Notes under the pieces: model-generated
Databases searched by the model: none
Seen by the model: the letters and a program-made list of their open reading frames with translations, nothing else
Told to the model about the DNA's origin: nothing
Translations under genes and position numbers: made by a program
Part shown: in pieces, positions 1 to 64,000 of the stretch
Numbering within the stretch: the first letter of the stretch is position 1
How the letters are laid out: each line of letters opens with the position of its first letter
NCBI RefSeq assembly: GCF_036785885.1
Contig: NC_092329.1
Location: forward strand, 4,836,001-4,900,000
Reading direction: 5' to 3'
DNA from: Coffea arabica
Taxonomy: Eukaryota > Streptophyta > Magnoliopsida > Gentianales > Rubiaceae
DNA: 64,000 bases

Positions 1-688
1 AACATAACTACAGCAGGATTATGAATATGTAATTGTCCACATAAAACAAAAATTTCAATAATGAGCCACAAAGACTGTAAACAGAAGCATTAAGCTTCAG
101 AATTTGAGCCAAAAAAAAAGGCTTCAGAATTTGCCAATGACAGTTACTTGGGGAGAATTAATTTGAATAATCGCGGTAGAGTACCACTTTTATTTCACCC
201 ACTAAGTCCAGAAGAAGTTTTGGAGCCAGATCATTGCTATTGGCTCGAGAACATGTCCTAGATTGCAGAATTTCTTGTGGGTGACAAAGAAAATAAACCG
301 TGGAGGGGAAAAATAGGTCTTAGAAAGAAACACATTTACATGAATTTCTGTCAAACATACACAAGAAATTAAATACTAGAATTTTGCATCACATAAACTA
401 AAGTGCAGCAAGAGAAAATTGCGAACAGTTTAGCTGAAAGAACAAAGATTAGATTCTGAAATGATGGATAGAGACATTGATTAGGCGTGCGGATGCACCA
501 GTTTTCTCTACAAGCATTGCTAGACATTATTAATAACTTCCAAAATTTGTAGTCAAACTTGCTAACAGAAGTCGAAACATATATAAAGCCAACAGCATCA
601 GGACTTAAAAACAACAATAGGCCCTCCATATTGTTCTTCAAGGGAAGAAAACATCGAAAGACCAGGCTCCATAATCCTTATTTCAAAC
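1..688. other. 3' flank of SDH5, no gene seen
   Basis: This stretch lies downstream of the minus-strand SDH5 stop codon and probably includes its 3' UTR. It is AT-rich, has only short shadow reading frames, and shows no RNA gene, terminal repeat or recognisable protein fragment. Confidence 0.5.
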
Positions 689-2891
689 TTAAGATCTTTG
701 TTCAACATAAGAACCAGCAAGTCCAGAAGTCCCAAGAACTGTGACCTGCAGTCAAGAATGCAAGCAGCCAAGTCAATGTTTCATCCACATCAGGCATACG
801 TATCATTTGTTCACAAGTCACTGTTTATTTATAAAGCAAGAGAGATAATTAATTTCAAGTCACGTCCATTTACTGCCACTACCAAACAATGCAGTTGAGA
901 AAATCATTTCTAATACTAATTTCTGGAACAATAAGTTTCATAGAAGAATGTCGACAAAACATATTCAGTTATAACACGAGCACGAACTCTTCAAAGTGAG
1001 ATAGAATCATAAAATCCTTTGAATGCAAGACATACATCATGAAAGTTGAAACAAATCAGACAGATTATACACAAGGCAGACCTAATTTCCAGCAGATTGG
1101 TTACTATAATGAATAGTTTTATGTTAAATTCATAAAAAATGAAGAAGGACATGTACAAAACCAGCCTAGACCCAATGAATATGATTTCTGCTAAGACAGG
1201 AAGAATGCCTCATGAAATCACTGGATGGAAAACCGTACCTTTCCCCACTCTGAATGAAGGCCACTGCACCTCATCTTTAGGTGTATCATTTTTGTACCTA
1301 ACTCAGTCTCAACTTTCTTTTTTAGATAGCCCTCTTCTGGACCAAATGCGCCCAAATATGCAACATAGCGCTGGTGGACAGTTTCTAGTGCATCAGCCAT
1401 TTCTTTTGGCAATGGCTTCACATCCTGCATAAAGAACAAAATTTTAGCATGTGGCAGTGGACTGAAAGTTAAAAATAAGTCAGTCCAAAACTTCATAGAA
1501 CTCATCTCACCTCACCACTTAGCCCAATGCTATCATCAATTGCCATCTTCAATGAAGTAAGAATCCCAGTGAACTCCTCAACCGCCTCTGCTGCACAAAA
1601 CACATTGGCCAATGCCTCCTGACTAGATTTGTCATCAGTTCCTTTAGACAGTGCTTTCTTCACATCATGGACAACTGCTGGAGGAAGCTCATCCCAGTTT
1701 GTGGCCATTAAGTCCTTAAACGCACATTCGATCTCTGAGTCTTTTATGTCAGGTGTATGAGCCACATCTTCAGAAAAATAACGAGCATTCCCAATTCTCA
1801 TGGTAAAAGGATTCTGAAAATCTATAATTCAGTGATGTCAAAATGAAGAAAATTAGATTCTAAGCGCAATCAAGAATGATAAACTTATACAATAGAAACT
1901 GATCAGAGGACAAAGCAAGGGAAAAACCTAAACAGACTTAAAAATAAAAAAATAAATAAAAAAAACTTAACCAGACTTAGTTTACATAGAAAGATACTTT
2001 TACCATGTGCATCAGTTATTGTACCTTCCAGAATGTGGCGCAGGGGAATCCGCATTCATCATAGGGGAATGTAATGTAGGATGCACATCTTAAAAAAAAA
2101 AATTCGTACACTCTTACACAAGATCTCTTCAGCTTCATTCCAAAACGTGGCCAACAAGGATGTCTACACATTTTGGTGCAAAATGTATAACTTCTAACCT
2201 TAAACATTTATATTTAATCCAACTCAATTGTGATCGTAAATTATGCTCTGGAGGCCCCTAATCCCTCAAACAGTGCATGTATTTAAAGCATTGGTCCACT
2301 AGTAGCCCTAGGTAGTCTATCCAAGTTTCTTCCCTTAAGCAAATCGAATATAGCTGAATGTATCTAGTTGGTTCCCGTGGAAAGCTACCAAAGAGGGGGG
2401 AAAATAATTTTTATGTGATAACTGAATTCATGGTCAACAGATATGTGATAGTAACAATCAAATTGAGCAATTTCTTATGATGCATCTGAGCTAAATAGGT
2501 TAACACTCTATCAATATACTAATTACTCAGAAATTAAGAGTCAGCGTAAATATGTTTATCTTTTGGGCCATTATTAGTACACTCAAAGGTAAATATAGAA
2601 GCAAATTCAAGAATAAATTCCTGAAAATTAAATCCTCCAAGACCTCAAATAGATATACAGGGATATGTTGAAAGAAAAAAGACTAAGTGATAGAGAAAGC
2701 CATTGGAAAGTACCAGAAGCGAGTGGTTTGGAAGAAGACGTCGGAATGGAAGGGCGATTAAGATGGAGGTGGCGGACGTGGTTCACGGCGGCGACGACGG
2801 CAGCGGCGCTACCGCTGGAGGAAGAGGAGATACCCAGAGATCCGCGGCGAAAGGCCCGATATAATGATCTCAGCACCATCGTCTTCTCCAT
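689..2891 (-). CDS. SDH5: Succinate dehydrogenase subunit 5, mitochondrial (SDH5)
   Basis: Plant-specific accessory subunit of respiratory complex II in the inner mitochondrial membrane. Coding exons on the minus strand: exon 1 2891-about 2714, exon 2 1813-1511, exon 3 1424-1239, exon 4 745-689. Exon 1 starts MEKTMVLRSLYRAFRRGS and is rich in Arg, Ser and Ala with no acidic run, as expected for a matrix-targeting peptide. Exon 2 carries the NARYFSEDV and FKDLMATNWDELP blocks. Exon 3 carries KKKVETELGTKMIHLKMRCSG. Exon 4 encodes VTVLGTSGLAGSYVEQRS and stop, the characteristic SDH5 C-terminus. Exons 2-3 and 3-4 join in phase 0 at clean GT..AG sites. The best exon 1 donor (after 2714) is phase 1, whereas the best exon 2 acceptor (CAG before 1813) needs phase 0, so that junction is unresolved. 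A small extra exon or a weaker donor is possible. Total length is near 240 aa, close to the family norm. Family assignment is from remembered homologues. Confidence 0.8.
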
Positions 2892-3762
2892 TTTCCTTTC
2901 TCTCTCTTTTTTTTCCCTCAGCTGTAAACTGTTTAGAGTAGTGCAGCAGGAGATTGAATCGAGCTTCTGCAGCTCTTTTTTTTTTTTAATAATAATTGAT
3001 TAGTTAATTAATTAACTAAATTTTTGAAATTGATGATTTATACTGGACCGGAGAAGCTTTTGGTTTTTTAATTTTTTTTAGTCAAAATTTCAATAATTTT
3101 TGAACTTTTAGTCCTTGCAGCATCATTCAAAAATTTTTTCTGTTAAAAAATTAGAAAAATCATAGCAAATATTATGTTAAAAGAGATGATTAGTCTATTT
3201 TGTTAAATCTTATCATCATTAGTGTAGTTTTGTTGCTTATTTCTGTTGTCTAATTTATTGAATGTGAACTTTTTAATTGGTAAAATGTATGTATTAATTG
3301 TTTTCGACTTTTAATTATTTTAATTTTTTTACTAATACAACTTATAGACATGCACAAGAGGTATTTATGGAATAAAAGTTTCATTTCTTTCCTTAATATA
3401 ATTTTTTAATGTTACTTTTTCTTGGATTAATTTTGTTATAAAAACCTTAATCTCAAGGAGGTTTAGATAATATTACAAATTTTAGAGAAGGCTAGTGAAA
3501 TTATTAAAAACTTTAGGGGAGGTTTCTGAAATTATCCCATGGTATTATGGTGGAGTCTTTGCAATGGAAAATATTTGAAGGAGCTTTGAAAAGCTAACCA
3601 AACAGTCCACAAAATCATGAAACTGAAGAACAAAATTTTTTCATGGAACCAAACGGACCCTTCTTCCAATTTTCCTCCTTTCCCTTCATCTCAGATTATC
3701 CAATGGATACAGAGCAGGCTGAATTAGACTTTTGAGTTCCTTCCATTACTACGAGTCTACAA
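2892..3762. other. SDH5 upstream region and AT-rich intergenic DNA
   Basis: Upstream of the minus-strand SDH5 start there is a pyrimidine-rich leader (as read on the gene strand), then AT-rich sequence. Around 3505-3540 it ends in AGGGGAGGTTTCTGAAATTA followed by TCCC. This resembles the edge of a dispersed repeat also seen near 31740 and 37240. No gene is visible. Confidence 0.4.
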
Positions 3763-4650
3763 AAATGGCTTTGGACTCTTAGGAACTGATCCTCAAACAG
3801 GCGTTGGCTACGTCCAAAGACTCTTAGGAACTGATCCGCATCCAAAGACATACTTGACATCGCACCTCGAACTGCAGTTTACGTTCGAATCTACCTCCCA
3901 AACCTCAGCAGCATCAACCATCATAGTACTAGTAATAATACTACTAATAAACTTCCTCTTCTTTTTCACGTCCATGGAGGGGCTTTTTGTCTTTCCACGC
4001 CCTCCACTCTCAACTGCCATATTTACCTCAATACCATGGTATCCGAAGCTCAAGTGGTTGCGGTTTCCGTTCACTGTAGAGAAGAAGGGCTGCGGAGCAC
4101 CCTCTCCCCAATTCCCATTGGACATGAGGATTCTTGGGCTTCGCTCCAGTGGGTTGCGTCTCACCGTAATTGTGATGGACCTGACGCTTGGTTGGATAGC
4201 CATGCAGACTTTGGACGTGTGTTTATTTGTGGGTAATGCAGCTCAAAATCTGGTTATGGCTGCTGGGAAACCCGAGTTGAAGTTGGGTTTGGATATTCTT
4301 GGACTTGCTTTGGTGCATCCGTTTTCTGGGGGTTTCGGTCCTATCGGGTCGGAGTCCATAGACCCTGATAGGAAAGTCAACCCGGTGGTAGATGGTGGGG
4401 CAAGGGATGGTGCTTTGCTTGTTTGTGTGGTGTGGCTGAGAAAGACATCTTGAAGGATAGAGGGTGGCTTTATTATCAAGTATTGGGTCGGATCGGATGG
4501 ATGGGGGTGGTTGAGATCCAAGAGACTGAAGAAGAGGACCATGCCTTGCCTTTATACAGTTTGCAATCTGAGAAGGCCAAAAAATATTATTGATCCCAAG
4601 ATTGGCTGATTTCTTCAACAAGGACACGACTCCTTTGCTTCATTGATGGA
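3763..4650 (+). pseudogene. Decayed class I carboxylesterase (CXE) pseudogene
   Basis: Similarity to the intact CXE at 6523-7491 runs through this region but is split over several frames. Visible pieces in order: RLLGTD near 3820; AVYVRIYLPNL near 3880; the oxyanion-hole block FHVHGGAFCLST near 3965; MVSEAQVVAVSV near 4036; HEDSWASLQWVASH near 4125; a block corresponding to the nucleophile region that reads GNAAQN instead of GDSAGAN, so the catalytic Ser is lost; the VHPFSGGFGPIG block near 4315; and EEEDHALPLYS near 4530, which keeps the His block. An in-frame stop follows FICG near 4234, and the PEHPLP block is scrambled. A stretch with ACTCTTAGGAACTGATCC is duplicated about 45 bp apart (near 3775 and 3820). 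It is a host gene relic, probably an old tandem duplicate of the neighbouring esterase. Confidence 0.85.
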
Positions 4651-6522
4651 TTTCCTTGCTTTATTTAGCTTCAAAAGGAATATGTTGGGAACATGGCTAC
4701 ATCATTTTAAAATCTTAATCCGTTGTTTACATGGCTACATCATTTTGCTTTTTCGTTAATTATAATTTTCTTGTGGGAGCAGGATAGGCAGGGAAGGGAT
4801 GGTCAGACATTCTTGTGGTTAAGCATGGGATTAATTAGCGTGGAATCTAATTCAATCTTCATCTCCTCTTCGGAACGACGACGTTAGTTTAAAGTTTGTT
4901 TCGCAATATCGCACAAGAAGTCCAATGAGAAAGCAAGAGATCCAGCTCAACTCCTCTTTAATCTTCAGTAAAAGCCATTTTTGACCATGGATTGGAGGAC
5001 TGGACAACCAAGTTGATTGTTGAGAATTACTCTTTGGTGCTAGTAGAATTCAAGAACCAGAGATCTTAACCCCCGAAAGGAAAGAAAAATAAAAGAATAA
5101 AAATGCAATTCTTCACAGCTCTACATTCCAAAACTATCCCTTCATGATCCCAAAACTTCAGTATCACCAAACAACGAATTTGCATATTAAATCTGAGGTA
5201 AACGCATAGTATTCCTTTCTAATCATCGTAATCTACAATAACAATATAATAAATCTGGGAAGCCAATTGCATGTATATATACTCTAAAATCATTTTCAGT
5301 TTGTCGCAAGGCGTTGTCTGGCATTCGGTTTATTGATATTTTTTTCCCCGAAGGATCAGGCAAGAATCGTGGGCGTTTATGCTTGCATTTGGTCAAACTC
5401 GCGGTAGGTTAGAAAAGTCTCACTCCTGGACAAGGAAATTGTCAACTACTACTACTATTTGCTAACATCTTCGTCCTATATATGCTTTTTGGTCATGTCA
5501 AGTGTCAGCTAGACAACTAACCTCTTATTTTTAAGGAAAAAGTTTGATAGATTCAACTCCAATAATCATCCATCGCGAGTTAGGTTATATTTTGAGATCA
5601 TTAGTCGTTTGTGGGGATTGGAAGATAGTCATGTAGAGAAAAGGATTACCATGAATATCGTCTTCTTCCTCGGTGCTATAATTTTCTATTAGGATCGTAT
5701 CGTGTGGTAAGTTACCCACCTAGCTCTTGATGTCTTTTGGACAAGAAAATGCTATGCTAGATATGCATGGTTGTGATGAATTAACGAAGAACATTGAGGT
5801 GAAATTTACACTCTTTCCTTTGCTGGGAGGGGGAAATTGTTCTGAATCAATAAACCAATTTGGCTTATAGCATTTTTCTAAAGAATGTTTAAACAACAGT
5901 TGACGATGGACAGCCTTTCAGCAATTCTGAAATCTAGTAGCTCTTCCACTTCAGCAACAGACAGAAAACAGACTTAATTAGGGTCCGAACACTCTCTCTT
6001 CCAAATCTCTGGCTAATGGCTGCCCAAGTACCTAAAATGTATGAAACCATAACTATAGTAATTTATCCAATCGCATACTCCTCCACGGGGAAAGACATGA
6101 AATAATAATACTACGTCTTAAATGTGTTGTCAATCATCACAAAGAAATTTGTGCATCTTTGCAATGGAAATGTAGTAATTTATTTCTGTAATATTTCGTT
6201 AGGACTGTCAACCACCTATCATAATTACGCCATTGTGCTGTCTCAGCCTTACGCATTCAAATTGTGCATTGTTGGCCAAATAGTGGCTATTTGCCCAGCA
6301 TGGTTTGCTCCAACAACAGCATATGGCGCCCACCAACTAAAGCAATTATTTGTTGCCAGCACTGCCAAGGGTGCCTTGTCTAAACTCTAAAGAGTCCAAG
6401 GCCTGTCCTACAGCACTTCTACAAATTCTTCCCCTCCAGACTTATTAGTGCATAGAGCTGTCTCCGCAGTTCAGCAACTCACTTCACTTTTCCCGTCTTT
6501 CTCGGTGTCTTTCGCACACAAT
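4651..6522. other. Intergenic region and CXE promoter
   Basis: About 1.9 kb between the CXE pseudogene and the intact CXE. It contains the promoter and 5' UTR of the latter, but no TATA box could be placed with certainty. Open frames here are short and have no recognisable domain. No transposon ends were identified. Confidence 0.4.
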
Positions 6523-7491
6523 ATGGGCTCATACAATTCGGAAATAGCTGACGAAGTTCCCCCCTACCTAAGGGTCTACAAAGATGGAACCGTGGAAAGA
6601 CTCTTGGGCACTGAAATCACACCAGCAGCCTTCGACTCAAAAACTGGCGTTTCATCCAAAGACATCATAGTCATCCCAGAAGCCGGTGTAACCGCGAGGT
6701 TGTATCGTCCAAACCTGGTTACCAAAACCCAGAGACTCCCTCTACTCGTTTACTTTCACGGGGGAGCATTTTGCATATCATCTCCCTCTGATCCAAAATA
6801 CCACAATTGTCTCAACCTGCTGGTGGCAGAGGCTAAAATTATTGCTGTTTCTGTGGACTACAGACTTGTCCCGGAGCACCCGCTTCCTGCAGCCTATGAA
6901 GACTCTTGGGCAGTGCTAAAATGGGTTGCCTCACATATTTCTGGTGAAGGCTCTGAAGATTGGCTAAGGGAGTGCGTTGACTTCAGCAAAGTGTTCCTAG
7001 CAGGGGACAGTGCAGGGGCCAATCTTTCGCACCACATGGCAATTCGGGCTGGCTATGCTGACCCCCCTAGGATTGGGGGACTTAAGTTGAGAGGAACTAT
7101 TATGATACATCCATATTTCTGGGGCGAAGATCCAATTGGGATAGAGGCTAAAGATCCGGTGAGAAAAGGCATGGTTGATAAATGGTGGCAATTTGTTTGT
7201 CCATCTGGTAAAGGCTGTGATGATCCTTTGATTAATCCATTTGTAGATGGCGGTGCTGAAAGTCTCTCAAGATTGGCTTGTGATTTTATCATCATATTTG
7301 TTGCACAAAGCGATATCTTGGCTGATAGGGGAAGGCGCTATTACGAGTTCTTGGCCAAGAGCAAGTGGCAAGGCAAGGCAGAGATGGTGGAGACACCAGG
7401 GGAGGATCATGTTTTCCATATATTTAATCCCTATTCAGATAAAGCTCGCATGCTGATTAAGCGCTGTGCTTCATTCATAAATCAGGTTTAA
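6523..7491 (+). CDS. Class I carboxylesterase (CXE / HID-like alpha/beta hydrolase)
   Basis: Single-exon 322-aa alpha/beta hydrolase of the plant CXE family (related to GID1, 2-hydroxyisoflavanone dehydratase and tuliposide-converting enzymes), expected to cleave short acyl esters in the cytosol. The HGGAF oxyanion-hole motif is at residues 79-83. The nucleophile elbow GDSAG is at 161-165 (Ser163), with Asp264 in AQSDILAD and His296 in GEDHVFH, so the triad is complete. The start is the ATG at 6523 (MGSYNSEIADEVPPYLRVYK). The open frame extends upstream, but without an ATG, and MGS..E.. is the usual family start. Length matches the roughly 310-340 aa norm. There is no signal peptide or membrane segment. 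It is convergent with RPN11. The natural substrate cannot be told from sequence. Confidence 0.93.
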   Translation: MGSYNSEIADEVPPYLRVYKDGTVERLLGTEITPAAFDSKTGVSSKDIIVIPEAGVTARLYRPNLVTKTQRLPLLVYFHGGAFCISSPSDPKYHNCLNLLVAEAKIIAVSVDYRLVPEHPLPAAYEDSWAVLKWVASHISGEGSEDWLRECVDFSKVFLAGDSAGANLSHHMAIRAGYADPPRIGGLKLRGTIMIHPYFWGEDPIGIEAKDPVRKGMVDKWWQFVCPSGKGCDDPLINPFVDGGAESLSRLACDFIIIFVAQSDILADRGRRYYEFLAKSKWQGKAEMVETPGEDHVFHIFNPYSDKARMLIKRCASFINQV

Positions 7492-7590
7492 GCAGCAATG
7501 GTGAAAAAGTTCAGATCATCTTGTGCATGGTTTGTTTGTTTATATGTCGAACAATATGTAAAAGTTCAGTTCTTGTTTGCGTAACGGTAG

Positions 7591-7596
7591 AATAAA
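7591..7596 (+). terminator. Poly(A) signal AATAAA of the CXE gene
   Basis: A canonical AATAAA lies 100 bp downstream of the CXE stop codon in AT-rich sequence, a typical position for a plant near-upstream element. Confidence 0.5.
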
Positions 7597-8102
7597 AAAA
7601 CGTGCTTTGCACCTTCAATAATTCTGGTGATCCACTGTGTATGCATTTAGACTTTTAAATTATTGCAGGGCCACGAACAGAAGATTTGTCTTCTAGTAAT
7701 AAAGAACAAAAGTTAATTCCGTCTGGGTCCTGATAACATCCTTTCATCAGGAGTGCAAGCAAAAGGATATTCTCCCGTCATTATCCCTCTAACCGACTCT
7801 ACGGGAAGAAAACAAATAATAAACGAAGAGGAAATATGAGAGAGAAATCAGTGCAGAATTTCATTAAACCACAAAAAGACGACTTCAAACAAAACAAGAG
7901 AAAAGATGTACGATGACAACTGAATTACAATCAATGCTGTTCATGGAAATGTTTTGATCACTCTAATCCAAGTGCAACATCAGAAAGACAGTGCGAATCA
8001 TGAATATTGAGGACTGTAACCTTAATAAATAAATAAGTGATCACATTCATAGGACAGCAGAATCAAATATCAAGCATTTTGGCATTTCCTAAAGAAAAGT
8101 CA

Positions 8103-11290
<3,188 letters not shown>

Positions 11291-11518
11291 GGTCTATTTT
11301 CTAGATTTCTCAGGAGTTTTCTTTTTCCCTGCTGCCGGACAGGGCTTTTGAGCTCGATTTCTTTGGAAACAAGACTAGTCCAATTCCAGTGTTCCTTTAT
11401 GAGTTGGTCACGTGTTATAGATAAATAGCACTCACCTCCCCTTAACTTTAAATTAATTAAAAAATGCTTTTTTATTTCCCTGACCATGCAATTATACCCC
11501 TAACTCAATTCTCCATTT

Positions 11519-12233
11519 TAAGGATGGCAACAAGGCGGGATGGGGTCTACTAATTCCCCCACCCCCCCGGCCCCCGTTCAATCCCTACCCTATCCCGCTT
11601 TCTCTACGGGGCTAATAAAAATTTGTTATATAATTTTATTATAGTTAAATTTTAGCAAATAATCAAATATTAAAATATCAACACATCACCAAGTTATTAT
11701 TTATTATAATTTCACAATTAAAACTCATAGAAATAATCAAACAAAAGTTATTTGAATACAATCCAATATGATGAAATAAATACAACTAAAGTAGTCAAGT
11801 TTTCACTTTTACGAAAAGAATTTTTTTACGAAATGTGAGGGATGAAACAGGTCATTTTCCCAAAATACAATCACTAATTCATTATTGTGTTTTGTGCCTT
11901 TTTTTTTTAGAACAAAGTGTTATTGTATTAAGTGTAATTAGAAATTTACTATAAATGTATTAGTAAATTTAATATAACTAATTAATAATTTCTATTAGTA
12001 GACATATATAATTATTAGTATAATTGATAATATCAATTATATTACATATACTAATATACATTAGATAATACACATAACTAATAATATCATTATCATAAGT
12101 TTGTAACTAATTAAATTAAATACTATATATATAATTATATATATATATATTTTAACCATTTCTAAACGGGGGAAAAAATTCCCCCCGCCCCCCCCCCCGG
12201 CGCAAATTAGCGCCCCGCGGGTTGCCATCCCCA
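11519..12233. mobile_element. hAT-type non-autonomous element (MITE-like), copy 1
   Basis: About 715 bp bounded by inverted ends: TAAGGATGGCAACAAGGCGG on the left, and on the right the complement of the same motif (GTTGCCATCC before 12231). G/C-rich ends enclose a very AT-rich core with no coding sequence. It is closely similar over its length to 35985-36698, including the core phrase AAATATCAACACATCA. The putative 8-bp flanks are CTCCATTT and CTCCAGCT, only partly matching, so the target duplication is worn here. Class is inferred from copy 2. Confidence 0.75.
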
Positions 12234-12540
12234 CTCCAGCTGCATGGGTAATTCATTTTTTTAATTCAACATATTCAAAAAAAAATTATATTACTGATTT
12301 TTGGTTATCCTTACAACGTATTGTAGCATTTGAAGGTGGGTAATTGGTAAATATAAGAATAATTTTATTTACTTACATCTTAAATTCGATGATTACCATA
12401 GTGTTTTCAAGATCTTTTTCTTTTTTCTTTTTTTGACCTTTTTTGTTTTTTGATTTTTTTATCATCGAACTCTGAAATTTTTCCTAGATTTGAGTTTCAT
12501 TGAAGTTTTTTTAAAAAAATTTTCAGATAATTTGATCGGA
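12234..12540. other. Intergenic AT-rich stretch
   Basis: T-rich sequence between the hAT-type element and the start of duplicated block A. No gene, repeat end or RNA gene is seen. Confidence 0.4.
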
Positions 12541-15039
12541 AAGAAACAAAATGTCAACATGTTTTTCCTATTATTCAATAATAAATAATGTATACACTTG
12601 CGCTATGTACTTTGTACGTCAAACCTTGGCCCATACCTTTAGGTTAGTTTTACATTGGTTGATACATTCCTTCTTCTTGTCAAAGAAGGAAAGAGGGCGG
12701 CTGGGTGAAAAGTGGAGAAAATATATATCCTCTATCCTCTGCTTTGTTAATTGGATAAAAGTGGCGTAATCAAGTATATCTAAAACATATATTTGATCAG
12801 AAGAAGTTTCTTCATCAAAATATGATGGCATTGATGGATGCTTTGACATAAAATTTAACACTTTTTAAACCAATTCTAAGCTTATTGCTTATCATAGGTG
12901 ACATCTTTGCTTATAATGACCTTCCTGGTGTCTAGATTTAACAGCCCGTAACTTTTGATTTTATGATCATAGTCAATGAAAATGCACTTTTTCTACTTTG
13001 TCATCTAACTTTTTCCTGATAGAGTTTGGGACATCGGAATAAGCAAGACAACCAAATACTTTCAAATGAGAAATTTTTTATTTTTATTAATTCACAACTC
13101 CTATGGTGTCTTCTCAAAATTGCATTGCACAAGAGATCTATTAGAAACATAATCAGCATAGAAAATAGCTTTTGCTGAAAAACCTTTAGGTTTATTTTTA
13201 GCATGCATAATTGATCTCACCATATCCATTAGAGTGCGATTCTTCCTCTCCATCATTTCATTCTACTGAGAAATGTATCTGAGTGTCAACTAGTGCTTAA
13301 TTCCATGTTTATAAAAAAAAAAAATCATCACAAATGATAAACTCAGTGCTTCTGTCAATTTTCAAAATTTTAATAAATTGACTATTTTGCTTCTCAACAT
13401 ACACTTTAAAATTTTTAAAAATATCACAGGCTTCGTATTTATTCTTTAAAAATTATACCCAAGTTTTTCTGTTAAAATCATCAATGAGGGTAACAAAATA
13501 TTTTCTACCACTGGTGGAAGGTAGCTCAACTGAGCACAGGCCAAAAATGTATCAACTCTAATAGTTGACTAGCTCACAAAGTCTTGCCTTTGGGAACAGG
13601 ATCTCTGTGTTTCTTCTCCAAAATACAAGACTCACAAGGTTTAGCAGAAAAATCGATAGACGACAACCCATACACCATATTCCTCTTAGTAAGAAAATTC
13701 AAACTCTCAAAATTCAAGTGACCAAGATGCATGTCCCATAAACAAATATCATCAAATACAATAAAGTTAAAGTAAGGTAAATAATGACAATTCATTGATA
13801 TAGGTCATAAACAACCAATATTAATGTATACCTTTACTATTAGTTCCAGACAATCATTAGTAATAATACAAATGCTATTTTTAAATAGCAAATTGTGAGA
13901 ACCTTGAATTTTGCAGAAATACCAATGCATACTTCAATTTCACTTTTATTTAGCATTCGTATTCTTTAAATCTTTTCTAGTATTACTTTCACTCGCTTTG
14001 ATATACTAGTGCATGTTTCATTCGTAGTTCTTATTCTAATCTACCACATTATTTCATTTGTTTTAAACAAGTAAATAAAAATAATTTTCGTGTGCAAAAT
14101 AATATAACGATGCTAACTATTAAAGCACTTAGCTTTGCTACACTAAGTTAATAATTCTTGAGTTATATTAAGTTTACTCCTTGAAAATAATTCCTTAATT
14201 TTTGTTATATAGCAAATTCTAATTTCGAATAAGGTTAAGTGTAGCTAGATATCTCAATATCTTTATGCAACCGATAAATTCTAGATAAAAACAATACAAG
14301 TACTCTAACCATATTTAGGACATAAAATTTCGATAACCAAAGCCTTGCAAGATTAGCGAATCATTAGGCGTTCAAATCACACTTGGGGATAATTTTTGGA
14401 GCTAAGTTAGAACTAAGGACTTAAGTAAATAATAGGAGGAGAAGTGAAAAGACTAGAATAACCCCTCACAATTTCACAAAATCACCCACGGCCATAACCA
14501 TTTTCCGCAATGCCAAACACTTCCCCGGAACACAATGATCATGCACCTCTTCATCCGGCCAATGCTCTTCTTCACCAACTGCGCACTCAATCCTCACCAA
14601 CACTCTACCTCCACTCTTTAGCTTCTGCAACCTTTCACCCCAGGCCACACTCCACCATTACATTGTTATCATCGACCGAGAGTGAGGGAGAGGTCGAGCT
14701 GCTCCATAAAGCCGAGAGTGAGGAAGGAAGCTGAGAGTTGCGATTCCATTTCTGGTTCTGTCCGCAAGCATCGAAGAGGGAGGAGAGGAGGAGGAACCAT
14801 GAGCAGACTTCCCTCTGCATTCTCCAAGCTCAGCCAGTAGTTATCCAGCTTCCACCATCACCAGCTGCACCCACTACAACCCAACCAGAACCAACTTACC
14901 CGTGCTTGAGGAGAAGAGCCGAGAGAGAGGGATAGACTTCAGCGTTCTGTCGAGTGAGTGAGCACCTAGTGAGGTAAATTTCTGGACTATAAAATGGATA
15001 ACCAGTGGTAATATAAGCAAGCTCTGGACTTGCATGAGA

Positions 15040-16110
15040 GGACTTTAAGTTCGGATGATGTAATTAGCTAGATGATGATTTGATATTAAGCTACCAGAAT
15101 CTGGTTTGGAAGAGTAAATGGTTCTGCCGTGTGCTGAGCTTGATTGTTGTAGCTGTAACATGTAAATTGTGGGATGATCAGAGGTTGAATTTGTGTTTAA
15201 TCACCTGAAAACAAGATGATAAAGTCATGCATGTATTGTGGTACAATCGGATGATGAATTCAAGCTATTAGGAAAATTTCTGTTTCGGTTAAATACCCCT
15301 GCCGAGTAGCTGAGATGGAAATGCAACTCTAATGTGTTTTCCGGAAGTGATTTGAGCATGCAATGGTGATTAACTAACTGAATCTTGGATGATTATTATG
15401 ATTAGGGTCATGCATGAATTTAATTAGCCTGGATTACTTTGGAAATAAAAATGAAAGAGAACTTTTCACATGCAAACTCATCCGAGTGTAGTCTCACCAA
15501 ATTCTGGAATTATGAATGTGTTTTGCTGCTGCCGAGCTGATTTTCTGGTCTGGATGTTAGCTAATTAACTCAGCAATTGTGCATGTGAGAATTAGGGGCA
15601 AAATAAAAGGCTTTAACTGAAGAAAATATCGGATGATGAACTAAGGAGCTTAGAAAATTCTGTTTTGTTGAGAATGATTCTGCCGAGAGAATGGTTTGGA
15701 AATGCAACTGAAATTCTGTTTTCTTGTGATAACCTGAGCACTCAAGTGTAATTAGCCGAGTGGAACTTAATGTTTATGATGTCTAGGACCCTGCATGTTA
15801 ATTCTATGAAGTTGATTGATGAGTTAAGGAACCTAAGAAATTCTGGTTTGATGAAAATCTTCTGCCGAGACTAATTAAGAAATGATTTGCTTAATTTGCT
15901 TAATTATGACAAGCTGTGGTTATAATCCTAACTATCCAAGTGAAGACAAAATGCTTAAGGGCCTGCATGTTGAGTTACACGATTGGACAATGAAACTAGG
16001 AACTTGGAAAAATTCTGGTTTTATGAATTGGAACTCTTATGAGCTGAAATTTTCCGAGACCTTAAATTTGATATTTAATGCTCAATCTGTCTTATGGTGA
16101 TGATATGAGT
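15040..16110. repeat. Diverged tandem repeat inside the solo LTR
   Basis: Several degenerate units of roughly 250-300 bp recur. Each includes GGATGATGA, AAAATTCTG, TGCCGAG and CATGCATG-type phrases in the same order. Divergence is high, so the unit length is approximate. Confidence 0.5.
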
Positions 16111-18098
16111 TGATGCATACGATTAACTAGTTAACAACATGTTAATTGAAGTTTGCATGAGGTCTTGTAGCTCGGCTAACCAAGAAAATAAAATGAAAGC
16201 AGAAAAATTGGTTCATGAATGATCATTCGAGACTAGCTGATATAATTTCTGGATTTGTGTTAGATGAGTATAATTGTAGCTTGAACCTGGATTTGATTTG
16301 GAAACCTTTACTAGCTAGCTACGTGTTTACATGTCCTAATAGAGTACAAAAAAAAAATTCTGTTTCAACCAAAAAAAACCCTGTTTTAAGAACCATTGTT
16401 ATTGCTGGACAGATTCTTGAATTTTCTTTGGGATGCCTAATCCTGTTGCTCGAATTTGATTATGAACCAGAATTTTCAATTTGACTTGGGAAATTTTAAG
16501 TGGTTCCTGGAATTGTTCCTTGGGGTGTTAGGAACTCGAAATGCATGTCAAAATGTGCACGTAATCTGTGAAGACTGTTTGGCAATGAATCATTTGATAT
16601 CTTGGGAGATTGATTTGGAAATAATGAAGTGTAGCTATGGATATAAACTGGAAAATTTTCCAGCCTTAGTCGCGTTTGATAAAGAATTACATATTGATTT
16701 CTGTATATATTTTGGGGCTGTGGAAAAATTGTACTACTATTGAATTCGCTTTATAATACCTCGAGATGGTCATGCATTTGAATGTTGGGGTGACAATGGG
16801 ATATTATGGATGGAACTTCATGGCTTTGGATCAAATACTTGAGTAGGAAGCTGCTGCAAACTTGGTCTTTGGTTCTAAATACTTGTTAGTAAATTTAAAC
16901 ATTTGAAATGTTAGCTTGGTTGCTACAAGAATTATTGGTTGGGTGCTAGGGGCTAATGATTGATGAAACCCTTGGCCATTGGAATGATTTTATAAAGTAT
17001 TACTGGATGATGGAAGTTAATTGCTGAAATGTCTTGGGGGCTTTACTTTTATTTTTATTTGCTTATGATGGGTTTGCTGAAACCAAGTGCTAATGACTGA
17101 TGAAACCTTGGTTGATCATTTTATTTTTTTTTATTCAATAATGCAATTGTTGAAAGCTAGGGCTAATGATTGACGAAACCCTAGTAATTTGCTATGTGAT
17201 TTTTGCCATATTTTAATCCATATTATGATTTCGAAACGGAATCGGAGCGGGGGGAAATTGTATCGACCTTGCGAACTCGAGTAGCTGCGTTCAAAATTAA
17301 CCAAAAATATTTCCCAGCTAGTATTATATTATAAAACTCCATATCTAGTGTTTTGCCTAAAACTTTCCAACTCGATAATCTTCTTTAGCTCAATCTAGCC
17401 CTGATAACTTTAGTAATCAAGTTCTATAGCTTTTGAAAACTCCAAGCCTTATTTAATTCTTCTTCTTTCCTTAAGCTTTGCACTTGGAATAGTTAACTAT
17501 AGGAAAAGTCCCAAAATACGAGCTTTACCAATTTTAGTGAAAAGCTTGGGAGACTTACTCGGCAAGAAACCCTATTTTAGGAAAAATAGTTTTAAGGATA
17601 ATTTTTGTAAAATGCCGTAACTTTAGGGAAATGTTCAAAGTAACTTTCTAACATTATTGTTTAGAGGTTTGTTGACTTATTTTAAGAAAAGGATACTAGT
17701 TACCCTTTATAAGGAAGAGTATCTTACGGAAAAACTATAAGAAACATTTCTTCTAAGTTTGTCAAGTTTCAACCTATGTAGACTCCTAATTTTTCTAAAG
17801 GAAGTAAACTAGTATTATCTTAAACCTCGATTTATATAAGCTGAAAAACTTATAATTTCAATATTTGATATTCTCGGATTTTGCGAGGACGCGGAACTCG
17901 ATTCTCAAATTGATATCTGAACTCCACTCTTGGTGAGTGTCCCTGCCTGTTCTTTTCCTACTTGAATTAAGTGCTTTCTTGACTCGATATGTGATAAATT
18001 GCAAAATGAGTTTTTGATCCATCGAAGTGAGCAGTGTGTACTTTATCGCACTAGCCGTTCGAGTGGTGACTTGCGTGAATCATTTTTCTCGTGAATTC

Positions 18099-18260
18099 TT
18101 GAATCTAAAAGTAGTTACGTCGTTGGGTGAATCCCTCGACACTTGAATCTAACTACAATAATCCTTGAATCTAAAAGTAGTTACGTCGTTGGGTGAATCC
18201 CTCGACACTTGAATCTAACTACAAAAACGTCGTTGGGTGAATCTCTCGACCAATTATCTA
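18099..18260. repeat. Short tandem repeat, about 65-bp unit
   Basis: Two near-perfect units starting TTGAATCTAAAAGTAG (18099 and 18164) contain ACGTCGTTGGGTGAATCC. A partial third copy of that core follows near 18226. It sits within the solo LTR. Confidence 0.85.
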
Positions 18261-20094
18261 CGGGTATATCTCGAGTATACTACGTCGGTAGGCGAAGTTC
18301 GGGCCCGAAGCAGAGGTATGAACGGTGACGGGTTAGGATTAAAATAAGTGGATCTACATGGACTATAAGTAGTGAGAGTTGACGGAGGGTCGACTACAAT
18401 AAATGGTGATCAAGCGAGGAAAATGGCTCCTGAGAGCCCCTGTATCCTACCTTGTATTGTTATACGCTTTCTTAATTGTTTAACCTGTTTAAGTTATTAC
18501 TCGCTGTTTGAATTACGTGACTGCATGTTTTGGGGCACCACTGAGTTTTAGTTCACCCCATGTTTATTTGTTTTCCATACAGGATGGGAAGTTTGAAAGT
18601 TTTTGGGCAGCTTATATTTCCTATAGTTGTACTTGAATATTTTGAATGTAATTTTCGGGTTGTAATGAATTCTAAGCTAAGCATTGTACTTTTCATTTTG
18701 GATTGCCACTTGAAGCTAGAAAAGTGTAATCTCTAATTCTAATACTCAAATTGTATGTTTGTATTAGTATAGTATACCCTTATCTATTGCGAGCGTCGCT
18801 GGAAGTATTTAAGAACCGTCGATTGGCTAAGTTTTATGTTGTTATCTTTGAAGCTAATGTGGTGGTAGAAATCGATTTATTTTCGGAAGAATCATAATTG
18901 TAAAAGCTTGGGTTAATCGTCGGAAGGTTTTAAGTTAGAATGCTTGCGTGAGTCCTGGCGAGAGTTGGGCAGACGGCCCGCCAACCCTTTGGTTCGCCTT
19001 AAGGGGAAGTGGGGTCGCCACACAAATCATATCCCTTGTCAAAAAATTACCCAAAACTCAACAAATTATGATTAAAGTTTGACACATAGAAAATATCAAA
19101 TAATATTAGATTTACCATTCGTCAAAGTGATACCAGTTTTTTCTTTTTGAAGCATAAGCACCCTTTCATTATTAACAAATTTAACAGAAAATCTGAAAGA
19201 CTCATCCAAATTAGTAAACATATTTTTATTACCACACACATAATTACCATAGTCAGAATCCAAAAATCATTATTTTTCTTATTTTCTTCTATTCTTGAGC
19301 TAGAAAATAAAATGGTTTCATCATTTTCAATATCATTCTTTGCCATATTAGCATGCCTAACTTTATTGTTAGAATTGTATCAGTACTCATTTTTATAATA
19401 ATCAAAATTTTTACAATTATGGCACTGAATATTATGTCTATGAGAATTATTATTATTTTCATGCTTATTATTGGGATTATTGTTATCTCTTTGCTAGTAA
19501 AAATTGCCTCTACCTCGGCCTTTAAAATTGTTTCTACCATGGCCTCATCCTCATCCTATGAAAATTTGATTCCGCTGATTCAAAACATCACTCTTCTATG
19601 GCATATATGGCATTTGCGTATAGTGCTACTCAAACATTATATATGGTTGAGAAGAATGTTTGAATTTTTTCGGCATGACCAAGTTAGTCCTGCCAAAATC
19701 TATTGTGATAGCATGTCTGCAATTAAGTTGTCAAAGAATCTTGTATTTTATGAGAGGAGCAAGTACATTGACATCAAGTTTCACTTCATTCATGAACTAG
19801 TTTAAAATCAAGAAATTGCTATTGACTATTGCAAGAGTGAAAATCAAGTGACAAATATTTTCAAGAAGCCATTAAAGGTGGAACTATTTCTCAAGTTGAA
19901 AAAAATGATTGGTATAGTGAAATTTGAAAACATTGGTTTAAGGGAGGTAATCTAGGATTCTAAACTAAGTCTTTTTAGTATTAGTATATTTATTGTATAG
20001 TTTTTTATGCACTGTCAAGGTACTCGCAAGCGAATATTGATACATGCCATGTAATTTAATTTCAAATTTGAAGTTTACTTTTTACATAGGTGAC

Positions 20095-21537
20095 TGACAA
20101 GTGTCGAACCTGTGCAATAATATATATCCACTCGAGAAAAATACAAATTTTGTATATAGTGGTGAATAAGGTCAAATCTACAGGGACTGGAGATAATTCG
20201 TTTCTTCCAGAGTCCGAAGTATGGGAGATTTTTGGAGGATATAAAATGACTAATTAACTAACTAATGAAATAACTAATAAAAATAAACAGGAATTAATCA
20301 ATAACCAATACGACTCTAGCCAAAGGTACAACTTTTCAGACACGGTCCATTCAACTGATCATCGATGCAAAGATAATTCAATTATTCAGTACTAGATTGG
20401 TTATAATTGTCATACACGCGATAAACAACCAACTTTTCCTTACTTTTTCGATAGTCAAGGTACGACCGTTTACTATTTCTCTAACCAAAAAATAACCCTA
20501 GAAACGACCATAGGATTTAATTCCTCGATTGCATTAAGAATTAGAAAAGCCCAACCTTAACCAACAAACACGCTACGAGGGTTTGTTTAAGTTAGATCAT
20601 GCGTTTTCCTAACATGAAACCAATCGCGTTAGTCGCTACTAGTATTAACCAATTGAACAATTACGGATTCAATCAATTAATGTGACAGTAGATTATTAGG
20701 TTAATTCGAATATTGGACCCTTGACATTCAAATAACAAAACAATCATAAGCAATTAAACCAGAAAACGTATGAATATCAATGAATAAAAGAAATAAGTAA
20801 AATAGTTCGATCTCACAGATGTTTGGAACTGCGACTTCAAATTAACTCTCGACTAGAAAATGGAAATTTAGCTACACATCCTCTAGGGGAATCCGCAGAA
20901 CTCCCTTGATAAGAATTTGTTCCTCCCCCAAAGACTAACGAAAGAAGACAAAGAAAAGAGACGAGTCACAGCCGTCCTCTCCATTCCTAATTTGTAGCTT
21001 CTTAAGAAAAACAAGACTCCCCGAATTTGTTGCTGGCCGACTCTTAATCACGCGGGATCCAGCTTTTTGCTCCTCCTCAAATCCGTGCAAAGGAAAGAAA
21101 AGACAAGAAATTCCTATGTTGCCAAAGATGGGTCTCCCCCACGGATTTTGCTTGCTGACTTTTCAATTGATTGGTTTCTTAGTACCAATCAGATTCCTAA
21201 GGAGTTTCCTATTACAATTTAATTTCCTAAAAACTCTCCCAATCACTTGAGAATGATCTCGCGAAATCAGGAAGGTCCTGATAGCTATCAAATTAGGAAA
21301 TTGATTCGGATTTGGAGATTGCCCAATATCAATCCCGACTTTTTGGCCTTGAATGTAGGTTTCGAACGTACCACCATCAAATTAAGTGGAAAATTGCCAC
21401 TTTTAATCATGTTTTGCTCCTTTTCCTACAATTAGTACCATTAACCAACTATAAGTAGAATCCGACAATTAAAATAATATTTGGCTAAAATCAAGGGAAG
21501 AATAATTATAAATTTAGCAATAAATTATGACCTATCA
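20095..21537. mobile_element. Solo LTR, 1.44 kb, gypsy-like
   Basis: Begins TGACAAGTGTCGAACC and ends ACCTATCA (TG..CA borders). It is flanked by a TGAC duplication (20091-20094 and 21539-21542; the fifth base differs). Block B at about 44848 has the unoccupied site, so the insertion border is supported by comparison. There is no coding capacity. The opening resembles many plant gypsy LTRs, but the lineage is not determined. Confidence 0.7.
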
Positions 21538-24259
21538 ATGACATACATTTACCTATTGTTGGTGTGAAAAAAAAAATAATTACACTGACAATGGATAAAA
21601 ACTTAATCCTTATCTATTTAGGAAACTACTTGTTTTATTTCCATTCAATTATGGTTCCCGATTACGTAACTAATCCTTACAGGATTTTATCAGTCAATGG
21701 CCCTTTCTTGGTTCATTGATACAAGTGTGAAAACATTCTGATGGTTAATAAATAAAAAGCCTCCGAAGTTTCGTCCCCTGCTTCCCGTCTTTTTCAGTTA
21801 CGTTTCTGGCCTCGGGCTGTCACTCGTCCTTTCTTGTTTTCAACAGCAAGCCTTGTGGCTTGTTTCTGTGTCCATTGTTTGTGATATATATTTGATTAAA
21901 TATTATTATTTTGAGGGCCTGCACTTAAAGTCAATGGTTTGCATGCCCGTGGAATAAGTGACTTAGCTGGAATTAAATTCCATGCATGGCGCCGCTAGCA
22001 AGGAAACAATTCATTCATGGATCTGAATCACCGATGACGTAATTTAAGTAGTGACTTGATTGCTGATATTCAGAAGAAATGTTCAGTCATGTACTAGTGC
22101 AATGTTTGCAGTGGAACGTCACCGTTAGAATCAACTCTCATCCCTGCAATTAGCTTCGGCTGTTTACTAAGTGAAATTTATGTGTTTGAAAGTTCCATAT
22201 TCAAACGCATTTTCTTGGAAATGTTCTCTAAATCGTTGGCAGCGTTGTATGGAGATGAAATTGCGAAATCAAGTGTAAATTTTATCAGAAATCCTTTGAC
22301 TGATTATTCTCCAAAAAACAGTCTACCTCACATGATATAGGTTTAGAGCACGTAACTAATAAGAGGTAAATCCCTATCACCGTTGTGATTGTTGAAGTAC
22401 AAAAACATTCATTATTCGCAAGAGAGAAGGAACACAAATAGAAATCGCAAGTTTCTAAATCTCGTTTTAAGATGAGAAAACAAAGAGTCTTTAACAGACA
22501 GTATCATTTTGCTTCCTCATTCTCCCTCAGCGTATGGTAAAAATGTTATTGAGTTTCAAATCAAAAAGTTCATTTCTACCATTATATATGGTAGGCTAGA
22601 AAATTCACAAACTCTGCTAATTAATGTAGCTATCGGAACAGAAGAACTAGAATTTTGCACGTATTTTAGCACGGTCTTTTTTATATAAAAAAAAAAATTT
22701 GTTGTGAATTTATACAAATATGAATAATAACAATCCTACATATTCATTCATATTAACTTTAAAAAGTTAATGTATTCTAAATGTTCAATTATTTACTAAT
22801 TTTTAAAAAATTTTGTTTACATACTTTCTCTATAATATGATAGTATACATCAAATAGTATATCCCATATAAAGAATTTGGTAGATATTTTTTTTTATAAA
22901 TATTCTTTTAGATAATTTAAATTTTTATAATGACTATAAACCTAGAACTATATATTCACATTAGATTAAGTAGAAAGGATCCAGCAATCCGCTTTTTCTC
23001 ATCCATAAATATTTAGTTTCCAGTAATATTGATAGTTTTGTCGGTGTAACAGTTAATTCTTTTTTTTAACTAAGTTAATTAAAATTAAGGGACGAGATGA
23101 TGAGCAATTTGAATACTAATCGACAATATGATGATGAAAGGAAATAATTTATTGAATATATAAGATTTTAATAATTGTAATTTGATCTATTTAATAATTT
23201 GATAGAAAGCAGATATCATTAAGATAAGATTAGTTATTATTTAAAGTTATTTTAGATATCATTAAGATAATTACTATTATTTTTCAAATTTATTTTAAAA
23301 TTAGGGATAATTTTTAAACATACACTATAATATTCAATATGGGTAAAATCCAAATGATCCACAACCCTTTAATTCTCGTCAATTAGACATACTGCATAAG
23401 AGTGAGAAACACTCTAATTAAAATAGTTACTTTCATAATTACTGGGTGGTGCTATTTCCTGAATAAGAATTAAGGACCACTTGCCCGTGGAAATAAATTA
23501 GGGTGTTTGGCTAGGCCGTTAGAATAGTCTTCCCAATATGGTCGGAAGACTATATTGGGATCATTATCCTCATGGGATAATTTGGTTCGTTAACTCTTAT
23601 GGGATGATTGAAATTCTTTCCATCTTTCTTAATGAAAATGGGCATTTAATAAATGTTAACCATGCCAAACAAGCTGTAACTTTTCAATACAGGCAGGCTC
23701 AGGGAAACAGCAAGTCTTGATAAAATCGTGTTTCGTGGGAAAATTATACACAAATATTCTGATTGTTCTAGTGGAGGCCTTTTTTGACCAAAAGAAGTTT
23801 TGTGAGTCTGTAGAACTTAAGACAAGTAGATCAGTGCCTTTAAAAAAAAAAAAGTTTTTCTGAGCCCTGGCATTGGTTTATGGCTTAATTAATTAATTAA
23901 TTAATAAGACATCCACAACCAAATAAAAGTATGCTTTAGCCTAATAAAACGTGGGCGTCTCTATCTTTTTAACAATAAGTAGAGAGAGTGCCAATAGAAA
24001 GCCGACAATCAATTTTCAAGTTTCAATAAACTCCATTAAAAAAAAAACTTACAATCCTCTTTAGTTACTATTTTCTTTTCTCAAAGCCACAAAAAACTTC
24101 CGTGCATGGGTAGGATTTTGAACTTTTCTTTTGCGTACAGGGCTACGGCCCAGTCATAATAGAATAATTGGTCAAATCTTTCAGGTCAAACGTATACAGG
24201 AGGTTCAGTCAACAAAAGAAGATAACAATATATTAATGCTAGACACTTCGGAAACTCTC
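21538..24259. other. Upstream region of patatin gene A, shared with block B
   Basis: Noncoding sequence matching 44849-46862 with scattered substitutions and indels. It holds the promoter of patatin gene A at its right end and a segment at 22646-23437 that block B lacks. There is a TTAATTAA microsatellite near 23886. No gene is seen. Confidence 0.6.
22646..23437 (-). mobile_element. Candidate small Helitron (insertion in block A only)
   Basis: About 790 bp of AT-rich DNA interrupts sequence that is continuous in block B (CAGAAGAATTACCGGG near 46137). Read on the minus strand, the insertion ends CTAG followed by T and lies between A and T of the empty site, with no target duplication. That is the Helitron pattern. 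The 5' end does not show a clear TC start and the 3' hairpin is weak, so this is tentative. An ordinary indel is the alternative. Confidence 0.35.
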
Positions 24260-24267
24260 TATAAATA
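24260..24267 (+). promoter_or_regulatory. TATA box of patatin gene A
   Basis: TATAAATA lies 220 bp upstream of the ATG. The same box is found at the same relative place in gene B (46863) and, as GATAAATA, upstream of exon 1b of the third gene (32861), all followed by a run of C. Confidence 0.7.
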
Positions 24268-24486
24268 CCCCAAGTTCGTCATCATCTTAGTACTCAAAAA
24301 AGTTTCAGGAATCACTACTATCATTTTTCTCAAGTCTCAAAAGGGTTTTCATCGCCTTCTCAGTATCTCTGTCATTATATATATATCTAGCTAAAGGCTG
24401 TATTTTACGACTTTAACTCTTCATCTTTAGCTCTCAAATAATTCAGTATCTGCCTTTTGATATTGTATTTAACCTTACAATCTGTC

Positions 24487-26608
24487 ATGGAAAGCCCCAG
24501 ATCATTTCTACAGCCACCAACCTATGGAAATAGCATCACCATCTTAAGCATTGATGGCGGAGGGATCAGAGGAATTATCCCTGGAGTAATCCTTGGATTT
24601 TTAGAGTCTGAGCTTCAGGTTTGCCAAGCATCAGTTTTCTTTTCCAATCTTTCATGAAGAGAATAAACCCGATTTGTGACTTTTGCATGCGTGCGTTAAA
24701 TTGCATAGGGTACTCTTATTTGGTGTAATAATATTCATGTGATATTTGTCTTTGGTGCAGAAATTGGATGGTGAAGATGCGAGACTCGCTGACTACTTTG
24801 ATGTGATATCGGGCACCAGCACTGGTGGTCTTGTGACTGCAATGCTTGCCGCTCCAAATGACAAGAATCGGCCTCTCTTTGCTGCCAAAGAGATCAAGGA
24901 CTTTTACCTTGACAATTGCCCTCAAATCTTCCCGCAAGAAACGTAATCAGCCTGACTATATACCATCTTCATTGTCCAAACAATTAAGTTACTATATCGA
25001 CCCGCTAGTGCCAATTAACTAACATGCTTCATGTTCATGACCAGACACTTAATGCTGGGACAAGCTGAAAAGCTAATTAAAGCCGTGACTGGACCCAAAT
25101 ATGATGGCAAATATCTCCATAATCTGCTCAAGCAAAAGCTGGGTGAGACCAAGTTGCACCAAACACTGACTAATGTTGTCATCCCTACTTTCGACATCAA
25201 ATTGCTCCAGCCCACCATCTTTTCCAGCTATGCAGTTCGTCTCGATCAAACCCTTTCATTTTTTTATCATTGTATTACATGTTCCTTCTAAAAGAAACTC
25301 ATATTCCGATGTTTCGCATGGCTCAGTTGAAGCACCATCCAAGCCTAGACGCCTTATTGAGAGATATATGCATAGGAACTTCAGCTGCTCCCACTTATCT
25401 TCCTGCCCATAAATTCCAAACTGAAGATTCTGATGGTAGCGTCAAAGAATTTAACCTTATCGATGGTGGCGTGGCTGCTAACAATCCGGTATAATTTATC
25501 ATCTTTATCGTGTTACTTTGAGAAACTTGGATTGTGTATATTTTAGCCAAAAAAAAAAAAAAAATCGTTTTTTCTCACGATTAAGGTAAATATGAAATAA
25601 AATTTCAGGCTTTAGTTGCAATGAACCATGTGACTAAGGAGGTTAGCCAAGGAAATTCCGACTTCTTCTCGATTAGATCACAGGAATATACTCGCTTCAT
25701 TGTTCTATCCTTGGGAACTGGTACAGCGAAAGAGGAAGGAAAGTATGATGCAGAGAAAGCAGCGAAATGGGGAATTCTGGGTTGGCTCACAAGTGGTGGT
25801 TCAACTCCGCTAGTGGATGTATTCTCTCAAGCAAGTAGCGATATGGTTGACTTTCACCTTTCTACTATTTTTCAAACACTTCAGTCTGAAGAAAATTATT
25901 TACGAATTCAGGTACCTACATTCCTCTCTCTCTTTTGGTTTTCTTTTTCTGCTAACGTATATTAACATTAGAAAACCTTTTGCTGCTAGTTTTCAGTCTT
26001 CTTCCATTGTTTAATGACTTTTCTTGTCCATCACGGATGCAGGATGACACATTAACAGGAGACTTGGCTTCCGTGGATGTTGCAACGGAGGAAAATCTAC
26101 AGAATCTTGTCAAAGTTGGGGAGAATTTGTTGAAGAAGCCAGTTTCTAGGATTAATTTGCAGACTGGTGTTTTTGAGCCTCTGAATAAAGGCACAAATGA
26201 GGAGGCTCTCAAAAGGTAGAAAACAACTGAAGCCCATTTTCTTTTACTTAAAAGTATATATTTTTTCGAAGTTAATGCTCTTACCATTCCATTTAGTCAG
26301 TTGAAATATTTAAGAATGAACTGATCAAAGAAGAGCGGCACTCAGAAATTTTCGGTCATAAAAATTGAAAATACTTCATTGTTGAAATTACATTTTTCTT
26401 ATGTAAATTGGAAGAGACGAGAAAATCCCACTTGTTCTTAACATCACCTATCTTAATTACCAGCTCTTAGTCGCTAGATTTCTTGAGTTTTACCTAAACA
26501 TGCTTACAAGTTTAATCTTTGCACAGGCTGGCTGAGACGCTCTCCAAGGAGAAGGGGCTCCGCGATCTGAGATCACCTACTTCGCATGTGCCAAAGCGCC
26601 AGAAATGA
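24487..26608 (+). CDS. Patatin-like lipid acyl hydrolase, gene A
   Basis: Seven exons: 24487-24618, 24761-24942, 25045-25234, 25327-25488, 25609-25911, 26043-26215 and 26527-26608. All introns are GT..AG and phases agree, giving 407 aa, the usual length of plant patatin-like protein 2-type enzymes. These are cytosolic lipid acyl hydrolases acting on phospho- and galactolipids in defence and storage. Motifs: oxyanion loop DGGGIRG (residues 23-29), nucleophile elbow GTSTG (Ser64), catalytic Asp214 in [10 protein letters not shown]. The Ser-Asp dyad is complete. No signal peptide is present, unlike vacuolar tuber patatins. It differs from gene B at four residues by eye (171, two in exon 5, one in exon 7). 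Confidence 0.95.
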
Positions 26609-28018
26609 TCCTAATCAGTCCTCAACAATCTATTTAGGGCTCAACAATTCAACTGAAGTTTTTGTTGTTTGAAGATTTTAATTATTTGTATGAATACAAG
26701 TATATAAAATTCCCCCCGCTCATGCATGCACGCACGTGGTGGGGAAGGGATTGTAATTCTTTGCAGTAATGCTTTTGAATGGAATCAATTCATTTATTCG
26801 TTTCTAAAGCTCTTCTACACGAACTTTCCTTTGTTGATTACTTCAGCGGTTTCTATTGATCGCAAAAATTTCCAGGGTGAACTTCCCTTTTCGATGTGAA
26901 CAAGATCCAAAACTACGGAGGATGGCCCATTGCCATTGGTTAAGTATTATGAGCTTTTCAAATGTCTAGAGCAAGAAGTACAGAACGTTCAGTACTACTG
27001 TACTAGACGGAGAAAAGGCACAGAGCCGCACAAACTTGCATTCATAAATCATAATGATCGGAAAGAGGGCCTTTGTACGGGCCGAGGATTGGAATTGCAC
27101 AAACTCGCATTCATATATCATAATGTTCGTTAGGCCTGTTTCGTAATCTAATTCTATGCTTAAATTTAATAGATTCATATTTTAACGTATTGAGATATGT
27201 TTAATAATAAAAAATTAAACTCTTAAATTAATTAAGTAGCAGTAAATTTTTTAGATAAAAAATTGCTCCCAAAAAGTAAGTTATTAACTTTTTACTTATT
27301 ACTTAATGTGATATACACTCAAATGTATCAGATTTAATATTTAAAAATTTAAAAATTTAATATATTCAAATTTCATTTTTATCAAATTCAATTTAGATCT
27401 TTGAATTCTTGATTCATGAGTGCACTAAGGTTCAGAGATTTGAACCTTTAACTTACAATCACACCTATACTTTATGCTTCACGTAGTAACCAACTCACCT
27501 AAGGGGAATTGGTTGTAGGCTTCCTTTTTATGGACACTATGAGATGGTACCAATGCTAAATGAATCCGACTTTGTCTAAATCTTCACGCATCACAAAATT
27601 TACAAGTTCATTCAATTGGTAATGATAGGTTGTTTCCTCACAAAATGTCATGTATTCGAATTTCTATTACCGACATTAGAGTTGTATTAGTGGGTGATTT
27701 ATAGCTCTAACCAGTGGTGATATTCGGAGTCGAATTCACTCGAACCTTTTCTTACCCAAAAAAAATAATAATTCCTAGATGGTGTCCCATCAACAAAACT
27801 AATTGCAAGCAGCAAATGCCTTTACCAAAAATGACGCGATTCCTGCACTAGGTGTGATAGCGATATCTTCAATTTCAACATGCAACCAAATGCTACGTAG
27901 AGAGTCAAAAAATTATGACCAACCGCAAGGACCCAGACCCTTATCTCCATAGCCAAATCAAATTTGGACCGTTGCAGTATCATTCACACAATGGATTTCT
28001 TAGGATAAGATGGTTTTT
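26609..28018. other. 3' flank of patatin gene A with SINE-like segments
   Basis: Collinear with 49173-50400. The first 250 bp is the 3' UTR and is nearly identical between copies. The segment at 27400-27520, read on the minus strand, has GGTGAGTTGGTTA and GGTTCAAATCT, resembling tRNA A and B boxes. The segment at 27600-27775 on the plus strand has TATTCGAATTTC and a trailing A-rich tail. Both are candidate tRNA-derived SINE relics. No gene is present. Confidence 0.45.
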
Positions 28019-28347
28019 TTTTTTTTTTTTTTTTACTTTTTTTAAAGGTAAAATCAGCATTATAGATTAGCAAGGGAATAGTCAGATGCAGATAAACAAT
28101 CTGCAAATGTACTGAACAAAGTTAATCCTACTCAATTACAAGACCTAACTATCTATAAAACAATTCTGAGTAGATATAAAATATCCTGATTAAAATCCTA
28201 GCTCAAACTACTAAACATTGAAGAAATTGTTAAAAATTCTCCTACCTCCTCATTTGGTTCAGGAAAAATTAAATTAAGAAGATTCCACGGATCAGACCCA
28301 TAAACATATACTGTACGTTAGATAATTCCAAGTACATCCTTCTCCTG
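28019..28347 (-). mobile_element. Poly(A)-tailed retroposon (possible 5'-truncated LINE)
   Basis: About 329 bp starting with a long poly(T) on the plus strand (a poly(A) tail on the minus strand). It is flanked by an 11-bp duplication AGATGGTTTTT (28008-28018 and 28348-28358). The rest has no tRNA boxes and no clear reading frame. It could be the 3' end of a LINE or of a host mRNA. It is absent from block B, where a deletion covers the site. Confidence 0.6.
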
Positions 28348-28863
28348 AGATGGTTTTTGATTTTGCTTAGTTGTTGATCGAGCTTGGTAAAATTCATCCA
28401 CGAGCGTTATTTATTAACCTCCAGGAGGGGCGGCAGTCAGACCCAAGAACCTAGGGGCTACAGATTGCAACAATGTCTCTAGCCTAATCTCAGCAAGACG
28501 CTCGATCTGTCTGAATTATCTACAAGTAAAGATGCATGATCCTTGCATTTCTTCCATTTTGTCATGTTTATAAAATTTTTTTTTTTTTGGGGTGTTTCCC
28601 CCAGCTTTCATTTTACTTTTTGCTTATTCAAGTGCATTTGATGCTAGGATGCTGTAAAGTCGCAAGTGCATCAGGAGTGACTAAAGATTTTTGTGCATGG
28701 TGATGCGAGGGCTCGTACTGTTAATGATCGAGAAGCATCGTGTAACATAAGGTGACAAAAGGTTGATGGACCAGCGCACCATTTATGGCGCGTGCAAGGT
28801 AGGGCAAACTGGCGGAAAAGGCCAAACACCTTTGTGAATAATTCCAAAACTAGCATTATTCAA

Positions 28864-29230
28864 AGGGATAATTGCAGAAGACTTCATGGGGTTCCTGACA
28901 ATTACATCAAGTTCCATTTAAATTTAAAAACTATACCTATCTCCATAGATTTGATAATTTTAATAACTAAATCTTAAAATTCCAATTGACTTAGTCAAAA
29001 CTTTAAATGAATATCCTGAAGTACCCCTATTTAATAAAGTCTAATTTATTTCCATAAACAATTGCAAGATAATTTATTTCAGTTGGTTGCAAGAAGAGAT
29101 TTTTATGGGACTGCCAGTAATTGCAGCCACAAGATCCTGGACCCTTATCGCCACGTTAAAGTGACGTGTCCTTGTAATCTTCGACCTTTTGCGGGGTGTT
29201 ATTCCTCCATGGAACAGTCTCGCTAGAAAA
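28864..29230. repeat. Dispersed repeat R1 plus fragment F (first copy)
   Basis: R1 begins GGGATAATTGCAGAAGACTT and runs about 230 bp to GCAAGATAATTTA. It is followed by about 140 bp of fragment F (from GGTTGCAAGAAGAGATTTTT). The same pair occurs at 61995-62390, F alone occurs at 61735-61890, and R1 alone at 63624-63840. The minus strand of F reads like a protein fragment (see 61735-61890). Confidence 0.75.
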
Positions 29231-29289
29231 ACTTTTGTGAAAGTGTGAAACAACTTCCACTAACCTTGACTTTAGTTATCTATATCTAC

Positions 29290-30440
29290 ATGTATTGCAG
29301 AGTAAGTTTTTAGGAGAGATCCTCTCGATAGCTTCCAAACTTCTCATTCTTTTTTCTAAATTTTTATATTTATTTTAATACATCAAAAGTAGTGGGTTAT
29401 AACCAATCCTATCACCAATCAAATTTAAAATTTAAAATATTCTCACTATCTACTTTATAAACCATTTATAGTTTGTTACTTATACTTTAAATCCCTTTTA
29501 CTCCTTAAAGACAAATGTTCATTCGTATGCTATTTTAATACAATATTACATTTTTATAATTAAGAAATATTTCTCACCACACTAACCCTATAACCACCCT
29601 TACAAATGAACTTTGCAAATTACAATCACGTTTCAAAAAAATCACAAATGTGCAACTAAATGTAAAGTTGAGAGGGTAAAGTGCAGTTAAATGTAAAGTT
29701 AAGGATCTTACTATATTTACCCCTAAAAAATCCCAAGAACGTAACAAGTAGTGGGTTATAAATGCCACTGGCACGTTGCCGTAACTTGCGATGCCACTAA
29801 CCCCAAATCCTATAATCATCTTCCCACATTTCCTCCTATGTTCCCCACTCCAATTAAGAGTCCTCCAATTAAAGAATTTCACCTCAATTAAAACTCCTCC
29901 AAACATAACATCCTCATTCAATTTTCGTGCATGTTCATTCGTATTTTTTGGTTAACCAAAACAAGAATCTATTATATTTGTTATGAACCTAAAATGGTTT
30001 ACAAGAAAAAGTGTAATGTTCGAATGAAAATCTATATCTATATGTATTCAAGAAGGGATTTTTAGCAGAAACCTTCTCAATGGCTTCTAAACTTCTCATT
30101 TTTTTCTTCTAGATTTTTGTATTTATTTTAATACATAAAAAGTAGTGGGTTATAACCCACCTTATCACCAATCAAATTTAAATTTAAAATATTCTCACTA
30201 TCTCTTAACTCATCCTACAACCACTCCTACAAATCCTCTAATCATCATCCCACGTTTCCCCTCCACATTTCCTCCCACGTTTCCCACTCCAATTAAGAGT
30301 TCACTCCAACTATCTCTTAACTTATCTTATAACCACTCCTACAAATCCTCTAATCATCATCCCACGTTTCTCCCCACATTTCCTCCCACGTTTGTCACTC
30401 CAATTAAGAGTCCTCCAATTTGTTTGATTCATTACTATTT
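29290..30440. repeat. Region of locally repeated sequence
   Basis: Phrases near 29290-29450 (CTCTCGATAGCTTCCAAACT, AAGTAGTGGGTTATAACC) recur near 30030-30190. Units of roughly 115 bp containing ACCACTCCTACAAATCCTCT and CCCACGTTT recur at 30215 and 30325, with related sequence at 29810. No gene is seen. Confidence 0.65.
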
Positions 30441-30453
30441 GTTTGATTCATAG

Positions 30454-31000
30454 ATTTCTGATTTCGGGCTTGCAAAATGGCTTCCATCACAGTGGACTCA
30501 CCATTCAATTGTTCCAATTGAAGGAATTTTTGGGTAGATTACTTGTCTACGTTTTTTTTATTTCTTTCTTCCATAATCTGCTACAAGTTGGGTCTTATGC
30601 TGAAATGTATTTCTTGCCGATTTTACAGGCACTTAGCACCCGAATACTTCATGCACGGCGTGGTCGATGGGAAGACAGATGTGTTTGCATTTGGAGTCTT
30701 TTTGCTGGAGCTTCTATCTGGCAAAAAACCAGTAGATGATTCTCATCAAAGCTTACACAGCTGGGTAATCAAAGGCAGCCAATTTTAGGATTCCCGTTTA
30801 ACATATGATGGAAAAGTCAATTTTCTAATTCCTGGTAGTGAATTCAATGGGCCAAACCTATACTCAGCCGAGGGGAGATTGAAAAGGTGGTAGATCCAAG
30901 ACTTGGAGGGTTTTATAATGTTAAACAACTTAACAGACTTGCCTTTGCAGCATCCCTCTGCATTCGAGGTTCTTCCATTTGGCGTCCCACAATGAGTGAG
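30454..31000 (+). pseudogene. Fragment of a receptor-like cytoplasmic kinase (RLCK class VI)
   Basis: Three exon-like pieces of a kinase C-lobe: 30454-30533 (ISDFGLAKWLPSQWTHHSI, the DFG block), 30629-about 30764 ([10 protein letters not shown], the APE block, then [20 protein letters not shown]), and about 30852-31000 (AKPILSRGEIEKVVDPRLGG to WRPTMSE). Exon 1-2 splice sites (GG/GTAGAT and ACAG) look usable. The acceptor before the third piece is not visible. Everything N-terminal of the DFG motif and the C-terminal end are missing, so this is a partial gene copy, not a functional kinase. The HSWAKPIL and LAFAASLCIR blocks are typical of RBK1/RBK2-like RLCK-VI proteins. A Helitron-like 3' end lies 600 bp downstream, so transposon capture is possible. 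Confidence 0.85.
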
Positions 31001-31579
31001 GTATTACTATTTCCATTCAATTACTACAATTACTGTATCATATCCCTCTGCATTTTCTTAATATATATTTATTTTTTATAGTACTATTTATAAACTATGT
31101 AAAAAAATACACTAAATTCGTACGTTCTTAATTATCAGAAAAATGGTGATAGATTATTCAACCAACGAATTAATTCATGCAAAGATCGTGCATTTTCATT
31201 TGTAGTACGCACTCCACAAAATTCAACAGAGTTAATTAAATCACCAATTTTGGCTTTCGTACTAAAAGTGGATTGGTGCGAAGAGTGTTCGCACCTTCAA
31301 GTAAGATTATCAAATCGAATGCTTAGTATTTGTAAGTATTTCATTTTAATAAGTATTTCATTTTAACAACATTCAATTACATTCATTTGTAGAAATATAT
31401 CATTCCCTTTTTTAATATAAATTTTTATTTTTTTATCAGGACCCATCTTACGAAAAAAGACAGTTCTTGAATGATATACACATTCTATTATATTTTAAAC
31501 TATTGTTAAACAGATATTACATTTTAATTTTGTTGGTACAATTTTTTCACCTTTATTATTTTTTTCAATAATGTCAGTA

Positions 31580-31608
31580 CCGCGCATAGCACGGGTATTC
31601 ACACTAGT
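31580..31608 (+). mobile_element. Candidate Helitron 3' terminus
   Basis: CCGCGCATAGCACGGG can form a short imperfect hairpin 9 bp before CACTAGT, matching the hairpin plus CTAG(T) layout of plant Helitron 3' ends. The 5' end was not located, so the extent is unknown. Confidence 0.4.
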
Positions 31609-32214
31609 ATATTATGTATCCACTAATGAGTTTTTTAATAATATGTTTTGAAATGAGTTGATAATGTTACATAAAGTTAAAAATAAGGTAGGCAAGTAAT
31701 ATTTTTTCAAATTCAAGGATGCCAAGTAACACTGTTACAGACCTCAGGGGAGGTTTTCAAAATTATTCCCATTTTTTTTTCCCAAATTTCAAGGGTGCTC
31801 ACTAAAATTGTCAAGAATTATCCCTTATTCAGAGTAATGTGATGCGATGAATCTTGAATTATCATTTGCAAGCAGGGCTCTAACCAGTCACCGACAATTG
31901 CACTTATCCTAGAGAACAATCAGAAAAGGAAACAATGAAGCTGGTACTACGTCTTTTCTCCAGGGAGGCATAGGTAGGTGATGCGTAGCTATAGAAAGAT
32001 AACTAAAATGGTTTGTTCGAACAGTGTGTTTTTTTTATAAAAATTTATTTGTTTACATTATTAACATAATTTTTAATCACCTTTTTTATTTTATATACAT
32101 CACATAAAAAATGTGTTGCAATAGTTTTTCAAGAAATTATCCCAAATACTCTACCATCCATCCGAATAAGACACTTTACTTCCTACCATAGTATAAGCCT
32201 ACGGTTCGCACCAG
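31609..32214. other. Intergenic DNA upstream of the third patatin gene
   Basis: AT-rich sequence with a repeat edge (TCAGGGGAGGTTTTCAAAAT near 31743) like those near 3510 and 37230. No gene is seen. Confidence 0.4.
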
Positions 32215-32499
32215 CTTTTCAATGAAAAGTTGTCAAGTTTAATTTGCTCAAACAGAAAAAAGTGCTTTTTTTTTTTTTACCTTTCTGTGTTTGCCTGGGG
32301 TAAAAATGAGCTAAGCGCTTCGAAGATCGAGTTGGAAAACACTTCGTCATGGATGCAGCACACAAAAGTTTCGATAATCACAGTGTACAAGTCTAAAAAG
32401 GGTCTCATTTTCTTCCTTGTTTTGTTTCATTTTAGTAGTTGAAATCTTCATTTTCGGAGCTCTCTTTCTCCTTCCTTCGTATTTACTTTACAATCTATC

Positions 32500-32631
32500 A
32501 TGGCAAAAACCGCGAAAGCTTTGAAGCCTCAATCTTATGGAAATTGCGTCACTGTCCTTAGCATTGATGGTGGAGGGATAAGAGGAATTATCCCTGGAGT
32601 AATCCTTGGATATTTAGAAACTGAGCTTCAG
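32500..32631 (+). CDS. Alternative first exon (1a) of the third patatin gene
   Basis: Complete 44-codon open exon starting [16 protein letters not shown] and containing DGGGIRG, with the donor CAG/GTTTGA. It can in principle splice to exon 2 at 33359, skipping exon 1b. The upstream unit has lost the TATA-like stretch seen in front of exon 1b, so it may be weakly or not expressed. The coding sequence is unbroken, suggesting the duplication is not old or is still used. Confidence 0.7.
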
Positions 32632-32860
32632 GTTTGAAAATAATTAATCTCTCCAATCTTTTACTCACAAGAAATTAAAAGAAAAATATTTTGAGCGTAA
32701 CTTCACAATCATGGACTCGACCTGCACGACTATTCCATGGACCACTTTTCAATGAAAAGTAGTTGAGTTTAATTTGCATAAACCAAAAACGTGCCTTTTT
32801 TTTTTCTTTTTGTTTTGACGTGAATGAGCTAAGTACTTCGAAGATGGAGTAGGAAAACAC

Positions 32861-32868
32861 GATAAATA
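32861..32868 (+). promoter_or_regulatory. TATA-like box of patatin exon 1b
   Basis: GATAAATA followed by CCCCC lies 172 bp upstream of the exon 1b ATG and corresponds to the TATAAATA boxes of genes A and B. The matching position upstream of exon 1a (about 32340) lacks it. Confidence 0.6.
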
Positions 32869-33032
32869 CCCCCACTTCATCATGGATGCAGCACACAAAA
32901 GTTTCAACAATCACAATATACAAGTCTAAAAGGGTTTCATTTTCTTCCTTGTTTTGCTTCATTTTAGTGTTTGAAATCTTCATTTTCTGAGATTTTTTTC
33001 TCCATTCCTTTGTATTTAACTTACAATCCATC

Positions 33033-35137
33033 ATGGCAACCACCGTATCAGCTTTGAAGCCTCAATCTTATGGAAATTGTGTGACCATCCTAAGCATTGA
33101 TGGTGGAGGGATCAGAGGAATCATCCCCGGAGTAATCCTTGGATATTTAGAGACTGAGCTTCAGGTTTGAAAATAATTAATCTCTCCAATCTTTAATTTT
33201 GTGTAGCGTAACTACACAATCATGGACTCGATTTGCACGACTATTCCATGGACCAAAAGGAAAATTGAATCTCTCTTTGTACTAATTCATTTCTTGAATG
33301 GCCTTGGTGTAGAAATTCTCTTTGTACATAATTCATTTTTGGAATGGCCTTGGTGCAGAAATTGGATGGTTCGGATGTAAGACTTGCTGACTACTTTGAT
33401 GTGATTGCCGGCACAAGCACTGGTGGCCTTGTGACTGCCATGCTTACAGCTCCAAATGAGAAGAAAAGACCTCTTTATGCTGCGAAAGATATCAAGGACT
33501 TCTACCTTGAGGAGTGTCCCAAAATCTTCCCTCAATCAAAGTAGATATCTTAATTAGACTTTTTTTTTTTATACCATATCTTAATTAGACTTTTTTTTTT
33601 ATACCATATCTTAATTAGACTCGATCCATCTTCATTCCAAATAATTTAATGCGTACTATATCAAGAAACTCAAATTGTGTATGCTACTTTTAACTTACAA
33701 TTGACACGACTTTCGTCCATGACCAGTCATCTATTCAGTGGAGTCGAAAACGTGGTGAAATCAATGACAGGACCCAGCTATGACGGGAAATATCTCCATA
33801 GCATGCTCCGGGAAAAGCTTGGGCAGACCAGATTGCACGATACATTGACTAATGTTGTCATCCCAGCTTTCGACGTCAAACTATTCCAGCCCGCCATCTT
33901 CTCCAGCTATGCAGTTCGTACCAATTTAAGAAACCTTGGTTATTTTAGTTAGACTATTGTTTACTTTTATCTCATGCAACAGAAATTAATATGGTTCGTG
34001 TTTTTAATGGCTCAGATGAAGCACTTTTCAAGTTTGGACGCCTTGCTCAGCGATATATGCATATCAACTTCGGCTGCTCCTACTTATCTTCCTGCCCACA
34101 AATTCGAAACTAAGGAACCTGATGGCAGCACAAGAGAATTTCACATGATCGATGGTGGCATGGCGGCCAACAATCCGGTAAGATATTAAATCTCATCTAT
34201 CCCATGTTAATTTGAGAACCATGCACTAATTATTTTATTACAAAATTATTACTTTCCTCATGATTACTGCAATTTTATATCTGTCGACTGTATTTTCTTC
34301 AGACCTTAGTTGCTATGGGCCAAGTGACTAGGGAGATTAGTCGAGGAAATCCCGACTTCGCCTCTGTCGGTTCATCGGATTATAGTCGCTTCATTGTTCT
34401 GTCCTTGGGAACGGGTACTACAAAAGCGGGAGGGTTTGATGCTGAGGATGTTGCCAAGTGGGGACTTTTGTCTTGGCTGACAAATGCTAATACAACTCCT
34501 ATAATAGATATATACACTCAAGCAAGTGGGGATATCGTTGATCTTCATCTTTCCACTATTTTTCAAACTATGCAGTGCGAAGAACATTATCTGCGAATTC
34601 AGGTAAAAGTCTTTGCGCTGTACTCTTTTATCTTTTTTTGCTTACACTTGAAAAAATAATTAAGACAAAAAATTGGAAGTAAAAAAGAAAGCAATATGAG
34701 CTATATTAGTAAGAACCTTGAAGGCCCTGGTTTATACATAGTTTTTCTGTCCTCCAAATAGTATATAAGCGTACGCTTGTACAAACATGCATATTTCAGG
34801 ATGACACGTTATCTGGAGATCTGGGTTCTGTGGATCTTGCCACAAAGGAAAATTTAGAGAATCTTGTCAAAGTTGGGGAGAATTTGTTGAAGAAACCACT
34901 TTCTAGGACTAATTTGCAGAGTGGTGCTAGTGAGTCCGTGAACAAGGGCACAAACGAGGAGGCTCTCAAAAGGTGCAAACCATCGTCCTCAAGCCCTTTG
35001 TTCTTTTGCTTACATTGAATTAATTCAAGTTATCCACTCTTCGACTGCGCTTTGATCTTTTGGTTTGAATATGTAGGTTGGCAGCAGCACTCTCTGACGA
35101 GAGGCGCCTTCGTCTTTCGAACAAGTCCAAAAAATGA
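33033..35137 (+). CDS. Patatin-like lipid acyl hydrolase, gene C
   Basis: Seven exons with exon 1b: 33033-33164, 33359-33540, 33727-33913, 34016-34177, 34303-34602, 34800-34972 and 35077-35137, giving 398 aa. Exon phases match genes A and B, with codon-sized length differences. Oxyanion loop DGGGIRG at 23-29, GTSTG nucleophile elbow (Ser64), catalytic Asp213 in [10 protein letters not shown], so the dyad is intact. The C-terminus ends SNKSKK rather than the VPKRQK of A and B. It is clearly more diverged from A/B than they are from each other. No signal peptide. Intron 1 carries a duplicated acceptor region (TGGTGTAG at 33311 and TGGTGCAG at 33358). Same predicted role: cytosolic lipid acyl hydrolase. 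Either first exon may be used. Confidence 0.93.
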
Positions 35138-35976
35138 TGTATTGTTCTCTGAATCCTCAACGCTGTTGAGTTGACTTGTCGCCTAAATATTAGTAGTAAT
35201 ATACACAGTGCATGTTGACTACGTATGTGTATGTGGAAAATAAACAAATCCTTCCGGGGAAGAGATCGGAATTTCCTTCCGGTATCGATGTAATTTCTTT
35301 TCAAGAATCTGTACTTTGAAATTTGAATAATTAGCTCATTGTACCTTTTGTTTTCCTAAGTTCTTGCAGATGAATTCGTTTACTTTATTAGTGATTGCTC
35401 CACTATTCACTGCATGAATTGTGAAGCATTCCATTTGTTTTCTTTTTCCTGTGTCAAAATTGATTCTTCAGTTTGACACTGACATTTTTGAAAACTATGA
35501 AGTAACTAATTTAATTTACGTTGAAAACTTTAGGAGATAAATCATCCTCTCTTTTTTTTGTTTTGTTTTGTTTTGTTTTTATACATTTCCAGTTGCTCAT
35601 AATGATGAAATTTTTATAAACAAATTCAGTAATATTGCAGATTAATCAACAAATGGTGAGAAGAATGACAAACAAATTTAGCAGATGAATGCACAAACTC
35701 TATTTGTACACAAGAAAGATCAATCTTTTCTGAGTGATGGATTGATAGAGAAATAAATTACATAGACGGCGAAAGACAAATACGTCGCAATAAGGTGGAC
35801 CCGCACTGGGCGTACGCCTACGGCCTACTGATACTGCACTGGACGTACGCCTAGTGATACCTTAGTATAACTATAGGATACTAGGTTGTATAACTAGTTT
35901 TTCGGACTCCACAACTAGGATACCAGGATGTAATTGCCACGAAAGTCCTTTTACAGAAAAGGCCCTACAAAGGTCC
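35138..35976. other. 3' flank of patatin gene C
   Basis: 3' UTR followed by AT-rich sequence with a TTTTG microsatellite near 35560. The stretch at 35790-35860 contains CGTACGCCTA twice (GGGCGTACGCCTA and GGACGTACGCCTA). No gene is seen. Confidence 0.5.
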
Positions 35977-35984
35977 TTTACACC

Positions 35985-36698
35985 TAGGGATGGCAACGGG
36001 GCGGGGGATCCCTCCCCCATCCCTCGTCCCGCTGCCTACAAATTCACTCCGTCCCCGCCCCGTCTCGCCCCGCTTCTTTCGTGGGGTTAATAAAATTTTA
36101 TTATAGTTAAATTTTAATAAATAATCAAGTACTAAAATATCAACACATCATCAAGTTATTATTTATTTTAATTTTACAATTGAAACTCATAAAAACAATC
36201 AAACAAAAGTTATTTGAATACAATCCAACATTATGAAATAAATACAACTAAAATAGTTAAGTTTTCACTTTTGGTACAAATACAATCACTAATTCATTAT
36301 TGTGTTTGTGCTTTTTTTTTGAAAAAAAAGTGTTATTCTATTAAGTGTAATTAGAAATTTAGTATAAATGTATTAGTAAATTTAGTATAACTAATTAATA
36401 AAATTTATTAGTAGACATGTCTAATTATTCGTATAATTGATAATATCAATTATATTACATACACTAATATACATTATATAATACATCTAACTAATAATAT
36501 CATTATCATAAGTTTATAACTAATTAAATTACATATTATATATAATTATATATATAATTTTTTTTTGCGAGTGGCGGGCGGGGAGTATACTGTTTCTAAA
36601 CGGGGGGAAAAATTCCCCCCCGTCCCGCCCCAACCCCCGCCCCGAGAGCCCCCCGCGGGGTGGTTGCTCGCGGGCACCCGCCCCCATTACCATCCCTA
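35985..36698. mobile_element. hAT-type non-autonomous element (MITE-like), copy 2
   Basis: 714 bp with inverted ends TAGGGATGGCAACGGGGCGG and, at the right, the complement of TAGGGATGGTAATGGGGGCG. It is flanked by the perfect 8-bp duplication TTTACACC (35977-35984 and 36699-36706). An 8-bp duplication and a TAGGG start fit the hAT superfamily. There is no transposase. The AT-rich core matches copy 1 at 11519-12233. Confidence 0.85.
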
Positions 36699-36706
36699 TT
36701 TACACC

Positions 36707-37512
36707 TACACTGCCGAATAAGTATATGTTCTTAGTAGTAGTGGTATAATGTCCAATTTGGAAATTTCTTGAAAGAAAGCTAAAACTTTGGAATATTTGT
36801 TTGTAGTCATAAGCGGAAGAACAATTCACTCTTTGCCGCTCATTGGATCTAGTCCAAGGTCTTCTATTATCTACGTACAATACATCATATTAAAGCAATA
36901 TTGAGTTCGTGCGTAAAATCTCCACTCATCGTCATGTGTATTGATCTATTAAAGCAATATGCAATACCAACAATTTCTTCATTTTTTTAAACAAAAAATT
37001 AGGCCTATTTCTCCGTCTTTTTGATTATCTAGAATTATGAAATAGAAAAACTACACCTAAAATAGAAAAACTACACCTACTTCCTGGCAACCTCATAAAA
37101 CCAGGAATAATCTTCTTTTACTTTCTATGCTAATATCGCCCATCTTTCAAAATGAGAAATCATGTCTTGTTAATTTGACAGGGGAGGTAAAAGAGATTTT
37201 TGAAACTACAAGGTGCTAACTGATACTAAGACAAATTTGAGGAGAGGTTTGTGAAATTATCCCAAAAAAAGGACAATGAATAATAAAAAGAAATCATAAA
37301 ATGACTTTAAGCCAATTAAGAATAATAAATAGAAAATCTGTGTTGTATTCTTATTGGTTGGACGAAAAGAGAAGGTAATGCATATTACCAACAACATTTG
37401 AGAAGAGAAATTTGAATTTATCCCTTTCGCTGTTAAACTCTTAAATCTTTTTTTTTTTTTTTTTTTTGTAATGTAGATAAGAAGAAACTGTCAAGTTGTA
37501 AAACTCATGCTC
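36707..37512. other. Intergenic AT-rich DNA
   Basis: No gene is seen. A repeat edge GAGGAGAGGTTTGTGAAATT is near 37239, and a poly(T) run of about 20 is near 37450. Confidence 0.4.
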
Positions 37513-37527
37513 TGCACTCTAGTAAGA

Positions 37528-37621
37528 TTTTATTATTTTTTGTTTTGTAAGTGTATGGATTTGAATCAAAGATCTTCTACCTACAATTCCTTTCATTTTA
37601 CCATCCGATCTAACATTCCCT
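37528..37621 (-). mobile_element. Short SINE with 15-bp target duplication
   Basis: A 94-bp insert flanked by TGCACTCTAGTAAGA (37513-37527 and 37622-37636). On the minus strand it starts with GATCGGATGG-type A-box-like sequence, has GATTCAAATCC (B-box-like, complement of 37557-37567), and ends in an A-rich tail. This is the layout of a tRNA-derived SINE. Confidence 0.75.
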
Positions 37622-37636
37622 TGCACTCTAGTAAGA

Positions 37637-38710
37637 GTTAATTTCTAATAAGCAACTTGTTTTCAATATTGTGAATTTACTTAATTGTATTGAAATCTCA
37701 TATATATGATTTTTATCATGTAATACTAAAACAGCAAGACTCCAGTATTGTCAATGCCAAGCTATAATTTGCACCAACGGAAGAGGCCAAAGGTGTCAAA
37801 GTTCCATAAAAGAAGGACTAATATGAGTCAGATAAAAAATTAAGGGACTAAATGTGAAATGTGTAAAAGCTGAAAAACTTACTACAAGTGACGAACCGAT
37901 AAAGAAATTCAAATACTACGGGGAAGAGTTTAACAAAACTGTGTCGTTCGACAATTGAATCTTTTCAAAAGCCGCCGCTGTAGCCGTGGATTCTTTTTCT
38001 ACTCCTTTTTATCTGTCACACCTTCTGGAAATTAGAGGTGTGAATTGTAACAAGGGAAACTGAAGCTGGTGGGGCTATTAGAAATTGCGCCAACTTCGAC
38101 CTAAATGCCTTCATTTCTGTTTGATTTATTTTGGATCCTGTCTTTCTGTCCCTTGGACTTTTTTTTAATCTAATTTTTATGTGAATATCAGCTAGTGGAT
38201 GACAATCTTGATTTTTTTTTTTTGGGGCCCCATTCCTTTTGTTTGGCGCTGGGCGCATCTGGAATCTCAAACGCTTATAAACCGACAACCTAATTTTTTT
38301 CCTTCTACAGGGTTCGAAAGATACCAAAATTATAGGCAAGCTTGAACTTATATATATTGGTCAAGCTGGAAATTTTGTCTTCTCTTTTCAAATTATATTG
38401 GTCAGGCTTGAACTTCATAGGCAAGCCCAAGCTTGAACTTTGTATTACTGACTATAGTAATCCCTGTTTATTTGTCTTTTCCAAAATTATCACTCTCCAA
38501 AGTGACTTTCGTGTGCCCAAAAAAAAAAAAACAAAAGTTAACTTCCGCGGATAGAACAATTCTGGATTTTCTTTAGCATGTGGGGATTTGGTCAGACAGC
38601 GTACAATCGGTCTATATCCTTTACAGGTCAAACTAAGAAAGTCTCTACCCCCATGAAGTTTTGTCTGCCTTTGATCGGTGAAAATGGACGGTGTTTTGTG
38701 TTGTTGCAGA
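37637..38710. other. Intergenic DNA before the patatin relic
   Basis: No gene or transposon end recognised. A phrase AAGCTTGAACTT or close variants recurs near 38338, 38405 and 38430, a minor local repeat. Confidence 0.4.
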
Positions 38711-39046
38711 AATTGGACGGTGACGACGACAAGACTTGCAGGCTACTTTGATGTGGCTTCGGGCACAAGCACTGGTGGTCTTGTGACGGCAATGCTTATC
38801 GCTCCAAATGAGAAGAAACGCCCTCTTTTTGCTGCCAAAGAGATCAAGGACTTCTACCTTGACCATTGCCCCAAAATCTTTCCCCAAGCAAGGTAAATTA
38901 CCGTCTAAAAATTAATATCTAGTATTAGTTGTACATTCAATAAAAGAACTTCGTTGTATACTGTTTTCCAATATAATTTTCCACTCTCTAAGGAGAAGGG
39001 GCTCCGAGACGTTAGATCACCAAATGGGCATGTAGCAAAGCGGTAG
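38711..39046 (+). pseudogene. Patatin relic with only exons 2 and 7
   Basis: 38711-38892 is an exon 2 with AG and GT borders, encoding [17 protein letters not shown] and [16 protein letters not shown]. Its beginning is frame-shifted relative to the intact genes (a GACGAC expansion near 38720). About 90 bp later, 38985-39046 matches part of exon 7 ([13 protein letters not shown]) ending in a stop. Exons 1 and 3-6 are absent, so catalytic Asp and the oxyanion loop are gone. The 3' flank (GCATATGGAAAATTAAAATT near 39140) resembles the 3' UTR of gene C. It is a host gene remnant formed by internal deletion. Confidence 0.9.
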
Positions 39047-39544
39047 AAATTACCTTCATAGTTCTCAGAGGTTTTCACTTTGCCCAATTCAACTTTCTTG
39101 TTTAAAGATGCATAATATTACATTGCATGTCGATTATTTGCATATGGAAAATTAAAATTGAATGCACTAACTAGGGAAGAGGTTATAATATCCTGTTAAG
39201 AGGGCAATACTTGTATATATTAAGCAATATGATCATTTGGTAATAATTTTCCAAAACCCGGCCTTTCACATGAGCCTTCATTTGCAGTTTGCAACATTTT
39301 TTTTGCTTTGAGCACTTGATATCTCTACTTTTAGTGAGACTAATCCGAATTCAATCCAGAAAACGCTCGCAAAGTCTGACTATTTTTCCGAAGTGGAGGC
39401 CTTGCCCAAAGCTTTTCAAGTCACCATATGCGAAAAGTAGTTATCGTCAGAACGAAGAGCTTGGAAGACTTCGGAAATGTGTAAATCAACCATATCTGCA
39501 CTGGCTTGGGTGAATGCATCCACCAAGGGAGTGGAATGTCCGGA
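39047..39544. other. 3' flank of the patatin relic
   Basis: 3' UTR-like sequence followed by about 350 bp of unrecognised DNA up to the start of block B. No gene is seen. Confidence 0.4.
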
Positions 39545-41442
39545 AAGTAAAGAAACAAAATGTCAACATGTTTTTCCTATTATTCAATAATAAATAATGT
39601 ATGCACTTGCGCTATGTACTTTGTTACGTCAAACCTTTGCCCATGCCTTTAAGTTAGTTTAACACTGGTTGATATATTCTTTCTTCTTGTCAAAGAAGGA
39701 AAGAGGGTGGCCGGTGAGAAGAAGAGAAATATATATCCTCTATCCTCTGCTTTGTTAATTGGATACAAGTAGCGTAATCAAGTATATCTAAAACATACAC
39801 TTGAAAGAAGTTTCTTCATCAAAATATGATGGCATTGATGGATGCTTTGACATAAAATTTAACATTTTTTTAAAACAAATTCTTAGCTCATTGCTCATCA
39901 AATGTGACATCTTTGCTAGTAATCACCTTTCTGGTGTCTAGATTGAACAACCCATAACCTTTGATTTTATGATCACAGTCAATAAAAATGCAGTTTTCTA
40001 CTTTGTCATCTAACTTTTTCCCGATAGAATTTGGGACATCGGAATAGAGAAGACAACCAAATACTTTCAAATGAGAAATATTTGATTTCTTATTAATTCA
40101 CAACTCTTGTGATGTTTTCTCAAAATTGCATCGCACAAGAGATCTATTAGAAACACAAACAACATAGAAAATAGTTTCTGCCCAAAAACCTTTAGGTATA
40201 TTCTTAATTGATCTCACCATATCCAATAGAGTGCGATTCTTCCTCTACTATATCATTATACTGAGAAGTGTATCTGACTATGAATTGGTGCTTAATTCCA
40301 TGTTTATAAAAAAAATCATTACAAATAGTAAACTCAATGCTTCTCTCAATTCTCAAAATTTTAATAAATTGACTAGTTTGCTTCTCAACATACATTTTAA
40401 AATTTTAACAATATCACATGCATCCTATTTATTTCTTCAAAAATGCACCCAAGTTTTTCTGTTAAAATCATCAATGAAGCTAACAAAATATTTACTACCA
40501 CTATTGTAAGGTAACTCAACTGAGCACAGGCCAAAATGTATCAGCTCTAATAGTTGACTAGCCCACAAAGTCTTGCCTTTAGGAACAGGATCTCTGTCTT
40601 TCTTCTCCAAAATACAAGGCTCACAAGATTTAGCAGAAAAATCAATAGAAGACAGCCCATATACCATATTCTTCTTAGTAAGAAAATTCAAAATCCCAAA
40701 ATCGAAGTGACCAAGATGCATGTGCCATAATCAAATGTCATCAAATACAATAAATTTAAAGTAAGGTAAATAATGACAATTAATTGATCTAGGTCGTAAA
40801 CAACTAGTATTCATCACTACAACAAAAATGGCTTTTGGTGACATGCCTATCAGGACACTTGTTGGTTTGTGTCATTATAGCACTTCTATTATGACACTTG
40901 TTATCAACTCAATAATATACACTCTAATTTTTTTTATTTTATCTGATATAAAAATAATAATGTGCCTTTAGATTACATATCATGACACTTGAGAAAATGT
41001 GAGATATACCAAAAAAAAGAAAGGCACAAGACAACATCATAGTGAATTGGCGGAAGATTCATTTGCTGTGAAACATTCAAAACTTTCAATTTGCCGGGCA
41101 AAACAATTAGTCAAATTTTGCTTGTTCTGATCTCTCTCACAAAAAACACTCTCTCCGCAAACTAACTCTCGGCAAATTATCTCTCAGCCAAGTAGGGGCG
41201 TTAAGACCGGAGCTTTTTGTAGATGGCGCAAGACGATTGCAGATGGGTAACGAAAACCTGAAAAATAATAGACCACCGAGGTACTAAATGAGACTTTCTT
41301 TCACTTTCTTTTCTTTCGCTCTTTCTGGCTCCCGTGACCAGTTAAAGTAAGGAAGAATCAGCCACGGGATTCATCATCTCCGCTTTCAGTTCATTCCATT
41401 CCTCAAGCTCACCACCGTCTTTCTCCCCACAACCGCCACCAC

Positions 41443-42065
41443 CACCACTGCCGGAATGTTATTTCTCTTTTCCCTAGCTACTCTCCTTCTACAATCACCA
41501 ACACCAGCACCAGCACCAGCTGTTCTTTCTCTTCTTCTTCTTCTTCCTATTTTGGGATTTCGATTTCTGACAAAACCATGATTTCTGTTTCGTCTGGAAA
41601 AGCTAAGTCAAACCGATCTTTGTATATTGCAGCTGGGGTGTTTGAGAAATTTACTAAGAGACCAATTAAAGCGGTTATGTTTTCCCAGAGGGAGGCGAAA
41701 GCTTTGGAGGTAGAAATGGTGTATACCCAGCATCTTTTGCTAGGACTTATCGCAGAAGATCGTTTTTCCGGTGGGTTTTTAGGTTCTGGAATCACAATTG
41801 AGATGGGTCGCCAAATCGTTAAGAGCATTTGGCATACCGATATTGATGATAAGGAGGAGAATGGTAAGGGTAATGGGAGTGGTCTTGGTCCTGAGGGGGC
41901 AGAGGTCTCGGCCACGGATGTGCCATTTTCGCCGAGCACTAAGCGGGTTTTTGAGGCTGTTGTGAAGTATTCGAGGATTATGGGGTATAATTATATTGAG
42001 CCGAAACATATTGCCGTTGGGTTGTTCACTGTCGATGATGAAAGTGCTGGCCGTGTACTTAAGAG
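41443..42065 (+). pseudogene. ClpD (ERD1)-like first exon captured in the CACTA element
   Basis: The open frame reads SSSSSSYFGISISDKTMISV, then VFEKFTKRPIKAVMFSQREA, MVYTQHLLLGLIAEDRFSGG, a linker, DVPFSPSTKRVFEAVVKYSR, and IAVGLFTVDDESAGRVLKR. This is the Ser-rich plastid transit peptide region plus the Clp N-domain of a ClpD-type Hsp100 chaperone. It ends at a normal donor (AAGAG/GTAGTA), and the rest of the gene, including both ATPase domains, is absent. The sequence upstream (about 41200-41440) may include source 5' UTR or promoter. The original start codon region appears altered, leaving ATG at 41578 as the first in-frame Met. The frame is otherwise long and open (163 codons from that ATG). 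It could be transcribed as a truncated or chimeric RNA. Confidence 0.85.
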
Positions 42066-42492
42066 GTAGTACATTTTGAATTAGCATATTTTTATCCATG
42101 AATGCTTTACTCACTCAGAATTGCAATTTTTTTAGTGCTTTATATTGGTCTTATATGGACTGTTGAAACTATTGTTACAACTTGTGATCGAAGACAAAAC
42201 TAAGAAGGGATGACAAAACAAGTCAACTGGGAGGTAAAAAGAATCACCCAACTCTGACTGTACATCCTGCCCCTGGGGCTTCCTTTGGCATATCTTCTGC
42301 CTGCTCTTCCCTAAGATCACCTAAGAGCTGCAACACCGATGGAAATGCCCATGAACCCATGCTCCAGAACAATTATCACAGCACCCGAATGCATATGCAC
42401 AGGGTCCAGAGCTCACCTATTGTCTGCAATCTTACTGGTCTTCAGTAGCAGAATAGTGCTTTTGGTCTTCAGCTGTATCCTCAGAATTACTA

Positions 42493-43088
42493 CCGAACAA
42501 GAAACTTCAACTTGTTGGAGTGACAGCAATGCTTATGGCTTGCAAGTATGAAGAAGTTTCTGTCCTTGTCGTTGAAGACCTCATATTGATTTCTGACAGG
42601 GCTTACTCCAGAAATGACGTGCTTGAGATGGTAGGTTTGTTATGGCATCTATTGCCTATGAGTTAATCTTTGATAGATGAAGGTTTCCTTTGTCATATAA
42701 CTAAAATTGAACTGTGGCTCGTTGCAGAAGAGCTTAATGATCAACACCTTGCAGTTTAATCTTTCAGTGCCTACTCATTGTGTCTTCATGAGGTGTTTTC
42801 TTAAAGCTGCTCAATCTGATAAAAAGGTATTGTTTCGTATTTAGTGTATGTGAATTTTTTGCACTATCTTAATCTGCCTAATAACTGGCAATAATCTTCT
42901 GGTGACTAGTTGGAGCTTCTATCCTTCTTTATTGTTGAGCTGTGCCTCATCGAGTATGAAATGCTTAGGTTCCCCCTGTCTTTCTTAGCAGTAGCAGCAA
43001 TCTTTATTGCACAATGCTCTGTCAATGGGTTCAAGAAGTGGACTAAGACATGCGAGAGGCACACAAACTACACTGAAGATCAGCTTTT
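42493..43088 (+). pseudogene. Mitotic cyclin (B-type) exons captured in the CACTA element
   Basis: Three consecutive exons with introns retained. About 42493-42630 reads [20 protein letters not shown] and [19 protein letters not shown]. 42728-42826 reads [20 protein letters not shown] and [10 protein letters not shown]. 42910-43088 reads [20 protein letters not shown] and [17 protein letters not shown]. Borders are GT..AG. These cover the end of the cyclin box and part of the C-terminal cyclin fold of a B-type (B2-like) cyclin. The N-terminal destruction-box region and C-terminal end are missing. Retained introns mean it was captured as genomic DNA, not via mRNA. The 42180-42490 segment between the ClpD and cyclin parts may be a third captured piece but is not recognised. 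Confidence 0.85.
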
Positions 43089-44848
43089 GTAAGTGGTTCC
43101 TTATGCTTTTCACACGTTAATGAATTTTATTGCTAGCTATGATGATCCAATGATCCCAACAAATTTTGTGCATAGGTGGAACCATCTGAAGATTGATGGG
43201 TATTTGTGGTTATAACTGAAGGCTCTAATTTCATTGGAAAGTTTGGAAGCTATTGCAAGTTCTTTCTACTTGTTAGGGAAGAGAATCTTTTAGTTTGTGC
43301 ACATGAGGATCTTTTAGTTTGTCCACAAGAGAATCTTTCAAGTTTGTACTTGTTAGGGATTTGCTATGTTAGTACTTATTACTGACTTTTAGTTCAACAA
43401 ATTATATTTGAGCAATGACTTTTGCTTTTAGATTGCCATATGCATTCTGTTCTTTGAGATAATTTTACAAGTCCTTTGGTTTCTGATTGACGGAATGTAT
43501 AGTAGGGAGCACTACCTGCAGGTTGCTTCTATATCAAAAAAAAAAAAAAAAAAAACTCCTGGCAATTAAAAGTGTTAGCATAGAATTCGATATCCTAATG
43601 TTGTACTATAGCTATCCTGACACTTTCAATTATCAAGACAAGGGATTTTTGTTGGCAGTTGGGATGTTATAACAGCATAGTTTTCCTTGACACATTTGAA
43701 TGCTATGAGCCTATCCCCATATTGGAAGGGACGACACTCGTCCGAGGTGTGAGAAAAGGTAAAGTGTCAGGTTAGATTATCTATACTGACACCTTTAAAT
43801 GCCGTTAAAGGTCATTTTTGTTGTAGTGCATGTACACCTTTGTTATTAGTTCTAGACGTGGATTTACCATTCGTCAAAGTGATACCAATTTTTTCTTTTT
43901 CAAGCATAAGCACTCTTTCATTATTAACAAATTTAACAAAAATCTGAAAGACTATCTGAAAGACTCATCCAAATCAGTAAATATATTTTTATCACCACAC
44001 ATATAGTTACTATAGTCAAAATCCAAAAATCATTATTTTTCTTATTTTCTTCCATTCTTGAGCAAGAAAATAAAATGGTTTCATCATTTTCAATATTATT
44101 CTTTGCCATATTAGCATGCCTAACTTTATTGTTAGAATTGTTCCGGCACTCATTTTTATAATAATCAAATTTTTTACAATTACGGCACTGAATATTATAT
44201 CTACGAGAATTATTATTATTTTCTTGCTTATTATTGGGATTATTGTTATCTCTTTGCTAGTAAAAATTACCTCTGCCTCGGCCTTTAAAATTGTTTCTAC
44301 CCTGGCCTCATCCTCATCCTCTGAAATTTTGATTCCGCTGATTCAAAACATCACTCTTCTATGGCATATATGGCATTTGAACATAGTGCTACTCAAATAT
44401 TATGGTTGAGAAGAATGCTTGATTTTTTATGGCATAATCAAGTTAGTCCTACCAAAATCTATTGTGATAGCATGTCTGCTATTAATTGTCAAAGAATCCT
44501 ATATTTATGGGAGGAGCAAGCACATTGACATCAAGTTTCAATTCATTTCAAACTAGTTTAAAATCAAGAAATTGCTATTGACTATTGCAAGAGTCAAGTG
44601 GCAGATATTTTCATGAAGCCATTAAAGGTGGGAACTATTTTTCAACTTGAAAAAAATGATTGGTATAATGAAATTTGAAGACATTGGTTTCAGGGAGGTA
44701 ATGTAGGATTCTAAACTAAGTATTTTTAGTATTAGTATATTTATTGAGTAGTTTTTTTATGCACTGTCTGGGTACATACAAACGAATATTGATGCATGTC
44801 ACGTAAGTTAATTTCAAATTTGAAGTACATGTAATTTTACATAAGTGG

Positions 44849-46862
44849 CAGACATCTACCTGCTGTTGGTGTAAAAACAAAAATTAATTACACTGACAAT
44901 GGATAAAAACTATAATCCTTATCTATCTAGGAAACTACTTGTTTTATTTTTATTCAATTATGGTTCCCGATTACGTAACTAATCCTTACAGGATTTTATC
45001 ATTCAATGGCCCGTTCTTGGTTCATTGATACAAGTGTGAAAACATTTAGATGGTTAAATAGATGTTTCCCGTCTTTGCAGTTATGTTTCTGGCCTCGGGT
45101 TGTTACTCGTGTTTTCTTGTTTTCAACAGCAAGCCTTGTGGCTTGTTTCTGTGTCCATTGTTTGTGATATATATTTGATTAAATATTATATGAGGGCCTG
45201 CACTTGAAGTCAATGGTTTGCATGCCCGTGGAATTAAATTCCATGGCGCTTCTAGGAAGGAACCGATTCATGGATCTGAATCACCGATGACGCGATTTAA
45301 GTAGTAACTTGATTGCTGATATTCAGAAGAAATGATGCAAACTCGGTTTTCTCAACATCATGATCAGTCATGTACTAGTGCAATGTTTGCTGTGGAACGT
45401 GATCACCGTAAGAATCGACTCTCATCCCTGCAATTAGCTGCGGCTGTTTACTAGTGAAATTTATGAGTTTGAAAGTTTCATATTCAAACGCATTTTCTTG
45501 GAAATGTTCTCTAAATCGTTGGCAGCGTTGTATGGAGATGAAATTGAGAAATCAAGTGTAAATTTTGTCAGAAATCCTTTAACTCATTATTCTCCAAAAA
45601 AAAGTCTACCTCACATGATATAGGTTTAGAGCACGCAGGTAATAAGAGGTCAATCCCTATCATTGTTGTGATTGTTGAAGTACAAAAACATTCGTTAGTC
45701 GCTAAAGAAAAGGAAAACAGAGAAATCGCAAGTTTCTAAATCTCGTTGAGAAAACAAGAGTCTTTAACAGACAGTATCATTTTGCTTCCTCATCCTCCCT
45801 TAGCGTAGGGTAAAAATGTTATTGAGTTTCAAATCAAAAAGTTCATTTCTACCATACAAAGCACAACGGAGGCTACTACTTCTTCTAAAAGCTAAAAGAC
45901 GGACGCAGAGGCTATTCGCAAGAGAGAAGGAAAACATAGAAATGGCAAATTTCTAAATCTCGTTTTAAGATGAGAAAACAAGACTCGTTTTAAGATGGTA
46001 AAAGTGTTATTGAGTTTTTTTTTTTTTGAAGGAATGTTAATGAGTTTCAAATCAGAAAGTTCATTAATTTCTACCATTATATGGTAGGCAAAAAAAAAAT
46101 ATTCACAAATTCTGCTAATTAATGTAGCTATCAGAACAGAAGAATTACCGGGTGGATCGGAAGACCACGGATCATTCATTGTCCTGCAGCCAATCTTTTA
46201 TTTTTTTCCTTTGAAGTTTCCGCCCTCATTTTCTTAATGAAAATGGGCATTTAATAAATGTTAACCACGCCAAACAAGCTGTAACATTTCAATACACGCA
46301 GGCTCAGGGAAACAGCAAGTCTTGATAAAATCGTGTTTCGTGGGAAAATTATACACAAATATTCAACTTGATCAAGTGGAGGGCTTTTTTGACCAAAAGA
46401 AGTTTTGTGAGTCTGTAGAACTTAAGACAAGTGGATCAGTGCCTTTAAAAATAAATGTTTTTCTGAGCCCTGGCATTGGTTTATGGCTTAATTAATTAAT
46501 TAATTAATAAGACATCCACAACCAAATAAAAGTATGCTTTAGCCTAATAAAACGTGGGCGTCTCTGTCTTTTTAACAATAAGTAGAGAGAGTGCCAATAG
46601 AAAGCCAACAATCAACTTTCAAGTTTCAATAAACTCCGTTAAAAAAAAAACTTACAATCCTCTTTAGTTACTATTTTCTTTTCTCAAAGCCACGAAAAAC
46701 TTCTGTGCATGGGTAGGATTTTGAACTTTTCTTTTGCGTACAGGGCTACGGCCCAGTCATAATAGAATAATTGGTCAAATCTTTCAGGTCAAACGTATAC
46801 ACAGGAGGTTCAGTCAACAAAAGAAGATAACAATATATTAATGCTAGACACTTCTGAAACAC
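44849..46862. other. Upstream region of patatin gene B, shared with block A
   Basis: Noncoding DNA collinear with 21538-24259. It contains a local partial duplication (about 45640-45850 against 45905-46085, both with TCTAAATCTCGTT and TTGAGTTT phrases). It lacks the 22646-23437 insertion. No gene is seen. Confidence 0.6.
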
Positions 46863-46870
46863 TATAAATA
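46863..46870 (+). promoter_or_regulatory. TATA box of patatin gene B
   Basis: TATAAATA followed by CCCC, 190 bp upstream of the ATG. It corresponds to 24260 in block A. The leader is shorter than in gene A because A carries an extra stretch around 24308-24340. Confidence 0.7.
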
Positions 46871-47052
46871 CCCCAAGTTCGTCATCATTTTAGTACTCAA
46901 AAAGTTTCAAAAGGGTTTTCATCGCCTTCTCAGTATCTTTGTCATCATATATCTAGCTAAAGGCTGTATTTTACGACTTTAACTCTTCATCTTTAGCTCT
47001 CATATACTTAAGTATCTGCCTTTTGATATTGTATTTAACCTTACAATCTGTC

Positions 47053-49172
47053 ATGGAAAGCCCCAGATCATTTCTACAGCCACCAACCTATGGAAATAGC
47101 ATCACCATCTTAAGCATTGATGGCGGAGGGATCAGAGGAATTATACCTGGAGTAATCCTTGGATTTTTAGAGTCTGAGCTTCAGGTTTGCCAAGCATCAA
47201 TTTTCTTTTCCAATCTTTCATGAAGAGAATAAACCCGATTTGTGACTTTCGCATGCATGCGTTAAATTGCATAGAGTACTCTTATTTGGTGTAATAATAT
47301 TCATGTGATATATGTCTTTGGTGCAGAAATTGGATGGTGAAGATGCGAGACTCGCTGACTACTTTGATGTGATATCGGGCACCAGCACTGGTGGTCTTGT
47401 GACTGCAATGCTTGCCGCTCCAAATGACAAGAATCGGCCTCTCTTTGCTGCCAAAGAGATCAAGGACTTTTACCTTGACAATTGCCCTCAAATCTTCCCG
47501 CAAGAAACGTAATCAGCCTGACTATATACCATCTTCATTGTCCAAACAATTAAGTTACTATATCGACCCGCTAGTGCCAATTAACTAACATGATTCATGT
47601 TCATGGCCAGACACTTAATGCTGGGACAAGCTGAAAAGCTAATTAAAGCCGTGACTGGACCCAAATATGATGGCAAATATCTCCATAATCTGCTCAAGCA
47701 AAAGCTGGGTGAGACCAAGTTGCACCAAACACTGACTAATGTTGTCATCCCTACTTTCGACATCAAATTGCTCCAGCCCACCATCTTTTCCAGCTATGCA
47801 GTTCGTCTCGATCAAACCCTTTCATTTTTTTATCATTGTATTACATGTTCCTTCTAAAAGAAACTCATATTCCGATGTTTTGCATGGCTCAGTTGAAGCA
47901 GCATCCAAGCCTAGACGCCTTATTGAGAGATATATGCATAGGAACTTCAGCTGCTCCCACTTATCTTCCTGCCCATAAATTCCAAACTGAAGATTCTGAT
48001 GGTAGCGTCAAAGAATTTAACCTTATCGATGGTGGCGTGGCTGCTAACAATCCGGTATAATTTATAATCTTTATCGTGTTACTTTGAGAAACTTGGATTG
48101 TGTATATTTTAGCCAAAAAAAAAAAAAATCATTTTTTCTCACGATTAAGGTAAATATGAAATAAAATTTCAGGCTTTAGTTGCAATGAACCATGTGACTA
48201 AGGAGGTTAGCCAAGGAAATTCCGACTTCTTCTCGATTAGATCACAGGAATATACTCGCTTCATTGTTCTATCCTTGGGAACTGGTACAGCGAAAGAGGA
48301 AGGAAAGTATGATGCAGAGCAAGCAGCGAAATGGGGAATTCTGGGTTGGCTCACAAGTGGTGGTTCAACTCCGCTAGTGGATGTATCCTCTCAAGCAAGT
48401 AGCGATATGGTTGACTTTCACCTTTCTACTATTTTTCAAACACTTCAGTCTGAAGAAAATTATTTACGAATTCAGGTACCTACATTCCTCTCTCTCTTTT
48501 GGTTTTCTTTTTCTGCTAACGTATATTAAAATTAGAAAACCTTTTGCTGCTAGTTTTCAGTCTTCTTCCATTGGTTAATGACTTTTCTTGTCCATCACGG
48601 ATGCAGGATGACACATTAACAGGAGACTTGGCTTCCGTGGATGTTGCAACGGAGGAAAATCTACAGAATCTTGTCAAAGTTGGGGAGAATTTGTTGAAGA
48701 AGCCAGTTTCTAGGATTAATTTGCAGACTGGTGTTTTTGAGCCTCTGAATAAAGGCACAAATGAGGAGGCTCTCAAAAGGTAGAAAACAACTGAAGCCCA
48801 TTTTCTTTTACTTAAAAGTATATATTTTTTCGAAGTTAATGCTCTTACCATTCCATTTAGTCAGTTGAAATATTTAAGAATGAACTGATCAAAGAAGAGC
48901 GGCACTCAGAAATTTTCGGTCATAAAAATTGAAAATACTTCATTGTTGAAATTACATTTTTCTTATGTAAATTGGAATAGACGAGAAAATCCCACTTGTT
49001 CTTAACATCACCTATCTTAATTACCAGTTTTTAGTCGCTAGATTCCTTGAGTTTTACCTAAACATGCTTACAAGTTTAATCTTTGCACAGGCTGGCCGAG
49101 ACGCTCTCCAAGGAGAAGCGGCTTCGGGATCTGAGATCACCTACTTCGCATGTGCCAAAGCGCCAGAAATGA
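47053..49172 (+). CDS. Patatin-like lipid acyl hydrolase, gene B
   Basis: Seven exons: 47053-47184, 47327-47508, 47611-47800, 47893-48054, 48173-48475, 48607-48779 and 49091-49172. This gives 407 aa with splice sites and phases identical to gene A. DGGGIRG at 23-29, Ser64 in GTSTG, Asp214 in IDGG: complete dyad. Protein about 99% identical to gene A (differences seen: His171 to Gln, Lys to Gln and Phe to Ser in exon 5, Gly to Arg in exon 7). Introns are also about 99% identical, more than the flanking DNA. Role as for gene A, a cytosolic lipid acyl hydrolase. Both copies look functional, so this may double dosage. Confidence 0.95.
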
Positions 49173-49420
49173 TCCTAATCAGTCCTCAACAATCTATTTA
49201 GGGCTCAACAATTCAACTGAAGTTTTTGTTGTTTGAAGATTTTAATTATTTGTATGAATACAAGTATATAAAATTCCCCCGCTCATGCATGCACGCACGT
49301 GGTGGGGAAGGGATTGTAATTCTTTGCAGTAATGCTTTTGAATGGAATCAATTCATTTATTCGTTTCTAAAGCTCTTCTACACGAACTTTCTTTTGTTGA
49401 TTACTTCAGCGGTTTCTATT

Positions 49421-49533
49421 TTTTTTTTTTAATCAGACTTTTGAAGTTAGTTAATTAAACTTAATTCCAAATTTAACCCTAAAAGCCAGCAACTCTTGAA
49501 ACAAACTTGAAACTTAAGTATCTAACCCCAAAC
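49421..49533 (-). mobile_element. 113-bp retroposed insert with poly(A) tail
   Basis: Flanked by the 15-bp duplication TCAGCGGTTTCTATT (49406-49420 and 49534-49548) and headed by a run of T on the plus strand. Block A has a single copy of the target (near 26845) and no insert. There is no tRNA B box, so it may be a truncated mRNA or non-tRNA SINE moved by LINE machinery. Confidence 0.8.
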
Positions 49534-49548
49534 TCAGCGGTTTCTATT

Positions 49549-50808
49549 GATTTTCGAGGGTGAACTTCCCTTTTCGATGTGAACAAGATCCAAAACTACG
49601 GAGGATGGCCCATTGCCATTGGTTAAGTATTATGAGCTCTTCAAATGTCTAGAGCAACAAGTACAGAACGTGCAGCACTACTGTACTAGATGGAGAAAAG
49701 GCACAGAGCCGCACAAACTTGCATTCATAAATCATAATGATTGGAAAGAGGGCCTTTGTACGGGCCGAGGATTGGAATTGCACAAACTCCCATTCATATA
49801 TCATAATGTTTGTTGGGCCTGTTTCCGTAATTCAATTCAATATTTAAATTTAATAGATTTAATACTTAAATTTAATATATTCATATCTTAACGTATTGAG
49901 ATATGTTTAATAATAAACAATTGAACTCTTAAATTAATTAAGTAGCAGTAAATTTTTTAGATAAAAATTGCTCCCAAAAAGTAAGTAATTAATTTTTTAG
50001 TCATTAATTAATGTGATATACATTCAAATGTATCAGATTTAATATTTAAAAATTCAATAACTTAATATATTCAAATTTCATTTTTATCAAATTCAACTTA
50101 GATCTTTGAATTCTTGATTCATGAGTGCACTAAGGTTCAGAGATTTGAACCCTTTAACTTACAATCACATCTACACTTTATGCTTCACATAGTAACCAAC
50201 TCACCTAAGGGGAATTGGTTGTAGGCTTCCTTTTTATGGACACTATCAGATGGTACCAATGCTAAATGAATCCGACTTTTTCTAAATCTTCACGCATCAC
50301 AAAATTTACAAGTTCATTCAATTGGTAATGACAGGTTGTTTCCTCACAAAATATCATGTATTCGAATTTCCATTACCGACATTAGAGTTGTATTAGTGGG
50401 GGGCAGCAGTCAGACCGAAGAATCTAGTGGCTACGGATTGCAACAATGTCTCTAGCCTAATCTCAGCAAGAGGCTCGATCTGTCTGAATTATCTACAAGT
50501 AAAGATGCATGATCCTTGCATTTCTTCCATTTTGTCATGTTTACAAATTTTTTTTTGGGTGTTTCCCCCAGCTTTCATTTTACTTTTTGCTTATTCAAAT
50601 GCATTTGATGCTAGGATGCTGTAAAGTCGCAAGTGCATCAGGAGTGACTAAAGATTTTTGTACATGGTGATGCGAGAGCTCGTACCGTTAATGATCGAGA
50701 ACCATCGTGTAATATAAGGTGAAAAAGGTTAATGGACCAGCGCACCATTCATGGCGCTTGCAAGGTAGGGCGAACCGTAGGAAAAGACCATACAACTTTG
50801 TGAATAAT
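49549..50808. other. 3' flank of patatin gene B
   Basis: Collinear with block A 26870-28830, lacking the segment from about 27690 to 28430. It contains the same SINE-like segment (50115-50225, minus strand). No gene is seen. Confidence 0.5.
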
Positions 50809-50826
50809 AGCACTGTTAGGGGAAAC

Positions 50827-53800
50827 TGTGACGCCCCCACTTCTCCCAAGGGCGAACCCAAGGGTATCCGCGGAACGCCTGCCTAGCTCTCGCCAGGACT
50901 CGAGACAAATCAATTCAAACTTAACAATATAAAACAATTTATACCAGTCTAATAAGGAAAAATCGCTTCCATAAACGAATATCCAAGTCTTGTACCACGT
51001 GTTCAAAATACATCCGTTATCCAATTCTTACGTCAGGATCCAAAAGATACATCAATTCCCAAATATATACAATAGCCAAAATGTCTAGTCAATTACAATT
51101 GAAACCCTAATACAAAAGTACATCCAAAGGGTTCCAACGAGTTTCACTCCATCCATTCCTGTTAAGGAAAACAAATCTACGGGGTGAGCGAAACGCTCGT
51201 GAGGCCAAGAAAACACACATGCAAGCACGTTGTCCAAATAACAATCCCAATATTCAAGTAATTTACAATTCGAGCGAGAAAGAAAAAAAAATAAACAGAA
51301 ACAATTCAAGGATATAGGAGCTCTCAGGAGCTATTTTCCTCTTGCTTCGCCACGGCTCGATCCGATACCCCCTCGTGATGACACTCCGTTATCCTGATGG
51401 GTATTTTATCCGTAGAAACTTCACTTATTACTTCCTCCGACCAACATTCCACCCTCTCGGATCCGAAACCAAACACGCACGAAAAAGGCGATACTCGTCG
51501 AGTATGCCACACGAGATCTCAAGAGATCAAGTTTTGATTTTTGAACACGCACGGAAAGGGCGATACTCCACGAGTATGCCGAACAAGATCTCAAAAGATC
51601 AAGTTGTGTTTTGTTACTCTCTTGGTTTATCAAACTTCTCGACCAAGCCCATGCCGGCTCGAGTTGTTAGATTGGTTAAGAGAATTGGGCGTCCCCATAA
51701 GTCGAGGAGGTTCACTCCACCCGACAACATGACACGCACGACATACACGACATGCATGGCAACACGACACGCACACGAAAATGGGTATATTTTAGTCGAC
51801 GAGATTCACTCAATCGACTTTGAAAACCAAGTTAATACAAGTAAAGTTCAAGTAAAGGAGAGCGAGTGCGATAAAGTACACACTCGTCTCATCAAGTGAT
51901 ATTCACGTATATAAGCAGGTAAATCAAGTAAACACGACAAATCAGGCACTTGACACTCACCAATTCAAAAGTAATTGAGCGAGAAAATCTTTAGTTGTCC
52001 CCTCCGGGATTCTTTTCAAGACTCGCTTGAGCACCTGAAGCAATTAACAAGTATTTTTCACTCACAATCACGTATTAATCAAGAAAGGAGTTACGCTTAT
52101 TTGGACTAGTCAATACCTCAAACCAAGAACCTTAGCCACTCAAAATAAAGGTTCAAAAGTGAGGTTTTATTAACACAAGAAAAACTGATTTCCTTCATGA
52201 AATCAAGTTTAAAGCGATCAATTATCATCAAGAAGGAGTAACAAGTTTTCAAATTTTCATTTTCTAAGAAATCAGCAAATTTCAGCTTTGCGCGTCAAAT
52301 TTAGAAAAATCAGATCTTGCACTCAGTAGGTCCAAAATTATAAAACTTGGTACCGTTGGAAACCTCTTAGAAAGTACTAAAAGTTCTTAAAAGACACTTT
52401 TCCATGAATCTAAGTGGAAGGTATTCAAAAATGAGCTTGAAGGTACAGGTTCGGCGTACAAGGCAGAATTAAGTTGGATTTCGGCCAACTTTGGAAATTC
52501 GGCACGATTCACATGTTGCAAACCGGCCTCTGAAATTTACAGCTCAATTAGTGTTACAAGTGAGGTTTATAAAAAAACAAGCGGATCAAGAATCGGAGTT
52601 TCGAGTACCGAGATACGGTAGCTCAAAGTTGAGGAAGATTCAAGACTGAAGAAGAATTTCCAGTTTTGAACCTCCAACACTAGCAATTTAATTCGGTATC
52701 GAAACGAACTTGAATTGGTGCCAAAATTGGCAGTATTTTACTCCTATATGCAAGGTATTCCTCTATCAAATTTCAGGGAAAAATACCCTCGGGAAGGTAG
52801 TTAATTAGTCAACCAAAGTTCAGGAAAAATTCTAATGCAATCTGCCTTGTGACTTTCATTTCACAATTTCAAATCGTTTAACCAAGAAAACTATCCGAAC
52901 ATGGTTCATTTGTGAAACAAAGGTCTAAGACACATCCATGATACCTTTGGTAAGTGATGAGCATCAAGAACTTCAATTAATAAAATCATTCCCAAGTTTT
53001 GCCCCAAATCAGTCCAAATACTACGTTTTTCCAAAACAGGGCAGTCCTCTTGTTTTAGTCACAACTCAATCAATTTAACTCAGAATGAGGCATGGTTTAT
53101 GGCGTTAGAAAATACATTCACGGGAATAAAAGTTCACAGAAGGAAATGTTCTGAAATTCGGCAAGCAACCAGCTCAAAATTGAGCCTCAAGTTGCTGCCT
53201 CAACAAGCCATTCCAGCAAATCCGAGAGACAGGACAGCTAATTTAAAACATTTGGTTCGGCTTGCTCACAAAGAATCAGAACGTGCATTTTATACCAAAT
53301 TAAAGCTAGGAATGTCTAGTTTCAAACGCCACCGACGGCACATGATTTCGACTTCCGAGCACAGAGTTATAGCCAAAATACTACTGCTGGTCGGAGTCAT
53401 ACGCGAATCAGTTTCCAGATTTGCTGGTTTCTAAAAAAAATTCATTTGCCCATTCAAACCTCGTTATTTTTCAATGAAATTTTCCACACCTCTAATACAT
53501 CATATAAGCATCCAATTCAAGCCATTAGTTCATTAAAAACTGGCCTTAAAATGGCCGAATAAAACAGGGGTAGAATCGGAAGTTTTTGCTTCTTACACCC
53601 AATGAAGTTTCTACTAATTACCCACCACTAATGCATCATTATAATCACTAAACCAACAATATAATCACCATTAATTATCACATCAGCAACAACAACCCAA
53701 GTGTGGGAATTCCAAGAGCCCACAATCACATTTTTACACCATAATCAAGTAACTAAGTGCATGCATGAGCTTAATCTTGCCATATAATCTCCAAAAGATA

Positions 53801-54661
53801 AGAATCCATGGGTTGATCATTACCTACTCCTTTGGTTTGCAAGGTCAGAATTTTCGGCCCTCTTGAAGCTCCAAGAAACCGTGAAAGCTCCCCTCTTCCT
53901 TAGCTAGATATAGTCTCCAAGTGGTTTGCTAAGTGGTCTCCAAGTTTGGTGTGATTTGGATGAATTTTGGTGCATGGATTGAAGATGAAAAATGAAGAAC
54001 AATGGAGAGCTCTTCTCCTTTCTTGTTGCACGGCCAAATGAAGTGAGGAGAGAGAAGGTGTTGGTTCAATTGTGGCTTCCTAAGTAAGATTCATTGTGTG
54101 GTGCAAAACCCATCTCAAAGTCAACTTGAAATAGTGCAATTAGGATGCGTTTGGACTCGATTTTTCTCGCGCGTTTGGTTCGCTAGTGCACTAAACCTCC
54201 AATGCATATATATTCATGTAAATATTATTCACTCTTAATTGTCCCGAAATAAGGGTCTAAAGTCCCTCAAATGAAGTCGCGCGTGTGAAAACGCGTACCG
54301 TCAATTTTACCGCTATAACGCGAAACTTTCGAAAATTCTTATAACGATTGCACTACTAACTATCACTTGAATATTTATTCATAAAATTACCTATTTTAGG
54401 ACCATAGTACAAGTCTCCAATATTCCAAGCTTATTGTGCTACTACGCGAATAAAATCTCCAAGCACTATTCACTATTTTTACGAAACGCGCTCTAGGAAA
54501 TTAATTTTTGAAACGAATCATTTTAAAAATATAACGAAGTTACATTACCATGTATTTAGGTCTAATAAGGCTAGAAAATATTCCTCAAAGCGAAAATCCA
54601 ATTAAATAATTTATTAAGCCATAAATTGGGCATAAAATAATAGTTTTTACGAGTCCTCACA
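50827..54661 (-). repeat. Left (3') LTR of the gag-only element
   Basis: 3835 bp, nearly identical to 57012-60846. Open frames of 185 and 111 codons inside it (51342-51899 and 53099-53434) recur identically in the other LTR and have no recognisable domain. They are taken as LTR sequence, not genes. Confidence 0.92.
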
Positions 54662-54829
54662 TCCTCTCCCCCTTAAGAGAATTTCGTCCTCGAAATTCAC
54701 ACTTAGGATAACAGTCATACCCCTTAATAGTCACACTTATCAGGTCAAACAATAACTTACCTTCTGCAACCCATTTCACAATTTCTACTCACCCAATTAG
54801 TAGTCAAACTTTGATTCTATCTCATGAAT

Positions 54830-56134
54830 CTAGGATTTTGTAAAAGTGTGCGTCGTACTATAGTCACTTAGAACCTTAACTAAACAATAGAAAGCAAAAA
54901 TCATACCTTCAATGACCTTAACGGGATTGAAAACCTGTTGATAGCCTAATGCATAAACCCTACCTGGTGCTTTAGATCGACTTCCTACAGCACTAGACTG
55001 CTTTGCGGTTGACTTTTCAAGCCTTTGAGTACTACCTCCTTCATTCGGTATACTTGGACAGTTCGCGATCTGATGCTCAGTGCTGCCACAATACAAACAC
55101 TTTCCCGATTTCTTCCAGCACTCATTCTCTGTATGGTTAGGCTTGCGACAATAACCACAAATAACTTGAGGAGCCACAAGCTGACCACTTGGAGGAGTCT
55201 CCCTCGGTTGATCCCTTCCATTGTGGCCTCCTCTTGATTGAGTCTTTTTTTGTGTACCAGATGTCTCTACTCCTCCCGTTCCTTTTTCCTTTTTAGAAGG
55301 TGGGGCACCCTTATCTGCTTGTCCAAAAGGATGACTAGAAGTGCCCCTTTTCTTGGCATGAAAATCCTTAACTTGCAGCCTTGCACTTTCGACTCTCTGC
55401 GCCTTCTCTAGGGCTTCAGTGAAAGTAGAGATTTGGGCCGCTGCTAACCCCTCTTGAATCTCCACGTTAAGTCCTTGTACAAATCGCCTTATCCTTCTCC
55501 TCTCAGTGGCTACCAATTCTGGGGCGTATCTAGAAAGTCTAGTAAATTTTCCTTCATACTCAGCCACACTAGACGCCCCCTGCTTCACTTTTATGAATTC
55601 GTCCTCCCGTTTCTCTTGAACTAAGGGCGGGAGAAACTTCTCATTAAATTCTCCTAAAAGATTTTCCCAAGTCCAAGGGGTTTGTGCTCTTTCCCATTTT
55701 CCCCTTATCATATCCCACCAAGCACGTGCTGCACCCTCAAACTGAAAGACAGCAAAAGTTACTCGTCTCTCCTCCGCATAATCTAGGGCTGCGAAAATAT
55801 TAGTCATTCTTTCTAGCCAATTCTCCGCTACCTCAGGATCAGGCTCACCAATGAACTTAGGCGGGTTGAACTTTAAGAATCTCTCTAAGGCTCTATCTTC
55901 CCCTCTATCCTGGCCCCCAGGTTGGTTAACTGGCACTGGTTCCTGTCTCTCAGCTAATCGTTCTAGGATGTCAGTCATCCTATTAATGGCAGTAGCCATT
56001 TGGTTAACCTCCATATTTTCTTGTCCTTGGGTCGGTCTAGTGGCCGATCCTTGTTCATCCCCTTGAGGTTGGGTTTGTCCAGTCCCTCGCCCACGGCCTC
56101 GACCACGGCCTCGACCCCTTCTTAGACCTTCCAT
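54830..56134 (-). CDS. Gag polyprotein of the gag-only LTR element
   Basis: 434-residue open frame, the only coding region of the element. Order: basic Arg/Gly-rich start, a retrotransposon gag domain at about 88-225 (ERFLKFNPPKFIGEPDPEVA, WWDMIRGKWE, EFNEKFLPP), a Lys-rich linker, and two CCHC zinc knuckles at about 326-339 (CGYCRKPNHTENEC) and 346-359 (CLYCGSTEHQIANC). The sequence then ends near where a protease would start. No reverse transcriptase, RNase H or integrase is present between the LTRs. It forms the particle shell, so the element would depend on partner elements for enzymes. The family resembles gypsy chromoviruses. Confidence 0.92.
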   Translation of the reverse strand: MEGLRRGRGRGRGRGRGTGQTQPQGDEQGSATRPTQGQENMEVNQMATAINRMTDILERLAERQEPVPVNQPGGQDRGEDRALERFLKFNPPKFIGEPDPEVAENWLERMTNIFAALDYAEERRVTFAVFQFEGAARAWWDMIRGKWERAQTPWTWENLLGEFNEKFLPPLVQEKREDEFIKVKQGASSVAEYEGKFTRLSRYAPELVATERRRIRRFVQGLNVEIQEGLAAAQISTFTEALEKAQRVESARLQVKDFHAKKRGTSSHPFGQADKGAPPSKKEKGTGGVETSGTQKKTQSRGGHNGRDQPRETPPSGQLVAPQVICGYCRKPNHTENECWKKSGKCLYCGSTEHQIANCPSIPNEGGSTQRLEKSTAKQSSAVGSRSKAPGRVYALGYQQVFNPVKVIEGMIFAFYCLVKVLSDYSTTHTFTKS

Positions 56135-57011
56135 AACCTAAGTATGCCTAGTGCAAGAAATAAATCAATTACGCGAGAAAATACTTGAAACAAGGGCCAA
56201 TTGCGAAAACATTGAAAATAATAATAATTTACATTCATTAACATGTCACAATCCATACAATTAGCAAGTCAGGGAAGATCACAAAAATATAGTACACAGG
56301 TGCCACAAAAGTACTTTTACTCACAGAAGACTAAAGTCAAACAAGTGCCCCAAAAGTAGGCCATACAGTCATACAAAATACAATGGCCTCAACACTTAGC
56401 ATCACCCCTGACAATTCTAACTATATCAGTCAAAAGGGTCTAGTTTTTTTTTTCTCGTTCATTTCCCATAATGGAGATCTCAAGTCCAATACAAGAATCC
56501 TCCGGGCTCTGACCTTTGCCATCAGAATTTATCTCAAAACCACTTATGATTTTTATTCACACTATAATATACGAGACTATATCCCTTTCGAAGTCACAAG
56601 TATTCTCTCAGAAAAAGTATTTAGTACTCAAGTACAAGAATCCAGAACTAAGAGAATTTACAACTCAGGCCGTACGCTCCCAAGTGCAAATTAACAAAGT
56701 TTAAGATCCCTACCTGACGTACATATCTATCTACCTCAAATAGCATGATAAAGGTTTTACACTTACCACTTTCATAGTTCACAACTTACGCACAAGAAGA
56801 GTACTTAGTCATTTATACATATTCACATAATTGGGACCATATCACGTCTTGGCCCAAACTCACTCCGTACAGAGGCCACGCGAAGTTACTCTGATTTTTT
56901 TTTCCCTACAAGTAGTCACTTAACTTTCAAACCAGTCCCACAGTCCGGTATCCTAAACTTTTAAGCCTACGATACACTACAAAGATCTAAAGCCTAAGCT
57001 CTGATACCAAC
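56135..57011 (-). other. Untranslated leader of the gag-only element, with primer-binding site
   Basis: Between gag and the right LTR on the minus strand. It begins (at 57009) with TGGTATCAGAGCTTAG, complementary to initiator tRNA-Met. No domain is recognised in the small plus-strand frames here. Confidence 0.8.
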
Positions 57012-60000
57012 TGTGACGCCCCCACTTCTCCCAAGGGCGAACCCAAGGGTATCCGCGGAACGCCTGCCTAGCTCTCGCCAGGACTCGAGACAAATCAATT
57101 CAAACTTAACAATATAAAACAATTTATACCAGTCTAATAAGGAAAAATCGCTTCCATAAACGAATATCCAAGTCTTGTACCACGTGTTCAAAATACATCC
57201 GTTATCCAATTCTTACGTCAGGATCCAAAAGATACATCAATTCCCAAATATATACAATAGCCAAAATGTCTAGTCAATTACAATTGAAACCCTAATACAA
57301 AAGTACATCCAAAGGGTTCCAACGAGTTTCACTCCATCCATTCCTGTTAAGGAAAACAAATCTACGGGGTGAGCGAAACGCTCGTGAGGCCAAGAAAACA
57401 CACATGCAAGCACGTTGTCCAAATAACAATCCCAATATTCAAGTAATTTACAATTCGAGCGAGAAAGAAAAAAAAATAAACAGAAACAATTCAAGGATAT
57501 AGGAGCTCTCAGGAGCTATTTTCCTCTTGCTTCGCCACGGCTCGATCCGATACCCCCTCGTGATGACACTCCGTTATCCTGATGGGTATTTTATCCGTAG
57601 AAACTTCACTTATTACTTCCTCCGACCAACATTCCACCCTCTCGGATCCGAAACCAAACACGCACGAAAAAGGCGATACTCGTCGAGTATGCCACACGAG
57701 ATCTCAAGAGATCAAGTTTTGATTTTTGAACACGCACGGAAAGGGCGATACTCCACGAGTATGCCGAACAAGATCTCAAAAGATCAAGTTGTGTTTTGTT
57801 ACTCTCTTGGTTTATCAAACTTCTCGACCAAACCCATGCCGGCTCGAGTTGTAAGATTGGTTAAGAGAATTGGGCGTCCCCATAAGTCGAGGAGGTTCAC
57901 TCCACCCGACAACATGACACGCACGACATACACGACATGCATGGCAACACGACACGCACACGAAAATGGGTATATTTTAGTCGACGAGATTCACTCAATC
58001 GACTTTGAAAACCAAGTTAATACAAGTAAAGTTCAAGTAAAGGAGAGCGAGTGCGATAAAGTACACACTCGTCTCATCAAGTGATATTCACGTATATAAG
58101 CAGGTAAATCAAGTAAACACGACAAATCAGGCACTTGACACTCACCAATTCAAAAGTAATTGAGCGAGAAAATCTTTAGTTGTCCCCTCCGGGATTCTTT
58201 TCAAGACTCGCTTGAGCACCTGAAGCAATTAACAAGTATTTTTCACTCACAATCACGTATTAATCAAGAAAGGAGTTACGCTTATTTGGACTAGTCAATA
58301 CCTCAAACCAAGAACCTTAGCCACTCAAAATAAAGGTTCAAAAGTGAGGTTTTATTAACACAAGAAAAACTGATTTCCTTCATGAAATCAAGTTTAAAGC
58401 GATCAATTATCATCAAGAAGGAGTAACAAGTTTTCAAATTTTCATTTTCTAAGAAATCAGCAAATTTCTGCTTTGCGCGTCAAATTTAGAAAAATCAGAT
58501 CTTGCACTCAGTAGGTCCAAAATTATAAAACTTGGTACCGTTGGAAACCTCTTAGAAAGTACTAAAAGTTCTTAAAAGACACTTTTCCATGAATCTAAGT
58601 GGAAGGTATTCAAAAATGAGCTTGAAGGTACAGGTTCGGCGTACAAGGCAGAATTAAGTTGGATTTCGGCCAAATTTGGAAATTCGGCACGATTCACATG
58701 TTGCAAACCGGCCTCTGAAATTTACAGCTCAATTAGTGTTACAAGTGAGGTTTATAAAAAAACAAGCGGATCAAGAATCGGAGTTTCGAGTACCGAGATA
58801 CGGTAGCTCAAAGTTGAGGAAGATTCAAGACTGAAGAAGAATTTCCAGTTTTGAACCTCCAACACTAGCAATTTAATTCGGTATCGAAACGAACTTGAAT
58901 TGGTGCCAAAATTGGCAGTATTTTACTCCTATATGCAAGGTATTCCTCTATCAAATTTCAGGGAAAAATACCCTCGGGAAGGTAGTTAATTAGTCAACCA
59001 AAGTTCAGGAAAAATTCTAATGCAATCTGCCTTGTGACTTTCATTTCACAATTTCAAATCGTTTAACCAAGAAAACTATCCGAACATGGTTCATTTGTGA
59101 AACAAAGGTCTAAGACACATCCATGATACCTTTGGTAAGTGATGAGCATCAAGAACTTCAATTAATAAAATCATTCCCAAGTTTTGCCCCAAATCAGTCC
59201 AAATACTACGTTTTTCCAAAACAGGGCAGTCCTCTTGTTTTAGTCACAACTCAATCAATTTAACTCAGAATGAGGCATGGTTTATGGCGTTAGAAAATAC
59301 ATTCACGGGAATAAAAGTTCACAGAAGGAAATGTTCTGAAATTCGGCAAGCAACCAGCTCAAAATTGAGCCTCAAGTTGCTGCCTCAACAAGCCATTCCA
59401 GCAAATCCGAGAGACAGGACAGCTAATTTAAAACATTTGGTTCGGCTTGCTCACAAAGAATCAGAACGTGCATTTTATACCAAATTAAAGCTAGGAATGT
59501 CTAGTTTCAAACGCCACCGACGGCACATGATTTCGACTTCCGAGCACAGAGTTATAGCCAAAATACTACTGCTGGTCGGAGTCATACGCGAATCAGTTTC
59601 CAGATTTGCTGGTTTCTAAAAAAAATTCATTTGCCCATTCAAACCTCGTTATTTTTCAATGAAATTTTCCACACCTCTAATACATCATATAAGCATCCAA
59701 TTCAAGCCATTAGTTCATTAAAAACTGGCCTTAAAATGGCCGAATAAAACAGGGGTAGAATCGGAAGTTTTTGCTTCTTACACCCAATGAAGTTTCTACT
59801 AATTACCCACCACTAATGCATCATTATAATCACTAAACCAACAATATAATCACCATTAATTATCACATCAGCAACAACAACCCAAGTGTGGGAATTCCAA
59901 GAGCCCACAATCACATTTTTACACCATAATCAAGTAACTAAGTGCATGCATGAGCTTAATCTTGCCATATAATCTCCAAAAGATAAGAATCCATGGGTTG

Positions 60001-60846
60001 ATCATTACCTACTCCTTTGGTTTGCAAGGTCAGAATTTTCGGCCCTCTTGAAGCTCCAAGAAACCGTGAAAGCTCCCCTCTTCCTTAGCTAGATATAGTC
60101 TCCAAGTGGTTTGCTAAGTGGTCTCCAAGTTTGGTGTGATTTGGATGAATTTTGGTGCATGGATTGAAGATGAAAAATGAAGAACAATGGAGAGCTCTTC
60201 TCCTTTCTTGTTGCACGGCCAAATGAAGTGAGGAGAGAGAAGGTGTTGGTTCAATTGTGGCTTCCTAAGTAAGATTCATTGTGTGGTGCAAAACCCATCT
60301 CAAAGTCAACTTGAAATAGTGCAATTAGGATGCGTTTGGACTCGATTTTTCTCGCGCGTTTGGTTCGCTAGTGCACTAAACCTCCAATGCATATATATTC
60401 ATGTAAATATTATTCACTCTTAATTGTCCCGAAATAAGGGTCTAAAGTCCCTCAAATGAAGTCGCGCGTGTGAAAACGCGTACCGTCAATTTTACCGCTA
60501 TAACGCGAAACTTTCGAAAATTCTTATAACGATTGCACTACTAACTATCACTTGAATATTTATTCATAAAATTACCTATTTTAGGACCATAGTACAAGTC
60601 TCCAATATTCCAAGCTTATTGTGCTACTACGCGAATAAAATCTCCAAGCACTATTCACTATTTTTACGAAACGCGCTCTAGGAAATTAATTTTTGAAACG
60701 AATTATTTTAAAAATATAACGAAGTTACATTACCATGTATTTAGGTCTAATAAGGCTAGAAAATATTCCTCGAAGCGAAAATCCAATTAAATAATTTATT
60801 AAGCCATAAATTGGGCATAAAATAATAGTTTTTACGAGTCCTCACA
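57012..60846 (-). repeat. Right (5') LTR of the gag-only element
   Basis: 3835 bp. It should hold the promoter for the minus-strand transcript. Borders TG..CA. Almost identical to the left LTR. Confidence 0.92.
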
Positions 60847-61734
60847 GAAACGCCTCGAGAGAGTCCACCAAAGAGTCCAATATATAAGTCAGGAACCCAA
60901 CCCATAAACCTAACAAATCTCCCCGTTCATGAGTCGATGTGGGACACAATTCTTTACTCATGAACCTAACAAATCTCCCCGTTCATGAGTAACCCTCACA
61001 TTAAACCCAAATTTACAAGTTATTTTTCGATCCCACTTTAATACTCAATGCTAGCCCACATTTATCACCAAGGTCACCTCTTCTCCTAAACATGGACTCA
61101 CTCTTCTTCAACATCCAAACTGCATTCTGGACCCAAACATCCAAACTGCATTCTGGACCCCTACCAACTCTTAGCTCCTTGATTTGACATCAACTGGACC
61201 CCCTGCCAAACCCATGGCACATCTGGTCCAACACTAACCAAACTTCTTGACACTTCGGTCCACCATCAAGAAGAGAATTTTTATCGGTCTAACTCCGAGA
61301 AGAATCCACTTGCCCATGAGTAGCCCAGTCTCACAACTTGAAACTCTGATACCAATTTGTTAGGGGAAAACACCTCAAGAGAGTCCACCAAAGAGTCCAA
61401 TATGTAAGTTAGGAATCCAACTCTGATCCAAAAGCTTAAACTATTAGGTCTTGGACCCTTATTTACATATTAATCGCTCTTTCTCCATCTCTCGGATCAA
61501 TGTGGGACACAAACCTTTACTCGTGAACCTAACAAGCACCACTGTGGACGCTGACCAGCTAGCTAATTTGTTGGCGCATAAATGTATCGATGCATGTATA
61601 ATTGTATATATGCATGGACGATTATATCATGCTTCATTTTATTTTATGGATACATTTTTCCACACATGTAAAACCTGATGCCCTGGTGTAACTGCAGCAC
61701 AAATCATTGACATTTCAGAATTATTTTCCTTGGT

Positions 61735-61890
61735 AGGACATACGCAAGTTGATTTCCATGGGATTGCCAGTAATTGCAGCCACAAGATCCCGCATCCTTA
61801 TCGCCACGTTAACGTGGTGTTTCCTTATAATTTGGACCATTTGTGGGGTGTAATCCTCCGTGGAATAGTCTCGCTTTCGTGGTTTTAAAA
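61735..61890 (-). pseudogene. Fragment F: unrecognised protein fragment present three times
   Basis: The minus strand reads QMVQIIRKHHVNVAIRMRDL and VAAITGNPMEINLR without a stop. Copies at 62210-62390 and 29090-29230 read related but decayed versions (RKHHFNVAIR, DIVAAITGNP). The third-position pattern suggests former coding sequence. The parent gene is not recognised. Confidence 0.45.
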
Positions 61891-61994
61891 AGGACAAAAG
61901 AAAAGAAATGAGCAATGTTGAATGGAGTTATCTTCAGTAGCCACAACAGCAATTAAAAAGAAACACCATAGTCTCAAAACTAGCATTATTCAAG

Positions 61995-62390
61995 GGATAA
62001 TTGCAGAAGACTTTCTGAGGTTTCTGACAATTTAAACGAGTTCTATTTAAAATTTAAAAAAGACACCTATCTCCATAGATATGATAATTTTAATAACTAA
62101 ATCTTAAAATTTCAATTGACTTAGTCAAAATTTTAAATGAATACCCTAAAATGTCCCTATTTAATAGAGTCTAATTTAATGTCATAAACAATTGCAAGAT
62201 AATTTATTTCAGTTGGTTGCAAGAAGAGATTTTTATGGGATTGCCAGTAATTGCAGCCACAATATCCTGGACCCTTATCGCCACGTTAAAGTGATGTTTC
62301 CTTATAACCCTTTTGCGGGGTGTTATTCCTCCATGGAACATTTTGCTCTCGTGGTTTTGAATTTTGGTGTTCTTATGTAGAAAAACTTTT
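61995..62390. repeat. Dispersed repeat R1 plus fragment F (second copy)
   Basis: Matches 28864-29230 in order and content: GGGATAATTGCAGAAGACTT at the start, then R1, then fragment F. It belongs to the right-hand end of block B. Confidence 0.75.
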
Positions 62391-62425
62391 GTGAAAGAAC
62401 TTCCACTAACCTTGACTTTGGTTAT

Positions 62426-62877
62426 TGGGCAGTATTGGCTGACAAGTTTGAGGCTCTGAGTAATATATAGAAACTATGTACTGATGTAACGAGGCTGACA
62501 AGTTATAGGCTTGATTTATTGTTTTTCTGGGCAGTATTGGCTGACAAGCTAATGGAGTTCTTCCCTGGGTGGTCTCCGAACCTTAGGGTCCTTTGTGAAA
62601 CAGCCATAACGAATCAATGCAATGCTTCTTTCGCAACGTAGTCGCGTTTGGTAAAAGTTGCTATTAAAGATATGTTACGATACGATACACTAAGAATTAG
62701 TTGGACGGAGTTTTTAAATTAAAAAAAAAAATGTTGGACGGAGTCTTCCTGTTAAAAAGGACAAAGGGAAAAAAAAGAAAAGAAAATAAAAGAAAAGAGA
62801 AATGTTGAATGGAATTATCTTCAGTTCAATAGCCACAACAGCCGTTAAAAAGAAACACCATAATCTCAAAACTAACA
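62426..62877. other. Intergenic DNA right of block B
   Basis: A short local repeat (GGGCAGTATTGGCTGACAAG at 62425 and 62530) and A-rich runs. No gene is seen. Confidence 0.5.
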
Positions 62878-63617
62878 TTGGGCTTGTTTGGCAAAGGAGT
62901 TTTTGGCCAAATTTGTTTTCTATAAATTTTTTAACAACTTTAGATATAGTAACCTTAAAAAATTCCTCCAAATTTTTAAACTACGCATTTCAAAATATCC
63001 AAAACATCCAAAAAAAATTTCCTTTCCTCTTTTCTTCTTCCTCCTCAACCCACCATCACCTCCGTTGGCCACCTCTTCTGGTGCCGTTGCCAGCACCGGC
63101 CACCTTTTTTTTTTCTTTCTTTTTTTTTTCTCCCTCTTCCTTTCCTCCTCCTGTCCCCTCTCCTCTCCCCTCTCCCCTGCCACCTCTCTTTCCCCTCTCT
63201 CTCCCTCGCCACCCTTCTCCTACCCCTCTGCCCGATCTGTTGGGGCGACCAGATCATGTGGGAGGGGGGAAGGGAGGGGAAGGGTGGTGAGGGAGGGGGA
63301 AGGGGAAGAGACAGGGAGAAAGAGAAGAGAGGGAGAGAGAAAATTGTAAAAAAAATGTTTTTGCTGCTTGGTTCCGGTGGGGAAGAGAGAGGGAGAGGGG
63401 GAAAGGGAGGAGAGGGACAAGAGGGTGAGAGAGAAAAAAGGAAAAAATTTTGTTTCTGCTGTGGCTTGTTCTGGCGGAGGGAGGGAGAGGGGGAGGAGGA
63501 AGGGAGAAGAAGAAGAGAGGAAAAAAAAGATTTCCATCTTAAAAATTTTTTCTACAGCTTCTACGGTAGTAAAATTTTAGATAAATATCCAAAAAACTCA
63601 TTTGTTAAACGGACCAA
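62878..63617. mobile_element. Foldback/MITE-like element with purine-pyrimidine mirror core
   Basis: 740 bp with inverted ends TTGGGCTTGTTTGGCAAAGG and the complement of TTGGTCCGTTTAACAAATGA (each followed by GAGTTTTT). The left half (63015-63235) is a C/T run and the right half (63255-63535) a G/A run, so one strand can fold on itself. No clear target duplication was found and there is no coding sequence. The long frames here are low-complexity artefacts. Confidence 0.65.
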
Positions 63618-63623
63618 TTCGAA

Positions 63624-64000
63624 TGGATAATTGCAAAAGACTTTTTGAGGTTTCTGACAATTTTACCAAGTTCCGTTTAGAACTTAAAAAGTTACACTTA
63701 TCTCCATAGATTTGATACTTTTAATAACTAAATCTTAAAATTCCAATTGACTTGGTCAAAACTTTAAATGAATATCCTAAAATGCCCCTATTTAATAAAG
63801 TCTAATTTACTTTCATAAACAATTGCAAGATAATTTAGCACAATTATGAAGGACAATTGCCAAATTTTTTATATGTCTGATAAGAAACTATGACAATAAT
63901 TCTATTACTACAATAGGTGACTTTTTATGGTATTTTATTGTGAATATAAATTTCTATTGACATAATCTTTTTAGAGTTCATGGAATTTTGCGATGATAAA
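63624..64000. repeat. Dispersed repeat R1 (third copy), running to the window end
   Basis: Starts GGATAATTGCAAAAGACTTT and follows the R1 sequence to about 63840 (GCAAGATAATTTA), then diverges into AT-rich sequence without fragment F. No gene is seen. Confidence 0.65.

What the first reader, a model, noticed from the sequence alone, without database searches (positions are those of the whole stretch)
40815..43828. Pack-CACTA element that combines ClpD and mitotic cyclin gene fragments
The element has perfect CACTACAACAAAAATG ends, a CAT duplication and subterminal TGACACTT repeats, but no transposase. It carries the first exon of a ClpD-type plastid chaperone and three exons of a B-type cyclin in the same orientation. 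Introns are retained, so capture was from DNA. The ClpD part keeps a 163-codon open frame including the whole Clp N-domain, and may come with its own leader or promoter, so a truncated or chimeric transcript is possible and could act on the parent gene by small RNA or as a decoy.
Basis: partly seen in the sequence, partly recalled or inferred. Interest (0 to 1): 0.75.

Follow-up and report, generated by a model that had tools for sequence, protein, structure and literature searches.

The report
Pack-CACTA transposon carrying three gene fragments
This is a non-autonomous plant CACTA transposon that picked up pieces of three host genes (a plastid ClpD chaperone, a PB1-domain protein and a B-type cyclin), spread in many related copies and now drifts without clear sign of constraint; it is a well-resolved example of a known kind of element.

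Summary
The element at 40815-43828 is real: inverted CACTACAACAAAAATG ends matching 16/16, a CAT/CAT target duplication, and a related copia copy with an empty site and one CAT. The genome holds 516 exact copies of the end motif (0 for the reversed control), 14 other fetched loci with the ClpD piece, and transposase-coding CACTA relatives with the same ends.

Intron sequence is retained, so capture was from DNA.

The coding claims are weaker. Capture starts 14 bp inside the ClpD coding sequence: promoter, leader and ATG are absent. The 163-codon frame starts at a founder mutation (AGG to ATG), behind a 41-codon upstream frame, and stops in intron sequence. Its substitutions look neutral (100 nonsynonymous of 138; 96.5 expected). 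Native splice sites give no in-frame ClpD-cyclin fusion.

ClpD site patterns and one insertion shared by C3 and C4 put capture before the paired chromosomes split (probably Coffea arabica subgenomes, inferred). Cyclin probably came first. New member of a known kind (Pack-CACTA, like soybean Tgm-Express1). No RNA data were available.

The parts
40812..40814 (.). left target-site duplication CAT
   Evidence: a single CAT at the same place in the element-free copia relative at C19:3516578; the related copy at window 13626-13851 reads AAT there
40815..40830 (+). left terminal inverted repeat CACTACAACAAAAATG
40815..41140 (+). CACTA 5' terminal/subterminal region; 78% and 75% identical to the ends of two transposase-coding CACTA elements
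41188..41369 (+). filler of unknown origin, immediately upstream of the ClpD fragment; also in relatives that lack ClpD (L022, L024)
41370..42242 (+). captured ClpD fragment: exon 1 from codon 5 to its end (42065) plus 177 bp of intron 1
41456..41581 (+). 41-codon upstream frame, out of frame with ClpD; its stop overlaps the ATG at 41578
41578..42069 (+). 163-codon open frame with Clp_N match; start codon derived (AGG in both parents), stop at bases 2-4 of intron 1
42243..42498 (+). captured fragment of a PB1-domain gene (parents C4:21054824-21055079 and C3:21034566-21034824); the fragment itself lies outside the PB1 domain
42498..43128 (+). captured B-type cyclin fragment: partial exon 42499-42630, exon 42728-42826, exon 42910-43088, two whole introns and the start of a third
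43208..43828 (+). CACTA 3' region shared with many relatives, with TGACAC-type subterminal repeats
43813..43828 (-). right terminal inverted repeat
43829..43831 (.). right target-site duplication CAT

Best explanation
A non-autonomous Pack-CACTA transposon. A CACTA lineage first picked up a piece of a B-type cyclin gene; a derivative later acquired ClpD exon 1 and a PB1-gene piece in front of a shortened cyclin piece. The composite was copied around the genome, presumably by a CACTA transposase acting in trans on the shared ends, starting before the paired chromosomes diverged, with one sub-lineage amplified recently. This copy inserted into a copia-type retrotransposon on C20. Shown: ends, target duplication, empty site, parents, family of copies, derived start codon, substitution pattern that fits drift. 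Inferred: order of captures (by parsimony), trans-mobilisation, mechanism of capture, absence of function.
For: Ends, TSD and empty site. Of loci L001-L028 (four of them parental, several cut short), 10 show both ends with up to 2 mismatches, and 10 of 10 have matching 3-bp duplications (L008 and L018 are the same insertion on two paired chromosomes, so 9 independent). Parents for the three fragments. Transposase-coding CACTA elements share the end and the first 326 bp at 75-78%, with Transposase_21 and Transpos_assoc in one and DUF4216 in the other. Related transposase matches lie between facing exact ends on C1, C2 and C3 (only the first 100 of 516 end sites were listed). Cyclin before ClpD: relatives without ClpD carry a longer cyclin piece (L014, L016: parent 3710-4901, against 4251-4883 here), and L022 has a P450 piece between a 43-bp and a 254-bp cyclin-derived stretch. 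Neutrality: 138 distinct changes in the ClpD frame over 15 copies, 100 nonsynonymous against 96.5 expected.
Against: No transposase element with an intact frame and both ends was read end to end; the four transposase matches in the three intervals bracketed by exact ends carry stops. 2 distinct stop changes were seen where 5.2 were expected (P 0.07), and one copy of ten tested singly, L008, has fewer nonsynonymous changes than expected (14 against 18.6, P 0.04), so weak constraint in some copy is not excluded. 7 of 10 copies that span the frame keep 161-163 codons. Two separate captures of the same cyclin region (3' limits 4883 and 4901 of the parent locus) would undo the inferred order.
Confidence: 0.93

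Rival explanations
1. The element is transcribed and its ClpD and cyclin pieces act on the parent genes through small RNAs or as a decoy.
For: Captured pieces keep about 95-96% identity to their nearest parents; many copies exist. Soybean Tgm-Express1 gene pieces are transcribed and spliced when the element sits in a host gene (PMC1947982, abstract and passages).
Against: No parental promoter or leader was captured. This copy lies in a retrotransposon relic, not in a host gene. No RNA data were available, so this is untested.
Confidence: 0.06
2. The ClpD frame makes a short product without the parental N-terminal extension that has a function.
For: Founder AGG-to-ATG change present in 14 of 14 copies with data; 7 of 10 spanning copies keep at least 161 codons; 2 stop changes against 5.2 expected, P 0.07.
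Against: Same substitutions placed at random leave no stop in 37% of trials for this copy; nonsynonymous changes match neutral expectation over 15 copies; the stop comes from intron sequence; an out-of-frame 41-codon frame precedes and overlaps the ATG.
Confidence: 0.02
3. A real host gene or pseudogene locus (segmental duplication) that merely contains CACTA-like ends by chance.
For: None beyond the presence of gene sequence.
Against: Exact ends with TSD and empty site; the same ends frame copies at many loci; flanks are retrotransposon sequence.
Confidence: 0.01
4. Gene pieces entered by another route (Helitron, or retroposition of a processed transcript).
For: Several gene pieces in one element are also typical of Helitrons (recalled).
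Against: Introns retained; inverted ends plus TSD, which Helitrons lack (recalled).
Confidence: 0.01

Closest known systems
Tgm-Express1 of soybean (CACTA with five gene fragments; PMC1947982, abstract and passages seen)
   Same: CACTA-superfamily element carrying exons and introns of several unrelated genes, including a cell-cycle gene (CDC2)
   Different: It sits in an intron of a host gene and its pieces are shown to be spliced into transcripts; here the element lies in a retrotransposon relic, there are no RNA data, and three gene pieces were found.
Arabidopsis and maize Pack-CACTA elements (PMC8903248, passages seen; Catoni 2019 not held, seen only through passages of the review PMC13317346)
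   Different: Different genes; that paper's text gives 5-nt duplications for its rice and maize CACTA elements, while 3 nt are seen here.
Chenopodium CACTA elements with captured gene fragments (PMC8978399, passages seen)
   Same: Captured gene pieces in CACTA elements
   Different: The passages place those pieces upstream of the element's own transposase-associated domain; none was found here.

Membership tests
CACTA (En/Spm) superfamily | terminal inverted repeats beginning CACTA | tested here: met
   16 of 16 bases at both ends
CACTA (En/Spm) superfamily | 3-bp target-site duplication (feature recalled) | tested here: met
   CAT/CAT here; 10 of 10 two-ended loci match; single CAT at the C19 empty site; PMC8903248 gives 5 nt for its own set
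CACTA (En/Spm) superfamily | subterminal repeats near both ends | tested here: met
   7 TGACAC motifs in the two terminal 250 bp, 0 inside
CACTA (En/Spm) superfamily | related transposase-coding elements with the same ends | tested here: met
   L040 and L041: same 5' end, 326 bp at 78% and 75%; Transposase_21 and Transpos_assoc in L041, DUF4216 in L040; facing ends around transposase matches on C1-C3. Their 3' ends were not read.
Pack-TYPE / Pack-CACTA | no transposase of its own | tested here: met
   7 ORFs of 60 aa or more inside: two with gene domains, five without any Pfam match at E 0.01; shorter frames not searched
Pack-TYPE / Pack-CACTA | captured host-gene DNA with parents in the genome | tested here: met
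   three parents
Pack-TYPE / Pack-CACTA | transposition in trans observed | not testable with these tools
   needs plants or several accessions

The most novel reading that the evidence does not exclude
The family is a long-lived shuffling line in which each new capture replaces part of the previous one (cyclin, then ClpD+PB1 or P450), and the founder's new ATG created a short ClpD N-domain product without a plastid signal, or a small-RNA source, that touches plastid proteolysis or the cell cycle in several copies.
Probability: 0.05. Interest if true: 0.65.

Novelty: new member of a known kind. Interest (0 to 1): 0.3.

Why it matters
It gives a clean series of gene captures by one CACTA lineage with parents, intermediates, an empty site and transposase-coding relatives all in one genome, which could test models of stepwise capture. 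As biology of the host it looks like neutral transposon content, and its main practical use is to warn annotators against calling the ClpD and cyclin frames genes.

Tried and rejected
Own promoter or leader for ClpD: rejected, since homology to the parent starts at L009:5667, 14 bp after the A of the parental ATG at 5681. The upstream ATG: my first reading was one base off; from the ATG at 41456 there are 41 codons, out of frame with ClpD, ending in a stop that overlaps the ATG at 41578. In-frame ClpD-cyclin fusion by native splice sites: tested, gives 165 or 188 codons with short frame-shifted tails. Selection on the ClpD frame: pairwise dN/dS runs from 0.43 to 1.79 with no clear signal; simulations agree with drift, with the exceptions told in the Against line. 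Single-parent assignment of ClpD (C8 or C7): not possible, 8 sites against 7 of 15. C19:3516578 as the exact counterpart of the insertion site: rejected, it is 96% like the window 13-kb copia and 88-90% like the copia at the element, so it is only a related empty site. Parent of the filler 41188-41369: none found; of 27 matches, 26 are the element and what look like relatives (not all fetched) and one is a 47-bp piece on C13 that was not followed up. Species name: no tool names it; Coffea arabica is inferred from 1.198 Gb, about 22 large contigs in similar pairs, and recall of that species' karyotype (the listing of PMC12307819, abstract start only, gives 22 chromosomes and 1.13 Gb).

Rows left out of counts: one search printed only matches of 60 bp or more; one search compared 22 chosen internal stretches and listed ORFs of 65 aa or more for 15 of them; distances use 12 of the 15 ClpD-bearing loci (those with at least 900 bp aligned); one search counts of intact frames use 10 of 15 loci (L017, L020, L021, L023 and L025 are partial).
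Full report
WHAT WAS CLAIMED AND WHAT IS THERE. The sequence bears this out: 40815-43828 (3014 bp) begins with CACTACAACAAAAATG and ends with its exact reverse complement, with CAT on both sides. The 16-mer occurs 516 times on the two strands of the 1.198-Gb genome and its reversed control 0 times. Seven TGACAC motifs lie in the two terminal 250 bp and none in the 2514 bp between. Of the 7 ORFs of 60 aa or more inside the element, none matches a transposase; five have no Pfam match at E 0.01.

INSERTION. The flanks belong to a copia-type retrotransposon. The left flank frame 40440-40721 (minus strand) matches the GAG-pre-integrase domain at E 1.3e-5, 25.3 bits, below the curated cut-off of 28.4; the joined minus-strand frame reads on through the site, LITKVYMNTSC...; 'copia' is a reading by eye and recall. 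Related element-free copies span the joined site, with 21-26 bp matched beyond it before a separate gap: C19:3516578-3516799 (91% over joined positions 1-221) and window 13626-13851 (89% over 1-226). The C19 copy reads TATTCATGTATACC, a single CAT; the window 13626 copy reads TATTAATGTATACC. The C19 copy is 96% like the window 13-kb copia and 88-90% like the copia at the element, so it is a related empty site, not the exact counterpart.

THREE PARENTS. (1) ClpD: element 41370-42242 matches C8:4159793-4160666 (94.7%) and C7 (92.0%, or 94.7% when gaps are left out). The C8 locus L009 holds a ClpD-like gene: exon 1 reads MELSCSSSPLSVHS..., further frames match AAA_2 (E 4e-36) and ClpB_D2-small (E 1.9e-23), and the translated N-domain is closest to Arabidopsis AT5g51070 (5gkm, E 5.9e-47). 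The C4 gene has a PB1 domain (E 1.7e-8), which lies outside the captured stretch. (3) Cyclin: 42498-43128 matches C19 (L011) and C20 (L012) at 95.7% and 95.3%. Cyclin_N and Cyclin_C match the first and third exon pieces in the element and in the C19 gene; 'B-type' is a reading by eye. The cyclin part keeps two whole introns and the ClpD part 177 bp of intron 1, so capture was from DNA. The three pieces point the same way and together make 1759 of 3014 bp.

THE CODING CLAIMS. The ClpD homology begins at L009:5667, while the parental ATG is at 5681, so promoter, leader and start codon were left behind. The ORF's ATG is AGG in both parents and ATG in 14 of 14 copies with data, so it arose in the founder; it corresponds to parental residue 75 (counted). 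A 41-codon frame from 41456, out of frame, ends in a stop that overlaps this ATG. The ORF stops at bases 2-4 of intron 1. Joining ClpD exon 1 to cyclin exon 2 or exon 3 by the native sites gives 165 or 188 codons with frame-shifted tails. Of 10 copies that span the frame, 7 keep 161-163 codons and 3 (L007, L018, L019) are broken; L017, L020, L021, L023 and L025 are partial and not in that count. Over 15 copies, 138 distinct substitutions comprise 100 nonsynonymous, 36 synonymous and 2 stop changes; random placement with the same spectrum expects 96.5 nonsynonymous (P of as few or fewer 0.81) and 5.2 stops (P 0.07). One copy of ten tested singly, L008, is low in nonsynonymous changes (14 against 18.6, P 0.04, uncorrected). 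For the window copy, random placement leaves the frame open in 37% of trials. This is drift as far as it can be seen.

FAMILY AND ORDER OF EVENTS. One search scored 40 of 772 candidates, so copy counts are lower bounds. Fourteen other fetched loci carry ClpD sequence. Loci L013-L016 have the cyclin piece but no ClpD, and the cyclin piece is longer (in L014 and L016 parent 3710-4901; in this element 4251-4883). L022 carries a P450 piece (E 3.5e-6) between a 43-bp and a 254-bp cyclin-derived stretch, and L024 is 96% like it over that interior. By parsimony the cyclin capture is older than the ClpD, PB1 and P450 captures; two separate captures of the same cyclin region are not excluded. L027, a more distant relative, has an enolase piece (E 9.9e-13) and a kinase match below its cut-off. 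Among 12 ClpD-bearing loci compared, pairs differ by 4.8-8.3% in a star-like pattern, except L003-L007 at 0.2-1.5%, a recent burst.

TIMING. Within the captured stretch the two ClpD parents differ at 15 compared sites; this element, L002 and L003-L007 match C8 at 8 and C7 at 7; L018 gives 7 to 8, L008 6 to 9, and the shorter copies similar mixtures. PB1 gives 5 to 2 of 7 and cyclin 3 to 0 of 4 with one other for this element, which are too few to decide alone and lean to one parent. L008 (C4) and L018 (C3) are one insertion: same ACT duplication, same internal structure, and 578 bp of left and 242 bp of right flank aligned, the right limit being the end of the fetched locus. Capture and spread therefore began before C3/C4 (and probably C7/C8) diverged. 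The pairing of contigs, the size and the number of large contigs fit Coffea arabica; this is inference, no call names the organism. If the pairs are haplotypes rather than subgenomes, the relative order still holds.

TRANSPOSASE SOURCE. L040 (C3) and L041 (C4) share the end and the first 326 bp at 78% and 75%; L041 encodes Transposase_21 and Transpos_assoc and L040 a DUF4216 domain. Neither has a second end in the stretch read. Searches place related transposase matches between facing exact ends at C1:38805898-38822343, C2:9217161-9229561 and C3:14714648-14744435; the four matches in these three intervals contain stops. Only the first 100 of 516 end sites (C1-C4) were listed, so intact pairs elsewhere are not excluded. 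A working autonomous partner is likely in the past but not shown now.

LITERATURE. Pack-CACTA elements carrying pieces from several loci are in print (PMC8903248, passages), as is capture by aberrant excision of neighbouring elements (PMC13317346, passages). Soybean Tgm-Express1 carries five gene pieces including CDC2, with introns (PMC1947982, abstract and passages). Searches for CACTA with cyclin (15 of 42 papers listed), ClpD with transposon and captured (5 of 5) and Coffea arabica with CACTA (12 of 121) showed no title or abstract start that reports this element; most subscription papers are not held.

VERDICT. An ordinary but unusually well-documented member of a known kind. Interest 0.3.

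Noticed in passing
L021 (C6:42958500-42968400) 2631-4397: A 1767-bp insertion inside a relative of the element, with an 8-bp duplication (ATCATGAC), ends that look hAT-like by eye (TAGG...CCCTA) and an IQ-motif gene piece (E 0.00025): possibly a nested Pack-hAT.
   Followed up: partly
L003, L004, L005 (and parts in L007, L026): A shared insertion of about 1.3-1.4 kb in the cyclin exon 3 region of a recently amplified sub-lineage (copies 0.2-1.5% apart); its own type was not determined.
   Followed up: partly
L022 and L024 (C9:48.38 Mb, C16:27.61 Mb): Relatives of the element carry a cytochrome P450 piece instead of ClpD and PB1.
   Followed up: partly
L027 (C14:22.82 Mb): A more distant relative with an enolase piece and a kinase-like piece below its cut-off.
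   Followed up: partly
window 13893-19023: A copia copy in the same window (12946-13893 and 19023-19458) is split by about 5.1 kb of other sequence; its C19 relative (L043, 96% identical) is not split.
   Followed up: no
C16:37578308-37723039: Three near-identical open transposase frames (98% to L041) lie about 69 and 74 kb apart on C16, suggesting local duplication of a CACTA element.
   Followed up: no
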